From: Chloroflexota bacterium
Lineage (GTDB): Bacteria; Chloroflexota; Anaerolineae; Anaerolineales; UBA4823
NCBI GenBank assembly: GCA_020349245.1
Contig: CP070764.1
Location: 903,257 to 967,256, forward strand
Direction of reading: 5' to 3'
DNA: 64,000 bases
Shown: piece after piece, positions 1 to 64,000 of the stretch
Layout: each line of letters begins with the position of its first letter
Numbering within the stretch: the first letter of the stretch is position 1
The notes under the pieces: model-generated
Told to the model about the DNA's origin: nothing
Seen by the model: only the letters and a program-made list of their open reading frames with translations
The model's database searches: none
Made by a program: the position numbers and the translations under genes

Positions 1-13
1 TGGAGAAAATGCT

Positions 14-928
14 ATGAATAAGAAAATTCTACTATCTATTGGAGTGCTGTCCCTCATGCTGGCTGGTTGCGCGGCGGCGCAGAGATCCGCGGTCGCACCG
101 GTGGAAGGTTATTCAGAAGAAGCTGTTTATGCAGAAATGCCACCTGGTGAGCCGATGGCTGTGGAATTCGATGCCAGGTTCAATTCGAATACTGCCCAAG
201 GTAGCGGGCGAATTGTGATCAAGAACGCCCAGCTCGAGATAGTTGTTGACACCCCGGATGAATCGATGGAGAGAATTGGCCAGATGGCAGAAGAAATGGG
301 GGGCTTTGTCGTCAGCGCAAACCTCTTCAAAACTCAAACCTCGGATGGCCAGGAAATTCCACAAGCGACTATTACCATTCGGGTGCCGTCTGAAAATCTT
401 GACGAAGCGATCTCCAGGATAGAAGCAGAGAGCGACCGCCTCCCGCAGCGCAAGGATATCCAGAGCCAGGATATCACCAGCGAATACACCGATCTCGAGT
501 CTCGCTTGAAAAATCTTGAAGCTGCCGAGAGCCAGCTCATGGAAATCATGGAATCGGCGAACAGGACCGAAGATGTGTTAAATGTCTTCGACCAATTAAC
601 CCGCGTTCGTGAACAAATCGAAGTCATCAAGGGGCAGATAAAATACTATGATGAATCGGCAAAATTATCCGCTATCAGCGTGGATTTAATTCCTAATGAA
701 GCTGTCCAACCAATCTCTATCGCAGGTTGGGAGCCAGTTGGCGTGGTTAAGAATGCCATTGAATCGCTCATCGTTGCCCTGCAGGGGTTGGTCAACGTCG
801 TCATTTGGTTTGGCCTTTTCATATTGCCCATTATTCTGATCATCGGAATCCCGCTTTTCTTCATAATCCGTGGTGTTAAGAAGTGGCGTGCCCGCAGGAA
901 AGCTGCACAAGAAACCAAAGCTGATTAA
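14..928 (+). CDS. DUF4349 domain lipoprotein
   Basis: A 304-residue envelope lipoprotein. The signal peptide ends in a lipobox (LAGC, Cys near residue 19), so it should be lipidated and exported. The middle (about residues 60-230) fits the DUF4349 family: a conserved start with V/I-rich strands, then a coiled coil with LESRLKNLEAAESQL. A C-terminal membrane helix lies around residues 255-280, followed by the basic tail RGVKKWRARRK. The protein may therefore be anchored at both ends, with the coiled-coil domain outside the membrane. GGAG lies about 8 nt before the ATG. Its function is unknown; the family name is reliable, any role is not. A strong terminator follows. Confidence 0.85.
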   Translation: MNKKILLSIGVLSLMLAGCAAAQRSAVAPVEGYSEEAVYAEMPPGEPMAVEFDARFNSNTAQGSGRIVIKNAQLEIVVDTPDESMERIGQMAEEMGGFVVSANLFKTQTSDGQEIPQATITIRVPSENLDEAISRIEAESDRLPQRKDIQSQDITSEYTDLESRLKNLEAAESQLMEIMESANRTEDVLNVFDQLTRVREQIEVIKGQIKYYDESAKLSAISVDLIPNEAVQPISIAGWEPVGVVKNAIESLIVALQGLVNVVIWFGLFILPIILIIGIPLFFIIRGVKKWRARRKAAQETKAD

Positions 929-981
929 GGATAAGCAATTCCCCACCAAGAATTCAAAGGACCTGAACTGTTCGGGAAAAT

Positions 982-1019
982 AAAAAACTGTTTTGGATTG
1001 GTATCCAAAACAGTTTTTT
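982..1019 (+). terminator. Intrinsic terminator after the DUF4349 gene
   Basis: A perfect 17-bp stem (982-998 with 1003-1019) with a 4-nt TGGT loop. The outer part of the stem is an A-run on the left and a T-run on the right, so it could terminate transcription in both directions. It separates the lipoprotein gene from rsmG. Confidence 0.9.
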
Positions 1020-1049
1020 ACACCCCCGGTTTGTCAGCTTTTCAGACGG

Positions 1050-1055
1050 TATAAT
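1050..1055 (+). promoter_or_regulatory. -10 element of a possibly leaderless rsmG promoter
   Basis: A consensus TATAAT ends 9 nt before the rsmG ATG at 1065, and no Shine-Dalgarno sequence fits in between. Transcription would start at or next to the start codon. A TTGTCA at 1031-1036 is too close (13-nt spacer) to be a standard -35 element. Confidence 0.5.
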
Positions 1056-1064
1056 TCCTGATTA

Positions 1065-1784
1065 ATGAAGGAGTTTATTGAAAACGCCTGGAACCTGTTT
1101 GGGATTAGGATAACTGAGACTCAGTGCAGCGCCTTTCGAATTTATGAGCAGCAGCTGATAGAATGGAATACTCGCATTAACCTCACTGCGATTGACAAAC
1201 CAGAACAAATCCGCACCAAGCATTTCTTGGATTCATTATCTTGCATTCAAGCCATGCTGGGGACACCCATGAAGTCCATCATCGATGTTGGCACTGGCGC
1301 AGGATTCCCCGGTATACCTTTGAAGATTATCTTTCCAAGTATATGTCTGACGCTGGTCGAATCCGTTGCCAAAAAAGCTGCTTTCTGCCAACACGTCAGC
1401 CAAACGCTGAATTTTTCGGACACTTCGGTTCTAACAGAGCGGGTAGAAGCAGTCGGTTCAAGGCCTGAATACAGGGAAATGGGTGATTGGGCAGTTGCCA
1501 GGGCTGTCGCAGCTTTACCGGTACTGGTTGAATACCTGCTGCCGCTTGTCCGGATCGGCGGATTTGCGCTGGCAATGAAGGGAGAAAGTGGTCCACCTGA
1601 AGCTCAATCTGCCGAGGGAGCAATTCAATTATTGGGGGGAAAAATTAGTCGGCTAATCCCCGTTACCCTCCCCGGCGTTGAGGAACAGAGATACCTGGTG
1701 GTTATTGAAAAGATCGCCGCGACGCCAGACCGGTATCCCCGCCGCATCGGCATACCTGCCAAGAGACCTCTCCAAACAGGCTGA
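1065..1784 (+). CDS. rsmG: 16S rRNA (guanine527-N7)-methyltransferase RsmG
   Basis: RsmG (GidB) methylates N7 of G527 in 16S rRNA using S-adenosylmethionine. The 239-residue length is normal for the family. The Rossmann SAM-binding motif DVGTGAGFPGIPLKI lies near residues 70-84. The N-terminal segment with WNTRINLTAI and the HFLDS motif is typical, as is the VARAVAALPVLVEYLLPLV segment. The start is the first ATG. It has no visible ribosome binding site and a -10 element sits immediately upstream, so leaderless translation is possible. It ends 32 bp from the convergent recF gene. In many bacteria gidB sits near the origin genes; here recF is close, but dnaA, dnaN and gyrB are not in view. Confidence 0.95.
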   Translation: MKEFIENAWNLFGIRITETQCSAFRIYEQQLIEWNTRINLTAIDKPEQIRTKHFLDSLSCIQAMLGTPMKSIIDVGTGAGFPGIPLKIIFPSICLTLVESVAKKAAFCQHVSQTLNFSDTSVLTERVEAVGSRPEYREMGDWAVARAVAALPVLVEYLLPLVRIGGFALAMKGESGPPEAQSAEGAIQLLGGKISRLIPVTLPGVEEQRYLVVIEKIAATPDRYPRRIGIPAKRPLQTG

Positions 1785-1816
1785 GGATTGCAATCTAAGA
1801 TTTCTTGAAATTAATA

Positions 1817-3025
1817 TCATTCCCCCACTTCGACTCTCCCGGCATTTACCTTCCACAATTTTGATTTGGCCACAAATTCGCCAGTGAACAAATCCAGATC
1901 TGTTGTTGTGAGCAGTGTCTGTCCGTTGTTGGTTAACTTTTGCAGTAAATCTTCTCGCCTGACGGGATCGAGCTCAGCTAACGCTTCATCCAACAATAGA
2001 ACCGGTGAGTATCCGGTTTTTTCTTCCATCCATCGCATTTCAGCAATCTTCAAGGATAACATTGCGGTACGTACCTGCCCCCGCGAACCATAGGTTCCAA
2101 GATCGATCCCGTTTTCCAAGAATCGCAATTCGTCCCGGTGAGGTCCCAGCGCCGTTACTCCCCGGGCAATATCTGCGCTTCGCTGTTCATGCAAACGCTG
2201 GGTGAAGCCACTGCGGATTGAATCGATCGACAGCCCGCTTCTATCGATTGGATCTTCAATAGGTAGGGAGAACTGACCGGGAGCCTGGGGGAGCGGGTCA
2301 TAAGAGGGTTGGTAAGCCAAACGTAAGATAGCATCTCCCCGGGTCAATTCCCGGTGATTCCGAGCCGCTACACGCTCCAGTTCTTGGATGGTATGGATGC
2401 GACCATAGATCAGCTCAGCACCTTTTGAGACAAGAAGTTCATCCCAATACTGCAGCTGGTCTTCATCCCCGCCAAATTCCTGGAGCTGCTTTAAGAGCGC
2501 ATTCCGCTGGGTAAGTGTTTGGGCATAATCTGCCAGTGTTCGGGCATATCCAGGCATTACCTGGGACATGGCTAAATTGAGGAAACGGCGGCGTTCCTCA
2601 GGTGAACCTTCAATTACCTCTACCATCTGGGGTAAGAACAAAACAGCCATGAATTTCCCGACCGCTTCGCTCATCTTCACCTTCATGTTGTCAAGCAGAA
2701 TTTCTTTGCGCACCCGCGAGGTACCATTGATCCCATTAGTCTCCTGGATGATGCGGATTTCGAAACGGTGCTGTTCGGAGTCTTTATCGACCTCCGCGAC
2801 GATCCGGCCGACAGCCAAGGATTCCCTGGCAGCCAGGAAATTGATTAATTCTCGATCGTGCGTGGCGTGAAAAGAGGTGAAAGTGGCCAGGTAGTAAATG
2901 GCTTCCAGCAAGCTGGTTTTCCCTTGACCATTTGCTCCCACCAGGATAATTGGCCCATCCGGTAAATCTATATCAAGCCGGGAAAAGTTTCGATAATTGG
3001 TCAGCGAAAGATGATTGATCTGCAT
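1817..3025 (-). CDS. recF: DNA replication/repair protein RecF
   Basis: RecF is an SMC-like ATPase that helps load RecA onto gapped DNA. From the ATG at 3025 it is 402 residues. It shows the Walker A motif GANGQGKTS, the ABC-type signature SRGQVRTAMLSLK, and Walker B PVLLLDEALAELD. An in-frame GTG lies 18 nt upstream, but the family begins like MQINHLSLTNYRN, and the GTG lies inside a hairpin, so I prefer the ATG. It lies 70 bp downstream of def on the same strand and converges with rsmG. Confidence 0.93.
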   Translation of the reverse strand: MQINHLSLTNYRNFSRLDIDLPDGPIILVGANGQGKTSLLEAIYYLATFTSFHATHDRELINFLAARESLAVGRIVAEVDKDSEQHRFEIRIIQETNGINGTSRVRKEILLDNMKVKMSEAVGKFMAVLFLPQMVEVIEGSPEERRRFLNLAMSQVMPGYARTLADYAQTLTQRNALLKQLQEFGGDEDQLQYWDELLVSKGAELIYGRIHTIQELERVAARNHRELTRGDAILRLAYQPSYDPLPQAPGQFSLPIEDPIDRSGLSIDSIRSGFTQRLHEQRSADIARGVTALGPHRDELRFLENGIDLGTYGSRGQVRTAMLSLKIAEMRWMEEKTGYSPVLLLDEALAELDPVRREDLLQKLTNNGQTLLTTTDLDLFTGEFVAKSKLWKVNAGRVEVGE

Positions 3026-3038
3026 ATGCCAAGCAAAA

Positions 3039-3063
3039 GCCACGGAGGGTAAGACCCCGTGGC
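3039..3063 (-). other. Hairpin between def and recF
   Basis: GCCACGG (3039-3045) pairs perfectly with CCGTGGC (3057-3063), and three further inner pairs can form past a 2-nt bulge. It sits just upstream of the recF ATG and covers the alternative GTG start. There is no U-run, so it is not a standard terminator; it could affect recF translation or transcript stability. Confidence 0.4.
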
Positions 3064-3095
3064 AAGCTAAACTTCGGTGCTGAGTCCTGAATCCT

Positions 3096-3608
3096 TCAAT
3101 CCGCCGGTGCTATCTGAGTTGTCTCGCCCTCGATCTGCCAGACTTTCTCCGCTCGATCGACAAAAAGCACGCCGTCCAGGTGATCTACCTCGTGTTGAAA
3201 AATCCTCGCCAACCAGCCGGTGGCTTTGATCTTCTGCGGCTGCCCATGCCGGTTGAGACCTTTAACCGTAACGCTTTCTGACCGCTCAACATCTCCCAGG
3301 ATCCGGGGAATAGACAGACAACCTTCGGTGCCCATTTCTTGTTCGGAAGAAAAGCGGGTGATCTTCGGATTGACAACCAAATACAGTTTCGGAGGTTTTT
3401 CTTCGTCCTCGCTATCGTTAAATTCAACCACGATCACCCTCAAGGGTACGTTTACCTGCGGTGCAGCCAGCCCAACACCCGGTGCGGCTCGCATCGTATC
3501 GACCATATCATCGATCAGCGTTTGCAGCTCCGCTCCAAATGAGGTCACTTTCCGTGCCTTTTCGCGGAGAACTTTTTCAGGAACAGTTACAATGTCACGA
3601 ATAGCCAT
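3096..3608 (-). CDS. def: Peptide deformylase
   Basis: Removes the formyl group from the N-terminal methionine of new proteins, with a metal ion at the active site. All three family motifs are present in order: GVGLAAPQ, EGCLSIP (metal-binding Cys) and HEVDHLDG (two metal-binding His and the catalytic Glu). The length of 170 residues is normal. The start overlaps the 3' end of the upstream membrane-protein gene by 14 nt, so the two are probably co-transcribed, with recF downstream. Confidence 0.97.
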   Translation of the reverse strand: MAIRDIVTVPEKVLREKARKVTSFGAELQTLIDDMVDTMRAAPGVGLAAPQVNVPLRVIVVEFNDSEDEEKPPKLYLVVNPKITRFSSEQEMGTEGCLSIPRILGDVERSESVTVKGLNRHGQPQKIKATGWLARIFQHEVDHLDGVLFVDRAEKVWQIEGETTQIAPAD

Positions 3609-5328
3609 CAGGTCCTAATTCTACCCCGAAATCTTCATCATAATCATCGAAATACTCATCATCTTCATCATCTTCGGTCTTTTGATGGTACACCTCGATC
3701 ACATCTACAAATCGCTTCCTTTGTTTTGCCGCTTCCACCTTTTCTTTCTCCCTGCGGAGGGCGTAAATCCGGTTGAATATATCTTGCTGCACTCTCGCAG
3801 GGTCGTGCACATTTCTAAACTCAAATTGCGTGTCACCGACATTTATCCTCACCAAACCATAATTGAGCATGTAGCCCAGAAATCCCACTCGCTCATGTTC
3901 CAAGCTGAGGATATTTTCAACGGGTGCAGATTTCTTAACCTCGGTGCCCAGAGGTCTACGTTCAATATCAAATATAAATTTATCCGTCACCTGGTAGATA
4001 TCATTGCGCCAGTCTATGTAACGGTAGATCCACCAGGGAATAAGCACCAGGAGAATGAATGCCACACATAATACCAGCAAAGTCTCTGCAAATTGAGCAG
4101 TGAATTGAGCATTGACCACCGCATACAGGATGTAGGACATTCCGAGGACCACGAGGAAAACCATGAATGTTGGAAGCCAGATCTTGCCGAACAATGTGGG
4201 CCAATACTTACGATAAGTAATCACGTTATCAACTTCGAACCGCATCGTGAAAAAGTTTTGGAAGTAGTTCCGCCAGAATCCACTTGCCTCTTCCTGGGGT
4301 CCCTCTGGGATCTCCTGACCGCTTTCATCAATGGGCAGGCTTAAAGGTTCACCGTTTTCCCATCCCAGGCGCTCCCGCAGTTCCCTATCGATCTCCCGCT
4401 TTTCTTTACGTTCCGATCCTCTCTGAGTCCGCTCCCGATATTCATTGATGTAGGCAACCAATACCTGTGGGTCCCTTAAATTCCGAAATGTGATCTCGCC
4501 TGTAAAGGTCCTGACGATTACGCTCCCATAATGGAATAGTCGCCCAAAAAATGTGGTGGTGGTATTCACTGCCAGGATGGTCGTCAATGGTGCTTCATCC
4601 CGGCTTTCGTAAAGCCAAACCACTTTTTCAACCCAGACCACGCGCTGGTCAGTGATGATGTAGTAATCATTACCCCAATCGATCCAGTTCCAAACTCCCC
4701 AGATAACTGCGAGCAAAGCCAAACTCATTGAACACACAGCGCCAGTCGTCCAGAGCGTGGTTGAGATATCACTGGTAGACACCGCGAAGATGATAGCGAG
4801 TGCCCCTAAGAAGAAGATCACTGGTCCAGCCAGGCTGAACACGAAAATCGCTTCATGCTTTCGAGCAACGAAAGCAATTATTTCATCTTCGCCTACCCAG
4901 GAAAATTTACGAGTCCGGACCAGCCACTGGCTCTCCGGATCCCGCGCCAGCCAGGGTTTGATCTGTGGAAAGTCGATCAACAACTGGTAGAACTCCGCCT
5001 CTTCCAGAAAAAGCAGCTTCGTCGGTTCCTCTGTAGTGATATACGCGTCTTCTGAATGTCCATAGAGCATTTCTTCTTCAATGAAGAAATCACCGTGGGA
5101 TAATTTTGAATGCTGGACTTTATCCTCCTCACCCGCGATAAATACACTCCCGGATTGGATAATGTAAAAATCATCTTCTGCCTCTCGATCAACAAAAAGT
5201 GGCTGCCATGGTTCGAGGGATAACTGCCTGAATCTGCTTGCGATCACTGACAGTTGAGCGTTATTCAGGTCATCGAAAATCCTGACCCCCCGCAAAACCT
5301 GAAAATTTGGGTCTACCGATGAGCTCAT
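3595..5328 (-). CDS. Cyclic-nucleotide-binding-like / PH-like membrane protein
   Basis: A 577-residue protein in three parts. Residues about 1-125 resemble a cyclic-nucleotide-binding fold (a FYIIQSGSVFI strand pair and SHGDFFIEEEMLYG where the phosphate-binding cassette would be). The cassette lacks the usual GE...A/R pattern, so nucleotide binding is doubtful. Two similar units follow, each with two membrane helices and a bacterial PH-like domain. The repeat is visible as WIDWGNDYYIITDQRV in the first unit and YIDWRNDIYQVTDKF in the second. The C-terminus is strongly acidic (DDEDDEYFDDYDEDF). A membrane-linked sensor or scaffold is plausible but not shown. It overlaps def and is divergent from the phosphohexomutase gene. 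Confidence 0.8.
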   Translation of the reverse strand: MSSSVDPNFQVLRGVRIFDDLNNAQLSVIASRFRQLSLEPWQPLFVDREAEDDFYIIQSGSVFIAGEEDKVQHSKLSHGDFFIEEEMLYGHSEDAYITTEEPTKLLFLEEAEFYQLLIDFPQIKPWLARDPESQWLVRTRKFSWVGEDEIIAFVARKHEAIFVFSLAGPVIFFLGALAIIFAVSTSDISTTLWTTGAVCSMSLALLAVIWGVWNWIDWGNDYYIITDQRVVWVEKVVWLYESRDEAPLTTILAVNTTTTFFGRLFHYGSVIVRTFTGEITFRNLRDPQVLVAYINEYRERTQRGSERKEKREIDRELRERLGWENGEPLSLPIDESGQEIPEGPQEEASGFWRNYFQNFFTMRFEVDNVITYRKYWPTLFGKIWLPTFMVFLVVLGMSYILYAVVNAQFTAQFAETLLVLCVAFILLVLIPWWIYRYIDWRNDIYQVTDKFIFDIERRPLGTEVKKSAPVENILSLEHERVGFLGYMLNYGLVRINVGDTQFEFRNVHDPARVQQDIFNRIYALRREKEKVEAAKQRKRFVDVIEVYHQKTEDDEDDEYFDDYDEDFGVELGPDGYS

Positions 5329-5417
5329 GGACTCATTTTAGCATGAACCGATTAATTCGGGGTTTTCTGAATAAGTGATAGAATCGAAAATACTTTTTAC
5401 TGCGAGGTGCGAAGCAA

Positions 5418-6878
5418 ATGCCTATACACTTTGGTACCGATGGCTGGCGAGCTGTTATTTCGGATACCTTCACCTTTCACAACTTGCGATTAGTGACTCA
5501 AGCGATTGCAGACGCTATCCGTTCGGATGCATGGAATGATGATGTCCCGCTGGGTGAAACACCTGATCCAGATAAGATAATCGTTGGGTTCGATACCCGC
5601 TTCCTATCAGACCGCTACGCCGGTGAGGTGGCAAGAGTTTTAGCAGCAAATGGGTATACTGTTTTATTGACCCAGGGCGATGCCCCGACACCAGCGATTT
5701 CGTACACCGTTCGTTATACACATGCAATCGCTGGTGTGGTGATCACCGCCTCCCATAATGCGCCTCGTTACAACGGGGTCAAGTTAAAAGCTTCCTATGG
5801 CGGCTCAGCCCTGCAGGAACAATGTCGCCGGGTGGAAGTATATCTCAACGATAACGAAGAACGGGGACGTGGACCAAACATGATGGACTACCAGCAAGCG
5901 CGCAAACTCGGCCTGCTACAGCGCTTTAACCCCCTGCCAGATTATTATGCCCATTTGCGAAGCTTGATCGATTTTGATGCCATTGCGGACAATCCTCAAC
6001 GTATTGTGGTTGATTCAATGTATGGCTCTGGCCGGGGGATTATCAAGGGTATCCTGAAAGGAACTGGTTGTGAAGTACGGGAGATCCGGGGCGAAATGAA
6101 CCCCGGTTTTGGCGGAGTACATCCAGAGCCGATCGCCCGATATCTGGGCAGTCTTGCAGGGGCGATCAGCACCGGAATGGGTGACCTAGGACTGGCAACA
6201 GATGGCGACGGAGATCGGATCGGTGCGATGGATGGTAGAGGAAACTATATAGACCCACATAAAATTATGGCTTTGGCATTGAGATACCTGGTGGAGGAGA
6301 GAGGTTGGCATGGCCCCGCAGTACGAACAGTATCTACGACAAGAATGATCGATCGCCTAGCAAAAGCTCACAATTTACCGGTTTACGAAACGCCCGTAGG
6401 GTTCAATTTCATTGCCGATTATATGCTCAAAGAGGATATTCTTATTGGGGGAGAGGAATCCGGCGGGATATCTTTCCGGGGTCATATCCCAGAAGGAGAT
6501 GGATCCCTCATGGCTTTATTGTTAATCGAAATGGTAGCAAAACTTGGTGTTTCCCTGCATGATTTGGTTGAGGATTTAATTAATAAATATGGACCAGTTT
6601 TCTATGAACGCACGGATTTACGCTTGAGCCATCCGGTCGCCAAGGCCCAGATGACACGCCGCCTTACAGAAGAAACGCCACCAAAAATTGGTGGCGAAGA
6701 GGTGATCGATGTTCAATCTCTGGATGGCGTGAAATTTATCCTCAAGGATGATTCCTGGTTGTTGATCCGACCTTCTGGGACAGAACCGGTACTACGAGTG
6801 TATGCGGAAGGGCGTTCAGCTGAGAAAGTTCAAGAATTGTTGAAATTCGGGGAGGAGGTAGCTGCAAGCACAACTTGA
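5418..6878 (+). CDS. Phosphoglucomutase/phosphomannomutase family protein
   Basis: An alpha-D-phosphohexomutase, which interconverts hexose 1- and 6-phosphates via a phosphoserine. The active-site loop TASHNAPRYNG places the phosphoserine at Ser112. The metal-binding loop is DGDGDRIG (Asp262, 264, 266), the sugar-binding loop is GEESGG, and the C-terminal phosphate-binding loop is RPSGTEP. The 486-residue length fits the family. Substrate preference (glucose, mannose or glucosamine) cannot be read safely. It is a single gene, divergent from the membrane protein and ended by a strong hairpin. Confidence 0.92.
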   Translation: MPIHFGTDGWRAVISDTFTFHNLRLVTQAIADAIRSDAWNDDVPLGETPDPDKIIVGFDTRFLSDRYAGEVARVLAANGYTVLLTQGDAPTPAISYTVRYTHAIAGVVITASHNAPRYNGVKLKASYGGSALQEQCRRVEVYLNDNEERGRGPNMMDYQQARKLGLLQRFNPLPDYYAHLRSLIDFDAIADNPQRIVVDSMYGSGRGIIKGILKGTGCEVREIRGEMNPGFGGVHPEPIARYLGSLAGAISTGMGDLGLATDGDGDRIGAMDGRGNYIDPHKIMALALRYLVEERGWHGPAVRTVSTTRMIDRLAKAHNLPVYETPVGFNFIADYMLKEDILIGGEESGGISFRGHIPEGDGSLMALLLIEMVAKLGVSLHDLVEDLINKYGPVFYERTDLRLSHPVAKAQMTRRLTEETPPKIGGEEVIDVQSLDGVKFILKDDSWLLIRPSGTEPVLRVYAEGRSAEKVQELLKFGEEVAASTT

Positions 6879-6910
6879 AAAATCAGGTAAAAACCTCCAG
6901 AGTTAAGAGA

Positions 6911-6950
6911 ATAAGATGATGCTTGCGAGCTTGTTCAAGCATCATCTTAT
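6911..6950. terminator. Terminator between the phosphohexomutase and the LPXTG operon
   Basis: A perfect 15-bp stem (6911-6925 with 6936-6950) with a 10-nt loop, followed by TTTT on the + strand. It lies between two convergent transcription units and may serve both, though the U-run is clear only for +. Confidence 0.85.
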
Positions 6951-6961
6951 TTTTCCAATAC

Positions 6962-7534
6962 TCAGGTAGCAGTTCGTAACCTTCTTGCCAAGAATATAAC
7001 TACCACCAAGACCAGCGCCAGACCAACCATGGCTGGGATACCCACGTCTTCCACAAACCCGGTATCGGGAAGTGCAGAAGCGGTTGGGGTTGCTGTCAAT
7101 CTGCCGGCAGCAGCCTCCGTCAGTAGCGCAGAGACTGTTGCTGTCCTGTCTATTGTCGGTGAAACAAGAATATCTGTCGGTTGAGCAACCACTAGGGTGG
7201 GAGATGGGCTTGCTGATGCAGTTGCAGTGGGTGGAATGGGAGTAACAGTCGGTGTTGCGGTAAACTTTGCTGCTAATCCAGTTTCAACAGCTGCCTGTGC
7301 CAATTGGGTATTCTGGGCATTTATTGCCGCAACTTGAGTGGCTCTTTGATCCCGCTGCCGGGGTTGATACACCAAGGCATACAGCGCAAGGCAAATCAAG
7401 GACAACAGCATCACACCGCCAATAACACCAGCTACTATATAGAATGTGCGATTCGCAGATTCCTCTGGGGGGGATGAATCATCCGAGCCCATATCAAATT
7501 CGTTGTCATCAAGATCCATATCTTCAAAGGCCAT
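6962..7534 (-). CDS. Membrane protein with an LPXTG-type sorting signal
   Basis: From the ATG at 7534 (190 residues) the start is set by AGGAGGAG a few bases upstream; the frame is open for 24 more codons but without such a site. It has an acidic N-terminus (MAFEDMDLDDNEFD), a membrane helix near residues 30-55, and a Thr/Pro/Ala-rich stretch of the TPTVTPIPPTATAS type. The C-terminus has LPDTG, a hydrophobic segment and RRLR, the layout of a sortase sorting signal. No sortase gene is in the window. It is the last gene of the MutL-like operon, 55 nt after the preceding gene. Function unknown. Confidence 0.75.
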   Translation of the reverse strand: MAFEDMDLDDNEFDMGSDDSSPPEESANRTFYIVAGVIGGVMLLSLICLALYALVYQPRQRDQRATQVAAINAQNTQLAQAAVETGLAAKFTATPTVTPIPPTATASASPSPTLVVAQPTDILVSPTIDRTATVSALLTEAAAGRLTATPTASALPDTGFVEDVGIPAMVGLALVLVVVIFLARRLRTAT

Positions 7535-7589
7535 TGTCCATTCTCCTCCTAATGTTCTCGGTGAAAGAGGGCTTGCCACATACCCATTT

Positions 7590-8654
7590 TTACTCCAAAA
7601 CTTCAAGGTTTGCCAGTGGTAATTTTACTTTAATACTGTTATCCAGTTCAACTTCCGCTGAAGTGGTTTTCAAACCATTGGGAAGCTTTTCCAAGCCTGG
7701 TTTTACTGCGATCAAGGTCCCTACCTGTGATTGATAAGGAGAGCGTACAATTCTGACCTTTTGACCAGGAGAAAATAAGGTTGCCTCCCGCGGTTCATGG
7801 ACCATGCGGTTGACCGGCAAGGAGATAAATACCTCTGGTCTTGCGTTTGCATACCGGTCCAAACTTTCCCCATTAACGACGATCTCACGTCGATCGCTGG
7901 TAATCAGCAGGTTAAAGGCCAATGAATTGATTGGCAACAGACCGAACCCTTCAATAACAACAATAGGAAATGGCATTTCTTCAGCCACGGGGATGAGAGA
8001 GCTAGCCATGCTGGATAAAATTAGTCCCCGTAAAGGCAAATCAGCAGCTGTTCGAAGGACTTGTGCATCGGCACAAAAGCCAGCGAAAACCACTGTCTCG
8101 CGTAAATCGATATCCAGCTGATCTGCGGAAAAAATATTCTCCGCTTTTTTCAGTAGGACACGCAATATGCCAAAACTTACCTTGTCATTGCCCCATACCC
8201 CCTGGACCAGGGCACCAATCGACTCGATAACCACTCCCCGCCCTGGGATTAATGAGATTACCTCACCCGGTAACCCTGCTAACAGCTGGAAAGGTTCAAC
8301 CTCTTTTTCAATCAGTACTTTACCATTCCCAACCTGGATTATTCTTCCTGAACAAGGAGCTCTTACAACTCGTTTCCCCCATCCCACTGGTCCAGCAAGT
8401 ACATCGCCCTCAGATACCGATTCCCCTGGTTGGCGTTCGAGATATCGATCGGCGTCAACCATACTCACTCCGAGGCCACGGACCAGATCTAAGATCACAT
8501 GTTGTGGTTCGAGGTTTGCTTCAGCAACAACATCATTTGCAGAGAGATTTTGACCTTTTCGCACCAAGACGCGTCCCGTGATTGGCAACACGCGATGTCT
8601 GCGGATCCGTGTCATGGGTAAGAAGTGGGAAACTGGTGCAAGTAGATCACTCAT
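7590..8654 (-). CDS. Uncharacterised protein with barrel-sandwich-like and KOW-like parts
   Basis: A 354-residue protein that I cannot assign to a named family. Near residues 25-125 it has alternating beta segments of the kind seen in barrel-sandwich hybrid domains (GRVLVRKGQNL, GESVSEGDVLAGP, APCSGRIIQVGNGKVLI). There is no lipoyl or biotinyl lysine motif. Residues about 300-350 (PGQKVRIVRSPYQSQVGTL) look like a KOW/SH3-type barrel. No signal peptide or membrane segment is visible, so it is probably cytoplasmic. It lies 64 nt downstream of the MutL-like gene and upstream of the LPXTG gene, so it is likely part of the same operon. Confidence 0.7.
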   Translation of the reverse strand: MSDLLAPVSHFLPMTRIRRHRVLPITGRVLVRKGQNLSANDVVAEANLEPQHVILDLVRGLGVSMVDADRYLERQPGESVSEGDVLAGPVGWGKRVVRAPCSGRIIQVGNGKVLIEKEVEPFQLLAGLPGEVISLIPGRGVVIESIGALVQGVWGNDKVSFGILRVLLKKAENIFSADQLDIDLRETVVFAGFCADAQVLRTAADLPLRGLILSSMASSLIPVAEEMPFPIVVIEGFGLLPINSLAFNLLITSDRREIVVNGESLDRYANARPEVFISLPVNRMVHEPREATLFSPGQKVRIVRSPYQSQVGTLIAVKPGLEKLPNGLKTTSAEVELDNSIKVKLPLANLEVLE

Positions 8655-8718
8655 TTATTATCCATTCGTAAAAGATAATTCGAAGAATTGGTTGCAAGAA
8701 TGATTCCAATAATGGTTT

Positions 8719-10473
8719 TTAACCTCCCAGTGTCCATAACCACTTTTTGTACAGATCCTGTCGGTGAACCGGATCCCTGGGTATGCGAAGTGGACGTCCT
8801 CGAGCGTCAATCACGACTCCGAGGATTCCCCCAACTACCCTTACGCTGCCGCCACGACCAGCACCACCCAGGCCAACATCTGCCCTGTGTAAAGGTTGCA
8901 GGCGTAATTTCGCTGGTTCTCCCAGAGGAATTGGTAATGCTTCCAGGGAACCCTGTTTGATATCAAAACTCGTTTCATCTCCAGATTCATACGTGACCCG
9001 TAATCGGAGGATTGGTGTACCTGGGCGAGAATTTGAGACCGGCGTGATGACGGTGGCCAAACTCAAGAAGGCACTCGATTCCAGTACCTGAACTGATAGA
9101 TAGGGGTTGATTCGAGCAGCTGCACCAAGTGCAGCTGCCAAATTGCTCTGATCCAAAACGATTGTCGTAATACTACTGGGTTGAATCGCATCCAAGAGGG
9201 TCAAGAGGCTATGACCAGTGGAGGGTGCCTTGGTGAGCACACTTCCGGTGGCTAGAATTGGTTCAAACCAGGGCAACATACCCACTCCCATGCGTTTAAT
9301 TTGAGGGGGAAATCCCTCTTGTGCGCTGAAGATCGCCCTGCGTATTGCCTGCCGAGCCAGTGCTTCTTCGATTGCCAAATCCTCGTTGGAAACCGGTAAA
9401 CTGGATGGATATATTTGCTTGTTATAAAGATAATCCCGTAAATAATCTTCTCCCACTTCCAGGGGAATCCAACGCTGGATATCTTCAAGTGAACCGTTTC
9501 GTAATACCCCGGAGACCTGCCTGCCTAATCCAAACTCCGGGAAGACCCCTAAACTAAGTTCACCGTCAAAAGCGGAGGCGACAGTTGTCGCCGAAGCACC
9601 GATATCAACACCTAAAACTCCCTTGCCAGGATCATAAACCTTACTGAGAAATTGGACAATCCGGCCGAAAGCGGTTGAGGTTGGCGTTAAATTGGAACCC
9701 GACCATTCATCAAAATCACCAACACCAGGAATGCGAGTCGAACGGATCGAACGAAATATTTCTGCCATCCTGGCCCGAGCTGGCGACAGCTGTTCAGTTT
9801 CGATCGAAGGTCGTACATTCGGGGCAAAATAATTCTTTGTCAACATACCCAGCCGGGTAGTCACCGCTTCATTCAGAGCTTGATTTCCAACATAGAGAAC
9901 TTCCGGTCTCTGCTCCGGAGCCATAAAAGAACAAGCCAAGCCAACAGATTCGATCATCCTCAGGACAGAGTTTGTAGCTCCTTGCTCAGTGCCACCTGCT
10001 ATGACAATCACATCGGGTCTTTGTCTCAATATCATGTCGAGACGTTCCTCGGGCTTTTTACGATCATTCAAACCGAACGTCTCAACAACCTCTGCATAGA
10101 TCGTCGAAACCAAATGCTTTGCACTAGCTAAAGAGATATCCTCCAGTAACCCTACTGCGATAACGCGTAATGGAGGTCCTGCGGATAAGGTTCCCACGAA
10201 CATATCTATCCCAGATCCATCGAGTTTCCCCGGAATAATCAAGCGGTCATTATCTCCGATTAATTCCCGACCGGTAATCACTTCTAACTGATTAATTGCC
10301 CGGGTGATCCCCTCACCAATGTGATTATGTGGAGCCTGAGCTGTCGTCCTTGATGTTCCAATGGCAATAAACCGGTAGCGTCCTTCAACAACATCAAACA
10401 GAATTGCCCGAGTATTGATCTCACCAACGTCAACAGCTAACATTGAAGAACCGATATGTTCAGGTATATCCAT
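8719..10473 (-). CDS. MutL/GlmL-type ASKHA-fold protein
   Basis: About 584 residues, similar to the glutamate mutase 'MutL' (GlmL) family, which is unrelated to the mismatch-repair MutL. Known members sit beside adenosylcobalamin mutases and are thought to be reactivating chaperones. Counting from a TTG codon 6 nt upstream of the chosen ATG, there are two actin-like phosphate loops (AVDVGE at 15-20, GVDIGASATT at 290-299) and a glycine-rich AGGTEQGA at 161-168. No cobalamin enzyme is encoded nearby. The partners are membrane proteins, so this copy may power or regulate an envelope complex, as PilM or FtsA do; that is inference. The ATG at 10473 lies 10 nt after the upstream stop codon. Confidence 0.75.
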   Translation of the reverse strand: MDIPEHIGSSMLAVDVGEINTRAILFDVVEGRYRFIAIGTSRTTAQAPHNHIGEGITRAINQLEVITGRELIGDNDRLIIPGKLDGSGIDMFVGTLSAGPPLRVIAVGLLEDISLASAKHLVSTIYAEVVETFGLNDRKKPEERLDMILRQRPDVIVIAGGTEQGATNSVLRMIESVGLACSFMAPEQRPEVLYVGNQALNEAVTTRLGMLTKNYFAPNVRPSIETEQLSPARARMAEIFRSIRSTRIPGVGDFDEWSGSNLTPTSTAFGRIVQFLSKVYDPGKGVLGVDIGASATTVASAFDGELSLGVFPEFGLGRQVSGVLRNGSLEDIQRWIPLEVGEDYLRDYLYNKQIYPSSLPVSNEDLAIEEALARQAIRRAIFSAQEGFPPQIKRMGVGMLPWFEPILATGSVLTKAPSTGHSLLTLLDAIQPSSITTIVLDQSNLAAALGAAARINPYLSVQVLESSAFLSLATVITPVSNSRPGTPILRLRVTYESGDETSFDIKQGSLEALPIPLGEPAKLRLQPLHRADVGLGGAGRGGSVRVVGGILGVVIDARGRPLRIPRDPVHRQDLYKKWLWTLGG

Positions 10474-10483
10474 AACCAATTGA

Positions 10484-11179
10484 TCAGGGAATGACCAATC
10501 CCAAAAACTCGCGAATTAAATTAGCTGAAAAAACTACTTGTCCAATCAGGGCTGTCAGTGCTGCACTGAAAATTCCTGCGAAAATGAATCCAAAAGTAAT
10601 GGCGATAAATACCTGCCCAACCTGGCCCAGTCCATTAATCCAAGCCTGGATTTGCGTTCTTTCCGCACCTTGAGAAATTTGGCTAAATTGGAAATACGCC
10701 AATGTGGCAATTGTGCCAATTAAAATAATTGCTCCATTCAGCAACCGTAGTCCAAGACTGGCATTAAAAGCCTGGGATGATTGGATATCGAAGAGATTGA
10801 TGGAGGCCAGTACCTGGGGGATCACCGTACCTGTTACTGCTCCGCCGATCGCAGCTGCTGCGCTCACCCCGACCAAGTAAGCCATGGGGAGATTTCCAAG
10901 AAATGCAAGTCGGGGGGATAATTTCATGAATAATAAAGCTGCTAGAACCAGCGGAAAAAGGGAGAGAATTTGTTCACCCCGATCACTGATGAAAAGAGGT
11001 GAAAAAAGCCGGGGCAGGATAATGTTATAGACCGCAACCACTGCTGCAAAGCCGGCAGAGACACCGATAAAAATGTGCAATGTCATCCGAAATAGAGGAT
11101 TATCACCAATGAGATAGCTAAAAACCAGCAGGGTAAGGACAAACGCGAAGAATGAACCGATCCAGTCTGCCAAGCCCAT
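10484..11179 (-). CDS. Uncharacterised polytopic membrane protein (MutL-like operon)
   Basis: About 231 residues, with roughly six hydrophobic helices from the N-terminus (MGLADWIGSFFAFVLTLLVF) to the end. The ATG at 11179 overlaps the stop of the zinc-ribbon gene in a TGATG arrangement, which fixes the start and implies translational coupling; the upstream extension of the frame is the shadow of the neighbouring gene. Segments rich in Gly/Ala (AAAAIGGAVTGTVI) suggest tight helix packing. I do not recognise a family. It may form part of a membrane complex with the other products of this operon. Confidence 0.7.
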   Translation of the reverse strand: MGLADWIGSFFAFVLTLLVFSYLIGDNPLFRMTLHIFIGVSAGFAAVVAVYNIILPRLFSPLFISDRGEQILSLFPLVLAALLFMKLSPRLAFLGNLPMAYLVGVSAAAAIGGAVTGTVIPQVLASINLFDIQSSQAFNASLGLRLLNGAIILIGTIATLAYFQFSQISQGAERTQIQAWINGLGQVGQVFIAITFGFIFAGIFSAALTALIGQVVFSANLIREFLGLVIP

Positions 11180-12786
11180 CACAGCACCTTTTCTTCTCCA
11201 CGAGCGGTTCGGGATAGCTCGGGGATCACATAATATACCAGGCCACCGATCAAGATCATCAAGGCAGCGATGAATGTTCCCACACTGAATGCATCCCATA
11301 CGGCTCTTGGGAAATCACTTTCATCGCTGAATTGAGCATAAGCTGCCCCACCACGCAGTCCGACAACCAATCCATTTAATGGTTGGGGATCACTTTCATA
11401 ATATGGTCTTACAATAGGTTCTAACTGCGCACTCGTAATCGCAATTAAACTGGTCAGAACCTGGGAATTGGTTATCGTTGGACCAAATTGTTCAATCCAA
11501 GTCCGGACCATATCAGGATCATCAGCCAGTAAAACAATCATCGCGAAGTCCCTGATCTCAACAATGCCAGCAGTCGCCGATAAGCTGTTGCTTGAAGTTG
11601 ATTCCCAGGCCGAGGAACCTTCGATTGTGAAGGGGATAGTCCCCTGTGGATTCTCAATAAAACTTACCAAACCTGCTGCTCCGCCAGGCAAATATCCGAG
11701 GTTGACATAATCGAATCCTGGTGAAGTTCCCTGTCCGGATTCGAAGGAGCGGATAAACCTTTCTGCGAGGACAGGTCCGTTTGGAGAAGTTGAGATCAAA
11801 GTTAACAATGCACCTTGCGTCAGCAAATGATTGAATACGGGAGTGGCAGCGGAATCCAATTCGGTAACAACACCCGGTTGATAATCAAACCCCACTAATA
11901 TTTGTGAGTTTTCTGGTAGCTCACTGATCAATCGGTAGACTTCAGCACTCCCTTCGTCATAAAAAGGGAGCGGCATTTCCTGGCGAGAAATTACAATTGG
12001 CCAAAAAACACCAATTAACAGTAAGATAGCTATCCCCCAGCGCAGGACATGCTGTTGAGAGATCGACCGGCGCTGTGGAATTGGCAGTGATTCTCCCTCC
12101 TCCTGTATCAGGTTGTTCAATAATTCAATATGAGCGCGTTGACTCGATGAGAGCCTTAGATTGGTGGTATATGCCTTGGATTTTCGAATTCGCGCCGCGC
12201 CAGCTTCCGCTGAGAGCACCCCTCTCAATCCAGATAGCGGCCCAACGCGCTCAGAATCCCTGGATGATTCACCACTCGCCTGGGTACCGGGGACAATTTC
12301 TGGAGGGATCCCGGATTCATCTCCAAAGGCAGGTAAATCCTGATCATGTACTTCACCCAGTTCTTCAGACGCTCCATCCAATGCACTCTCCAGCCATGGT
12401 GGAATTTCTGGGGACTCATCTTCTTCTCGACCCGATAAAAAGGGCGAGGCAGGAACTTCATCGAATTCCGTCTCCTCACCACGGTATTCACCAGTTATCC
12501 AATCTGAAATCGCGTCTGAGGGTTGTCCAAGACCGGAATCCTGTTCACCCGTTTCTATCGTTTCCTCTTGGTCCGGTTGCTTCAGCGCTCGGAGCCAATC
12601 TGAGGCTTCTGAATCTCCCTCCGGTTGTCCCAATCCAGCGCGGTTCTCCCACAACCCGGCATCGCTATGAGTGCCAGGGTCACCTGACTCCCCTGCTGGA
12701 GGGTGCAGATTGGCTAAGCAGTAATCGCAAAGTGTATTTTCAAAAGGGTTTGGTTTCCCACAAAATGGGCAGTTGATTTCTTCCAT
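11179..12786 (-). CDS. Zinc-ribbon membrane protein with a large extracytoplasmic domain
   Basis: 535 residues. A zinc ribbon opens the protein (Cys6, Cys9, Cys20, Cys23; CPFCGKPNPFENTLCDYC). A low-complexity acidic stretch runs to about residue 200. A membrane helix (WGIAILLLIGVFWPIVI) lies near 246-262, then a folded domain of about 230 residues outside the membrane, and a second helix near 505-525 followed by a short basic tail. So the ribbon faces the cytoplasm and the large domain lies outside. No enzyme motif is visible. Its start overlaps the previous stop as TAATG, and its own stop overlaps the next start. Confidence 0.72.
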   Translation of the reverse strand: MEEINCPFCGKPNPFENTLCDYCLANLHPPAGESGDPGTHSDAGLWENRAGLGQPEGDSEASDWLRALKQPDQEETIETGEQDSGLGQPSDAISDWITGEYRGEETEFDEVPASPFLSGREEDESPEIPPWLESALDGASEELGEVHDQDLPAFGDESGIPPEIVPGTQASGESSRDSERVGPLSGLRGVLSAEAGAARIRKSKAYTTNLRLSSSQRAHIELLNNLIQEEGESLPIPQRRSISQQHVLRWGIAILLLIGVFWPIVISRQEMPLPFYDEGSAEVYRLISELPENSQILVGFDYQPGVVTELDSAATPVFNHLLTQGALLTLISTSPNGPVLAERFIRSFESGQGTSPGFDYVNLGYLPGGAAGLVSFIENPQGTIPFTIEGSSAWESTSSNSLSATAGIVEIRDFAMIVLLADDPDMVRTWIEQFGPTITNSQVLTSLIAITSAQLEPIVRPYYESDPQPLNGLVVGLRGGAAYAQFSDESDFPRAVWDAFSVGTFIAALMILIGGLVYYVIPELSRTARGEEKVL

Positions 12787-13403
12787 TAACTTCCCCCATA
12801 AGGTCGATCAGCACCACTGAGTATCCGCAAACCAGCCGCGATAATCCCCAGTGATACGCCTAACAAGATTCCACGAGCCCCGGCAACCGCCGGTACTTTT
12901 CCGATCCAAATCCGCAGCTCGGACAATCCGGGAATGTCAATTCCGAACAAGGAACCCGTCATCAGAAGGATAACCACAGCGGTGACGATGAATACAATCG
13001 ACAACAAATTGGGTTTTCGCCGCAGGATACGGACACCAGCATATATCAAAACCACAGCCAGTATGCCCATCAAGCTCGCTTCAATCGGAATCAAGACATA
13101 ATTGAATATCCAAAGCGAGTATGTGGCTGTCGGTCCAAACCATCCTGCGACACCCAGCGTAATCACCATTCCTATTAGTAATGCAATGTTGTTTGCTCGA
13201 TTTGGTTGATCGGAAAAGGATTTTCGCCAGTGAACAATAAACAGGTTGGCAACCCCAACCAGTAACGCGGCTGCTACGATTATGGTAGCCCATTCCAACA
13301 AAACGACTCTCAGGTTAACCAACAAATCAAACTGGAGAAAGTAACCCAGGAGAACGATGATCCCGACACCGATCGCTAACGCAGCATAAATTGGGTTTCT
13401 CAT
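12786..13403 (-). CDS. Uncharacterised polytopic membrane protein (MutL-like operon)
   Basis: 205 residues with about six hydrophobic helices and short loops. It opens MRNPIYAALAIGVGIIVLLGYF and ends GGS. I do not recognise a family. It overlaps the upstream gene by 4 nt (ATGA) and the downstream zinc-ribbon gene by TAATG, so the three are surely translated from one mRNA. Confidence 0.7.
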   Translation of the reverse strand: MRNPIYAALAIGVGIIVLLGYFLQFDLLVNLRVVLLEWATIIVAAALLVGVANLFIVHWRKSFSDQPNRANNIALLIGMVITLGVAGWFGPTATYSLWIFNYVLIPIEASLMGILAVVLIYAGVRILRRKPNLLSIVFIVTAVVILLMTGSLFGIDIPGLSELRIWIGKVPAVAGARGILLGVSLGIIAAGLRILSGADRPYGGS

Positions 13404-14143
13404 AGCACACTAAAGAGTTTCAGGATGGCACCGATCAAGATCAAGCCTATGATTATCCAGCGCAGGATATCCTGTGCATGTAAGCTGGCGTAATGCATAT
13501 CGCCAGCATCCAGATATGCCCCCCCAGCATAAGTTTCTTCGCCAATTAGAGGTTCTTGTGCAGTAGCGAATAACACAGCTTGACCGGTCAGATTATCTGT
13601 GCCTCCGAGAGTCATGCTTTCGGTTCGCTCCGCAGCATCTGCGATCAATGCAACTTCATTGCCAAAACTGCCGATCAACAAATTAGCACCGATATCTTCT
13701 TCCTGGATGAAGGATAGTGTACCTGCGGCATAGGAAAACGGTGTTAAACCGGTTATCCTGCTCCGCATCGGATCGGATTCGACGCCCAGGTATTTTGCGG
13801 CTTCACCCTGGGTATCCTGAGAAAGAATGCCCAAAGAACCTTCACCAACCGTGGAGACTGGGGGACGATCACTGATGGATGTTGAGCGGGCAATACGCAT
13901 CAATATACTCAATCCGACATATCCAATGGAGCTTTGGGGACTTAGGAGTTGTCCCCTTCCCAGTGATATATGGAGGCGATTACCGGCTTCAACCGCTAAC
14001 CCAATCGCCCTCTGCAGGCGCGCATAAGCAGGTATTTCCCGCAGCATTGGTCTTTCACGTTGCCGGAAAATAATTGCCAACGCAAGTATCAAGCCGAAGA
14101 ACAGTAAGACAAAAATTAATCCCAGTATGTTGAGACTGTCCAA
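13400..14143 (-). CDS. Uncharacterised membrane protein, possibly DUF6754-like
   Basis: 247 residues: an N-terminal helix (LGLIFVLLFFGLILALAIIF), a soluble middle of about 190 residues (around 28-220), and a C-terminal helix (ILRWIIIGLILIGAILKLF). The middle has HISLGRGQL and a repeated ALIADAAERTESM-like pattern. It may belong to the DUF6754 family, but I recall that only weakly. The start is a TTG at 14143, supported by GGGAGAG a few nt upstream and by its position 2 nt after the previous stop. It is coupled to the next gene by ATGA. Confidence 0.68.
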   Translation of the reverse strand: MDSLNILGLIFVLLFFGLILALAIIFRQRERPMLREIPAYARLQRAIGLAVEAGNRLHISLGRGQLLSPQSSIGYVGLSILMRIARSTSISDRPPVSTVGEGSLGILSQDTQGEAAKYLGVESDPMRSRITGLTPFSYAAGTLSFIQEEDIGANLLIGSFGNEVALIADAAERTESMTLGGTDNLTGQAVLFATAQEPLIGEETYAGGAYLDAGDMHYASLHAQDILRWIIIGLILIGAILKLFSVL

Positions 14144-14145
14144 AG

Positions 14146-14394
14146 TCAGCTCTCCCTTAAAAGGTAGGCGATAAATTCTTCCCTTTGACTGTCATCCTCC
14201 AGCACACCTGCCAGTGCCTTAAAATACTTATCAGGCACAATTCCACTCAAGATTGGTTGTCCGATATATATCACCTGGGCACCAATCAGTGAAAGCGGAC
14301 CTGCTGCCTCGAGGAAAGAAGCCACCAGGTTTTGTAACCCCCACCGGTGCAGGGCATTCGCCCATACCCGCCAGATATGGTGGTTATTTTTCAT
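14146..14394 (-). CDS. Small protein, first gene of the MutL-like operon
   Basis: 82 residues, basic at the start (MKNNHHIWRVWANALHRWG), with a moderately hydrophobic centre and an acidic helix at the end (DDSQREEFIAYLLRES). No family recognised. It is supported as a gene by its position 2 nt before the next gene, whose ribosome binding site lies in its last codons, and by an extended -10 promoter element only 7 nt before its ATG. It could be a peripheral membrane protein or a regulator. Confidence 0.6.
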   Translation of the reverse strand: MKNNHHIWRVWANALHRWGLQNLVASFLEAAGPLSLIGAQVIYIGQPILSGIVPDKYFKALAGVLEDDSQREEFIAYLLRES

Positions 14395-14401
14395 TGTTGC
14401 A

Positions 14402-14410
14402 AGTATAGCA
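14402..14410 (-). promoter_or_regulatory. Extended -10 promoter element of the MutL-like operon
   Basis: Read on the - strand this is TGCTATACT, an extended -10. It ends 7 nt before the ATG at 14394, so the transcript would begin at or very near the start codon (leaderless). No good -35 element is present, which is common for extended -10 promoters. Confidence 0.5.
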
Positions 14411-14525
14411 TAATTCCTATTCTGCTAGATTGGCTCCATTTTAAGACTGCCATGGGATGTGGTCAAGTAAGTTTGCAAAATTGTAAATTTTTCCGATTGG
14501 AGATAAACAACCCAACAATAGTCTA

Positions 14526-14565
14526 AATATATGACAGGTCACAGGTGTTTTTGATGTCATATATT
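14526..14565. promoter_or_regulatory. Perfect inverted repeat upstream of nifJ
   Basis: An 11-bp arm at 14526-14536 is repeated in perfect inverse at 14555-14565, with an 18-nt spacer. The flanks (AATAGT on the left, ACTATT on the right) also match with small offsets. The size and half-site spacing suggest a regulator-binding site or two bound dimers. It lies between the divergent MutL-like operon and nifJ and could act on either. Confidence 0.55.
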
Positions 14566-14576
14566 ACTATTTGGTT

Positions 14577-14601
14577 CTCACAGTTAAGACTAAACTATGA
14601 G
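14577..14601. promoter_or_regulatory. Imperfect inverted repeat upstream of nifJ
   Basis: CTCACAGTT (14577-14585) and AACTATGAG (14593-14601) match in inverse at 8 of 9 positions, with a 7-nt spacer. It lies 11 bp after the larger repeat and may overlap the nifJ promoter (TTGGTT at 14571 is a possible -35). Confidence 0.35.
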
Positions 14602-14654
14602 ATTAGGATGCTCGTCATTTTATCAAAGCTGCCCGGCTTTTAAGAAACACCCGA

Positions 14655-14666
14655 ACGGTATACCGT
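14655..14666. promoter_or_regulatory. 12-bp perfect palindrome in the nifJ leader
   Basis: ACGGTATACCGT is a perfect palindrome 24 bp before the nifJ start. It could be an operator half-set or a small RNA element; no family is identified. Confidence 0.35.
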
Positions 14667-14690
14667 AAAAATTTGAGATCCGGAGAAATC

Positions 14691-17600
14691 ATGATGAAAC
14701 GACCGATTATCACAGTTGATGGGACCGAAGCTGTTGCTCTCGTCGCCCACAAGATAAATGAAGTCATCGCAATTTATCCCATCACACCCTCTTCGGGGAT
14801 GGGAGAATTTGCAGACGCGTGGTCAGCTGTTGGCAAGACCAATATCTGGGGGACGGTTCCTCTAGTAGTAGAGATGCAATCCGAAGGGGGTGCTGCAGGA
14901 GCAGTTCACGGAGCGCTTCAAGCGGGAGCTCTCACCACGACCTTTACCGCTTCCCAAGGGTTGCTGTTGATGATCCCCAACATGTACAAGATCGCTGGAG
15001 AATTAACCTCGACAGTATTCCATGTTTCCGCTCGTTCATTGGCTGCCCAAGCGCTCTCCATCTTCGGCGACCACTCCGATGTCACCGCAACTAGATCAAC
15101 CGGTTTCGCCATGCTTGCCTCGGGATCAGTCCAAGAAGCACACGATTTTGCATTGATTGCACAGGCTGCCACACTCGAATCTCGTGTTCCTTTCCTGCAT
15201 TTCTTTGAAGGTTTTCGGGTTTCACATGAAGTAAACAAAATCGAACAGCTCACCGATGACGATTTAAGGGCCATGATCAATGACGAACTTGTTCAAGCTC
15301 ACCGTGCCCGCGGTTTATCGCCTGAACATCCTGTACTGCGTGGGTCAGCCCAAAACCCGGATGTATACTTCCAGGCAAGAGAGACAGTCAACCCCTACTA
15401 TGAAGCTTGCCCAAGCATCGTCCAGAAAGCGATGGATAAATTTGTTCAATTGACCGGACGTCAATACCAAAATGTCGATTATTTCGGTGCCCCTGATGCA
15501 GAGCGTGTCATGGTCATTATGGGTTGCGGTGGCATAACCGCCGCGGAGACTGTCAAGTACCTCAACCAGCAAGGAGAAAAAATTGGGGTTGCGGTTGTCC
15601 GCTTATACCGGCCCTTCCCAGTCGAAGATTTTCTAAAAGCACTACCTTCAACCGTTAAGAAGGTTGCGGTCCTCGACCGGACGAAAGAACCTGGTTCAAT
15701 CGGTGAACCTCTTTTCCTGGATGTGAGCGCCGCAGTACAAGAAGGAATGAAGAAAGGCAGTGCCCCTTTCACTGAAACACCATTAATTATCGGTGGCAGG
15801 TATGGACTTTCCTCCAAGGAATTTTCTCCAGCCATGGTCAATGGTGTCTTTGAAGAGCTGCTGAAAAGTAAACCGAAAAATAGCTTCTCGGTTGGTATCC
15901 ATGACAACGTGACCAATAACAGCATAGATTATGATCCGCAATTTTCTATCGAGGACCAGAAAACTGTTCGGGCGGTCTTCTTCGGTTTGGGTTCTGATGG
16001 AACCGTCGGTGCGAACAAGAACTCGATAAAAATCATCGGAGAAGAAACAGACAATCATGCCCAGGGGTTTTTTGTCTACGATTCGAAGAAATCTGGTGCA
16101 ATCACGATTTCTCATCTCCGCTTTGGCCCGCAGCCGATAAGAGCGCCATACCTGATTGAAAACGCCAACTTTGTGGCTTGCCACCAGTTCTCCTTCCTCG
16201 AACGGTTTGATATGCTCAAATACGCCGCGCCAAACGCAGTTTTCCTGCTGAACAGCCTATCCGGACCTGAAGAAGTTTGGGATACACTTCCCCGGGAAGT
16301 TCAAGAAGCGATCATTGAGAAAGAATTGCGCTTTTATGTCATCGACGGGTACAAGGTCGCAGAAGAAACTGGCATGGGTAGACGCATCAACACTATCATG
16401 CAGACCTGTTTCTTTGCTATCAGTGGTGTTTTACCCCGCGAAGAAGCCATTACTGCCATCAAGGATGCCATCCGCAAGACATATGGTAAACGCGGTGAAG
16501 CGGTCGTGAAGCGAAATTTTGAGGCAGTCGACAAGACCTTAGCGAACTTATTCGAAGTTGAGGTGCCCGCCAAAGTAACCAGCCAATTTAGCATCCGCAA
16601 ACCCGTGCCGGAAGCTGCACCTGAATTCACCCGGGAGGTTCTCGGGGAAATCATCGCCGGAAGGGGAGATAATTTGCCGGTGAGTGCTTTCCCAGTTGAT
16701 GGCAGCTTCCCAACTGGGACCTCAAAATGGGAAAAACGCAACATCGCTCTCGAAATACCCCTGTGGGAGGAAGACATTTGCATCCAATGTGGAAAGTGCG
16801 TGTTTGTCTGTCCACATGCAGTGATCCGCGAAAAAGTCTTTGACCCTTCCCTGCTGAAGAATGCCCCAGAATCATTCCCTTCCGCGGATGCACGCTGGAA
16901 GGAATTTCCCGACATGAAATACACTTTGGTGGTATCACCTGAGGACTGCACAGGTTGTGCACTCTGCGTGGAAGCCTGCCCGGCAAAGGATAAAACCCAG
17001 GTGGGACGCAAAGCGATTAACATGGTCGATCAGCCACCGATCCGCGAGCGGGAAGTAGAAAATTGGGAGTTTTTCCTGACCCTGCCCGAAGTTGACCGCA
17101 CTGCAGTAAATATCGGTACCGTTAAGAACTCGCAATTGCTGCAACCGCTGTTCGAATTTTCCGGTGCCTGTGCTGGTTGTGGAGAAACGCCGTATCTGAA
17201 ACTGCTCACCCAATTATTCGGTGATCGCATGATCGTTGCCAACGCAACAGGATGTTCTTCGATCTACGGAGGCAACCTGCCGACCACTCCATGGTCAACG
17301 AATGCCCAGGGGCGGGGACCAGCTTGGTCCAACTCGTTATTTGAAGACAATGCTGAATTTGGTCTCGGCATGCGCCTGACCCAGGATAAACATCAAGAAT
17401 TTGCCCGTGAACTTCTACCGAAATTCGCAGGTATTGTCGGAGAAGATCTGGTTTCCAAGATCTTGGAAAATGACCAGCGAGATGAAAAGGGTATCGCTGC
17501 CCAAAGAGAATGGGTTGAGTTGTTGAAAAAACGCTTAGCCGATGTTGAAGATCCACGCGCCAGAGATTTACTCAGCATTGCTGATGACCTGGTGAATAAG

Positions 17601-18275
17601 AGCATCTGGATAGTCGGCGGTGACGGCTGGGCATACGATATCGGTTATGGTGGTTTAGACCACGTGCTTGCCATGGGTCGTAACGTCAACATCCTCGTGT
17701 TGGACACGGAAGTTTACTCAAATACTGGTGGTCAGGCATCGAAAGCTACACCGAGAGCTGCAGTGGCAAAATTTGCAGCCAAGGGAAAAGGACTCCCCAA
17801 GAAAGATCTTGGCATGATCGCGATGTCCTATGGTTACGTATATGTGGCGAAGATTGCAATGGGAGCCAGCGACCAGCAGACTCTGCGTGCTTTCCTCGAA
17901 GCTGACGCATACCAAGGTCCATCTTTGATCATCGCTTACAGCCACTGCATTGCACATGGATATGACCTGGTTAAAGGACTTGAGCAGCAGAAACTAGCAG
18001 TCCAATCTGGTTTCTGGCCGCTTTACCGCTATAACCCCGACCTTGTCGATCAAGGAAAAAATCCTTTGCTGATCGATTCCAAGGAACCGACGATTTCCTT
18101 CGCGGACTATGCATACAATGAAACTCGCTATCGAATGCTGCTGCAAAGTGACGAACAACGAGCTGAAGCTTTGATGAGACTAGCCGAGCAAGATGTCAAA
18201 GGTCGATGGGAACTGTACCAACAAATGGCTGCAATGCATTACAGCAGCAAGGATGGAGACGAACAATCTCAGTGA
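14691..18275 (+). CDS. nifJ: Pyruvate:ferredoxin (flavodoxin) oxidoreductase
   Basis: A single-chain, roughly 1194-residue PFOR that oxidises pyruvate to acetyl-CoA and CO2 and reduces ferredoxin, in the cytoplasm. Domains in order: pyrimidine-binding domain (YPITPSSGMGEFADAWS), central CoA-binding region, a ferredoxin-like insert with two [4Fe-4S] motifs (CIQCGKCVFVCPHA and CTGCALCVEACPAK), and the thiamine diphosphate domain with CAGCGETPY and GGDGWAYDIGYGGLDH. The ATG at 14691 follows GGAGA; a TTG 18 nt upstream is in frame, but the ribosome binding site favours the ATG. The long upstream region holds several inverted repeats. It marks anaerobic pyruvate metabolism. Confidence 0.97.
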   Translation: MMKRPIITVDGTEAVALVAHKINEVIAIYPITPSSGMGEFADAWSAVGKTNIWGTVPLVVEMQSEGGAAGAVHGALQAGALTTTFTASQGLLLMIPNMYKIAGELTSTVFHVSARSLAAQALSIFGDHSDVTATRSTGFAMLASGSVQEAHDFALIAQAATLESRVPFLHFFEGFRVSHEVNKIEQLTDDDLRAMINDELVQAHRARGLSPEHPVLRGSAQNPDVYFQARETVNPYYEACPSIVQKAMDKFVQLTGRQYQNVDYFGAPDAERVMVIMGCGGITAAETVKYLNQQGEKIGVAVVRLYRPFPVEDFLKALPSTVKKVAVLDRTKEPGSIGEPLFLDVSAAVQEGMKKGSAPFTETPLIIGGRYGLSSKEFSPAMVNGVFEELLKSKPKNSFSVGIHDNVTNNSIDYDPQFSIEDQKTVRAVFFGLGSDGTVGANKNSIKIIGEETDNHAQGFFVYDSKKSGAITISHLRFGPQPIRAPYLIENANFVACHQFSFLERFDMLKYAAPNAVFLLNSLSGPEEVWDTLPREVQEAIIEKELRFYVIDGYKVAEETGMGRRINTIMQTCFFAISGVLPREEAITAIKDAIRKTYGKRGEAVVKRNFEAVDKTLANLFEVEVPAKVTSQFSIRKPVPEAAPEFTREVLGEIIAGRGDNLPVSAFPVDGSFPTGTSKWEKRNIALEIPLWEEDICIQCGKCVFVCPHAVIREKVFDPSLLKNAPESFPSADARWKEFPDMKYTLVVSPEDCTGCALCVEACPAKDKTQVGRKAINMVDQPPIREREVENWEFFLTLPEVDRTAVNIGTVKNSQLLQPLFEFSGACAGCGETPYLKLLTQLFGDRMIVANATGCSSIYGGNLPTTPWSTNAQGRGPAWSNSLFEDNAEFGLGMRLTQDKHQEFARELLPKFAGIVGEDLVSKILENDQRDEKGIAAQREWVELLKKRLADVEDPRARDLLSIADDLVNKSIWIVGGDGWAYDIGYGGLDHVLAMGRNVNILVLDTEVYSNTGGQASKATPRAAVAKFAAKGKGLPKKDLGMIAMSYGYVYVAKIAMGASDQQTLRAFLEADAYQGPSLIIAYSHCIAHGYDLVKGLEQQKLAVQSGFWPLYRYNPDLVDQGKNPLLIDSKEPTISFADYAYNETRYRMLLQSDEQRAEALMRLAEQDVKGRWELYQQMAAMHYSSKDGDEQSQ

Positions 18276-18403
18276 TTTGGCCAATCTGATAAGGTGATCG
18301 CCAAACATATCGCCGACACCCGAATGGAATTACGCAATGAAGAGAACAACGCTGATCCAAATAGTCCTATGCAGGATGCTGAATTTTTGATAAGGAGTGC
18401 TTC

Positions 18404-19429
18404 ATGGTAGACCTTTCTACAAGCTACTTAGGATTAAAACTAAAAAACCCGCTGGTTGCTTCAGCTTCGCCGTTATCCCAAAAAGTCGAGACCGTACAGC
18501 AACTGGAACGTGCTGGGATCGCTGCTGTAGTCATGTATTCACTGTTTGAAGAACAAATCATCTACGATAGCCTCAGATTGGACCGGGATTTGACCCAGGG
18601 CACGGAATCCTATGCTGAAGCGCTATCATTCTTCCCAGATTTAGCAGCCCACACAAATCTGAACCAGTACAACATCGGTCCTGATGTTTATATTGAGAAT
18701 TTAAGTAAATTGAAGGAATCTGTTGAGATTCCTGTCATAGGCAGCCTGAATGGGGTTACAAACGGCGGCTGGATTGAGTATGCGAAGAAGATTGAAGATG
18801 CAGGTGCTGATGCATTAGAGTTGAATATTTATAACCTGCCAACCGATCCGGGAATCTCCGCTCAGGAGATCGAAAACGAATATCTCAGCCTGGTGCGTTC
18901 CATTCGCGGGTCGATTGGTATTCCCATTGCGATTAAACTCAGCCCCTTTTTCACGAATTTACCAAATTTCGCCCAGAATCTCGTAGAAGCAGGCGTTAAT
19001 GGCCTCGTCCTGTTCAACCGCTTTTACCAGCCTGATCTGGACCTTGAAGAACTGGAAGTTGTGCCCAGCCTGGTTCTGAGTAATTCTCAGGAACTGCGGC
19101 TTCCGTTGCGTTGGATTGCCATATTATTTGGACGCATCGCTGCCGACTTCGCACTGACCACCGGGATTCATACCGCAGAGGATGTTCTCAAAGCCACTAT
19201 GGCAGGTGCAAGTGTCAGCATGGCTGCTTCTACTTTTCTGAAATACGGTATCGACCACGGAACCGAGATCCTGGAGGGGATAAGTTCATGGATGGAGGAG
19301 CATGAATACGAATCGATTACGCAGATGAAAGGCAGTATGAGTCAACAATCAGTCGCTGAACCGGCTGCTTTTGAACGGGCGAATTACATAAAAGTACTAA
19401 GCTCATTTGATTTACGTTTTGCGCCTTAA
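18404..19429 (+). CDS. Dihydroorotate dehydrogenase-like protein
   Basis: A 341-residue TIM-barrel flavoprotein of the class 1 dihydroorotate dehydrogenase superfamily. It begins VDLSTSYLGLKLKNPLVASAS, has PVIGSLNGV, ELNIYN and IAIKLSPF, and ends with a barrel phosphate-binding part (GASVSMAAS). It follows nifJ by 128 bp with a good AAGGAG site. Genes of this type beside PFOR are known, and the true substrate is unclear: no pyrK and no other pyrimidine gene is in the window. It may not be the pyrimidine enzyme. A palindromic terminator follows. Confidence 0.85.
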   Translation: MVDLSTSYLGLKLKNPLVASASPLSQKVETVQQLERAGIAAVVMYSLFEEQIIYDSLRLDRDLTQGTESYAEALSFFPDLAAHTNLNQYNIGPDVYIENLSKLKESVEIPVIGSLNGVTNGGWIEYAKKIEDAGADALELNIYNLPTDPGISAQEIENEYLSLVRSIRGSIGIPIAIKLSPFFTNLPNFAQNLVEAGVNGLVLFNRFYQPDLDLEELEVVPSLVLSNSQELRLPLRWIAILFGRIAADFALTTGIHTAEDVLKATMAGASVSMAASTFLKYGIDHGTEILEGISSWMEEHEYESITQMKGSMSQQSVAEPAAFERANYIKVLSSFDLRFAP

Positions 19430-19455
19430 CTTATATCTCTCTCCCCCAAATTGAA

Positions 19456-19485
19456 CGTGGGGAGTCACCGCGGTGACTCCCCACG
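19456..19485. terminator. Shared palindromic terminator between the DHOD-like gene and infA
   Basis: A perfect 30-bp palindrome (15-bp arms 19456-19470 and 19471-19485). It sits between two convergent transcription units. The tails on both sides are only mildly T-rich, so termination in both directions is likely but not certain. Confidence 0.65.
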
Positions 19486-19526
19486 AATTATTAATACATA
19501 ATTCCGGAAGTAATTAATTGAGAGGA

Positions 19527-19778
19527 TTACTCTCTCGTTTCTGGCATAGGTGCGTGTTTTTTCTGTCGATATACAATCCGACCACGGGACAAATCATAAG
19601 GAGACATCTCTAAGCGGACACGATCCCCAAGTAAGATGCGAATATAATGTTTGCGCATCTTTCCTGATAGGTATGCCAGCACCTCATGATCATTGTCCAG
19701 GCGAACCTTAAATTGGGTCGCTGGTAAAGCTTCGATCACTGTACCTTCTACGGTTATTTTCCCTTCTTCTTTAGCCAT
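19527..19778 (-). CDS. infA: Translation initiation factor IF-1
   Basis: IF-1 binds the A site of the 30S subunit during initiation. The 83-residue protein has the full S1-like OB fold with [34 protein letters not shown] and [23 protein letters not shown] lies upstream of the ATG. It follows rpsU by 33 nt and is probably co-transcribed from the consensus promoter upstream of rpsU. A small C-terminal extension ([12 protein letters not shown]) is seen. Confidence 0.97.
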
Positions 19779-19811
19779 TTACACCTCCGGAGCTAAATCC
19801 TTACAACCAAC

Positions 19812-20018
19812 TTATTCAGCGGAGTATCGCGGGGTTTTTCTCCTGAACCTCCGTACTGCTTTTTTCTTCTGGATTCGACGTAATTCACTCTTGGATACAA
19901 ACCATCTCTTACGGCGAACAGTACTCATGACACCGCTCTTGGCTACCTTCTTGCGGAAACGCCTGAGCAGCTGATCTTGACTCTCATTCGGCCTTAATTC
20001 AACTGATACCAATTTCAT
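19812..20018 (-). CDS. rpsU: 30S ribosomal protein S21
   Basis: A 68-residue, very basic S21 (LRPNESQDQLLRRFRKKV, then an R/K-rich C-terminus). The start is not certain. The strong AGGAGG at 20021-20026 is only 2 nt from the ATG at 20018 but 8 nt from an in-frame TTG at 20012; the family often begins just before the VSVELR-type strand, which would fit the TTG. It is preceded by a long leader with an intrinsic-terminator-like hairpin and a near-perfect promoter, so expression may be attenuated. infA follows. Confidence 0.93.
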   Translation of the reverse strand: MKLVSVELRPNESQDQLLRRFRKKVAKSGVMSTVRRKRWFVSKSELRRIQKKKAVRRFRRKTPRYSAE

Positions 20019-20048
20019 CACCTCCTTTCGTCTTCATCTGCAGGCAAC

Positions 20049-20086
20049 AAAAAAGCCCGGCTGACGTTCACCTTCCCAGCCGAGCT
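20049..20086 (-). terminator. Attenuator-like hairpin in the rpsU leader
   Basis: Read on the - strand: AGCTCGGCTG (20086-20077) pairs with CAGCCGGGCT (20063-20054) over 10 bp with one G-U wobble, a 13-nt loop, and then a run of six T. It has every mark of an intrinsic terminator but lies between the promoter and rpsU, 22 nt before the AGGAGG. An upstream AGCC could compete for the 5' arm as an antiterminator. Confidence 0.7.
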
Positions 20087-20185
20087 CTGCTTGGCTTTTC
20101 TTTTACATTCGTCCGAAATGTTAACCGTTTTCTAGGCGTGTTCCTCCGGTAAAAATGCAAAATGTGGTACTTGAACGCAAATCAA

Positions 20186-20214
20186 ATTATAATTCAATAA
20201 AATATATCTGTCAA
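20186..20214 (-). promoter_or_regulatory. Consensus promoter for rpsU-infA
   Basis: On the - strand TTGACA (20214-20209), a 17-nt spacer and TATAAT (20191-20186): a perfect sigma-70-type promoter. The start of transcription should be near 20179, giving a leader of about 160 nt. Confidence 0.85.
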
Positions 20215-20806
20215 TTAACCTTCACAATTGTTGCAGTTCGGTTACTTTTCAGATGGATTTTCATCAACCTGAACCTTTTTAAATGTTCATTTCTAGCCGT
20301 CCACAGAGAGATAACCTGGTCTAATCTGCCAGAAAACAACCACTTTCTAACCGGTGCTCAAAATACTTGCCGCAACCTTTTTCAAACGCATGGTACCAGT
20401 TCTACAACGCACTGGCCGAGATCGCTTTCAGATCAGTGCTTATCCACATGGCTGGGAATTTATTATCCAGATAATTGCCAGAGAATACCAAACGTAAGAT
20501 TTTCCGCATGTTCGCAACCTGAAGGTTAATACTCTCCCAACGACATCCCGGAAAGAAATCAACCTCATGCAGCAAATCAACCGGCACGGAGTCCAACAAA
20601 GTTTACTGCTTTGCTCCTCCCCCATCTTTCAGAAATATCACCATTATGGGTATCTGTGAATCGGTAAACATAAGATGAAATTAGATCTGGCCTACGTTCG
20701 GGTACGATCTTTTTGGCACAGTGCAGCTGCTTTGGGACAAAATTCTTACACTGAGAAACTAGTGTTATCCAGCTCAACATTTTCCCAGACCCATGGGAAG
20801 ATGTCG
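20215..20806. other. Gene-free region upstream of rpsU
   Basis: About 590 bp in which I see no convincing gene. The short open frames on both strands have no ribosome binding site, no family resemblance and overlap each other. The stretch near 20160-20280 is A/T-rich. A weak promoter (TTGATT at 20807, TATGGG at 20830, 17-nt spacer) for the next small gene follows. Confidence 0.5.
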
Positions 20807-20861
20807 TTGATTTCCAAGAATTTATTCTGTATGGGCACCCTATTTTGAAGAGGAGAACAGC

Positions 20862-21050
20862 ATGGAAAAAAAAGGCTTAACGTATCAAGGGTATATCCTG
20901 GCTGCTGGTCTTGGGGCTATAGGTGGCGGACTGATCATCGCAGTCTTCTCAAAAGCAATCCCCAGGATGATGAGCGAAATCATGTCCGGGATGATGAAAA
21001 ATATGATGTCGCAAATGGGTGGTGGAGATTGTAATCCGGTTGATATCTGA
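20862..21050 (+). CDS. Small membrane protein
   Basis: 62 residues with AGGAG 7-8 nt before the ATG. One hydrophobic helix (GYILAAGLGAIGGGLIIAVF) is followed by an amphipathic, Met-rich helix (PRMMSEIMSGMMKNMMSQM) and the end GGGDCNPVDI. I do not recognise the family. The Met-rich helix could bind metal or a membrane partner, but this is only a suggestion. It stands alone. Confidence 0.6.
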   Translation: MEKKGLTYQGYILAAGLGAIGGGLIIAVFSKAIPRMMSEIMSGMMKNMMSQMGGGDCNPVDI

Positions 21051-21327
21051 CAAAAAATGATGGGAGCTTCGTTGAAGCCCGAGTAAGTATTCAGAAGATA
21101 TTGTTTCCCACCTGATCAAGCATTTGGGATTCTGCTTGTAGACGCACTTCAAAGTTGAGCTCAAAATCAGAGTCCTTTAGGATAAAATATTCCTTTTGGT
21201 TGGATGGAGGATGCATTTTACCAAATAGAAAAGTTGATTACTAATAATGAAAATGTATCCTGGAAGAAGCAGCTAACCGAATTTTCAGAATGAATAACCC
21301 AATCAATTAGGGCTTCCCAATGCCAAG

Positions 21328-21978
21328 ATGTTAACTGAAGATTATTTCATGCGCATGATCAACCAGATGCTGGCTGTCCTGACCAAGATCATTACCCTGA
21401 GAGACACAGGTCTGTACAATCAAGCGCAGGATATCATTAATCAATCTCTGGAACAACTCCTCGGCATTCCTCCGGATTTGCTCAGGCAAATGGATGATCA
21501 GAGCTTGTTGAATCTTCTCACCACACAAGAAGAGCTGGTATCTGATCGCCTCTACATGGTGGCGAATTTATACGAGCTGGAAGGAACAATTTTACATGCT
21601 CAAAATCGTCTCAGCGAAGCGGAATTGGACTATGCCCGGGCGCTCACTTTTTATCTAGAGGTCGCGCTACGTGACGAGAGTCAATATTCCAATGAACTCA
21701 CTGATAAGATCGAGGAGATGCAGTCAAAACTGATCAATCGAGCGCTTGATACAAATATATATATCCAGCTTTTTGATTATTATGAACGCCTGGGAAAATT
21801 TGCCCTGGTTGAAAAACAAATTTCTAACTTGCTTCAATCCGACGAAGAAACGACCGAGATCGTACCAGTTCTGGTTGAATACTACCAGTCGTTATTGAAA
21901 AAAGATGATCAAGAATTAATTGCCGGGGGAGTTACCAGGGATCAAATTCGCTACCAGTTAAAATCCCTGACCCACTAA
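21328..21978 (+). CDS. DUF6483-like helical protein
   Basis: 216 residues, nearly all helical, with tetratricopeptide-like spacing in the second half (LYELEGTILHAQNRLSEAELDYARALTFY). It begins MLTEDYFMRMINQMLAVLTKI, which resembles the DUF6483 family as I remember it. No signal or membrane segment. No clear ribosome binding site, so the start rests on the match to that N-terminal pattern. Function unknown. Confidence 0.65.
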   Translation: MLTEDYFMRMINQMLAVLTKIITLRDTGLYNQAQDIINQSLEQLLGIPPDLLRQMDDQSLLNLLTTQEELVSDRLYMVANLYELEGTILHAQNRLSEAELDYARALTFYLEVALRDESQYSNELTDKIEEMQSKLINRALDTNIYIQLFDYYERLGKFALVEKQISNLLQSDEETTEIVPVLVEYYQSLLKKDDQELIAGGVTRDQIRYQLKSLTH

Positions 21979-22142
21979 AAGCACAGCCAGTTACTCAATT
22001 TTGGTGGAATTTCTTAAAACTCTGGAATTCTTGGAAACATCACGCTTCTTTCCCAGCGAGTTCAGGCGAAAGGGAAGTTTCAACAATTTTCGTGAAGACT
22101 AACTTTCATTGCCAGGGACCCAGGACTATATGACGGGGATAA

Positions 22143-23291
22143 TTATTTGTACGCTTCAAGAGCATTTTCAAGATCTTCGAGCAGGTCGTCAACATGTTCC
22201 AGACCAACCGAGAGTCGGATTAATCCTGGCTCGATCTCCAAAGGTGATCCAGCCGTCGATAGATGGGTCATCACCGCTGGAATCTCGATCAGGGATTCAA
22301 CACCGCCGAGTGATTCAGCCAGGGTAAACAAGCGCGTCATTTCCGCAACATGATGTGCAGCCGAGGCACCGTCCTTCATCGTGAAGGAAACCATACCACC
22401 ACCGTTCTTCATTTGAGATTTAGCAAGCTCAAAATGGGGATGCGATGGATGGAAGGGATAACGTACCTCCAAGACAGCAGGATGATCTCCCAGGAAATCA
22501 GCGATAGAGTATGCATTGCTGGCATGGCGATCCATCCTCACCGCCAAAGTCTTTAAGCCCCGGAGAACTAAAAAACAATCCATGGGACCAGGTACTGCCC
22601 CAGCTGCATTTTGCAGGAATCCCAGGCGATTGTGTATCTCTTCCGCAGCTGAGATGACCACTCCGCCAATCACATCTGAATGACCACCAATGTATTTCGT
22701 CGTCGAATGAACTACCATATCCGCACCCAATTCAATTGGTTGCTGCAAATACGGCGTGGCAAAAGTGTTATCAACCACTAAATACGGTGGTCGATCTGCA
22801 GCGCGCAGAATATCTGCAATACCCTTTAAGTCGGTTATGTTCAGTAGTGGATTGCTTGGTGTCTCCAGCCAAACTAGACGGGTGTTGTTCTTTATTCCAC
22901 TTTTAACCTGATCGAGGTCGCTGGTATCGACATATGAAAACCTTAATCCGTAGCGAGAAAATTCCTTGTCGAATAGACGAAATGTACCGCCATAGACATC
23001 GTTTCCTGCCAATACATGATCACCTGGTTCTAGCAAGCGTAAGACTGCGTCCACGGCTGCCATCCCAGACGCAAATGCCAATCCAAAATTTGAACCTTCT
23101 AGGGCAGCCAGGCAGGTTTCCAGCGCGGTTCGGGTGGGATTCCCAGTACGCGAGTATTCATATCCCAAATGCTGTCCAACAGATGCTTGAGCGTAAGTTG
23201 AAGTTTGATATATGGGCGTCATCACCGCCCCAGTTGTTTTTTCTGGATCTTGACCGGCATGGATGGCCAGGGTTTCGAAATGATCAGGCAT
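22143..23291 (-). CDS. Cystathionine gamma-synthase/lyase family enzyme
   Basis: A 382-residue pyridoxal-phosphate enzyme of the Cys/Met metabolism family. The PLP lysine is Lys199 in HSTTKYIGGHSDVIGG. YEYSRTGNPT and SGMAAVDAVLRLL (cofactor and substrate site) and LVVDNTFATP (Asp for the pyridine ring) are all present. It acts in the cytoplasm on O-acyl-homoserine or cystathionine; the sequence alone does not separate synthase from lyase. It stands alone, with no other methionine gene nearby. Confidence 0.9.
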   Translation of the reverse strand: MPDHFETLAIHAGQDPEKTTGAVMTPIYQTSTYAQASVGQHLGYEYSRTGNPTRTALETCLAALEGSNFGLAFASGMAAVDAVLRLLEPGDHVLAGNDVYGGTFRLFDKEFSRYGLRFSYVDTSDLDQVKSGIKNNTRLVWLETPSNPLLNITDLKGIADILRAADRPPYLVVDNTFATPYLQQPIELGADMVVHSTTKYIGGHSDVIGGVVISAAEEIHNRLGFLQNAAGAVPGPMDCFLVLRGLKTLAVRMDRHASNAYSIADFLGDHPAVLEVRYPFHPSHPHFELAKSQMKNGGGMVSFTMKDGASAAHHVAEMTRLFTLAESLGGVESLIEIPAVMTHLSTAGSPLEIEPGLIRLSVGLEHVDDLLEDLENALEAYK

Positions 23292-23498
23292 AGCTATCTC
23301 CTTTGGATGAGAAACCTATTATATCCGGGATAATCCCATTTTCTCTCTCCCAGGAGATTAATTGGTCTTTTCTCCAAGTGGTACCGCACCCCTCAGCAGT
23401 TCATCCTGCTAACTAGCTATTCTGATCCAATTTTCGAGGGGGGATAGGGAATCTAAATTCGATTTCAACCTCCTTATCAGATCGATGCCGAGGATATT

Positions 23499-23561
23499 TT
23501 GGGGGATTCTGAGTGCATGGGTTATAATCTCTTATAATCACCTGGCACACCCCTGCCAGGT
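23499..23561 (+). promoter_or_regulatory. Tandem -10 elements and hairpin before a small gene
   Basis: TTGGGG (23499), then two TATAAT boxes 10 bp apart (23523-23528 and 23533-23538), then a perfect 8-bp hairpin (23540-23547 with 23554-23561). The hairpin lies just past the -10 boxes, where an operator or a 5' stabilising stem could sit. No ribosome binding site is seen before the next gene. Confidence 0.45.
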
Positions 23562-23573
23562 TTAATCACGCCT

Positions 23574-24017
23574 GTGCCAGATCAAATCCCTATGGATATT
23601 TATTTCCAGGACCCAGCTGATATCCCGCTCCCACCAGACGAGGTACGGATTAGAGAATTAAGTGCGGAACCATACCCGGACCATCGTCGTGTGCGAATTG
23701 TTCTTAAATTGACTCCCTTCCAGAAAAGACCAAATTGTGAAATCGGAATCAAAAACGAGGCTGGAGACACGGTTACCAGCTTATCGATAATCGAATCGAT
23801 CGACCCCAAAATGGAATTTACCGTGCATTTAAAACCCGGAGAACCCAACGGAAAATTCACCCTTTTTGCAGAAATCTATTATTACATTGATGAAAGTGTT
23901 GCAGGTGAGCCAGATTCATCAACTCCAGCTAAAGAACACCAGCTTCCTGCAAAAATCGAAGTGGTAGACCGCCAGCAAATACTATTCATTATTGGTGATG
24001 AGCTTGACAATCCTTAG
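23574..24017 (+). CDS. Uncharacterised beta-rich protein
   Basis: 147 residues from a GTG start (an in-frame ATG lies at 23592). It is mainly strand-like: VRIVLKLTPFQKRPNCEIGI, MEFTVHLKPGEPNGKFTLFAEIYYYI. This fits an immunoglobulin-like sandwich fold. No signal peptide. It lies 38 bp before the ABC exporter pair on the same strand and may share its transcript. I do not recognise the family. Confidence 0.65.
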   Translation: MPDQIPMDIYFQDPADIPLPPDEVRIRELSAEPYPDHRRVRIVLKLTPFQKRPNCEIGIKNEAGDTVTSLSIIESIDPKMEFTVHLKPGEPNGKFTLFAEIYYYIDESVAGEPDSSTPAKEHQLPAKIEVVDRQQILFIIGDELDNP

Positions 24018-24055
24018 CTGTTGCCAATTCCCCATTTATCAAAAGAAATGAAAAC

Positions 24056-25870
24056 ATGAAGTCCCTACTTCGTTTGAGAGGTTTTCTTCGACCATATTGG
24101 TCCCAGATCGCCTTTGCATTAACTGCGCTCATCCTGCTGACGCTGATCAGTCTAACTGTTCCATTGATCATCCGCCAGGTGATTGACCAAGGTCTGCTAG
24201 ACCAGGATGTCACCCTGGTGATCACTGCGGCGGTGGTTTTGCTTTGCATTGGAATCCTGAGGTCTATATTGATTTACTGGCAGCGGTATCTCACTGAGCG
24301 CATCGCTGCGCAGGTTGGTTATGATCTCCGCAATGCAATGTATGACCACATCCAGCGATTGTCCTTCACTTACCACGATCACGCAGAAACAGGCCAGCTG
24401 ATCAGCCGCACGATAGAAGATGTGCGTTCCATTGAACGCTTTACGGGTAACGGCATCGTGGAGCTGATCCACTCGTTCTTCCTTTTTTCCGGAGTTATCA
24501 CCCTGCTCTACACCGCAGACCCCCGCTTAGCGACAATTGCCCTGCTACCGATAGTCCCCCTGATTATCATGACAGCGAACTTTGGCCGCCGCATCGGGGA
24601 TTACTTCATTGCGGTAGATAATTCATTGGGGAAGCTTTCAAATCGACTGCAGGAAAATGTTCTGGGTGTCCAGGTTGTAAGGGCTTTTGCGCGGGAGTCG
24701 TTTGAAATTGAACGCTTTAACTTGGTCAACCGCATCCTTTTCAAGACACGCATATCGGTGATCGGTGAATGGTCCAAAATAATGCCAACTTCCCACCTTT
24801 TGATCATCTTGAGCACAGTACTTATCCTGTGGTTCGGCGGCCAGCAAGTTATCACTGGAGAGATGTCAATCGGGGAAGTCGTCGCCTTCAACAGTTATTT
24901 ACTTTTACTCGCTGAACCAGCCCGTGAGCTCACTTGGTTGGTTAACCTGGCTGGTGAAGCAGTCGCGGGGGTCAAGCGTACCTTTGAGATCCTTGATCAC
25001 CAGCCGGAAATTCAATCCCCTGGAGATGCTATAGTTCTCCCGAAATTATCCGGACGCGTAGAATTTAGGGATGTTGCCCTGGCTTACGCCTCCGAGACAA
25101 CACACGCCTTAAACAAAATCGATGTGAGCGTGGAGCCTAATCAAGTTGTAGCCTTGATCGGGTCGACTGGTTCTGGAAAAACCAGCCTGGTCAATCTCAT
25201 CCCCCGCTTCTATGATGTCAGCCAGGGAGCAGTTTTGGTGGATGAAATCGATGTTCGTCAGGTAGATCTAATTTCGCTCCGCAAACAAATTGGTATCGTA
25301 TTACAGACATCCATTCTGTTCTCAGCCACAATACGGGAAAACATTGCCTTTGGCAGAACGGATGCGAGTGAAGCGGAAATCATCGAAGCTGCCAAAGCTG
25401 CCCAGGCGCATGACTTCATCCTTACATTTCCATCTGGTTACGATACCATCGTGGGAGAAAGGGGGGTAACCCTTTCCGGCGGTCAGCGCCAGCGAGTGGC
25501 AATTGCCCGGGCATTATTAATGGACCCACGCATCTTGATCCTCGATGATTCGACTTCCAGCGTTGACATGCAAACCGAGCATTTGATCCAGAAAGCTTTA
25601 TGGCAACTCATGGAGGGCAGGACGACATTTGTAATTGCACACCGTTTATCCACAGTACGCCGGGCAGACTTGATCCTGGTCTTGGATAACGGCCAGATCA
25701 TAGAACAAGGCACCCACTGGGAGCTATATGAAAGGGAAGGTCTTTACCGCGAAATTTGCGATCTGCAGCTGCGAGACCAGGAACAGTTCTACGAAGAAGT
25801 GCAAACACTTGAATTTCAAACCTCACCAGTTCAATCAGAGATCAGGCCTGCAGAGTGGGAGGCTGAATGA
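24056..25870 (+). CDS. ABC exporter half-transporter with a degenerate catalytic site
   Basis: 604 residues: six membrane helices (to about 310) and a nucleotide-binding domain. Walker A GSTGSGKT at 369-376, signature LSGGQ at 473-477, Walker B ILILDD at 493-498. The residue after the Walker B Asp is Asp498, where active subunits have Glu. That is the usual mark of the degenerate site in heterodimeric type I exporters (TM287/288, BmrC/D class). It overlaps the next gene by ATGA and must pair with it. The transported substrate cannot be read from the sequence. Confidence 0.93.
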   Translation: MKSLLRLRGFLRPYWSQIAFALTALILLTLISLTVPLIIRQVIDQGLLDQDVTLVITAAVVLLCIGILRSILIYWQRYLTERIAAQVGYDLRNAMYDHIQRLSFTYHDHAETGQLISRTIEDVRSIERFTGNGIVELIHSFFLFSGVITLLYTADPRLATIALLPIVPLIIMTANFGRRIGDYFIAVDNSLGKLSNRLQENVLGVQVVRAFARESFEIERFNLVNRILFKTRISVIGEWSKIMPTSHLLIILSTVLILWFGGQQVITGEMSIGEVVAFNSYLLLLAEPARELTWLVNLAGEAVAGVKRTFEILDHQPEIQSPGDAIVLPKLSGRVEFRDVALAYASETTHALNKIDVSVEPNQVVALIGSTGSGKTSLVNLIPRFYDVSQGAVLVDEIDVRQVDLISLRKQIGIVLQTSILFSATIRENIAFGRTDASEAEIIEAAKAAQAHDFILTFPSGYDTIVGERGVTLSGGQRQRVAIARALLMDPRILILDDSTSSVDMQTEHLIQKALWQLMEGRTTFVIAHRLSTVRRADLILVLDNGQIIEQGTHWELYEREGLYREICDLQLRDQEQFYEEVQTLEFQTSPVQSEIRPAEWEAE

Positions 25871-27684
25871 CCACAACCACTGGTCCGCCTGTCCTTCAAG
25901 AAGTGACCTATAAAGGTTACGATCCTCAAATCACCCGACGATTATTCAGCTTGCTCGGACCTTACCGCTGGAAGTTCTCCGTGGCGATATTACTGATGCT
26001 GATCAGTTCCGCGGCGGCTATCGCCGGTCCGTACCTGGTAATGATCGCCATTGATGAGGGTATGGGTACGGGTTCCATCGCGGTTCTACGGCAAACTGCG
26101 CTCTTTTACCTCGCTGTTGCCATCATCCAATGGGTATCGACATATTTGCGGGTAAACCTCATGGCACAGGTTGGCCAATCGATCATTTACGACTTGCGTT
26201 CACAGCTCTTCACGCATTTACAAGCACTATCGTTAAGTTTCTACAGCCATTTCAGCGTTGGGCGGGTGATCACCCGGGTGATAAACGACGTCGGCGTTCT
26301 GCGGGAATTTATCACCTGGGCACTACTGGCGGTGGCCCGGGATCTGTTTGCGCTAGTTGGCATTGTTATTGTCATGCTGGGTATGAATTTACGTTTATCC
26401 CTGCTTACCTTTACAGTAATTCCGATCATGATATTCATCACCACAATATTAAAGAGGTATGCCAGGGAAAATTACCGCCAGGTACGGGCGGCGATCAGCT
26501 GGGTAAACTCCGTGTTAGCCGAAAACATTAACGGTGTCCGGGTTGTTCAGGCTTTCTCGCGGGAGAAGATTAACTATCAGCTCTTCCGGGACGTGGTCAA
26601 TCAAAATAACCTCGACACAAACCTGCGGGCGGCGCGCATCGCATCTGCGTTCCCCGCAATGATCGATTTACTCGGCGGCCTGGCAACGGCCATGGTCGTT
26701 TGGTTAGGAGGGCTGGCTGTGATTAATAGCCTTCCCGAATCAGGAGATGCGATAACACCCGGAATTTTAGTTGCTTTTCTTCTTTATATCGGTCGCTTTT
26801 TCGACCCTATTCGGGACCTCAGCCGCAGATACGACTCCTTCCAATCCACAATGGCAGGAAGTGAACGGATATTTGCCCTTATGGATACCCCGGTTGAAGT
26901 AGAGGATGCAGAGAATGCTAAAAAACTTCCGGAAATTATAGGGGATATCGAGCTGCAGAATGTATCCTTTTATTACCAGGATCAAAGCCAAAGCGAGGAA
27001 AAACAGCTTGTTCTCCAGGATATTGATATGCGGGTTCAGGCTGGTCAAACCGTGGCGTTGGTGGGAAAAACAGGCGCGGGCAAATCCACGCTGATTAAAC
27101 TTATTGCTCGATTTCACGATCCGACACAGGGGCGGGTTGTGATCGATGGAATTGACCTCCGCGAGGTCACCCAGGAAAGCCTCCGCAGCCAAATGGGAAT
27201 AGTTCTGCAAGATCCATTCCTGTTCAACGGTACGGTTGCGGAAAATATTCGATTTGGACGCCTGGAAGCCAGCGACACAGAAGTGCAAACAGCCGCCCTG
27301 GCTGTCGGAGCAGATCAATTTATTCAACACTTGCCTGAAGGCTATCACTCCAGGGTCGAGGAGGGTGGAGCGATTTTATCAGTCGGCCAACGCCAATTAA
27401 TCTCCTTTGCCCGTGCACTGCTCGCCGATCCGAAGATATTGATCCTCGATGAGGCCACTTCCTCGGTAGATACCCAAACGGAACGGATTATCCAGCAAGC
27501 CCTGGCACGCTTGCTGGATAACAGGACTTCATTTGTGATCGCTCATCGCCTTTCAACCGTGATAAACGCAGATATAATACTGGTGATCAAGGAGGGCAGG
27601 ATCGTTGAACAGGGTAACCATTCAGATTTGATGGCCTTGGGTGGAACATATTATCAGCTGTACGCTTCAGGGTTCGAGGAATGA
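25867..27684 (+). CDS. ABC exporter half-transporter, catalytically complete partner
   Basis: 605 residues with six membrane helices and an ATPase domain. Walker A GKTGAGKST at 400-408, signature LSVGQ at 504-508 (Val in place of the second Gly of the usual LSGGQ), Walker B ILILDE ending in the catalytic Glu529. The altered signature should face the Walker A/B of the degenerate partner, so the pair has one working and one degenerate ATP site. It starts within the last codon of the upstream gene. Confidence 0.93.
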   Translation: MTTTTGPPVLQEVTYKGYDPQITRRLFSLLGPYRWKFSVAILLMLISSAAAIAGPYLVMIAIDEGMGTGSIAVLRQTALFYLAVAIIQWVSTYLRVNLMAQVGQSIIYDLRSQLFTHLQALSLSFYSHFSVGRVITRVINDVGVLREFITWALLAVARDLFALVGIVIVMLGMNLRLSLLTFTVIPIMIFITTILKRYARENYRQVRAAISWVNSVLAENINGVRVVQAFSREKINYQLFRDVVNQNNLDTNLRAARIASAFPAMIDLLGGLATAMVVWLGGLAVINSLPESGDAITPGILVAFLLYIGRFFDPIRDLSRRYDSFQSTMAGSERIFALMDTPVEVEDAENAKKLPEIIGDIELQNVSFYYQDQSQSEEKQLVLQDIDMRVQAGQTVALVGKTGAGKSTLIKLIARFHDPTQGRVVIDGIDLREVTQESLRSQMGIVLQDPFLFNGTVAENIRFGRLEASDTEVQTAALAVGADQFIQHLPEGYHSRVEEGGAILSVGQRQLISFARALLADPKILILDEATSSVDTQTERIIQQALARLLDNRTSFVIAHRLSTVINADIILVIKEGRIVEQGNHSDLMALGGTYYQLYASGFEE

Positions 27685-27816
27685 CGGAAAAGTATCCTTT
27701 TGATTGCAGAAGTGTTAGGTATCATTAAACAATCGGATGTTAAACTTCAGGTACTGATTGGAAAAAACCAGTCTTTTTGCGCTGCCAAGACTCTTTGAAT
27801 TGAGGCCCACATCATC

Positions 27817-29733
27817 ATGCCAACCGGTCATGAATGGAGATCGCTGATAGAGGATGGGGAATTCCAATTTTCGCGAACAAGGGTTTCGCGCGGGTTTGTA
27901 TTAACCTCTGCTTCGATCATCCTGATTGTCGCCTCCCTTATTCTCTGGCCAATATTACAGTTCAAAGTCAGCACGGTCAATGCGGGAGATGCTACCCCAA
28001 CTCCCACCCACCCAGTTAAAAAGACAGAGGTTCCCGCTTCACCTTCCCCAACACTAGAACCCACAAATTCTCCGACCGCGAATTTCCTTCAGTTGCAAGA
28101 GCCGCAATATTCAACACCTACTCCCCGAACTGAATCAATTTCCTCACCACTTCAACAGGGATTAGTCATTCTATCGATCTATGAAGCTGGCTTCAGCCAT
28201 TTATTTGCATACCAAGATTTTGCAGCACCCTTAACCCGCCTGACCTCCGGGCCATGGAACGATATCACACCTGCAATGAGTCCTGATGGCAGGTGGATAG
28301 CTTTCGCCTCGGATCGTTCTGGGCCGTGGGACCTGTATCTGCTTGATCTAGAAAATGGGGAGGTGGTTCCCCTAACCGACTCGCCTCATTTTGAAGCAGC
28401 ACCTTCCTGGTCACCAGATGGTAGCCTGATTGCCTATGAAAGTTTTGAGCAGGATTTCGAAATAAAAATCCGCTCAGCTTTTGATGACCAGGTTCTAATC
28501 AATCTCAGCCAACATCCTGCTGCTGATTTTCAACCCGCATGGTCTCCAATAGGGCGCCAAATGGCCTTTGTTTCTAACCGGAGTGGAGAACCAGAGATCT
28601 GGCTGGCTGATTTCGATAAATCAGGAGATGATCGCTTCACGAATGTAAGTATGAATCCGGAGATGCAGGAAGCCAATCCCACCTGGTCTCCCAACGGTCA
28701 ATCCTTAGCCTGGTCAGCGCTCGCCGGACGCAACCACAGCCTGTTTGCCTGGAACCAAGCTGAAGGTGGACGTTATGTAGGCAGTGGTGATTGGCCGGCG
28801 TGGAGTCCTGATGGACAGCTCCTGCTCACGACACTGCTGGATGCCAACCAAACACTGATCACTGCATACCAAGCTTCAGATTCGATGCTTGTATTACCAC
28901 CAGCAGTCATGCCTGGCCAGATAACCGGACTCAGCTGGGGAAGCCAAACCATCCCATCGCCACTCCCTTCAAATCTCCAGCAAGTAGCCTCCGAAACACT
29001 CTCAGCTCCCTGGGTTTCAGGGGCTGAAGCTAGTCTCGAAAACCAGAATAGTGGTGAATACTTAGCTCCACTCAATAATGTCCAAGCTCCTTTCCCTCAG
29101 CTTCATGATGCTGTGGACGAGGCATATCAGGCTCTACGGGAAAGAGTGGCCCAGGAAGCAGGTTGGGATTTTCTCGCGACAATCGAAAATGCCTTCGTTC
29201 CCCTGACTTCACCATTACCTCCCGGGATGGGGGATGATTGGCTCTACACCGGAAGAGCCTTTGCTTTTGATCCATTACCGATGAATGCAGGTTGGGTAGT
29301 CGTTGTTCCAGAGCTATTTGGAGATCAAACATTCTGGCGGGTCTATCTCAAAGCCCGTTTCCAGGAAGGCGCTCATGGGCAACCAATGCGCAGGCTCCCT
29401 TGGAATTTTAATGCACGTTACGAGAACGATCCCTTGTTCTATGAACAAGGCGGCGAGATGGCATTCAGTATCCCTGAAGGTTACTGGATAGATTTCACAC
29501 AAATTGCTCAAGCATATGGTTGGCATCGTCTACCAGCCTTGCCAACTTGGCAGTCTGCTTATTTCGCAGCCCGATTTAACGAGTTTTACATTCCAAGCAA
29601 TAAAAGCTGGCAGGAAGCGATGCTGGAGCTCTATCCTGCAGAAGCACTGCTCACCCCCACACCGATACTCCCGCCGACATTAACCCCCACCCGCACCCCA
29701 AGCTGGCCGATCGTCTCAACCCCATCACCATGA
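27817..29733 (+). CDS. Membrane-anchored PD40/TolB-type beta-propeller protein
   Basis: 638 residues. An N-terminal helix (FVLTSASIILIVASLILWPI, near 28-48) anchors it; a Thr/Pro-rich linker (ATPTPTHPV, STPTPRTE) leads to WD40-like PD40 repeats such as MSPDGRWIAFASDRSGPWDL and WSPDGSLIAYES, spaced about 45 residues, between about 145 and 345. A second, mixed domain (about 420-610) ends in another TPTPILPPTLTPTRTP tail. The propeller should lie outside the membrane. It overlaps the M23 peptidase gene by 4 nt, so the two products may act together at the wall. Confidence 0.85.
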   Translation: MPTGHEWRSLIEDGEFQFSRTRVSRGFVLTSASIILIVASLILWPILQFKVSTVNAGDATPTPTHPVKKTEVPASPSPTLEPTNSPTANFLQLQEPQYSTPTPRTESISSPLQQGLVILSIYEAGFSHLFAYQDFAAPLTRLTSGPWNDITPAMSPDGRWIAFASDRSGPWDLYLLDLENGEVVPLTDSPHFEAAPSWSPDGSLIAYESFEQDFEIKIRSAFDDQVLINLSQHPAADFQPAWSPIGRQMAFVSNRSGEPEIWLADFDKSGDDRFTNVSMNPEMQEANPTWSPNGQSLAWSALAGRNHSLFAWNQAEGGRYVGSGDWPAWSPDGQLLLTTLLDANQTLITAYQASDSMLVLPPAVMPGQITGLSWGSQTIPSPLPSNLQQVASETLSAPWVSGAEASLENQNSGEYLAPLNNVQAPFPQLHDAVDEAYQALRERVAQEAGWDFLATIENAFVPLTSPLPPGMGDDWLYTGRAFAFDPLPMNAGWVVVVPELFGDQTFWRVYLKARFQEGAHGQPMRRLPWNFNARYENDPLFYEQGGEMAFSIPEGYWIDFTQIAQAYGWHRLPALPTWQSAYFAARFNEFYIPSNKSWQEAMLELYPAEALLTPTPILPPTLTPTRTPSWPIVSTPSP

Positions 29734-30869
29734 ACGACTTGGGAAGATCACTCAAGATCCTTTTCTCCATCCTGATTTTGACGATGGCAGGTACAGCTTG
29801 CCAGATTGACGTACCAGGAGCGAGCGAAGCACCAACCATCCCGGCTATCCCAACGTACACTTTTTCTCCTACTCTCCAGCCATCCCCAGTGGTGAAGACT
29901 CCTCGCGCGGTTGCCAAGGTTCAGGAGAGTATCAAATGGGAGGCTTCGACCCCTGAACCGACCCAAGAACAAGAACCATTGGAATTTTCCGCCCCGCAAT
30001 TGTATTCTGATCCGTCCTGGCGACCTCCCCTTTATCCGGTACCACTCGCATTAACCACCTTTGACCATTTCTTTTTCACCCGACCTTTTGCGGTTGATCA
30101 TCCCAGCTGGCCAGTCGAAGATTACCGCTATGGAGGCTCCTTTTTCGAAGATGTTGTCCACAGCGGCATCGATATTAAAATGTCAATCGGCACCCCGGTT
30201 CTCGCAGCTGGTTCCGGGAAAGTTGTCTGGTCCGGATATGGTTTGTTCTCTGGCAGGTATGACCCAAATGACCCCTACGGGAATGCCGTGATGATCCGTC
30301 ATAATTTTGGCTATCAAGGTGCCCTTCTTTATACCGTTTATGCACACCTGGATAGGGTGGATGTCGAACGCGATCAATTCGTAAATGCTGGTGACGTACT
30401 CGGGGTAAGCGGGAAGACTGGAGTCGCCTCAGGACCCCACCTCCATTTTGAAGTTAGGCTTGATCAAGATGGCAAGGGGTTCTTCTCCACCAGGAATCCG
30501 GAGTTGTGGTTGGTTCCGCCGCAGGGCTGGGGAGTCCTGGCTGGGAGAGTCATGAACACCGGTGGTCGCAAAGTTGAAGGGCAATTAGTGATCGTCCGCC
30601 CTTCGCAGGGAGAACAATTCTGGCGGGCGAACTCCTATCACCGCGGTTATATCAACTCCGACCCCTATTACCAAGAGAATCTCGTGATCAGCGACCTGCC
30701 TGCCGGTAAATATGAGATCGCGATAAACTATCTGTCCAAAATTTACAGGCAGGAAATTGAGATTTATCCAGGCCTGGTTAGTTTTTTCAGTTTTCGCGGT
30801 CGCAGTGGGTTTACCAATGAGCCGCCACCACTCCCGGGAGCAGATTTCAATCCCCCGCAATCCCCTTGA
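29730..30869 (+). CDS. M23 family metallopeptidase lipoprotein
   Basis: 379 residues with a lipoprotein signal (lipobox AGTAC near residue 30), a Thr/Pro-rich linker, and an M23 (LytM-type) domain at about 130-280: HSGIDIKMSIGTPVLAAG carries the first Zn His and Asp, YAHLDRVDV and HLHFEVR the rest. It should cut peptidoglycan cross-links. A C-terminal beta domain (about 280-375) may bind wall polymers. It overlaps the preceding propeller gene (ATGA). Its last codons overlap the recA promoter. Confidence 0.9.
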   Translation: MNDLGRSLKILFSILILTMAGTACQIDVPGASEAPTIPAIPTYTFSPTLQPSPVVKTPRAVAKVQESIKWEASTPEPTQEQEPLEFSAPQLYSDPSWRPPLYPVPLALTTFDHFFFTRPFAVDHPSWPVEDYRYGGSFFEDVVHSGIDIKMSIGTPVLAAGSGKVVWSGYGLFSGRYDPNDPYGNAVMIRHNFGYQGALLYTVYAHLDRVDVERDQFVNAGDVLGVSGKTGVASGPHLHFEVRLDQDGKGFFSTRNPELWLVPPQGWGVLAGRVMNTGGRKVEGQLVIVRPSQGEQFWRANSYHRGYINSDPYYQENLVISDLPAGKYEIAINYLSKIYRQEIEIYPGLVSFFSFRGRSGFTNEPPPLPGADFNPPQSP

Positions 30870-30893
30870 CAATCAGAACATATGTGCTAAACT
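30866..30893 (+). promoter_or_regulatory. recA promoter with SOS-type operator
   Basis: TTGACA (30866-30871), a 16-nt spacer and TAAACT (30888-30893). In the spacer, GAACATATGTGC (30876-30887) differs at one base from the Gram-positive type LexA box GAAC-N4-GTTC. A repressor there would block the promoter. The -35 overlaps the stop codon of the M23 gene. Confidence 0.65.
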
Positions 30894-31013
30894 TAGGGGT
30901 GAATTCAGTTCCGCACAACTAAATTTCAATCTAGCCCGAATTCATATTGCAGTTTTTCGCACTGCCGGATACAATCCTTGCAGGGAATCCCGCAAATTCA
31001 GGAGAATATTTTT

Positions 31014-32093
31014 ATGGCTCGTAAGACTGATACCAAACCAGATGAATTTGATGAATCTCGCCAAATTGCCCTTGACAAAGCATTAACCGATATAACAAAA
31101 AGATATGGGGATGGGTCAATCATGCGACTCGGGGAATCTCACCTACTGGATGTCGATATCATCCCAACTGGCTCGCTCTCTCTGGATATCGCACTTGGTA
31201 CGGGTGGTATCCCGCGTGGTCGCATTACAGAGATTTATGGACCGGAATCTTCAGGCAAAACCACCATCTGCCAGCATATCGTGGCTGAAGCACAGCAGTT
31301 GGGCGGCACCTGTGCATTTATCGACATGGAACATGCCCTGGATCCTTCATATGCCTCCCGCTGTGGGGTAAATGTAGAAAGCTTATTGATCTCACAGCCC
31401 GATATGGGAGAGCAAGCGCTTGAAATCACAGAAACGCTCGTCCGTTCTGGCGCGGTTGATGTGATCATCATCGATTCAGTAGCAGCCCTTGTCCCACGGG
31501 CGGAAATTGAAGGTGATATGGGGGATTCACCGATGGGGATGCAAGCTCGTTTGATGTCACAAGCTCTGCGAAAGTTATCCGGTGCCATAAAGCAGACCAA
31601 TACTGCGGTGGTCTTCACCAACCAGCTGAGACAGAAAATTGGCGTGATGTTCGGCAATCCTGAGACCACCACCGGAGGGATGGCTCTCAAGTTTTATTCA
31701 TCTGTGCGCCTGGATGTTCGCCGCATCCAATCCATCAAACTCGGATCTGAGATCATCGGCAACCGCACTCGGGTGCGGGTGGTCAAGAACAAAGTTGCCC
31801 CACCGTTCCGAACTGCCGAGTTCGATATCATGTATAACGAAGGCATTTCCAAATCCGGTGATGTTCTCGATTTAGCCACTGAACTATCCCTTATAGACAA
31901 ACGCGGCTCTTTCTATTCTTATGGTGATATCCGCCTCGGTCAAGGACGAGAGAACGCAAAGAGCTTCCTGCGTGAAAATCCGGATATGATGGCCGAAATC
32001 GACCTGGCGATTCGCCAGCAAACCCTCAGCGGAATACTACCCTTACCGGTGGGAGAGGATGAGGAAATGGAATCCCTCGATGAGGAGATGTAA
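31014..32093 (+). CDS. recA: Recombinase RecA
   Basis: RecA polymerises on single-stranded DNA for strand exchange and for triggering LexA cleavage. From the ATG at 31014 (after AGGAG) the protein is 359 residues. Walker A GPESSGKT, the MAW motif with [18 protein letters not shown], Walker [13 protein letters not shown], and the L1 loop [19 protein letters not shown] are intact. The C-terminus is acidic ([12 protein letters not shown]), as usual. A frame extending 12 codons upstream has no ribosome binding site. Confidence 0.98.
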
Positions 32094-32102
32094 GCTGAGA
32101 TA

Positions 32103-32645
32103 TTGCCGATCATATTGAAGCAAATTATTCTGCCAATCACTCTGCTGAGCTTTCTCCTGGCCGCCTGCGCGGGACAGGGCATGCCCACACTCTACGCTCC
32201 TCCCACCATGGCAGGTCAACCAACTTTAGTTGCACCATCACCAACAGCTGGCAGCTTTGAACCTGAAATCGTTGAATCTTCTTCCCCACCGCCTGCCATT
32301 CCGGCTTGTGATCCAGGATTAATTTTCTTAGATGATATTTCGATCCCAGATGGCTCGATCGTGGCTCCAGGAGAGGAGCTAGATAAGCGCTGGTTGGTAG
32401 AAAACAGCGGCTCATGCAATTGGGATCAGCGTTTCAGTTTGCAGCTGATCGCCGGTCCAGACATGGGAGTCCAATCCGGAATGGCGTTATTTCCCGCCCG
32501 CAGTGGAACGCAAGCCGAAATCAATATCCTGTTCACTGCACCAGCCGAATCCGGCTTATATCGCAGTGCCTGGCAGGCCCGCGATCCAGAAGGAAATCTC
32601 TTTGGTGATCCAATTTACATCGAGGTCATAGTTCAGAATCCCTAG
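32103..32645 (+). CDS. Lipoprotein with an NBR1-Ig-like domain
   Basis: 180 residues from a TTG at 32103 (a second in-frame TTG lies at 32115). A signal with lipobox LAAC precedes a short Ser/Pro linker. Residues about 75-178 match the bacterial NBR1-Ig-like (four-Trp-type) domain: APGEELDKRWLVENSGSCNW is its hallmark start. Such domains are common in surface lipoproteins of Chloroflexota. Role probably adhesion or binding outside the cell. It follows recA by 9 bp and may share its mRNA. Confidence 0.82.
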   Translation: MPIILKQIILPITLLSFLLAACAGQGMPTLYAPPTMAGQPTLVAPSPTAGSFEPEIVESSSPPPAIPACDPGLIFLDDISIPDGSIVAPGEELDKRWLVENSGSCNWDQRFSLQLIAGPDMGVQSGMALFPARSGTQAEINILFTAPAESGLYRSAWQARDPEGNLFGDPIYIEVIVQNP

Positions 32646-32974
32646 GTGAAACCATCGATCCTCAGAATGATCGACGAACTCAAAAACTTTCAACTCATTC
32701 TGTTTGAAAGTTAAATACGCAATGACCTGCTCGTCAAATTCTGTATTGTTCGCTGAATGATATAATTATTCTCCGGAGGGCATTCACCGACAATTCATAT
32801 CTAGGATATTTGCGTGATTCAAACCACTGGCATAAAGCGATAACTAGGTATTCTGTAAACTTCCTCCAAATGTACCCCGCGTGAGACAGCACAAAAGTGT
32901 TTTTACTTGATTTATCCTCTTGAGACATCCCGGTTGTTCCATGCCGTGGAGGTAACCTTCTGAGCGAAGAATAC
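32646..32974. other. Intergenic region before the acyl-CoA ligase
   Basis: No gene seen. A 9-bp perfect hairpin (32685-32693 with 32704-32712) lies near the end of the NBR1-Ig gene and lacks a U-run. A TATAAT at 32761 has no good -35. Confidence 0.45.
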
Positions 32975-34915
32975 ATGGCGAAAAGCGATTTTGTCTGGCG
33001 AACATCAGCCGATTATGCTGATCAGGCGCATTTAACGCGCTTCATGCAGCGGCACGGCCTCGTTAATTACAGCGACCTAATGCACCGATCAACCGAAGAT
33101 GTCGCCTGGTTCACCGAGGCGGTTCTGCAATACCTCGACATCCAATTCTACAGTCCATACAAACAGGTCCTGGACTTGTCCCAAGGGATCGCCTGGCCGA
33201 AATGGGTGGTTGGGGGAAAAATGAATATTGTCCACAACCTCCTGGACAAATATCTCCAAGACCCGGTCGCGAATCAGGTTGCATTAATCACAGAAAATGA
33301 AGCGGGGGAAGTCAAATCCTTCACTTACGCAGAACTCAATGCAAAAGTCAACCAGGCCGCGAACGGTTTGCGGAGCCTGGGACTTGGACCAGGGGATGTT
33401 ATTGGCTTGTTCATGCCGATGACATGCGAGATCGTCGCGGCCATGTTAGCGATTGCCAAGATTGGTGGCATCATTTTGCCCCTATTTTCGGGTTATGGAG
33501 CCGGGGCTGTTGTTACCCGTCTTGCGGACACCGATGCAAAAGCACTCATCACGGCAGATGGTTTTCAGCGCCGGGGAACAACCATTCCCATGAAATCCGT
33601 TGTTGACCGGGCTTTATCTCAAGTCTCCTCGGTGAAACATGTGATCGTTGTCAACAACCAGAACCTCTCCATTGATATGACTGCGGGGAGAGATCACTGG
33701 TGGCACGAGCTCATTACAAACCAATCGGAGAACGCTGCCACCGAGGTACTTGATGCTGAGCACACATTGATGGTGATCTACACCTCCGGAACGACTGGCC
33801 GTCCAAAAGGAGCCGTACATACGCATGCTGGTTTCCCAGTGAAAGCTGCTCAAGACATGGCTTTCGGCACAGACCTGCAGCCAGGCCAGCGAATATATTG
33901 GATAACGGATATGGGCTGGATGATGGGACCCTGGCTGGTCTTCGGGTCATTGATCTTGGGTGGTACCCACCTGCTATATGATGGAGCCCCGGATTACCCG
34001 GGTCCAGGTAGATTGTGGGATATGGTTGAACGCCACCAGATCACTACACTGGGCATCTCTCCAACTTTGATCCGCAGTCTAATCCCCCATGGTGACGATC
34101 ACGTTCGCGCTAACGATTTGTCCTCCTTGAAATATTTCGCCTCCACCGGAGAACCCTGGAATCCTGGTCCATGGATGTGGTTATTCGAGAATGTCGGACA
34201 GCGAAAACGACCCATTATTAATTATTCTGGTGGAACGGAGCTCTCTGGCGGAATCGTGATGGGTAATCCATTACTACCAATTAAACCCACTGCCTTCCCT
34301 GCAGCTTGTCCGGGTATAGCCGCAGATGTGTTCGATGAAAATGGCAAACCTGTTCGTGGTCAAGTCGGAGAATTAGTGATCAAAGCTCCTTGGATTGGGA
34401 TGACCCGCGGCTTTTGGAGAGATCCAGATCGATACGAAGAGACTTTCTGGTCTCGCTGGAATAACGTTTGGGTGCAGGGAGATTTTGCGATTATAGATTC
34501 GGATGGCCAGTGGTACATCTTGGGCCGTTCTGATGATACCATCAAGGTCGCCGGGAAACGATTAGGTCCTGCAGAAGTCGAATCAATTGTGGTCTCCCAT
34601 TCCGCGGTCATCGAAGCTGCGGCCATCGGAGTTCCAGATGATATCAAGGGTAACAGTATTGTCGTGTTCTGCGTACTTGCAACCGGCCACACTGCGGGCA
34701 GTGAAATCAGGGATGCATTGAGAAAGTTGATCATTTCCGCAATGGGAAAACCTCTCGCCCCCAAGGAAATCATATTCGTCAAAGATCTGCCAAAAACCCG
34801 AAATGCCAAGGTCATGCGCAGGATGGTACGGTCTGCATATCTAGGTTTAGACCCTGGAGATACATCATCATTGGTCAATCCCGAGTCTCTCAAAGGTATC
34901 CAGCAATCGAAATAA
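32975..34915 (+). CDS. Acyl-CoA synthetase (AMP-forming), acetyl-CoA synthetase-like
   Basis: 646 residues of the AMP-binding superfamily, which activates a carboxylic acid with ATP and CoA. Motifs: IYTSGTTGRPKGAVHTHAG (P-loop), GGTEL, the hinge GRSDDTIKVAGKRLGPAEVE, and the catalytic lysine in TRNAKVMRR. The N-terminal cap resembles acetyl- or propionyl-CoA synthetases. The ATG at 32975 has no near ribosome binding site; GGAGG at 32949 would better fit an in-frame CTG at 32957, so a CTG start cannot be excluded. Together with the acyl-CoA dehydrogenase it suggests use of short or branched acids. Confidence 0.9.
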   Translation: MAKSDFVWRTSADYADQAHLTRFMQRHGLVNYSDLMHRSTEDVAWFTEAVLQYLDIQFYSPYKQVLDLSQGIAWPKWVVGGKMNIVHNLLDKYLQDPVANQVALITENEAGEVKSFTYAELNAKVNQAANGLRSLGLGPGDVIGLFMPMTCEIVAAMLAIAKIGGIILPLFSGYGAGAVVTRLADTDAKALITADGFQRRGTTIPMKSVVDRALSQVSSVKHVIVVNNQNLSIDMTAGRDHWWHELITNQSENAATEVLDAEHTLMVIYTSGTTGRPKGAVHTHAGFPVKAAQDMAFGTDLQPGQRIYWITDMGWMMGPWLVFGSLILGGTHLLYDGAPDYPGPGRLWDMVERHQITTLGISPTLIRSLIPHGDDHVRANDLSSLKYFASTGEPWNPGPWMWLFENVGQRKRPIINYSGGTELSGGIVMGNPLLPIKPTAFPAACPGIAADVFDENGKPVRGQVGELVIKAPWIGMTRGFWRDPDRYEETFWSRWNNVWVQGDFAIIDSDGQWYILGRSDDTIKVAGKRLGPAEVESIVVSHSAVIEAAAIGVPDDIKGNSIVVFCVLATGHTAGSEIRDALRKLIISAMGKPLAPKEIIFVKDLPKTRNAKVMRRMVRSAYLGLDPGDTSSLVNPESLKGIQQSK

Positions 34916-34930
34916 TTCGAAGGAATTATC

Positions 34931-35146
34931 ATGCCAATTTGGTGCCCTGAATGCAACGCGATGCTAGTTGAAGGTACCTCGGAATGTCCCCGTTGTGGCA
35001 GCCGAATCGGCACATCTGAATCCGGGGATAATCTCAGCGGTACTGATGTCGCCTGGTTCAGCGCTTATACGATTGCGATAATTGTCATCCCGCTCATTAT
35101 CGGTGTTGGGATTGCTTTATTGTGTCTTTTCCTATTCTTTATATGA
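34931..35146 (+). CDS. Small zinc-ribbon membrane protein
   Basis: 71 residues. A zinc ribbon (Cys5, Cys8, Cys19, Cys22; CPECNAMLVEGTSECPRC) opens the protein; a membrane helix (YTIAIIVIPLIIGVGIALLCL) closes it. AAGGAA precedes the ATG. It lies 15 bp after the acyl-CoA ligase and 29 bp before the acyl-CoA dehydrogenase, so all three look co-transcribed. The role of such small ribbon-plus-helix proteins is unknown. Confidence 0.75.
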   Translation: MPIWCPECNAMLVEGTSECPRCGSRIGTSESGDNLSGTDVAWFSAYTIAIIVIPLIIGVGIALLCLFLFFI

Positions 35147-35175
35147 AATCGACGAACATCGAAGGGAGAGATAGG

Positions 35176-36327
35176 ATGAATTTCGATCTGACTGAAGAGC
35201 AGCGCTTGTGGAAAGAAACGGTGCATGATTTTGTCTTGCGGGAAGTAAAACCCATGGCCCAGAAGGTCGACGAAGAAGCCCAATTCAACTGGCCGGCCAT
35301 CCGGAAAATGGGACCTCTTGGGCTGCTCGGATTAAATGTCCCCGAGGAATATGGCGGAGCCGGCGTGGATGCCATCAGCGCTGCTATTGCGATCGAAGAA
35401 CTTGGTTGGGGCTGTGGGAGTACAGCTTTGTCGATCTCAGCCCACAATGGCCTTGGATGCGCTCCCCTTGCGTTATTTGCTGGTGATGAGGTGAAACAGC
35501 GTTTCCTGCCACCAGTAGCCTCCGGGAAGGGGAAGTTAGCCGCCCTGGCGTTAACCGAACCAGATGCTGGCTCAGATCTTCAAGGTGGTATTCGAACACG
35601 TGCTGAGCTGCTAAACGGCGAGTGGGTGATCAACGGGACAAAAATGTGGATCACAAACGCCAGCATTGCTGATTACATCGTTACCCTGGTGCGCACCGAT
35701 CCCAGCGGCGGTTCCCACTCACTCAGCCTGATCGTCGTCCCGACAGAAACGCCTGGTTTGGATATCGGTCCCGCAGAGAAGAAAATGGGATTAAAAGGCA
35801 GCCCGACTCATCCTGTTCACTATCAAGATGTTCGCGTGCCAGAAGATTATCTGTTAGGTGAAATCGGTGAGGGTTTGCATCAGACATTCATAGTTCTTGA
35901 TTGGGGAAGGGTTGGCATCGCTGCACTTTCTGTAGGTTTAGCCCGGGCAGCTTTTGAGGAAGCCAGGCGATATTCCAAGGAAAGGCATACTTTCGGAGTG
36001 CCCCTATCACATCACCAGGCGATCCAATGGATGCTCGCCGATGCGGCGACACAGATACAGACTGCACGCCTGATGGTTTATTATGCTGCCTGGTTAAAAA
36101 ACGAGGGGCGGCAATTTACATTACAAGCATCGATGGCAAAACTGAACGCCACCGAAATGGCAGAGCGGGTTTGTCGAGATGCCATCCAAATTCTGGGTGG
36201 GTATGGCTACAGTCGAGAATATCCAGTTGAACGCATTTACCGGGATACTAGGTTGATGACAATCGGGGAGGGCACGAGCGAAGTTCAGAGAATGGTCATC
36301 GCTCGTAAGGTACTCCAAGAAGGTTAA
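35176..36327 (+). CDS. Acyl-CoA dehydrogenase
   Basis: 383 residues from the ATG at 35176 (GGGAGAG upstream); the frame is open upstream but unsupported. The family is clear: FDLTEEQRLWKETVHDF at the start, LTEPDAGSDLQGG and MWITNASIADYIV (FAD and substrate site), and GGYGYSREYPVERIYRDTR near the end. Typical of short- or branched-chain enzymes that pass electrons to an electron-transfer flavoprotein. Its stop overlaps the convergent lepB stop in a shared TTAA. Confidence 0.94.
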   Translation: MNFDLTEEQRLWKETVHDFVLREVKPMAQKVDEEAQFNWPAIRKMGPLGLLGLNVPEEYGGAGVDAISAAIAIEELGWGCGSTALSISAHNGLGCAPLALFAGDEVKQRFLPPVASGKGKLAALALTEPDAGSDLQGGIRTRAELLNGEWVINGTKMWITNASIADYIVTLVRTDPSGGSHSLSLIVVPTETPGLDIGPAEKKMGLKGSPTHPVHYQDVRVPEDYLLGEIGEGLHQTFIVLDWGRVGIAALSVGLARAAFEEARRYSKERHTFGVPLSHHQAIQWMLADAATQIQTARLMVYYAAWLKNEGRQFTLQASMAKLNATEMAERVCRDAIQILGGYGYSREYPVERIYRDTRLMTIGEGTSEVQRMVIARKVLQEG

Positions 36328-36938
36328 GGTTCAGCAGCAATTGCATATGACATACTGAGTAGATCCCATTTCTCTGGAGGCCAGTAAACCACAAATGCTT
36401 TCCCTATCACCATATCTAGTGGTACCATGCCCCAGGCACGCGAATCAGACGAGTTATTCCGGTTATCCCCCATCACAAACAGCGAATCCTGGGGAACTTC
36501 CCACTCTCCCCCCTGCAAGGTTTGCGCCTCCAGATAAGGCTCAGATATCGCAGCACCATTGACAAATACTTTGCCATCCGCAACCAAAACACGCTCCCCA
36601 GGTAATCCAATCACCCGCTTGATATAGGGATCAAGCTCCGGATTGGGGGGAAAATGGAAAACAATAATATCACCCCGGCTGGGTTCGCCAAAATGGTAAG
36701 CTAGCTTGTTCACGACCACAAAATTTCCAGCGAACAAGGTGGGCTGCATACTCACCGATTCAACCCGAATTCGAGCTGAAACGGCATTTATGCCCAAGAA
36801 TAAAACTATTGAGACAAGTCCAATCTCAAGAATATCCTTGATGGATCGTCTAAACCCGGCTTTAAATGGATTTTCCGGTTTCTGATCCGGGAATTCTTGA
36901 CTGTGCAAATTTTCCAAACTGATCTCCCTTAATTCCAT
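36324..36938 (-). CDS. lepB: Signal peptidase I
   Basis: 204 residues with one N-terminal membrane helix (about 35-53) and an outside catalytic domain. The Ser-Lys dyad is Ser63 (VSMQPTL) and Lys107 (YIKRVIGLPGE). The box GDNRNNSSDSRAWG is intact. It removes signal peptides from exported proteins. The start overlaps the mog stop as TAATG, so translation is coupled. It converges with the acyl-CoA dehydrogenase gene. Confidence 0.95.
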   Translation of the reverse strand: MELREISLENLHSQEFPDQKPENPFKAGFRRSIKDILEIGLVSIVLFLGINAVSARIRVESVSMQPTLFAGNFVVVNKLAYHFGEPSRGDIIVFHFPPNPELDPYIKRVIGLPGERVLVADGKVFVNGAAISEPYLEAQTLQGGEWEVPQDSLFVMGDNRNNSSDSRAWGMVPLDMVIGKAFVVYWPPEKWDLLSMSYAIAAEP

Positions 36939-37441
36939 TACCCACCCGCAGGCCTGTGTCCCTTTTCAGCTTCAGGGTCTTCGGATAATAACGCCACGGC
37001 ATGTTCAAGAACTGGCAAAACGACCTCCAGGTTCTCTACTGCACCCGTGGGACTACCCGGCAAGTTGATGATCAGCGTCCGTTCCCTGATTCCTGCTCTT
37101 GCCCGAGAAAGCATGGCGTGAGGAGTCACCAAAAGACTTGCTGCACGCATGGCCTCGGTAAGACCTGGTGTCTCCCGCTCGATAACTCGCAAGGTAGCTT
37201 CGGGGGAATTATCCCTGGGGCTGAATCCCGTGCCGCCTGTAGTGAGGATAATATCAAAATCCCCTGAATCAGCCCATTCGAGAAGTGTATCGACCAGGAG
37301 CTGGAAATCATCCGGAACAACGTGGACCCGGTCTACAGACCAGCCGCGCTGGCGGATCACTTGTGCAATTGCAGGACCTGAACGGTCAGCCCGTTCGCCG
37401 TGAGCCGAACGATCCGATATCGTGAGAATACCTATACGCAA
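36938..37441 (-). CDS. Molybdenum cofactor protein of the MogA/MoaB family
   Basis: 167 residues with the MoCF-binding fold: ILTISDRSAHGERADRSGP, TTGGTGFSPRDNSPEATLRVIER (nucleotide-binding loop) and NLPGSPTGAVENL. It adenylylates molybdopterin before metal insertion, or in MoaB-type proteins has a related role. It is a solitary moco gene here, within a - strand run between a GNAT gene and lepB. Confidence 0.9.
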   Translation of the reverse strand: MRIGILTISDRSAHGERADRSGPAIAQVIRQRGWSVDRVHVVPDDFQLLVDTLLEWADSGDFDIILTTGGTGFSPRDNSPEATLRVIERETPGLTEAMRAASLLVTPHAMLSRARAGIRERTLIINLPGSPTGAVENLEVVLPVLEHAVALLSEDPEAEKGHRPAGG

Positions 37442-37458
37442 CTGTCGATCCTAATCCT

Positions 37459-37887
37459 TTATTGCAAGTCTTTTCCCATTGCAAATAAATCCAAGATCTG
37501 CCATCCCTGCTTTCGGTAGAATTCAATTGCCGGATTATCCTTTGTCATCAGCAGGTAGGATCGCAGGCATCCTTTCTCCCGCAGCAGTTCTTCTAAATTT
37601 TCCATCAAGGTAGAGCCAATCCCCTGTTGGCGAAATTTTTCGTCCACAGATAGGTGATAGATCAGAGCCCGCCTTCCATCGAAACCCCCCAATACCGTTC
37701 CGATTATACTTTCATCTATCTCTGCCACGAGAAACAACTCTGGATCCCTTTCTTGCTTCTTGGCGATCTCCTCCAGGGTATCCGAGCGTCCTGTGCGTAC
37801 CCCCGGTCCAGAATTCTCCCAAAGCGCTACCACCGATTCATAGTCATCCGGAAATCGGTATGGACGAATTTTTACACCTTGATTCAT
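37459..37887 (-). CDS. GNAT family N-acetyltransferase
   Basis: 142 residues with the full GNAT core: HLSVDEKFRQQGIGSTLMENLEE holds the acetyl-CoA pyrophosphate loop (QQGIGS), and MTKDNPAIEFYRKQGW is the conserved C-terminal helix and strand. Substrate unknown. Its ATG overlaps the stop of the PHP/AlbA_2 gene (ATGA), and mog follows after 17 nt. Confidence 0.87.
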   Translation of the reverse strand: MNQGVKIRPYRFPDDYESVVALWENSGPGVRTGRSDTLEEIAKKQERDPELFLVAEIDESIIGTVLGGFDGRRALIYHLSVDEKFRQQGIGSTLMENLEELLREKGCLRSYLLMTKDNPAIEFYRKQGWQILDLFAMGKDLQ

Positions 37888-39632
37888 TCTTCATCCTGTC
37901 CGACCAGCTTCTTCCAGTGACCATGGATTCCATCATCAGTAACCCCAAAATAATACCGATAACCTGAAGGAGTCCGCTGTACGAGATCATAATTAGGGCG
38001 TTTCCCCTGCTTTCCCTGGGGAAACAGGCCGAATTCTCCCTGCCACAAGATTTCTATATCATCGAGATTTGAGGGCAGTCGAGCATATTGGGTTAATGCA
38101 TAATGCCACAATCGCCTGGCTGATTTTAAGGTTACGTTTTTTACGACGTTGCCATTCCGCAAGTCTCTAACAGTGTAGAAACTACCGCCATCCCTCTCCT
38201 CAACACTAACGACTTCCACACCTGTCCGGGGAGTTAACTCCACCAATTCCTCCTCTGGCAAGGTAGGGGCTGCGCTAACCTTTTCAGCAGTGATGGGTTC
38301 GATTTTTCCTGTGAGTTGCAGCGTCTCACTTGACCCCCGCTGTACAAGGCTGACAATCTCATCCCTGACAGCCTGGCTGGTCTCTGCCTCAGTCCGCACA
38401 TAAATCTTGTAATCGTCAACGACATAAGGAGGGTCATCTCCACGGGGGACCAGTACCCTCAGAATCGTTTTGCCGCCAGTTTTGTGAGCATCAATTGTGC
38501 AGGTCAGTTGGGGACTGATCCGGTTCCCGATCTCCTTGTCGAGCTGGGCAATGGCCTGTTCGGGTTTAGAAATGCCTGCAATTGGCTTTCGCGGATCTGC
38601 ATTCAATCCCAGGAATAAAGTTCCTCCATTGGTATTCGCAAAAGCACTGATGTCGGCGATCACTGCATAAAGCCGTCCTCCCCGCACCGACATGCTATCG
38701 TGAAAATCTTGAACGATATTCGCGCCTTCTTCTCGGGCTGATTGAATAAAATCGTATGCTGGTTCCGCTTTTTGGCGATGGGGACGAGTCCTGGAAAAAT
38801 CGTTGTTCGAAAACAGATCCTTCAGGGCGTTGAAACTTACCTCAGGAATCAAGACATCCGTCGGGCGATCTCCAACACCGAGAATATTATGCTTTTGTTT
38901 ATCTGCTGTCAGGCGATGGGCATCGGATCCCTGGATACAGTGCATTCTGCGGGGGTATTCAGGTTTGGTCCCACTGAAGAATGCTGCAGTCGTACGACGA
39001 CCCTTCTTCTCCAGATCGGTCACCTCCAAGGCATCCAAATTGGGATCTTGGGTGTAAGCGATTCGGGTCTGGCCACCAAAAGTGAAACCTCTCATGGCGA
39101 CCCCGTGAGTCGAATTAGCGTGCGCTGCGATGGCCAATCCCCCTGCCCGGGAGATAGCCTGGTATGCACCGATCACGTCCGTTGTCGCCCCGACTGTGTC
39201 TGACCCATAATCGAGTTGATCAGCGGGGATATTCAAATCGAGTAAAATGTGTTCAATTTCCCGCAAGGGTTTGTTTTCAGGGAAGACACCCAGAATGTGG
39301 AAACCAAAGGTCGCCGTGAATTCAAACCCCGGCAAGACCAGTATTTTCTCAGTCAGCCGGCGATACTCGTCTAATTGATGTTTCTCACCAGCTAACAATC
39401 TGCCAGTAGTTTCCAAGAATTCCAGCTTTTTGATTTCTTCTACCATCTGGCGATATCCAGCGATCGTATTGTGATCTGTGAAGGCGATAATATCTAGGCC
39501 TCTTTCCTCTGCACGCTGCAATATCTCCAAATAAGAAATACTTGGTTGTTGGTAATCTCGTGAAGCAGGTGTATGTAGGTGCAGATCCATTGTCCGCCAC
39601 TGCATCGACCCGCGTGAATGTTTTTTTGCCAC
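37884..39632 (-). CDS. PHP phosphoesterase fused to a Schlafen AlbA_2-type domain
   Basis: 582 residues from a GTG (in-frame ATGs lie at 39605 and 39590). Residues about 15-280 form a PHP domain with the metal motif MDLHLHTPASRD, AFTDHNTIAG, AAHANSTHG and CIQGSDAH. Residues about 300-440 fit an AlbA_2 (Schlafen-type) domain: FANTNGGTLFLGL is its hallmark, with DDYKIYVRTEAETSQA. A third part (about 470-582) is unassigned and has GSFYTVRDLRNGNVV. It could cut or hydrolyse a nucleic acid or nucleotide. It is co-transcribed with a response regulator and a GNAT protein. Confidence 0.8.
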   Translation of the reverse strand: MAKKHSRGSMQWRTMDLHLHTPASRDYQQPSISYLEILQRAEERGLDIIAFTDHNTIAGYRQMVEEIKKLEFLETTGRLLAGEKHQLDEYRRLTEKILVLPGFEFTATFGFHILGVFPENKPLREIEHILLDLNIPADQLDYGSDTVGATTDVIGAYQAISRAGGLAIAAHANSTHGVAMRGFTFGGQTRIAYTQDPNLDALEVTDLEKKGRRTTAAFFSGTKPEYPRRMHCIQGSDAHRLTADKQKHNILGVGDRPTDVLIPEVSFNALKDLFSNNDFSRTRPHRQKAEPAYDFIQSAREEGANIVQDFHDSMSVRGGRLYAVIADISAFANTNGGTLFLGLNADPRKPIAGISKPEQAIAQLDKEIGNRISPQLTCTIDAHKTGGKTILRVLVPRGDDPPYVVDDYKIYVRTEAETSQAVRDEIVSLVQRGSSETLQLTGKIEPITAEKVSAAPTLPEEELVELTPRTGVEVVSVEERDGGSFYTVRDLRNGNVVKNVTLKSARRLWHYALTQYARLPSNLDDIEILWQGEFGLFPQGKQGKRPNYDLVQRTPSGYRYYFGVTDDGIHGHWKKLVGQDEE

Positions 39633-39642
39633 TTTTTTCTTT

Positions 39643-40005
39643 CTATCCTATCGTTTTTTGAATTTTTGTTAGCAGCTCATCGGGCAAAAAAGGTTTAAGA
39701 ACGAAACCATCTGCCCCTTCTTGCTGACTTCTTTCTGCCATATCCACGCCAGATGCGATTAATACCTTGACTCCTTTCAGCTCAGGTTTATGGCGCAATG
39801 AATGCAACACATCAAACCCATTGAGATGACGCAGGTGAACATCCATCAAGATCAATTCGGGTTGTTGTTGGCAAATCGAGTCGATTGTATCCTGAACGTG
39901 ATCTCCCCCTTGCCACAGGACAACTTCATATCCCTCGAATTCCAGCAACATCTGCAACAGGGAAAACATGTTGGCATCGTCCTCGATCAACATGATTTTT
40001 GGCAT
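39643..40005 (-). CDS. Stand-alone response regulator receiver protein
   Basis: About 120 residues from the ATG at 40005 (a GTG at 40020 is in frame). A single receiver domain: acidic pocket IEDDAN, phospho-acceptor Asp in LILMDVHLRH, and the conserved Lys in VLKPFLPDE. No output domain. It begins at the very end of lon, 10 nt before the PHP fusion gene. No histidine kinase is near, so its partner is encoded elsewhere. Confidence 0.88.
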   Translation of the reverse strand: MPKIMLIEDDANMFSLLQMLLEFEGYEVVLWQGGDHVQDTIDSICQQQPELILMDVHLRHLNGFDVLHSLRHKPELKGVKVLIASGVDMAERSQQEGADGFVLKPFLPDELLTKIQKTIG

Positions 40006-40009
40006 ATGC

Positions 40010-42592
40010 TTAATCGCCACTGGGCTTCTTAGATTTCACTTTCTTCTCCCGCTTCGGAGGAGCAGCTTCCAAGGCAATGTTGATCACCTCATCCACCGTA
40101 TCAACCATCACGAATTTCATCTCCTTGCGCACTTCTGCGGGAAGATCTTCCAGGTCAGCCTCGTTCCGTTTTGGGAGTACAACAGTCTTCAATCCACTGC
40201 GATGTGCAGCTAATACCTTCTCTTTGATTCCACCCACCGGTAAGACCTGCCCCCTCAACGTGATCTCACCAGTCATCCCAACGTCCGCACGTACTGGCCG
40301 TTTTGAAATCAAGGACACCAGGGCAGTCGCCATGGTTACCCCTGCGGAAGGTCCATCCTTCGGTTGGGCCCCACTGGGGACATGCAGGTGGATATCCGTT
40401 TCATCGAAGAAATTGGGTTTCAAGGAAAAATCCTTGGCTCTCGATCGAACAAATGAAAGCGCAGCTCTGGCAGACTCCTGCATGACATCACCCAAGGAAC
40501 CGGTCAGCTGGAACCCCTTGTTGCCAGGCATTCCTGTAGCCTCGATAAAAAGCACATCTCCTCCGGTGGGTGTATAAGCTAATCCTGTCGCAACGCCCGG
40601 GATCGAAGTACGTTCAGCAATCTCTTCATTCCCAAAAAATCGCGGCCGTCCTAAGAATTCACGCACCAGATCTGGATCGATCTTTACCTTCTTCTTCTTC
40701 CCTTCAGCAATGCGGGTCACAACCTTGCGGTTGATTGCACCGATTTCCCTTTCCAGGCTTCTCACGCCCGCCTCCCGTGTATAAGAGCGAATGATTCTTT
40801 CCAAAGCTGGCTTACTAAAAACGGCTTCTTCTGGTCGTAATCCATTCTCCCTGAGTTGGCGTGGGATCAAGTAGCCTTTTGCGATTTCAATTTTCTCACT
40901 TTCTGTGTAGCCGGAAAGGATGATGATTTCCATGCGATCGCGCAAAGGCGCAGGAATCGGCTCGAGTAGATTGGCGGTTGTGATAAACATTACCTGGGAT
41001 AAATCGAAACCAACTTCCAAGTAGTGATCTCGAAACTCAACATTTTGTTCTGGATCCAGCACCTCTAACAGCGCAGAAGCTGGGTCACCATGAAAATCGT
41101 AGGTCAGCTTATCAACTTCGTCTAGCATGAAGACTGGATTCCTCGATTCCACCCGACGAATCGCCTGCAATATGCGTCCCGGCATCGCACCGATATATGT
41201 ACGGCGATGACCGCGTATCTCCGCTTCGTCACGCACGCCACCCAGCGAGATGCGAATAAATTTCCTCCCCATCGCCCGGGCGATCGATTGACCAAGGGAA
41301 GTTTTGCCAACGCCTGGAGGACCAACAAAGCACAGGATCACACCTTCACGGACCCGCCGTATTTCATCCACGGGCTCTTGTGCTTCAATTTCATCCTTGC
41401 GTTCCAGCTTTAATTTACGCACCGCGAGGTATTCAAGAATTCGTTCCTTTACATCCTCGAGGCCATAGTGATCATGATCTAGGACTTTACGAGCTCGGGA
41501 AATATCTAAATCATCTTGAGTACCGATCGACCAGGGTAGTGAAACCAACCAGTCAAGGTAAGTCCGGATCACCCCATATTCAGCAGCTGCAGTTGGTAGA
41601 CGGGAAAGCCTGTCTAACTCCCGACGAGCCATCTTCTCCGCTTCCTCCGGCATTTGTGCTTTCTCGATCTTCTGCCGGAACTCTTCCGTCTCTAGGGTTT
41701 GTTCGTCCGCTTCGCCTAATTCTCTTTGAATCGCTTTTAGCTGCTCTCTGAGGAAGTATTCCCTCTGGACTTTGTCTATCTCAGACCTGGCCTCATTCTG
41801 GATCCGCTGACCGATTTCCAGCATCTCGACTTCCCGGGTGAGAATCGTGACTAACTTCTTTAACTTCTCCAGTACAGGATCGAGTTCTAATAACTCCTGA
41901 GCGTCTTCCAGGTCCATTCGCTGAAAGTTAGCGATCGTGTATATCGTTTGCAGCGGGTCTTCCAATCCAACAACAGAAGTGACCAATTCACGCGGAATGG
42001 AGGGGATCATCTCGGCGATGTGGACGAATTGATCGCGCGCATTTCTCGCCAGGGCTTCAACTTCCAGATCATCTTCCAACACTTCAGGAAATAATTCGAT
42101 CTTCGCCTTAAGATACGGGTCAAGATGGACAAACTCTCCGAGATTAAACCTGGCTAATCCCTGAACCAGAAGACGAATTGTCCCATCTGGAGCCCTGAAC
42201 AGGCGATGAACAATTGCCACAGTACCGATGGTGAACAAATCCTCCGGGCCCGGTGTATCCATCTCTGGATCTTTGGATGCGACTAGACCGATCAACCGAT
42301 CTTCTCCCGCCATGACATCATCCACCAGACGGATAGACCGGGGCTGACCTATGGTCAATGGCACTGCTGTCTGCGGGTAAACCACCACGCCACGCAAAGG
42401 TAATATCGGCAGATCAGCGGGGATGCGCTCGAAAAGTTCTGACTCCTCGCTCATTTCCCCTTGATCGGTATCTTCTTTCTCTAGCACGCGGGGGGTCAAC
42501 GGTCTGAAGAACAACTCCTCCTGGAGCTCCTCAAGATCGTCAAACCAACTCAACAAATCCATAATACTTTGATTCCAACGTGAGGCTGGCAT
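40010..42592 (-). CDS. lon: ATP-dependent protease La (Lon)
   Basis: 860 residues: an N-terminal LON substrate domain ([21 protein letters not shown]), a coiled-coil stretch ([20 protein letters not shown]), an AAA+ module with Walker [10 protein letters not shown], and the protease domain with the catalytic Ser in [12 protein letters not shown] and Lys in [12 protein letters not shown]. It degrades damaged proteins. An N-terminal extension of about 60 residues precedes the LON domain. It lies 12 nt after hsp20, forming a stress cluster with tpx. Confidence 0.97.
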
Positions 42593-42604
42593 TGTTATTT
42601 CCGT

Positions 42605-43030
42605 TTACTCAGTAACATGGATTTTCTTTGGTTTATCTTTCGGAAAAACTAAACGTAAAAACCCGGCAATATACTCTGCCGTAACCTCGTCCGAAAGCAC
42701 AGGTCCTGGAAGTTCGACTTCGGTAAGAAATTCTCCAAAGAAAATCTCCATTTGATAATACGCTCTTTGTTCTTGAATATCAGGGCGATTGCCCCGCACG
42801 GTTAGCTGATTCCCTGTCAAAAATATTGAGAAATCCTCTTCTCGCATTCCAGCGATCTCCACCCGGATGATGATGGCATCCTCTGTCTCATAAACGTCAG
42901 TCGCTGGTCGCCAGACATGGGAACGGACCCTGTTTCGCCAGCGGTTTGTCTTCTGTCTCCAGACCTCGGACTCATCCGTTGTGTGCCAACGCGGATGCAA
43001 AGGTTCAGATTTTAATTCAAGTTCTTCCAT
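42605..43030 (-). CDS. Hsp20/alpha-crystallin family small heat-shock protein
   Basis: An Hsp20 chaperone. From the ATG at 43030, which has GGAG about 8 nt upstream, it is 141 residues; an ATG at 43048 that overlaps the tpx stop (TGATG) is the alternative. The alpha-crystallin domain runs from PATDVYETEDAIIIRVEIAG to the AEYIAGFLRLVFPK segment. The C-terminal IXI-type motif is only partly present (KKIHVTE). It sits between tpx and lon. Confidence 0.88.
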   Translation of the reverse strand: MEELELKSEPLHPRWHTTDESEVWRQKTNRWRNRVRSHVWRPATDVYETEDAIIIRVEIAGMREEDFSIFLTGNQLTVRGNRPDIQEQRAYYQMEIFFGEFLTEVELPGPVLSDEVTAEYIAGFLRLVFPKDKPKKIHVTE

Positions 43031-43047
43031 CTTCTTCACTCCATGCA

Positions 43048-43578
43048 TCAATCCAAAGTTTTTGCCTTTCGAGCTGCTTCGATCACTGCTTCGTAATCTG
43101 GTTCCTCCCCTATCGCCGGTAAATACTCGACGTATTCAACTATCCCTTTCGGATTTACCACAAAAACCGCTCTTCGAAATACAGCCAATTCTTTTATCAT
43201 TACACCGTACTTCTCCCCGAATTCCATGTCTTTCTGGTCAGAGAGTGTAATGACCTGGTCGATTCCAGCTGCCCCGCACCATTGACTGAGTGTAAAAGGT
43301 AAATCCCTGCTGACCATCAAGATAGCGATCTCCTCACCCAAAGCTGCCGCTTCCAGATTAAATCTCCTCGTTTCCCGGTCACAAACCGCGGTATTCAGGG
43401 AGGGTAATGAACCAATAATTCGCACTTTTCCTTCCGTGCTTTCCAGGACTTTGATCGATGTCCAATCCATGGTTTGCGCACGAAATTCCGGCGCTTTCAT
43501 ACCAATCCGGATATCTTCACCAATAATTGTCATCTCTCGACCTCGGAACTCCAGCAATCCCTTTCTTTCAAGACTCAT
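43048..43578 (-). CDS. tpx: Thiol peroxidase, atypical 2-Cys peroxiredoxin
   Basis: 176 residues; GGAGG sits 7 nt before the ATG. It matches Tpx: FRGREMTIIGEDIRIGMKAP at the start, peroxidatic Cys66 in NTAVCDRETRRFN and resolving Cys101 in SQWCGAAG, 35 residues apart as in the family. It reduces hydroperoxides using thioredoxin, in the cytoplasm. First gene of a stress-type run with hsp20, lon and a response regulator. Confidence 0.94.
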   Translation of the reverse strand: MSLERKGLLEFRGREMTIIGEDIRIGMKAPEFRAQTMDWTSIKVLESTEGKVRIIGSLPSLNTAVCDRETRRFNLEAAALGEEIAILMVSRDLPFTLSQWCGAAGIDQVITLSDQKDMEFGEKYGVMIKELAVFRRAVFVVNPKGIVEYVEYLPAIGEEPDYEAVIEAARKAKTLD

Positions 43579-43724
43579 TCAAAACCTCCGTTGAAGCAGC
43601 GAACCCCAGGGTGAGCCGCAATGGGAATTCAGCCGGGTATTCATCCTTCCTAGCAGGGGAAAGCAGGTAATCTCTGATACTCTAGCAAGATTGAAACAAC
43701 TCACTCCCCTTACCCCCACCGAGG

Positions 43725-43797
43725 CGCCCCCGGCGGGATTCGAACCCACAACCTTAGGTTTAGAAGACCTCTGCTCTGTCCTTTGAGCTACGGGGGC
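43725..43797 (-). tRNA. tRNA-Arg (anticodon UCU)
   Basis: A 73-nt cloverleaf read on the - strand. Acceptor GCCCCCG pairs with CGGGGGC over 7 bp; D-stem GCTC/GAGC; anticodon loop CTTCTAA with anticodon TCT; T-arm GTGGG-TTCGAAT-CCCGC with one G-U pair; G as discriminator. The 3' CCA is not encoded. One pair at the top of the anticodon stem (G27-A43) is a mismatch. Confidence 0.93.
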
Positions 43798-43811
43798 ATC
43801 TCCATATTTTA

Positions 43812-44249
43812 TCAGCACTCTGGGCATGGACGCAGCCCTTTATATACCCGCGGACCAGAAAGTGTCTGGAGAATCACGGAGGAAGAGCGTCCCAACTGAT
43901 CGGCGAGTTCCACGGGTGTCAGGGGGGTATTCCCGTTGGAGAGAAATAAACGGAATGCAGATTCGACCAGCGATGTCCTATCTTCAATAAATCGGGGCTG
44001 TTTTGCACAATGCGTGATCAAAATATGCTGAAGACCATCTACCTGTTGAACCTCCGCTGTCTCAGGGTCCACCCAATCAATCAGGTTATCTTCGCGCACA
44101 CCTGCGAATGCTTCCTGGTGTTCAGGACATAGAAAGCTGAACAGGTCAACCCGCCAATTGCGATCGTTTTGACCCCACCAATCAAAATCGATATGAAAAC
44201 GCGTTTGCAAACCAGGTTTTACCAGGCTAAAACGCTTTAATTCCGTCAC
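43812..44249 (-). CDS. Uncharacterised protein with Cys pairs and a winged-helix-like end
   Basis: 145 residues. Possible metal ligands are Cys41 and His44 (LCPEH) and Cys142 and Cys145 (CPEC). The C-terminal third (about 92-140) reads like a winged helix: SLVESAFRLFLSNGNTPL TPVELADQLGRSS then ILQTLSGPRVYKGLRP. It shares TPLTPxEL with the 527-residue neighbour upstream, from which it is separated by 55 nt. A nucleic-acid-binding or regulatory role is possible. It lies 14 nt before tRNA-Arg. Confidence 0.65.
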   Translation of the reverse strand: MTELKRFSLVKPGLQTRFHIDFDWWGQNDRNWRVDLFSFLCPEHQEAFAGVREDNLIDWVDPETAEVQQVDGLQHILITHCAKQPRFIEDRTSLVESAFRLFLSNGNTPLTPVELADQLGRSSSVILQTLSGPRVYKGLRPCPEC

Positions 44250-44304
44250 TTCACTCCTCTATACCGTAGAATCTTCCTTTGAAAAACGATAATCCGTTAT
44301 TTTC

Positions 44305-45888
44305 TTACGCGTGTTCTGAATCATCAAAACGAAAATGCAAATCACCAACATGGACGAACCACGGGCGGGAAGCCAACAATGCCAGGATCGGTGCCGGAGG
44401 GCTGCGTCGAACCACGTTTACCGCCGCATAAAGTTCACTTGCGTGGACGTGGCCTTGAGGATTCAACTTCGATAATTCCCTGACGATATCCACAACCACC
44501 CGTTCAAATGGAGGTCTTTCCTTCTGCATGCGCTTCCAAACAGTATCTAAAGCGTTGACGTCCGGAATGGCGATCGCCATTCGTTCATCAAATGCTGCTG
44601 AGACAACCTGTTTAAGCATGGCGAAGACCGTACCACCATCTGTCCCGACCAATACCGTCCGGATCCACTCCCGGCTTGAGCGGCGCGAGTCCGCTGAGAC
44701 AATCACCTTTCCAGGATCTTTGCCGCGCTGGACCCTGACCAGGCTTCCTGGCATGAGCCCCTGGCTCTCATACCATTCATGCAAACCGAATACATATTTT
44801 TTTTCACGCACCACCCATCCAGGGAAGCTCTCGCCACTCTTGCGATCTTCCAGAATAAAACGAATCCGCGGGGCTTCGTAAGCGGTGGGAAAAAGATGTT
44901 CTATCCGTGAAGATAAGGGTAAGGATCCAACACGCCAGTGAGGAAAATTCAAGCTGACCACAACATCGTTGCTACGTGGTTGCTCAATGGCTATGGGAGA
45001 ATGCTCATCATCCAGCTCGCGCTCTAAGGCCAACATCTCCTCATTGAGCAAGCTGCGGTCGTGTTCGATCTCATGATAGCGAAGATATTTTGGGGTTTCG
45101 AGGACTTCCTGCGGTTCCAAACGGCGGAGAAACCAAAGAACTTCACCAGCAGGTCCAACCTCATCAAACCGAGCATCCTCTTCCAACCCCAAGTCAAGAG
45201 AGAATTCAACCAATTTCGAATTTTCTGTGGAGGGCAGTTCAACTTGTTCAAGCAAAGCATTGGTTGGTAATGGACCACCACCCGCCATATCCAGTACAGC
45301 CTCTGCCAGATTCAAATGTCCCTGATTCACATCCACCAGAAGAGCTCGTGGAAACCAGCGTCCGGCGATGCGCACAAAATCTTCATTCGCATTTAGGCCA
45401 ATCTCCAGCCGTTCAATCAGCTGATTGCCATAATTCTCAATCACGAAATCGGGGTTGAGCAGCACATCATCTTGGCTGACTATTGGCGGATCGTTCAATA
45501 CATGGCTCGATACTTCACTCGCAAATTCGCGTTGTTCCCCGTTCTCAAATTTCACCGATATCACCGTGAATTCAGTTATATCGGGATTAACCCCGGGGCG
45601 CGAACCAACCACCTCACCTTTGCGCCATCCTAAAGCAGGAAAGATTAATTTTTGCTTCTCCCTGAAGGACTCCTTGGGAAAATATATGTCTCCTGCAGAT
45701 GTCCGCTGTTTCTCGAACTCTTGAATTTCCTTGCCGATCCGCTCTTCAACAAGCGCTTCGACTAACTCATTTGGAGTGAGGGGTGTTTCTAATTCTAAAA
45801 GATAGTTGTAAATAAATTCTATATCCTCTTCAAGTAGATCAAAGGTTTCCCAATAATCCTCCCGAAGTGATAAGGTTGCTAATACCAT
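44305..45888 (-). CDS. Uncharacterised large protein with a winged-helix-like start
   Basis: 527 residues, no signal or membrane segment. Residues about 20-60 (IEFIYNYLLELETPLTPNEL, VEALVEERI) resemble a winged helix of the HARE type. The middle is beta-rich (about 100-300) and includes FTVISVKFENGEQREFAS. The end (about 465-520) again reads like a winged helix (GHVHASELYAAVNVVRRSPP). I do not know the family. AGAGGG precedes the ATG. It forms a two-gene unit with the 145-residue protein, divergent from the DUF2007 gene. Confidence 0.65.
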   Translation of the reverse strand: MVLATLSLREDYWETFDLLEEDIEFIYNYLLELETPLTPNELVEALVEERIGKEIQEFEKQRTSAGDIYFPKESFREKQKLIFPALGWRKGEVVGSRPGVNPDITEFTVISVKFENGEQREFASEVSSHVLNDPPIVSQDDVLLNPDFVIENYGNQLIERLEIGLNANEDFVRIAGRWFPRALLVDVNQGHLNLAEAVLDMAGGGPLPTNALLEQVELPSTENSKLVEFSLDLGLEEDARFDEVGPAGEVLWFLRRLEPQEVLETPKYLRYHEIEHDRSLLNEEMLALERELDDEHSPIAIEQPRSNDVVVSLNFPHWRVGSLPLSSRIEHLFPTAYEAPRIRFILEDRKSGESFPGWVVREKKYVFGLHEWYESQGLMPGSLVRVQRGKDPGKVIVSADSRRSSREWIRTVLVGTDGGTVFAMLKQVVSAAFDERMAIAIPDVNALDTVWKRMQKERPPFERVVVDIVRELSKLNPQGHVHASELYAAVNVVRRSPPAPILALLASRPWFVHVGDLHFRFDDSEHA

Positions 45889-45927
45889 AAAACCCTCTGA
45901 AAATTTCCATTGATCCTTTGTGTATAT

Positions 45928-45955
45928 TTGAAAGTCTCTAATGGATTGCTAGATT
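45928..45955 (+). promoter_or_regulatory. Possible promoter for the DUF2007 gene
   Basis: TTGAAA (45928-45933), a 16-nt spacer and TAGATT (45950-45955); a TATAAT at 45955-45960 overlaps with a longer spacer. It lies in the divergent region between the 527-residue gene and the DUF2007 gene. Confidence 0.4.
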
Positions 45956-46035
45956 ATAATTATACTCTATGAACAAATATGTCGTATACGTCCATGTCTG
46001 ACCAGCACCAAAGACCAATGGCAGGAGCGATTTAG

Positions 46036-46311
46036 ATGTCAGAAGAAAAATGGGAATTAATTATTGAAGTCTCCGGTGAACTTCAAGCGAATTTATTAAA
46101 AAATCTTCTTGAATCTCAAGATATCAAAGTGTTTCTCAATCAAGAAGGCGCAGGCAAAGCCTACGGTCTGACCGTTGGACCATTAGGGCAAGTCCAGGTT
46201 CTCGTTCCTGAACACCAGAGCCAAGAAGCACGCCAAATTGTTGATGATTATTATTCAGGAAATTATGATCCTGGTGAGGAAGATTTTTCTGAAGGGGAGG
46301 CTGAAGATTAA
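46036..46311 (+). CDS. DUF2007 domain protein (putative signal-transducing)
   Basis: 91 residues. The DUF2007 fold is clear: a small beta-alpha domain with ELQANLLKNLLESQDIKVFL and VQVLVPEHQSQEARQIVDDY. The C-terminus is acidic (EEDFSEGEAED). The role of this family is not established. Its stop overlaps the convergent LysM/M23 gene in a shared TTAA. Confidence 0.88.
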   Translation: MSEEKWELIIEVSGELQANLLKNLLESQDIKVFLNQEGAGKAYGLTVGPLGQVQVLVPEHQSQEARQIVDDYYSGNYDPGEEDFSEGEAED

Positions 46312-47723
46312 GGAAACTCTGTTTCCAACCAATCCAGGGGGTCAACCTGCACGCCACCCGCCCAAATTTCCAAGTGCAGGTGAGGACCATTAACTCTCCC
46401 CGTTCCACCAACAATTCCGATCACCTGACCCACTTCTACCTTTTCTCCTTCTTCCACCAGGATTTCAGCTTGGTGCATATAACCGCTGTATATCCCTAAA
46501 CCGTGGTCAATCATGACCGCGTTTCCTCTGACAACCAGCGGCCCGGCAAATATTACCACTCCTGCTGCAGGTGCATAGATCTCATTAACCTCGTTATTGT
46601 AGTTATAACAAAAGTCCAAACCGGTGTGGAAAAAATTATATGGGCTGCCATTGTAAGAACGCCGGTTTCCGAAGGAGTCTGTAAAACCACAAGGCGATGG
46701 TGCAACAGGACTTTGAAACACGCCTTCCCAAAGTCTTTCCGGGGTAACCGGTTCTGCTAAGGCCGTCCAGAGTTCGTCCTCCGGTCCTGTTACTTCCGGA
46801 TCGATTGTCTCCTCAGGAACCTGCAGCGATGAATAGCTGTAATCTCCAGAGGCGACAAAGATGGATTGAGAAAATCCAAAAGGTACTCCATTCGCCAGCT
46901 CGCCAGTGATGACCAAGGGATATAATCCTGGAAGAGTCAGGGCATGGATACCCTGCAGCGCTGAGAACTTCCCATCTCCAGATTCAAAAAAATTCAGGGA
47001 ATAATCAGCCAACCGACCTTCGATCTTCTGTGCGTCCTGGGAAACCAGTTGTATCAGGGATGTCTTCCCTTGAACAAGTGGATCTGGGGTGATGGTAAGC
47101 GCAGCGATCTCTCCCGGAAGGCTTCCAGGTCCATCTGCAGATTCTTCGTCGGTCAAAAGCAGGACATCCCCAGGAATAGCTCCCCAACTACCAGGTAAAG
47201 AATTATTCACCACGAATTGCCAAGGATTGACACCCTTTCGCAGAGCCAATTCAATCAATGAATCTCCTCCAGCAAGAGCGAGGCGATCCACGGGAATCTC
47301 TGCTTGATTCTTCTCGGGTAATACGAGGTTAAAACCCCGGTAGAGTTCAGCTGGACTGGTGAGATGGTTTAACCTGATGATCGTCTCCGCTGTGAGCTGG
47401 TAGCGACGCGTTAAACTGCGCAAGCTCTCCCCAAAGGGTACTGGTGTGGTTACCAAGATCCCCCCTGAATCCTCGATTCCGGGAATGATCAACTCGTCTC
47501 CTGCAGAAAGCTGTCCTGGATCGCTAATATCATTCGCCCGGGCCAGTTCTTCCCAGGGAACCCCAAACCGCTGGGCGATATCCCACAGGGTGTCCCCATC
47601 CTGGACAATATACACTGGACCACCTGGTTCCTCGTCCTGAGCATGGACTGATTCGCCCAGAGGCAGCAGGCAGAGTATCAGTACCAGGAATAACGCCCAC
47701 GTTTTGGATAGATGAATATTCAT
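46308..47723 (-). CDS. LysM-repeat M23 metallopeptidase
   Basis: 471 residues. A signal peptide (ending near ESVHAQ) precedes three LysM-type repeats: VYIVQDGDTLWDIAQRFGVP (about 38-85), VPFGESLRSLTRRYQL (about 95-140) and GGDSLIELALRKGVNPW (about 150-195). A middle beta domain leads to an M23 domain (about 340-465) with TGLDFCYNYNNEVNEIYAPA, YMHQAEILV and HLHLEIWAGG. It should be a secreted peptidoglycan endopeptidase bound to the wall by LysM. It follows a response regulator gene on the same strand, with a terminator between. Confidence 0.92.
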   Translation of the reverse strand: MNIHLSKTWALFLVLILCLLPLGESVHAQDEEPGGPVYIVQDGDTLWDIAQRFGVPWEELARANDISDPGQLSAGDELIIPGIEDSGGILVTTPVPFGESLRSLTRRYQLTAETIIRLNHLTSPAELYRGFNLVLPEKNQAEIPVDRLALAGGDSLIELALRKGVNPWQFVVNNSLPGSWGAIPGDVLLLTDEESADGPGSLPGEIAALTITPDPLVQGKTSLIQLVSQDAQKIEGRLADYSLNFFESGDGKFSALQGIHALTLPGLYPLVITGELANGVPFGFSQSIFVASGDYSYSSLQVPEETIDPEVTGPEDELWTALAEPVTPERLWEGVFQSPVAPSPCGFTDSFGNRRSYNGSPYNFFHTGLDFCYNYNNEVNEIYAPAAGVVIFAGPLVVRGNAVMIDHGLGIYSGYMHQAEILVEEGEKVEVGQVIGIVGGTGRVNGPHLHLEIWAGGVQVDPLDWLETEFP

Positions 47724-47768
47724 GGATTATCTTGTTTGCGCTCCTGTTGCAGGTTAATTAAAACACAA

Positions 47769-47790
47769 ATCCCTCAATGCGCTGAGGGAT
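47769..47790 (-). terminator. Terminator after the second response regulator
   Basis: A perfect 8-bp stem (47769-47776 with 47783-47790) with a 6-nt loop, followed on the - strand by a T-rich TTGTGTTTT. It lies 27 bp after the response-regulator stop and separates it from the LysM peptidase gene. Confidence 0.65.
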
Positions 47791-47816
47791 GCTCACTATT
47801 TTATTATCTGAAGATA

Positions 47817-48206
47817 TCAGCTTTCTCTTGCCAATAATACCTCTTCGATCCGGGTGAGCAGCTCTTTTGGCCTGAATGGTTTTGAGATATAGTCATCAAC
47901 CTTGGCAATTTCCAGACCCAGGACTTTATCAATACTCTGAGCTTTAGCAGTAATTACGATCACGGGGATGTTTGCAGTTGATTCAACACTCTTAAGCTGC
48001 CGGAAAATCTCCCAGCCATCCATGTCGGGCAGCATGAGGTCCAACAACACTAGATCTGGTGAATCTTTTTGAATTGCCTCAATACCAGATTTTCCTCCGG
48101 ATACGCCTTCAACAAGATAACCCTCTCGATCGAGAATTATCCGCACCAGTTCTACCATATCCTTGTCGTCTTCGAAGTATATGATTTTCTTTTTCGGTTT
48201 ATCCAT
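47817..48206 (-). CDS. Stand-alone response regulator receiver protein
   Basis: 129 residues from the ATG at 48206 (a GTG at 48212 is in frame and AGGTGG overlaps both). A single receiver domain: FEDDKDM acidic pocket, phospho-Asp in LVLLDLMLPDMDG, Thr/Lys switch residues in VIVITAKAQS and ISKPFRPKELL. No output domain. Similar in type to the regulator after lon, but not a close copy. Divergent from efp. Confidence 0.9.
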   Translation of the reverse strand: MDKPKKKIIYFEDDKDMVELVRIILDREGYLVEGVSGGKSGIEAIQKDSPDLVLLDLMLPDMDGWEIFRQLKSVESTANIPVIVITAKAQSIDKVLGLEIAKVDDYISKPFRPKELLTRIEEVLLARES

Positions 48207-48303
48207 TTCCACCTAGGAGCTTGACTGCTATTTCTTTCAGGCTCAATGTAGTGTACCATAAGTAATTAAAATTGATGACTGCTCTTTGGATACCTTCTCC
48301 CCC

Positions 48304-48332
48304 TTGCATTGGCTACCACGCTAGGCTATAAT
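48304..48332 (+). promoter_or_regulatory. efp promoter
   Basis: TTGCAT (48304-48309), a 17-nt spacer and TATAAT (48327-48332). Start of transcription should be near 48339, leaving a short 5' leader before efp. Confidence 0.75.
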
Positions 48333-48373
48333 CCTGCCGCGAACTTTCAGTGAGAGCTTATGAGGTATGAATA

Positions 48374-48931
48374 ATGATTGATGTAAATGAACTACGTAAA
48401 GGTGTTACTTTTGAATTAGATAATGATCTCTTCAGAGTCCTGGAATACGATCATCACAAACCAGGACGTGGAAAAGCGACAATCCGCGTAAAAGCCAGGA
48501 ATCTCCGTTCAGGAACCATCCTTGAGAAGACATTTAATTCCGGCGATCGCGTGCAAGAAGCAAACCTGGAATATCACAACGTTCAGTATCTTTATAACGA
48601 TGGCTCCCTTTATCACTTCATGGACGAAGATACATACGAACAACCCGCCATCCCCGCTGAATTGGTTGGCGATTCAGCAGATTACCTTAAAGAGAACCTC
48701 AGTATTAAACTAACCTTTTATCAGGGAGAACCGCTGGATATTGAGATTCCGATCACAGTCGATCTGGAGGTTGTGGAAGCAGAAGTAGCTGTGCGGGGGG
48801 ATACAGCCACGGGAGTGAACAAAAAAGTCACCACTGAAACTGGGCTGGTTGTCCAGGTACCCAATTTCATCGAAGTTGGAGACGTGATCCGAGTTGACAC
48901 TCGTTACGGCACCTACGTCACTCGAGCTTAG
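48374..48931 (+). CDS. efp: Elongation factor P
   Basis: 185 residues with all three beta-barrel domains. EF-P relieves ribosome stalling at proline runs. The tip of domain I is KPGRGKATIRVK, so Arg32 takes the place of the modified lysine (Lys34 of E. coli). An EpmA-type lysylation is therefore impossible here; it may be unmodified or arginine-modified. The usual DTATGVNKKVTTETG and RVDTRYGTYVTRA segments end the protein. It begins a three-gene run with the Cys-rich orphan and the HAD-DinB fusion. Confidence 0.96.
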   Translation: MIDVNELRKGVTFELDNDLFRVLEYDHHKPGRGKATIRVKARNLRSGTILEKTFNSGDRVQEANLEYHNVQYLYNDGSLYHFMDEDTYEQPAIPAELVGDSADYLKENLSIKLTFYQGEPLDIEIPITVDLEVVEAEVAVRGDTATGVNKKVTTETGLVVQVPNFIEVGDVIRVDTRYGTYVTRA

Positions 48932-48942
48932 AGAGTCTGATT

Positions 48943-49269
48943 ATGGAAACACCTGCAGGAAAAGAATGCCGATTCTTTTTTGGTGATTATTATCGCGGTC
49001 GAAATCATGAAGAATGTCGGCTCCTTTTAGCGACGTCCCCTCCTCAAAATTGGACACCCGATCTGTGCTATACATGTCCGGTACCCGAGATTCAGCTGGC
49101 CAATGCCTGTCCCGAGATGGTTCTCGAAGGACGAGTGGAAAGACCTTTCCCCTATATCAAGAAACAGGTAACCATCCAAGCTTACTGCAAGAAATCTCTC
49201 AGGAAGGTGGATGAGCCGAAGATCGGGTGTGGCGAATGCCACCCTCTTCCCCCAATTTTCTCGGAGTAA
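48943..49269 (+). CDS. Cys-rich uncharacterised protein
   Basis: 108 residues with eight Cys: 9, 25, 42, 45, 56, 82, 96, 99, that is two CxxC pairs and others. This suggests one or two zinc or iron-sulfur sites. No signal or membrane segment. It lies 11 nt after efp and directly before the HAD-DinB gene. No family recognised. Confidence 0.65.
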   Translation: METPAGKECRFFFGDYYRGRNHEECRLLLATSPPQNWTPDLCYTCPVPEIQLANACPEMVLEGRVERPFPYIKKQVTIQAYCKKSLRKVDEPKIGCGECHPLPPIFSE

Positions 49270-49272
49270 GTG

Positions 49273-50484
49273 ATGGATTTGATTTTATTGCTCGACCTAG
49301 ATGATACATGCTTGGGAAACAGCATGGAAACTTTCATTCCTGCATATCTGCAGGCGTTGGGAGATTATCTTTCCGACCATTTTCCCCCTGAAAAGCTGGC
49401 AGCAGCCTTACTCTCCTCAACCCAGGACATGTTTGCAAATACCTGCCCTGATCGAACTTTAAAAGATGTCTTCGATCAGTCTTTCTACCCTCAGCTAGGC
49501 ATTGATCCGAAAGAATACCAGGACATGTTTGATTCCTTCTATGAAGAAGAATTTCCTGGTCTGCAGAAACTGACCCAGTTTCGACCCGAAGCTGTGGAAG
49601 TGGTAGAGGAAGCCATCCGCCGCAATTATTCGATTGTAATTGCAACAAACCCTTTATTCCCATTAACTGCGATAAGACAAAGGCTTGGATGGGCTGGTTT
49701 GGATCCAGAAAAATATCCATTCCGGCTGATTCCCTCATATGAAACTGCTTTCTTTGCTAAACCAAATCCGGCTTTTTATGCTGAGCTTTTATCCCGATTA
49801 GGATGGCCGGAGGGACCCGTGGTCATGGTGGGCGACAACTTCGAGCATGACATCGCTGCTGCCCGTCTCTTCGGATTTGGTACATATTGGGTTACGACAA
49901 ATGAGCATCCCCCGGCGAAAGTTACCGATACTCAATCGGGATATGGTCCTCTCAAGGAGCTTCTCAGTTGGATCGACTCAATCCCGAGCTCAGACCTGAT
50001 CCCAAATTTTGAAGATAACAGAGCCAAGCTGGCTGTATTACGATCCTCGCCGGTAGCGTTGAAAGCATTTTCCCTGGAACTTGACGACGTAGCCCAATGG
50101 ATTGAACATTACCAAGTCGGAGAATGGAGTTTCACGGAAATCTTGTGCCATTTGCGGGACGTTGACCAGGAAATAAATTTACCCCGGGTCAAGAAAGTGC
50201 TGAGAGAGACGAATCCTTTTGTACCGGGCATCGATTCGGATAAGTGGGCAGAGGAAAGATTATATTTCTGCCAGAACGGTCAACAAGCTCTCAAGGATTT
50301 CAACTCCGCAAGAATAGAGCTCATCGATATCCTGGATGGTTTATCTGTGGAAGGATGGCAGCAACCCGCGCGTCACGCCATTTTCGGGCCAACCAATTTG
50401 AAGGAACTGGTCAGCATTATCGTCGGACATGACCGCCTTCATGTTCGGCAAGCATATGCCGCCGTTCGGGGAGTGGAAGCATAA
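49273..50484 (+). CDS. HAD hydrolase fused to a DinB-like domain
   Basis: 403 residues from the ATG at 49273 (a GTG one codon earlier directly follows the previous stop). Residues 1-230 are a HAD phosphatase: LDLDDTCLG (nucleophile Asp), VIATNPLFP, AKPNPAFY and VMVGDNFEHDIAAA. Residues about 245-400 form a DinB/YfiT-like four-helix bundle with possible metal His in CHLRDVD and GHDRLHVRQ. The substrate is unknown. The fusion may couple hydrolysis of a phosphate ester to a thiol or metal-linked step. It is the last gene of the efp run. Confidence 0.82.
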   Translation: MDLILLLDLDDTCLGNSMETFIPAYLQALGDYLSDHFPPEKLAAALLSSTQDMFANTCPDRTLKDVFDQSFYPQLGIDPKEYQDMFDSFYEEEFPGLQKLTQFRPEAVEVVEEAIRRNYSIVIATNPLFPLTAIRQRLGWAGLDPEKYPFRLIPSYETAFFAKPNPAFYAELLSRLGWPEGPVVMVGDNFEHDIAAARLFGFGTYWVTTNEHPPAKVTDTQSGYGPLKELLSWIDSIPSSDLIPNFEDNRAKLAVLRSSPVALKAFSLELDDVAQWIEHYQVGEWSFTEILCHLRDVDQEINLPRVKKVLRETNPFVPGIDSDKWAEERLYFCQNGQQALKDFNSARIELIDILDGLSVEGWQQPARHAIFGPTNLKELVSIIVGHDRLHVRQAYAAVRGVEA

Positions 50485-50672
50485 ACCCGAATAGTCTTGG
50501 AGCTGATGATTAAACCAGCGGCTCTTCTTGAGTTTGAGGATCCGCCTCCAATACAATTGCGAGGTGTTATAAATCCTGACCTTTTAAACCGGTGAACTTT
50601 TCATTTTCTAAGCAGAATAGGGTAGGTTTTTTGATTTTTCAGCAGGAGAAATAAGATTTGAAGGAGATAATT

Positions 50673-51917
50673 ATGAATCAGCGTGTTGTAGTGACCGGCC
50701 TGGGATGCGTTAGCCCACTTGGCAACGATGCAGATACAACTTGGCAAAATCTGCTTAACAACCAGTCTGGGGCAGGCTTGATCACCTACTATGACACCAG
50801 TGATTACGATTGCAAAATTGCTGCAGAGGTTAAAGACTTTGATGGTAGCGAATTGTTCGGCCCTCGAGAAGCAAGACGGATGGATCGCGGCACGCAATAC
50901 ACGCTTGCGGCTGCTCAGGAAGCTGTTCAGGACGCGAGCCTGGTGATCAATGAAGCCAACCGGGATCGCATCGGCGCAGTAGTTGGAACAGGGATTGGTG
51001 GTATTAATATCCTCTACGACCAGTTTCTTAATTTCATGGAACGCGGTCCATCGCGGGTGAGTCCGTTTCTGGTGCCAATGATGCTCCCGGATACCCCGGG
51101 TAGCACTCTGGCTATAAACCTGGATATCCGTGGTACAAATTTCGCCGTGGTTACGGCCTGCGCGACCGGAACTAACGCTATTGGAGAAGCCAGCCAAATC
51201 ATCCAAAGGGGTCAAGCAGATGTGATGCTGGCAGGTGGTTGTGAAGCGGCTATCGTTCCTTTAGCCATGGCCAGCCTCTCAAAAATGGGGGCAATGACCA
51301 CCTACAGCGGGGATCCTACCCGGGCAAGCCGACCATTCAATCTGGACCGAACAGGTTTCCTGATGGGAGAAGGGGCCGCAGTCTTGGTCCTTGAATCCCT
51401 GCAACACGCGCAAAATCGTGAGGCACAGATTTTAGCAGAGCTTGTCGGCTATGGCAGCACCAATGATGCCTTCCACATCTCCGCACCGGCTGAGAATGGC
51501 GCAGGAGCAGCCCAATGCATGAAGCAAGCCCTCGAGTCTGCAGGCATCACTACTGAGAACATTGACTATATCAATGCACACGGCACTGGGACACCGCTGA
51601 ATGACAAAAGTGAGACTGCCGCGATTAAAACCGTGTTTGGTGATACTGCGTACCAGATCCCTGTTTCTTCAACCAAGTCCATGACAGGCCATCTGCTTGG
51701 CGCAGCTGGTGCCATAGAGGCGTTGTTCTCAATCAGGGCGATCCAGGAATCCATTATCCCTGCAACCATCAATTACGAGGTCCCAGACCCGGAATGTGAC
51801 CTGGATTATGTTCCCAATCAACCTCGTCCCAAGGATCTCAAATATGTAATGTCAAATTCATTCGGATTTGGGGGCCATAACGCCTCAATTATTCTGCGAA
51901 AATTTGAAGGAAAATAA
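50673..51917 (+). CDS. fabF: 3-oxoacyl-ACP synthase II
   Basis: 414 residues from the ATG at 50673, which AAGGAG favours over an in-frame codon 15 nt upstream. It extends fatty acyl chains. The active-site Cys is in VVTACATGTNAIGEA, and the His residues are in NAHGTGTPLNDKSE and MTGHLLGAAGAIE. It lies 2 nt before fabH. The region upstream has an extended -10 TGTTATAAA ending at 50573, with no -35. Confidence 0.94.
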   Translation: MNQRVVVTGLGCVSPLGNDADTTWQNLLNNQSGAGLITYYDTSDYDCKIAAEVKDFDGSELFGPREARRMDRGTQYTLAAAQEAVQDASLVINEANRDRIGAVVGTGIGGINILYDQFLNFMERGPSRVSPFLVPMMLPDTPGSTLAINLDIRGTNFAVVTACATGTNAIGEASQIIQRGQADVMLAGGCEAAIVPLAMASLSKMGAMTTYSGDPTRASRPFNLDRTGFLMGEGAAVLVLESLQHAQNREAQILAELVGYGSTNDAFHISAPAENGAGAAQCMKQALESAGITTENIDYINAHGTGTPLNDKSETAAIKTVFGDTAYQIPVSSTKSMTGHLLGAAGAIEALFSIRAIQESIIPATINYEVPDPECDLDYVPNQPRPKDLKYVMSNSFGFGGHNASIILRKFEGK

Positions 51918-51919
51918 TC

Positions 51920-53026
51920 ATGAGTCCCAGCTATGCACATATAACCGGCTGGGGGATGGCAGTCCCGGATAAAATCCTCACCAATCACGATCTGGCAAAG
52001 ATGGTAGATACAAGTGATGAATGGATCGTCTCAAGGACCGGTATCCATGAAAGACGGATAGCCAGGGCAGACCAGTCCACCGCCTCACTTGCCGCAGAAG
52101 CAGGGCTGCGCGCCTTGCAGGTCGCCAACCTCCATCCCGGTGAATTGGATATGATCATTGTCTCCACTTCTTCTCCGGAGTATATTTTTCCTGCAACTGC
52201 TTGCCTGGTGCAGGATCGAATTGGCGCTGGAAAAGCCAGCGCATTTGACCTGCTCGCAGCCTGCACCGGGTTTGTCTATGCAATAAACCTGGGCGCACAA
52301 GCGATAAAATCATCTGCTGTAAAAAATGTGCTTGTCATCGGGTCAGAGACTCTCTCAAGGTTGGTGAATTGGAAAGATCGAAATACCTGTATCTTATTTG
52401 GTGATGGTGCTGGGGCATTTGTCATCCAGGCCAGCGAAGAACCAGGTGGTGTACTCAGTGCTGTGTTGCGGTCGGATGGCTCTGGAGGGGATTTGCTCTC
52501 TGTACCGGGAGGTGGGAGCCGTCATCCAGCCAGCATGCAATCTTTATATGATGGGCTGCACTATATTCAAATGAATGGGCGCGAAGTTTTTCGCTTCGCT
52601 ACCCGCGTGATGGTAGAAGCCACCCAACAAACTATAGAATCAGCAAATTTGACCATGGACGATATCCAACTGGTAATTCCTCATCAAGCGAATCAGCGGA
52701 TCATCGAAGCTGCAGCGAGAGGATTAGATTACCCCATGGACAAGGTGATGGTAAATTTAGATCGATTTGGAAACACGTCCACAGCATCCATCCCCATCGC
52801 CACAGTTGAAGCCATAGAACAAAACCGCTTGAAACCCGGCGATAATGTCGTAATGGTCGCATTTGGCTCTGGATTGACTTGGGGAGCCACGCTTATCCAG
52901 TGGTCTGGTCCACTGCCTTACCGGCGAAAGGTCAGCCCGCGCAAGGTCCAGTGGTTTGCCCGTACACGATCATTACTCGCCCGGTTACGCCGACGGATCG
53001 AAGGGATCCTCTGGGGGCGAGAATAA
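51920..53026 (+). CDS. fabH: 3-oxoacyl-ACP synthase III
   Basis: 368 residues. FabH starts fatty-acid synthesis from acetyl-CoA or a branched acyl-CoA and malonyl-ACP. The Cys-His-Asn triad is in LLAACTGFVYA, IPHQANQRIIEAA and DRFGNTSTASIP. A C-terminal tail of about 40 residues is unusually basic (YRRKVSPRKVQWFARTRSLL, then RLRRRIEGI) and is absent from most FabH proteins. It might bind membranes or a partner. No acpP, fabD or fabG is in the window. Confidence 0.93.
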   Translation: MSPSYAHITGWGMAVPDKILTNHDLAKMVDTSDEWIVSRTGIHERRIARADQSTASLAAEAGLRALQVANLHPGELDMIIVSTSSPEYIFPATACLVQDRIGAGKASAFDLLAACTGFVYAINLGAQAIKSSAVKNVLVIGSETLSRLVNWKDRNTCILFGDGAGAFVIQASEEPGGVLSAVLRSDGSGGDLLSVPGGGSRHPASMQSLYDGLHYIQMNGREVFRFATRVMVEATQQTIESANLTMDDIQLVIPHQANQRIIEAAARGLDYPMDKVMVNLDRFGNTSTASIPIATVEAIEQNRLKPGDNVVMVAFGSGLTWGATLIQWSGPLPYRRKVSPRKVQWFARTRSLLARLRRRIEGILWGRE

Positions 53027-53050
53027 TTGCATAATCTCGAGCAGGATGAT

Positions 53051-53075
53051 GCGCTGAGGGGAAACCCCTCAGCGC
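53051..53075 (+). terminator. Terminator after fabH
   Basis: A perfect 11-bp stem (53051-53061 with 53065-53075) and a 3-nt AAA loop, then TCATTTTA. It closes the fabF-fabH unit. Confidence 0.85.
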
Positions 53076-53198
53076 TCATTTTATGGAAGTTGAGCCGATA
53101 ACGTCCCTTTTGAATGAAGATTTGTGCTGAAATCCATCTATTCATATCATAATTGTTAGAACGACGTTAGAAAATTGATAATTTCGTAATCCCAATGT

Positions 53199-53226
53199 AC
53201 CTCTCGACGAAAGAGGTTGGTATAAT
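53199..53226 (+). promoter_or_regulatory. Possible ftsH promoter and inverted repeat
   Basis: TATAAT (53221-53226) lies 42 bp before the start. No good -35 is present. A 6-bp inverted repeat (53199-53204 with 53212-53217) sits where the -35 would be and could be an operator. It is not CIRCE. Confidence 0.45.
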
Positions 53227-53268
53227 GATTATGAAATCTGCGGTCTTTCGACAATTTTGGAGGTATCT

Positions 53269-55146
53269 GTGAATCCAACCCGCAACCGTTCCTCAATTAT
53301 TTACCTGCTGTTATTTGTCGCCATTATTGTAATGGTTGTATATCAATTTCAACAGCAGGCTACCACACAAGAAGTCTTGACCATAAACGAGCTGGCTGCT
53401 GCCATTGAACGAGGCGAAGTTAACAAAGTGATTGAAGATGACAATCGTCTCCGCGTAACCTATGCTGACGGCACGGAAAGTGAATCCCAAAAAGAGCCAG
53501 ATGCCACCTTTATTCAACAGCTGAAAGAACTTGGTGTTTCCACTGCAGCCCTCGCCCCAGATAAAATCAAGTTTGAGGTCAAACCCCCCAGTGCTTGGCT
53601 GAGTATCGCTACAGCCCTGGGTTACTTCATTCCATTTATCCTGTTAGCCGGTGTCTTTTGGTTTGTTTTCAGGCAAGCTCAAGGGAGCAACAACGCTGCG
53701 ATGTCGTTTGGCAAATCACGAGCACGGATGTTTTCCGGCGATCACCCGGCTGTTACCTTTGAGGATGTCGCGGGTGTTGAAGAAGCCAAAGAAGAACTCG
53801 CTGAAGTGGTTGAATTCCTGCGAGAACCAGAAAAATTCATCTCACTCGGTGCCCGGATCCCCAAGGGTGTCTTGCTGGTTGGTCCACCAGGAACCGGGAA
53901 AACGCTGCTGGCGAAAGCGGTCTCCGGTGAAGCCGGCGTACCTTTCTTCTCCATCTCTGGGTCTGAATTCGTCGAGATGTTTGTCGGCGTTGGCGCCAGC
54001 CGAGTGCGAGACTTGTTTGAACAGGCCAAACGCCACTCGCCCTGTATTGTCTTTGTTGACGAGATAGATGCTGTCGGACGCCAGCGAGGTGCTGGCTTAG
54101 GCGGCAGTCATGACGAGCGCGAACAAACCCTGAACCAGATGCTGGTTGAGATGGATGGTTTCGACACGGATACCAACGTGATCATCGTCGCGGCCACAAA
54201 CCGGCCAGATATTCTTGATCCTGCACTGCTCCGCCCGGGAAGATTCGACCGGCGGGTTGTCTTGGATCGACCTGACATGCGTGGACGAGAGGCGATTCTC
54301 CGGGTGCATGTAAAAGGAAAACCCCTCTCACCCGAGGTCGATTTGGCAGTCTTAGCTCGCTCGACTCCAGGCTTTGTCGGCGCGGATATCGAGAACCTGG
54401 TCAATGAAGGGGCTATCCTTGCTGCCCGGCGAAATAAGAAAGTCATCGGGCAAAATGATCTTGAAGAAGCCATCGAACGCGTGATCGCCGGACCAGAGCG
54501 TAAGAGTCGCCTGATCAGCGAGGAAGAAAAACGCATTGTCGCATATCACGAAGCTGGTCATGCAGTTGTTGCCAATTCGATCCCAGAAGCCGACCCGGTT
54601 CACAAGGTATCCATCACTTCCCGAGGTATGGCTGGTGGCTACACGATAATGCTTCCCGAAGAAGATCGCACGCTGATGTCTCGCAAGAAGCTGTACGCGG
54701 ATATGGTGGGTTTATTAGGCGGTCGGGCTGCGGAATCCGTGGTATTTGACGATATCACCTCAGGTGCTTCAAACGACCTCGAACGGGTCACCCGCATGGC
54801 ACGCTCAATGGTCACCCGCCTCGGCATGAGTTCAGAGCTGGGACCTATGGTTTACGGCCAGAAAGAAGAGCTGATTTTCCTGGGACGCGAGATTTCAGAG
54901 CAGCGTGATTACTCTGAAGATGTTGCCCAACAGATCGACAAAGAGGTACGCAAACTTGTCAGCGAGGCCTATGAGCATTCCAAGGCAATTGTCATCCAGT
55001 ATCGCGACAAGCTTGATGATGTTGCCCAGAGGTTGCTGGAGGTCGAAACGATCTCTCGCGAAGAATTTGAAGAGATCTTCCCACCCCCGGTACCAAAGAA
55101 CAGCGGTACACCAGTGCCTCAAGCGGCTGTACCCCAAATGGCATAA
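53269..55146 (+). CDS. ftsH: ATP-dependent zinc metalloprotease FtsH
   Basis: 625 residues from a GTG at 53269 with GGAGG 5 nt upstream; the frame continues upstream only through that site. Two membrane helices (about 9-25 and 110-130) flank an outside domain; then an AAA+ module with Walker A GPPGTGKT, Walker [12 protein letters not shown] and the arginine-finger region, and the M41 protease with HEAGH. It degrades membrane and stress-linked proteins. Followed by a very strong terminator. Confidence 0.97.
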
Positions 55147-55160
55147 GATACAAATTCCAT

Positions 55161-55206
55161 TGGCGTGGAACAAGGTACCTGCAATGTTCCACGCCATATT
55201 TTTTTA
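55161..55206 (+). terminator. Terminator after ftsH
   Basis: A perfect 12-bp stem (55161-55172 with 55185-55196) with a 12-nt loop that itself holds the palindrome AGGTACCT, followed by a run of seven T. Confidence 0.9.
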
Positions 55207-55232
55207 ACCCCCAATCGAAAGCAAGCAAATTG

Positions 55233-56228
55233 ATGGAAAAGAAACGACTACCACCGATCAATAGTGATATCTTTTTCTACCCACAAGAACAACCTGGCTA
55301 TTTACGCATCACTGGTCCTGACAGGCAAGCATTTCTCCAGCGGCAGACCACAAATGATATCGACCGTTTGTCAGCGGAGAAAGCACTGGTTACCGTACTG
55401 ACCTCCCCGACCGGTCGTATTCTTGATGTGCTCAGCGTGATCGAGGATGATGAGGTGCTATACGTGCTCACGCTACCGCAGCAAGGAGAAAACACGTACA
55501 GCTTCTTACGCAGCCGCATCTTTTTCAAGGATAAAGTCAGCATATCTGAGATCAGTCAGGAAATCTGCCAAGTCGATCTATTAGGCCCAGGAGTCGGAAT
55601 TTTCCTGCAGGAATTGGGGGCTACTCAGCCTGTTCTGGAGAAAGGAGCTTTTCCTTTCCAGATTGCCGGGAACTCTGTGTGGGTACTGAAATATGAAAGC
55701 CTTGGCAACCGGTTGCTTGTTGGGCGGGAAATGTGGCCAGCCGTGCTGACTGAACTACAGGAAAAAGGTGCAAAAGCGTTATCAACAGAAAGCTACCAGG
55801 TTATGCGCGTCGAATCAGGGCTTCCAGCCCCTGGGCATGAGCTATCTGAAGATTATTCACCTCTGGAGACAGGACTCCAGTGGGCTGTCGCGGAGAATAA
55901 AGGTTGTTATACGGGACAGGAAGTGCTCGCCAGGCAGATCAATTACGATAAGATCACCCGCAGTCTTGTGGGACTGCTGATGGAAGAAGTACCGAGTATC
56001 GGCGACCAAGTATATATACCGGATAGCAACCAGCCTCAAGGGCAAATCACCTCAATTGCCGAGTCCCGACGCTTTGGGCCCATTGCACTGGCAGTAATCA
56101 AACGACCCCATCACTTACCAGGCAATAATCTCATCATTCAAAGCGGTGACAAGAATGTGTCTTCCCAGACGGTTGCCCTTCCATTTCAAGAATCTGTATT
56201 CCCCCTTGAACAATCAAGCTCTAGGTAA
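55233..56228 (+). CDS. ygfZ: YgfZ/GcvT-type folate-binding protein
   Basis: 331 residues from the ATG at 55233. It has the glycine-cleavage T fold and the YgfZ hallmark KGCYTGQEVLARQ. YgfZ proteins use folate to help repair or assemble certain iron-sulfur enzymes. That would suit a cell with PFOR. No other Fe-S assembly gene is here. It lies 26 bp after the ftsH terminator without a clear promoter. Confidence 0.87.
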   Translation: MEKKRLPPINSDIFFYPQEQPGYLRITGPDRQAFLQRQTTNDIDRLSAEKALVTVLTSPTGRILDVLSVIEDDEVLYVLTLPQQGENTYSFLRSRIFFKDKVSISEISQEICQVDLLGPGVGIFLQELGATQPVLEKGAFPFQIAGNSVWVLKYESLGNRLLVGREMWPAVLTELQEKGAKALSTESYQVMRVESGLPAPGHELSEDYSPLETGLQWAVAENKGCYTGQEVLARQINYDKITRSLVGLLMEEVPSIGDQVYIPDSNQPQGQITSIAESRRFGPIALAVIKRPHHLPGNNLIIQSGDKNVSSQTVALPFQESVFPLEQSSSR

Positions 56229-56340
56229 ATTCAGAAATTGAGTTAATCCATTAAGTAGGGTAAAAATTCGAATATAAGGCAACAAAAAACTGCGTCTTGT
56301 TCGTTCCAAGCTTTCGAAATTGCTGATTAAAATTGAGTTA

Positions 56341-56973
56341 TCAAACTCCGATCAAGATAGCACGTGCAGGTGCGCCATCGGATTGGGCAAGTTTCAACGG
56401 CAGGCAATAAAGGGTATATCTCCCTTGAGTCACTTCAGAGAGATTTAGCCCTTCAACAATTACGACACTTGCCTCTAAAAATTTTTCATGAGTGGGCTTG
56501 CTTTGTTTGAAGGGTGCCACGGAAAGATAATCCACGCCGACCAGCTTCACCCCGCGCTTGACCAGGTATTCGGCGCCATCCTCACTGATACCAACGAAAT
56601 CATCCCGAAAATCCTGTTCAGACTGTCCCCAGAAATCTGAATTCCTGGTCTTAAATAGCACCCGCCGAGTTCGGGGAGGGATATGCGCAGATTCTAAGAC
56701 CTCTGCAGTGATTACATCCACATCTGGTAGGTGAAGAACATATGCCCGCCCGGTGAGGAGATCCAAATTGATCTGATCGACACTGATACCTTCTTTGAGA
56801 AAATGGTATGGAGCATCAACATGCGTTCCAGTATGGACACCCATATCAACACGTGACACATTTGCGTTAGACCCATCCTCGATTTTTTCTACTCGCTCGA
56901 GGACAACCCCCGGATCTCCTGGCCAGGTTGGTAATTCAGGGGAGATGGTCACCGTAATATCATATGTGCGCAT
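56341..56973 (-). CDS. Cyclase-family (kynurenine formamidase-like) hydrolase
   Basis: 211 residues from the ATG at 56973. The family metal motif HTGTHVDAPYHF is intact, with VGVDYLSVAP and EGLNLSEV further on. Members hydrolyse N-formylkynurenine, isatin or other amides with a metal ion. No other kynurenine gene is near, so the substrate is open. Its own promoter lies upstream. The 3' end faces ygfZ across about 110 bp without an obvious terminator. Confidence 0.87.
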   Translation of the reverse strand: MRTYDITVTISPELPTWPGDPGVVLERVEKIEDGSNANVSRVDMGVHTGTHVDAPYHFLKEGISVDQINLDLLTGRAYVLHLPDVDVITAEVLESAHIPPRTRRVLFKTRNSDFWGQSEQDFRDDFVGISEDGAEYLVKRGVKLVGVDYLSVAPFKQSKPTHEKFLEASVVIVEGLNLSEVTQGRYTLYCLPLKLAQSDGAPARAILIGV

Positions 56974-57021
56974 TGTCAATCTCCAATTGATCGCAACTAT
57001 CGAGGTGAAGCCTTTATAAAA

Positions 57022-57050
57022 AGTATATATTAGGGTATGTGAAAATGCAA
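57022..57050 (-). promoter_or_regulatory. Promoter of the cyclase-family gene
   Basis: On the - strand TTGCAT (57050-57045), a 17-nt spacer and TATACT (57027-57022). The same -35 sequence (TTGCAT) occurs in the efp promoter. Confidence 0.65.
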
Positions 57051-57059
57051 CAATAACAG

Positions 57060-57301
57060 GATTTCATATCACAAAATAAAATTTTGCCTGTGATTTTCAA
57101 GTTCAAGTCAGGATGATTCCTTCAGAGATTCAATTATTTCGAGGGGTTTTCGATCAATCCAACTATTGATCTCCGAGCCTAATCCCCCCAATACGAAAAT
57201 CAGTCGCTGGAGAGACCGCTGAACTCAAAATTCCTGGGAAAATATTTCCCCAGGAACCCATTCCTGATATTAATAAAGGCGTACTTTTTCTGAAATATCT
57301 C
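57060..57301. other. Gene-free stretch
   Basis: About 240 bp between the cyclase promoter and the 3' end of the menC-like gene. I see no gene, strong hairpin or promoter in it. Confidence 0.5.
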
Positions 57302-58408
57302 TCAGGCAAGCGTGATTTTGTTAATAACAAATCGCTCGAGTGCCTGAAAATCTATGGAAATCCCGATCCCTGGTGAATCAGGAACGGAGATAGTACTATC
57401 AGCATTGAGGACAAATCGTTCTTGGGTGATATCTTGTTCATAATATCGATCAGTGGCAGAGATATCACCGGGAAAAGCAAATCCTGGCAGGCTGGCAAGA
57501 GCCAGGTTCGCAGCCCTGCCGACCCCTGTTTCGAGCATTCCCCCACACCAGACGGGTATATTTTGTCCATAGCAAAGATCGTGGATCCTTATCGCCCTGC
57601 TGATACCACCAACGCGGCCGGGTTTGATATTGATCACGCGACAGGCATCCATCTCGAGGGCCTGCCGGGCGTGCCGCGGTGTGACAATCGATTCATCCAG
57701 GCAAATGGCTGTTTTAAATTTCGCCTGCAGCTGTCGGTGGTCCCAGAGATCATCCTCAGCCAACGGCTGTTCTATCATCAACAATTCCAATTCATCCAGC
57801 GGCTGCAGCTCTAGGGCAGATTCCAAATCATACGCCGAATTAGCATCCACCTGCAACTTGAGCTCCGGGTAAGCTTTACGCACGAGGGATACATCGTAAA
57901 TATCCCGACCTGGTTTTATCTTGAGTTTTACCCGCTGATAGCCTTGCTGCTGGTAATCTTCAACCACTTCCAGTAAGCTTTGTGGATTCGCTTGAATGCC
58001 GACTGATACGCCAACTGGAACGCGATCCTTCTGCCCATCGATCAAATCCCGGAGGCTTTTACCTTCAAATTTTCCGAGCATGTCCCAAAAGGCCATCTCC
58101 AGACCTGCTTTGGCCATCTGGTGTCCACGTACGTGGCTCATCCGATTTTGGAGATCAGCCGCGTCACCAAGATCAGCGTTTAATATTATCGGGATTAGAA
58201 ATTCAAGCAAAATATACCAGGAAGTCCCGGATGTTTCATATGAATAGCCAGGATCACGGTCAGCGACACACTCACCATAACCCATAACACCTTCAGACAC
58301 AGCCTCTACCAGGATGCATTCTCTATCAATGGTCCTTCCGAAAGATGTCTCAAACGGGTTTTTGAGCGGCATCCTGAGATGGTACAAGGAAATCTGAGTA
58401 ATAATCAT
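57302..58408 (-). CDS. o-Succinylbenzoate synthase / N-succinylamino-acid racemase
   Basis: 368 residues of the enolase superfamily, MenC/NSAR branch. The catalytic lysines are Lys163/Lys165 (KLKIKPGRD) and Lys262 (NIKPGRVGG); the metal ligands Asp188 (QVDAN), Glu213 (IEQPL) and Asp238 (LDESI). This branch catalyses o-succinylbenzoate synthesis, N-succinylamino-acid racemisation or both. No other menaquinone gene is present; the upstream GNAT gene, 11 nt away, instead suggests the racemase role. It ends an operon with the epimerase. Confidence 0.88.
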   Translation of the reverse strand: MIITQISLYHLRMPLKNPFETSFGRTIDRECILVEAVSEGVMGYGECVADRDPGYSYETSGTSWYILLEFLIPIILNADLGDAADLQNRMSHVRGHQMAKAGLEMAFWDMLGKFEGKSLRDLIDGQKDRVPVGVSVGIQANPQSLLEVVEDYQQQGYQRVKLKIKPGRDIYDVSLVRKAYPELKLQVDANSAYDLESALELQPLDELELLMIEQPLAEDDLWDHRQLQAKFKTAICLDESIVTPRHARQALEMDACRVINIKPGRVGGISRAIRIHDLCYGQNIPVWCGGMLETGVGRAANLALASLPGFAFPGDISATDRYYEQDITQERFVLNADSTISVPDSPGIGISIDFQALERFVINKITLA

Positions 58409-58419
58409 GAATTATGTTC

Positions 58420-59328
58420 CTATAAGGTGCCTTCACCATAAGTTAATACGTAATAACTGCGTGGAGTCTCTCCCTGCATACGTACAAAATCTGTCACCAA
58501 GTAGCCCGCATTGAATAGACCCTCAAAAATTACGCGTGAAGTCTGTCGCCACTCCTTGGCCAGCTCAAGATCTCCTTCTTTTAATGCCAGAAAATCTGCC
58601 GGGATCTCTACTAATAATAACTTCGGATTTTCACCTTCCGAATTTGTATATATACCCGGATCGCTCCCAGAAGGTTTTGGCCAGCCGAAACGATTAAATT
58701 TCACTGGATTGACAACAACCGCTTGGGCTGCAGCAAAGTGTTCATAATCCAATTTGGTCCGTATCGTTTTACTCAATCGTCTCTTGACCCTTTGTGTATT
58801 CACCCACCAGTCAACCTCAAACCGGTCTGAAGGGAGGCCAACGTTCAATCCATCCCGCATTTCACCATAAAACTTGCGCAGATAGGTATTACAAACTGCA
58901 CCCAAACGTGCTACATTCAAATACGCATTCCGGCTTAACAATGGATCGTATGTCCAGGATATGCGATCTATCCCCTGGTGGCGGACCATCTGCCATTGGG
59001 CACGTTTCAGAGCAAAACCTATGCCTTGGCCTCGAAAATCCGGGTGAACTGCCAGCATGTGGGAACAATGCTTCGGGCGGGGACCATCCGGAGTTTGATA
59101 AAAGCCTGGGAAGCCAAACACAAAGCCTACCATTCGCTGGTTTATGTCTGCAGATTTTTCAATTACATACGCCCCAAGAACAAGTCCGCCGTTATGGACA
59201 GCTGTAATAAGCAAATGCGCAGGAACTACATCCATATCGCTGCCAGGCCAGACAATTCGCTGTAATTCCTCGACCATCAACAAATCGTCAATGGTCTCCG
59301 TAAACCGTATTTCCCAATTCCTTTGCAT
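58420..59328 (-). CDS. Large GNAT-family acyltransferase (COG3375 type)
   Basis: About 302 residues from the ATG at 59328. The N-terminal GNAT half is seen in VEELQRIVWPGSDMDVVPAH and AVHPDFRGQGIGFALKRAQW (acyl-CoA loop RGQGIG). The C-terminal half is long and typical of the COG3375 group. In Geobacillus a GNAT protein beside the NSAR enzyme succinylates D-amino acids; the position here, directly before the NSAR-like gene, suggests the same. This is inference from context. Confidence 0.82.
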   Translation of the reverse strand: MQRNWEIRFTETIDDLLMVEELQRIVWPGSDMDVVPAHLLITAVHNGGLVLGAYVIEKSADINQRMVGFVFGFPGFYQTPDGPRPKHCSHMLAVHPDFRGQGIGFALKRAQWQMVRHQGIDRISWTYDPLLSRNAYLNVARLGAVCNTYLRKFYGEMRDGLNVGLPSDRFEVDWWVNTQRVKRRLSKTIRTKLDYEHFAAAQAVVVNPVKFNRFGWPKPSGSDPGIYTNSEGENPKLLLVEIPADFLALKEGDLELAKEWRQTSRVIFEGLFNAGYLVTDFVRMQGETPRSYYVLTYGEGTL

Positions 59329-59359
59329 TTCACGCCTCAAAAAATAATTGCGATAATCA

Positions 59360-60307
59360 TTAACTTCGACGACGTTGGAAGGCTGCTCGCCACATTTCCC
59401 TGCGCCAATCCCGACCTGATAAATATGCCAATCTTTGAGACAAACGGGACGGCATCAGGTTAAAAAATCGTGGGATTGTATCGAGATTACTGGCCCTATT
59501 TGTCGCCAGGTAATCCAACCAATAGACTGAGATCGGAGTCGCAGGGAAAAGGTTTTCCAAAAATACTGTCAGCGCCCGTAAATAAGGCTGCCGCAGGTGA
59601 ACCAACCTGCGCTGAACATCCAAAGTGTCGATCAGGATTTGGATAACCTGGTTGAAGGTCAAGAATTCTGGACCGCCAATCTCATAGAGTTGATTAGACG
59701 TTCGCGGGTCATCCAACGCCCAAACCAGGCACGTAGCCAAATCCTCGACCCATAAGGGTTGTAACAACGTCTCGCCATCTCCAGGTACAAAAAAAAATCG
59801 GGGGATGCTGGCAATCAGCTTCGCCAATCCAGTTGTGAAGCCATCGTTGTTGCCATAAACAATCGCGGTTCTCATAATCGTGAAATCAATTCCACTTCTG
59901 CGGATGTATTCCTCAGCAATAGCTTTCGCTTTAAGCACCGGATACGCGGATGCGCGATCAGCTCCCAGGTGGCTCACAAAGAACAGGTGATTTACTCTGG
60001 CATCAGCCGCAGCAGCAACAACGTTTTGGGTGCCCTGGATATCAATTTCCATCAAGCTGGCGTAAACCCCGCGCCATTCAGCACCAGCTAGGTGGTAAAC
60101 CACATCCACTCCCACCATGGCCGCCCGTAGACTACGCGGATCATTCAAACCGCTGATAGCAACTTCAACTGGCAGACTGATAGGCAGATTGGGTGAGCTG
60201 GAGGAAGGCCGGATCAGAATCCGCACACGATGACCCGCATCTGCCAGATGGCGGACAAGGGCCTGCCCAATGAATCCCGTTCCTCCGGTGACCAGTATTG
60301 TGCTCAT
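59360..60307 (-). CDS. NAD(P)-dependent epimerase/NDUFA9-like protein
   Basis: 315 residues of the extended SDR superfamily. The NAD(P) motif TGGTGFIG opens the protein. The catalytic YxxxK motif is replaced: after FFVSHLGADRASAYPVLKAK a Tyr and Lys are spaced Y-P-V-L-K, which fits it. It resembles NDUFA9-type (complex I accessory) proteins as well as sugar epimerases. It begins the operon that carries the GNAT and NSAR-like genes; an extended -10 lies upstream. Confidence 0.82.
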   Translation of the reverse strand: MSTILVTGGTGFIGQALVRHLADAGHRVRILIRPSSSSPNLPISLPVEVAISGLNDPRSLRAAMVGVDVVYHLAGAEWRGVYASLMEIDIQGTQNVVAAAADARVNHLFFVSHLGADRASAYPVLKAKAIAEEYIRRSGIDFTIMRTAIVYGNNDGFTTGLAKLIASIPRFFFVPGDGETLLQPLWVEDLATCLVWALDDPRTSNQLYEIGGPEFLTFNQVIQILIDTLDVQRRLVHLRQPYLRALTVFLENLFPATPISVYWLDYLATNRASNLDTIPRFFNLMPSRLSQRLAYLSGRDWRREMWRAAFQRRRS

Positions 60308-60373
60308 GATACCGACAAGTAAATTGCACTGATGCCAGGTTAATTTGGTCCTTTGCCAAGACGAGCTTTTCGG

Positions 60374-60382
60374 ATTATAGCA
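60374..60382 (-). promoter_or_regulatory. Extended -10 element of the epimerase operon
   Basis: On the - strand TGCTATAAT, an extended -10. It lies 66 bp before the ATG at 60307. No clear -35 is present. It has the same TGC-TATA pattern as the MutL-like operon promoter. Confidence 0.5.
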
Positions 60383-60965
60383 TGGTAGAGGATATTAAAT
60401 TAAATGCGGGCTGCTGCTAACTGGTCAATTGGAGAGAAGCCAGAATTATTTAGTTCGTGATCATTAAAGTTTTAGCTAGTTCTTGATAAGAAACGAATTC
60501 TCCCCCATTTTCTAATGTCAAAACGAAGATATTTATTATTTGAGCAATATCTTATTGATACTATTTCGCTAAGCGTTGGAGACAAAATATCCTTGATTGA
60601 TTTCACATCACCCGAAAATCCCAGATAGCCGGATTATTACGAGCTGATCATATGTAATAACGCTCTTCACAAAATAATGAACCTGGAAGAGAGCGAGCCT
60701 GACTGAATAACCAACCTTCAATCAGGAAGAATTAAACCCAATTTCTCTAACCTTGATCGACTTAAACCAGATCTCAATCTACATCCATATATGACCACCC
60801 GCGCTAATTTGACCCATCAATCCACGAGCCGGGTTGATTTTTGCAGGAATTATTGCCAGAAGGATTAATGATGAGGGCTGGTTTCAGCGATTTCGATCAG
60901 AAATCCCAAGTTTACTCATATACCTGACTGATTCAAATTTCCTTGTCAGAGTCTTTGCTGATTAC
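60383..60965. other. Gene-free region of about 580 bp
   Basis: I see no gene. It is A/T-rich, with stop codons in all frames, no ribosome binding sites and no strong hairpin. Confidence 0.5.
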
Positions 60966-61604
60966 CTAGGGTAATCTTCCGAGTACTTTTTCCATTAATT
61001 CTTTCGCTACCAGGAATTCCCGATCGGAATCACCGGTTGCTAAGTCAATGCTTACCTCGTAATTCCGGATCAACGTGGACAAATCCATCACAGGGAATGG
61101 CCGGAGGGAACGCTCCCCAATGCCACTCACTTCTTCATAGTTGTTGATATCCAGCTCCATTTGAAAGGAAGCTGCAGCTTCAGCCGCCCCGTCATACTCA
61201 ACAACAATGATGGTTAATTGATCAAGATCATCAGATGCATAAGTGCAACTGAAAATGGGAGGGAAGATTTCCCTCATGGGCTCTCCAACCGGTTTTCCAA
61301 GCGCTGTTTCTGCTTCATCTCGCGGCAAAAGCTGGCACGCATCTATAGCTGCACCTTGCCCTTGGTCTTCTGTTGGTTCGATATCCGGAGATGAAGGGAT
61401 GACGTCGGTCGCAAGAATTGGCGAGGTTGGAACAGCGGCTTCGGTGGGATTGGACACTTGGGAAGTTGGTTCAGCTTCAGTCTCAGCTGCCATTACAGTT
61501 GGGCTTACTTCTGGAGAGGTTGATTGGTTGTTCTCCCCACCACAGCCTGCCAGCATGATTGAAATAACTAAAGTTGCAATCAATGGGAAAATCTTTAAAA
61601 TCAT
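60966..61604 (-). CDS. Lipoprotein of unknown function
   Basis: 212 residues from the ATG at 61604 (a GTG at 61631 is in frame and adds nine residues). Signal MILKIFPLIATLVISIMLAG ends in a lipobox LAGC. A Thr/Ser/Pro/Glu-rich linker runs to about residue 85. The folded part (about 90-205) has CQLLPRDEAETALGKPVGEP and FSCTYASDDLDQLTIIVVEY, which resembles DUF3558-type lipoproteins with two Cys that could form a disulfide. It stands alone. Confidence 0.72.
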   Translation of the reverse strand: MILKIFPLIATLVISIMLAGCGGENNQSTSPEVSPTVMAAETEAEPTSQVSNPTEAAVPTSPILATDVIPSSPDIEPTEDQGQGAAIDACQLLPRDEAETALGKPVGEPMREIFPPIFSCTYASDDLDQLTIIVVEYDGAAEAAASFQMELDINNYEEVSGIGERSLRPFPVMDLSTLIRNYEVSIDLATGDSDREFLVAKELMEKVLGRLP

Positions 61605-61788
61605 CTGCCGTATGTTGTTGTTTATCAGCACGTCTTTGGATCATCCTTTCGAATATTTATGATTTGTCCAATAATGGTAATAAATTGGATTCAGAAATAA
61701 TTAATAAAATCATTGATTGTATATATCTCCAAATTTAACAGAACGGGCTTTATCATACTTAATATCTGATTTGGGATTTATATGTAAC

Positions 61789-63312
61789 TTAGTGGATGAC
61801 GAGTGGAAGATTTAGGCGATATCCTAAGCTGATCTGTACCGCTTGACCCTGGATGTCAACACTGGGGATTGCATTCGCAGGTAAATCCCATATAAGCCAA
61901 TATGCATAACGGGAATTATCAATTGGGCCACCAATAATCGTGTTAGAACTGAATTTGCTATTGCCAAGATCGCCCGTGCCAGTCACAATTACAGCCAGGT
62001 CCTGGTAATTTCCAGTTCCCCATTCTGTTCGCTGCAACCTGACGGTACCAGCCTGGGTACTGTTGACATAGGCGAAAAAACTCAGGCTGGAGATTGAATT
62101 ACCATCGGGTAAATTCAACGGAGTCAGGTACCAGCCATTTGCTGTGCCACCCCCAGGGCCTTGTGAATGGAATAGATGGCGACCGTGGTTTTGAAAATCA
62201 TAGCCATCCTCGAAACTCCGAAAGCCGGCTGCAGGTACCGAGTTAAGATGACCAGATGTTGGAGGTACTTCATATTCGATTTCAACGTCTTGCAACTCGA
62301 CTACGCCATTGAACGGATTAGTAGCTGCAGGTATATCCAATACAACCCAATATGCGTATTGGGAATTATCAATCAACGGTGAATTTATGGTGGTATCGAT
62401 TGTTGACGAGCTAAAATCCCCGACTCCTGCAAGTGAGGTCGCAACAGCCATATCCTGATATGTGTCATAACCAAGTCGAGTCCGTTGCAGGTGGACTGCA
62501 GCTTCAACGGTGGCATCGATTCTGCGCCAATAGAAGGTCATTTTCTTTACAACTGCGCCATCTGGAAAGTATACTGGGGCTAAATACCAGCCATTCGTTT
62601 GACTAGATCCTGGTCCCCAATTGTGCCACATGCGGTCTCCAATAAAAAATTCGTAGCCATCTTCAAAGGGTGAAAATGCTGCCGGGGGGATATTTATTTT
62701 CCCTGGGGATACTGCCTGCTCTGGAAGTGTGTATTCCAGCGCTACACCGTGACCCCAAACCTGGCCTCCCATGGGCAGCTCGAGCGAGATGAAGTAAAAA
62801 TATTGCGAGTTATCAAATACTGGCACAGGAGAGAAGCTAGAAGTCGAGGTATCCCCCAAGCTGGGTGGAAATAAGTCGGTCGAGCTCAGCCCTCCCAGGA
62901 TGATCGAACCAAGTTGGTAATGGGTTGCGCGGTTTAGTCTGGCAAATGCCGTGCCTGCCCCGGGATCTTTAAAATAAAAGGTCATTTTCGTAATCACAGC
63001 TCCTTGGGGAAGCTGCACTGGGGCTAAAAAGACTCCGGGGTCTGAATCACTTGGGTTATCATAATATTTCAGATACCGTCCGTGGTTCTCATAATTGTAA
63101 AAACCCCTCATTGGAGTGAAAGAGCTAGCAGGAATGGATAGATGGTGCACCAGGTATTCCCCACTCTGCTGATTATTCTCGTGGGAATTAAATAAAACAA
63201 GCGCAGAGTTGTAATTGTCAACTGCATGCTGCGCCAATGAGCTCTCGGTAAAGATCGGTCTTAGGAATACAATCTGCAAGCAAAGTGTAATGAGTAAAGA
63301 AAGTGATTTCAT
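61789..63312 (-). CDS. Secreted protein made of three beta repeats
   Basis: 507 residues from the ATG at 63312, set by GGAGGTGATT just upstream. A signal peptide (MKSLSLLITLCLQIVFL) precedes three repeats of about 150 residues: near 66 (SFTPMRGFYNYENHGRYLKY), near 218 (AFSPFEDGYEFFIGDRMWHN) and near 365 (GFRSFEDGYDFQNHGRHLFH). Each repeat continues with NGWYLxP, L/F-P-D/Q-G and a late I/L-DNSxYxYW(L/F) strand. The protein should be outside the cell or on its surface. No family recognised; a binding role is likely. Confidence 0.7.
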   Translation of the reverse strand: MKSLSLLITLCLQIVFLRPIFTESSLAQHAVDNYNSALVLFNSHENNQQSGEYLVHHLSIPASSFTPMRGFYNYENHGRYLKYYDNPSDSDPGVFLAPVQLPQGAVITKMTFYFKDPGAGTAFARLNRATHYQLGSIILGGLSSTDLFPPSLGDTSTSSFSPVPVFDNSQYFYFISLELPMGGQVWGHGVALEYTLPEQAVSPGKINIPPAAFSPFEDGYEFFIGDRMWHNWGPGSSQTNGWYLAPVYFPDGAVVKKMTFYWRRIDATVEAAVHLQRTRLGYDTYQDMAVATSLAGVGDFSSSTIDTTINSPLIDNSQYAYWVVLDIPAATNPFNGVVELQDVEIEYEVPPTSGHLNSVPAAGFRSFEDGYDFQNHGRHLFHSQGPGGGTANGWYLTPLNLPDGNSISSLSFFAYVNSTQAGTVRLQRTEWGTGNYQDLAVIVTGTGDLGNSKFSSNTIIGGPIDNSRYAYWLIWDLPANAIPSVDIQGQAVQISLGYRLNLPLVIH

Positions 63313-63454
63313 AATCACCTCCATAAACCGAAAAATATTATATTGTTACTCAATTATATCTCAATAGTCGAATAAAAGTTGACGGGACTTTTTGGCAGAA
63401 ATTCCGCTGAATTTGTATTTTCATCGGACAAGAACTCAATCGTCTTTAAATAAG

Positions 63455-63649
63455 ATGGGGCAATTCTTTTTTGAAAACGGTCATTTATTTATTCTTGGTC
63501 AGCCCATGGGTAACGTCGATTTTCGAAAAATAATGGATATTAAAGGCATTCTACTGGCAAATCTCAGCATGGGGAGATTGGAGGTTGAAAACAACCAACT
63601 CGTTGGTTCATTCATAGTTGGGTATATCCAAAATGCAACAAAATCTTGA
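63455..63649 (+). CDS. Possible small protein
   Basis: 64 residues from the ATG at 63455; the frame is open 21 codons further upstream. MGQFFFENGHLFILGQPMGN has a strand-like pattern and later IVGYIQNATKS. No ribosome binding site, no family. It may be a real orphan or chance. Confidence 0.3.
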   Translation: MGQFFFENGHLFILGQPMGNVDFRKIMDIKGILLANLSMGRLEVENNQLVGSFIVGYIQNATKS

Positions 63650-64000
63650 AAAGTCAAAATACTCTCTATTAGGTAAAACTTCCATCATGAACAAATTCAC
63701 TGGAGATGGATGACCCTGTCGATTTATGGTGGTTCTACAAATCCAATAACAGGATTCACATCTTTGACAGATTGGGATGATACGGATAAAAGTCTTCTAT
63801 CCTGAGGGCCGCAGATGCATGGTAGTCGTGATATTTGATGATCGTAGGCTTCCGCCACCCAATACTGAAAGTGATATAGTATCCATGTAACCCCTTGAAG
63901 GGGTATGGTTTTGTCCATTTTTTTCATCACTTCCAGGTATTGGTACTGGGATTGCAATGGATTGCAGTTTAATTGCAACTAAGTTTGAAGAAGGATAGGC
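63650..64000. other. Window end without a supported gene
   Basis: No convincing gene. A short open frame on - (63724-63978) has no ribosome binding site and no recognisable pattern. A small hairpin (CCCCTTGAAGGGG near 63892) is present. Confidence 0.45.

Follow-up and report, generated by a model that had tools for sequence, protein, structure and literature searches.

What does a MutL-like protein of the ASKHA fold do in an operon that also encodes membrane and surface proteins? The question is raised by positions 6962 to 14394 of the 64,000-nt stretch of DNA analyzed here (the window), from a member of the Chloroflexota, a large and little-studied phylum. Glutamate mutase has GlmL/MutL as its accessory protein. 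The initial annotation of the window held that no mutase is encoded there, that the ATPase may drive or gate an envelope complex, as PilM or FtsA do, and that the operon represents an uncharacterized membrane system.

Organization and conservation of the operon

All eight − strand genes are present in the window (Table 1), and the links and spacing annotated for them were confirmed. The g2 and g3 genes overlap by ATGA, g3 and g4 are joined by TAATG, and g4 and g5 are joined by TGATG (g5 ATG at 11179), with gaps of 10 nt between g5 and g6 (g6 ATG at 10473), 64 nt between g6 and g7, and 55 nt between g7 and g8 (g8 ATG at 7534).

Table 1. Features of the operon and its upstream region in the window; topologies and folds are predicted
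Feature	Coordinates	Strand	Description
g1	14146..14394	−	82-aa protein; first gene of the operon, with its homologue likewise first in nearly all loci
g2	13400..14143	−	DUF6754 (PF20539), 247 aa; TM, cytosolic Rossmann-like alpha/beta domain, TM
g3	12786..13403	−	205-aa polytopic membrane protein; conserved C-terminal RG...G...R motif
g4	11179..12786	−	Zinc ribbon, acidic arm with short motif, TM at ~246, extracytoplasmic Rossmann-like domain, TM at ~495
g5	10484..11179	−	231-aa polytopic membrane protein; conserved G...GT..PQ motif
g6	8719..10473	−	MutL-like ASKHA-fold protein, ~584 aa, with extra C-terminal domain
g7	7590..8654	−	354 aa; barrel-sandwich-like N-terminal part and C-terminal KOW domain
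g8	6962..7534	−	Single-TM, Pro/Thr/Ser-rich protein; LPDTG sortase signal
Divergent intergenic region upstream of g1	14395..14672		Faces a pyruvate:ferredoxin oxidoreductase-like ORF

The operon is real. Whether its order is kept across the phylum, a point left for follow-up by the initial annotation, can be answered from a sample of 201 Chloroflexota genomes, in which g1 to g6 have the same order and strand in 32 of 32 complete loci, a constancy far beyond chance. In a further scan, limited to the 80 best among 573 relatives and thus to Anaerolineales-type genomes, g1 to g8 are all intact in 56 loci, and many of the remaining loci end at contig edges. DUF6754 is absent from 14 control genomes outside Chloroflexota, two of which, both archaeal, have PF13941 matches below the cut-off. 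No literature was found on DUF6754 or on the eight-gene operon, and the intergenic region upstream of g1 has no Rfam match. A role in anti-phage defense was rejected, as PADLOC gives a single weak match, to g8 (E = 0.00094), over its membrane and low-complexity part.

Among the membrane proteins, g2, to which no family name had been given, is a member of DUF6754 (Pfam E = 4.4e-23; 82.2 bits against a gathering score of 27), and g3 and g5 have no Pfam match. The AlphaFold2 model of g2 has a mean pLDDT of 96.3, and K plus R residues per 15 aa number 4.12 after TM1, where the domain lies, and 0.10 before it. The models of g2 and g4 predict membrane-tethered Rossmann-like domains, located in the cytosol for g2 and outside for g4. 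Fold searches with these two models returned no PDB fold at E ≤ 0.001, and PDB sequence searches with g2, g3, g4, and g5 returned no meaningful match. Homology between the two Rossmann-like domains, or with g7, is unsupported by hhalign. At the other end of the operon, g8 bears the sortase anchor that had been proposed for it (TIGR01167, 17.8 bits against a cut-off of 15.9), consisting of LPXTG, a TM, and a basic tail, in a genome with three sortase matches; this gene is nearly confined to the class to which the window belongs. The g7 product, described initially as a barrel-sandwich/KOW protein, has a KOW domain with profile matches to SPT5 (1.8e-6) and T. maritima NusG (3.9e-6), although the barrel-sandwich part is supported by weaker matches only. 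The similarity to NusG/SPT5 is confined to the C-terminal KOW; the N-terminal part of g7 differs, and there is no whole-protein match.

The MutL-like protein, g6

The g6 protein matches Pfam MutL (PF13941; E = 1.7e-59; 202.2 bits against a gathering score of 27), and its ASKHA motifs can be aligned with those of GlmL over ~450 residues. However, it falls below both GlmL cut-offs, with 81.7 bits against 475 for NF040745 and 59.4 bits against 204 for TIGR01319, compared to 567 to 600 and 396 to 473 bits, respectively, for the true GlmLs of Chloroflexota. Among the GlmL positive controls, L119 to L121 pass both cut-offs and L122 passes TIGR01319 only. The clade assignment that had been suggested as a check places g6 in a clade of its own within PF13941, apart from GlmL (branch length, 0.97; SH-aLRT, 100), and alignments reveal an extra C-terminal domain of ~120 aa (VIDARGRPL...W) that is absent from GlmL. 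Judged by sequence, g6 is thus a Pfam MutL protein yet not a GlmL.

Alignment of the g6 family indicates that the motifs of an ASKHA nucleotide site are present, with the glycines and most of the acidic residues kept: phosphate-1 has D in 77% or E in 21% and G in 97%, phosphate-2 has D in 85% and G in 97%, and the G of the adenosine motif is found in 98%. The GlmL-type TTD that follows phosphate-2 is degenerate. A PDB sequence search with g6 gave weak matches only, and Pfam/NCBIfam scans of g6 and its partners gave no match to PilM, PilN, PilO, or FtsA. EutA and the diol-dehydratase reactivases are ASKHA-fold reactivases of B12 enzymes; no such family was matched here, and the operon contains no B12 lyase or dehydratase.

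The g4 arm and the core gene set

The zinc ribbon and outside domain attributed to g4 were both recovered, the former as a CxxC pair at residues 6 and 20 and the latter within a model with a pLDDT of 91.9. The cytosolic arm of g4 consists of this zinc ribbon together with PxWL motifs, which are ~55-fold enriched over shuffles: 470 are observed in the g4 arms of full operons, compared with 8.6 in shuffled sequence, and 42 are observed in the zinc-ribbon proteins of core-only loci, compared with 0.76. Among 14,558 ORFs scanned, at least three copies occur outside g4 in four zinc-ribbon proteins encoded directly upstream of g6 and in one ORF that lies across a g4 gene on the opposite strand. A search of five genomes for PxWL pairs at the DNA level, with a pattern too limited in its codons to gauge specificity, has g4 as its sole match cluster in G118. 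The g4 protein of the window has few copies (SDWL at 63, SDWI at 95, and PPWL at 130), and in family f17 the g4 arm and its motifs are absent.

A core composed of the zinc-ribbon/PxWL protein, the MutL-like protein, and g7, the most constant partner of g6, recurs without g2, g3, and g5, and this core or the g6-g7 pair is found without those genes in many families, which indicates that the membrane genes are not obligatory partners. In Chloroflexia-like genomes, g7 is located elsewhere, away from the MutL-like gene set; it is near receiver-domain genes in all six of the loci read and also near a histidine-kinase gene in four of them. The g6 tree implies three or more changes in the membrane genes. 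A single clade for all membrane-gene lineages of g6 was rejected (AU P = 0.0014), and the core-only form accordingly cannot be taken simply as a branch of its own. Together with the existence of the core without g2, g3, and g5, these changes suggest that the ancestral role of the g6-g7 pair may have been other than a membrane one. The initial interpretation is supported in part.

Possible functions of the operon

The explanation that we consider best, held tentatively and with slightly less than even confidence, is that the products form one membrane-spanning complex with a cytosolic ASKHA hub, in the manner of PilM-PilN, and are not a chaperone for a B12 enzyme. In this complex, g6 would be the hub and would bind nucleotide, g2, g3, g4, and g5 would make up the membrane part, and the PxWL motifs on the g4 arm would be the peptides to which the g6-g7 pair docks. 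Assembly or conformation of the complex might then follow the nucleotide state of g6, and an event outside, at g4 and the sortase-anchored g8, could in this way be coupled to the cytosol. In favor of this explanation are the order and strand kept by g1 to g6, with overlapping or closely spaced genes; the separate clade of g6 with its ASKHA residues; the models and topology of g2 and g4; the PxWL array; the recurrence of the core without membrane genes; and the persistence of the operon where the mutase, McmB, and MeaB are missing. The precedent for such a hub is PilM, an actin-like ATP-binding protein that binds a short peptide from the cytosolic part of its membrane partner and was solved together with it (PilN1-15; PMC6325625); the PxWL array provides candidate peptides of this kind. 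In type IV pili (PilM-PilN-PilO) and in type II secretion (GspL), a cytosolic ASKHA-fold protein is likewise encoded together with membrane proteins, but g2 to g5 have no PilN or PilO match and the operon has no pilin or secretin. Several observations run against the hub: structural searches with g2 and g4 offer no functional clue, the mutase-related neighborhood and co-occurrence described below point to a different role, and the armless f17 g4, the few motifs in the window, the degenerate TTD, and the core without g2, g3, and g5 are all unfavorable to it.

If g6 were instead a GlmL-like chaperone or reactivase, the operon would service methylmalonyl-CoA mutase, perhaps holding the enzyme or its cofactor at the membrane, a role that we regard as unlikely. 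Membership of g6 in Pfam MutL is consistent with it, as is the position of the operon in 24 Anaerolineales loci (~30% of the 79 with enough upstream sequence, among the best 80 of 573 relatives), where it lies head-to-head with the gene for the B12 subunit of the mutase (McmB), mostly with MeaB behind; McmB is ≤450 bp from g1 in 23 of the 24, in one Anaerolineales group. PF01642 is also found in 44 of 46 full-operon genomes versus 110 of 155 others, although these are raw counts, uncorrected for phylogeny and genome size. However, one genome (G072), from a group in which every other sampled member has the mutase, retains the whole operon with no PF01642, McmB-sized B12 protein, or MeaB, in searches limited to these three markers. 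By the same searches, four sampled f30 genomes keep g6 with none of the three, and G176 keeps it without PF01642 and MeaB. The MutL-like protein is therefore not tied to the mutase. G176 also encodes a true GlmL, beside a B12-binding ORF; such an ORF adjoins three of the four true GlmLs (G089, G176, and G060). No cobalamin riboswitch was found in the window or in seven loci. The initial statement that there is no mutase is correct for the window but not for its genome, which has two PF01642 matches, with McmB and MeaB ~470 kb from the operon. Independence from methylmalonyl-CoA mutase is upheld by the genomes that lack it, while the McmB-facing loci and the PF01642 counts indicate that a link to B12 may exist.

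Another improbable alternative, of about the same weight, is that the zinc-ribbon/PxWL scaffold, g6, and g7 work mainly in the cytosol as a module for regulation or assembly, acting for example in transcription or translation via the g7 KOW, with the membrane genes as one of several outputs. The core-only families, the SPT5/NusG matches, and the Chloroflexia-like neighbors of g7 are in keeping with this, but KOW folds are also found outside transcription, those neighbors may reflect chance synteny, and the g6 tree rooted on GlmL places the membrane-gene lineages deep. Far less probable is that g6 works like an Hsp70, with its ASKHA domain coupled to a C-terminal domain that grips hydrophobic peptides such as PxWL; the extra domain and the repeated hydrophobic peptides of the partner arm would suit such a mechanism, but the g6 profile matches no Hsp70 in the PDB set.

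Returning to the membrane-spanning complex, a broader form of it, which we rate as rather doubtful, would be a phylum-wide machine in which the fold of a B12 chaperone has been taken over as a hub under nucleotide control, binding the multivalent PxWL array via its added domain or g7, with the resulting clusters linking the outside sensing domain to the cytosol. Relative to GlmL/MutL, g6 is set apart by its subthreshold scores, separate clade, extra domain, membrane partners, and independence of methylmalonyl-CoA mutase, and the name “glutamate mutase MutL” should not be transferred to genes of its type. For DUF6754, a predicted fold and an operon context are now available. Experiments could start from the array of PxWL peptides, from the g6-g7 pair, or from the two confident structural models, of g2 and g4. 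If the hub model is true, a deeply conserved gene set of Chloroflexota would encode an envelope complex without a described counterpart, and a subfamily of ASKHA proteins annotated as linked to B12 enzymes would do other work.

Composition and conservation of the operon

The eight minus-strand genes of the initial annotation (g1 to g8) were confirmed with their overlaps and gaps. Pfam assigns g6 to MutL (1.7e-59) and g2 to DUF6754 (4.4e-23), a family scan identifies g8 as an LPXTG protein, and weak matches together with a CxxC pair mark g4 as a zinc-ribbon protein; no Pfam family exceeded its cut-off for g1, g3, g5, or g7. The g7 profile matches the KOW domains of SPT5 (1.8e-6) and NusG (3.9e-6); its matches to glycine-cleavage H proteins and to the additional domain of Thermotoga NusG are weaker. 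PADLOC returned a single weak match in the operon (g8) and otherwise nothing.

Coordinates of the operon and other features in the window and fetched loci (L numbers)
Feature	Location	Strand	Remark
Operon g1-g8	window 6962-14394	-	eight genes
Phosphoglucomutase-like ORF	window 5418-6878		downstream neighbor; 52 loci have a relative flanking the operon
577-aa protein	window 3595-5328		by eye, cyclic-nucleotide-binding domain plus membrane segments; relatives apparently downstream of the operon in ~17 loci
tRNA gene	window 43725-43797		sole Rfam match in the window
McmB/MeaB	L063:6521-6964		head-to-head with g1
McmB/MeaB	L163:1002-2003		head-to-head with g1
1264-aa ORF	L118:4233-8027		window's class

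Of 201 Chloroflexota genomes sampled, 44 contain DUF6754, as do 0 of 14 control genomes; within the window's class, an iterated profile detected g2 in 61 of 120 genomes. Across Chloroflexota, the order and strand of g1 to g6 are identical in all 32 loci holding the complete stretch, the window included; of nine other loci, eight stop at contig ends and one is without a detectable g1. A separate scan of named genomes yielded 80 Anaerolineales-type loci (the best 80 of 573 relatives), of which 56 contain all eight genes in order and most others are truncated. There is strong support for a conserved transcription unit. We also found the Anaerolineales-type operon, with its eight genes, in a record titled Chthonomonas calidirosea (L170), a member of another phylum, which is probably a mislabelled bin.

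The g8 gene is nearly confined to the window's class. In loci inferred to be Chloroflexia-like, g7 is not in the operon, but one copy occurs elsewhere in 9/9 such genomes tested. In L231, L232, L234, L235, and L237, it lies near receiver-domain genes followed by ATP synthase genes, with a histidine kinase in some; L233 has regulator genes near g7 without ATP synthase genes.

Membrane proteins, the PxWL array, and the core operon

AlphaFold2 models of g2 (67 sequences; pLDDT 96.3) and of the C-terminal 300 residues of g4 (60 sequences; pLDDT 91.9) each contain an alpha/beta domain flanked by two membrane helices. We read both domains as Rossmann-like from strand-helix order and fold hits; neither model had a Foldseek match in the PDB at E <= 0.001, and homology between the two domains was not detectable. 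Because of the distribution of positive residues, the g2 domain is predicted to be cytosolic and the g4 domain to be outside.

Repeats of [ED][LV]P[DA]WL[RQ] run along the cytosolic arm of g4 at a median spacing of 25 residues and reach 63 copies in one protein. PxWL motifs number 470 in full-operon arms, versus 8.6 in shuffles, and 42 in the zinc-ribbon proteins of core-only operons (those without g2, g3, and g5), versus 0.76. A scan of 14,558 ORFs from the fetched loci found at least three copies only in g4 proteins and five others, four of them zinc-ribbon proteins directly upstream of g6 that the g4 profile had overlooked and the fifth overlying a g4 gene on the opposite strand. In the window's g4, a single motif is an exact PxWL and two more are near forms; g4 of family f17 and a few others lack the array.

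PF13941 and profile searches also recovered relatives of g6 in families that lack g2, g3, and g5, where g6 is usually preceded by a zinc-ribbon protein and usually followed by g7; no upstream zinc-ribbon gene was found in families f30 and f56 or in loci L126 and L127. The membrane genes require three changes on the g6 tree. A single clade of all membrane-gene rows was rejected (p 0.0014). On the GlmL-rooted tree the membrane-gene lineages are deep, and therefore gene loss from an ancestral operon would be the simplest reading.

Relation of g6 to GlmL and cobalamin mutases

By its sequence, g6 is not a GlmL. It scores 82 bits on the GlmL equivalog model (cut-off 475), versus 567 to 600 bits for true GlmLs of Chloroflexota (L119 to L121); another, L122, passes the family model and falls narrowly under the cut-off (438 bits). 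The MutL clade of g6, which the initial annotation had left to be checked, is its own: a branch of 0.97 (SH-aLRT 100) separates 70 g6 rows from GlmL in a tree built by a quick method and including some long rows. A C-terminal domain of ~120 residues around DARGRPL is common to full-length g6 rows and missing from GlmL; the nucleotide-site motifs are mostly retained, but not the TTD following the second phosphate motif. Chloroflexia-like g6 proteins (L037, L043 to L047, L133, L038, L042, and L134) have an extra tail with a basic-aromatic, KRRGWFGRKK-like end, and the last three additionally bear PxWL motifs. The L118 ORF, with a weak N-terminal B12-binding match and a C-terminal MutL domain (PF13941, 713-1234), is a possible mutase-GlmL fusion.

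A B12-binding ORF adjoins three of four true GlmLs. McmB, the subunit of methylmalonyl-CoA mutase that binds B12, lies head-to-head with g1, mostly together with MeaB, in 24 of the 79 Anaerolineales loci whose upstream sequence reaches 700 bp or more (both sets have three contigs in common), but in none of the loci read outside Anaerolineales. PF01642 is also commoner in full-operon genomes (44/46 versus 110/155 others; Fisher 0.00025, not phylogeny-corrected). However, genome G072 keeps all eight genes intact, yet PF01642, an McmB-sized B12 protein, and MeaB are all absent, although it is placed amid mutase-bearing lineages, two with McmB directly adjoining the operon. G176 and four f30 genomes are likewise without mutase and MeaB. 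As judged by these markers, such genomes argue against dependence on methylmalonyl-CoA mutase. In the window's genome, MeaB and McmB map to 435-437 kb and the operon to 910-917 kb. A search of the window and seven loci for a cobalamin riboswitch was negative.

A putative envelope complex

The conserved order and coupling of the genes suggest that their products form one complex, in which g6 might act as an ASKHA hub docking on the g4 arm. The precedent is PilM-PilN(1-15), an ASKHA protein in complex with a short peptide from its membrane partner (PMC6325625). The operon does not have the defining features of any known system as a whole, and for this reason we rate it as new in kind; if the PilM-like reading holds, it could equally fairly be classed with an already known kind.
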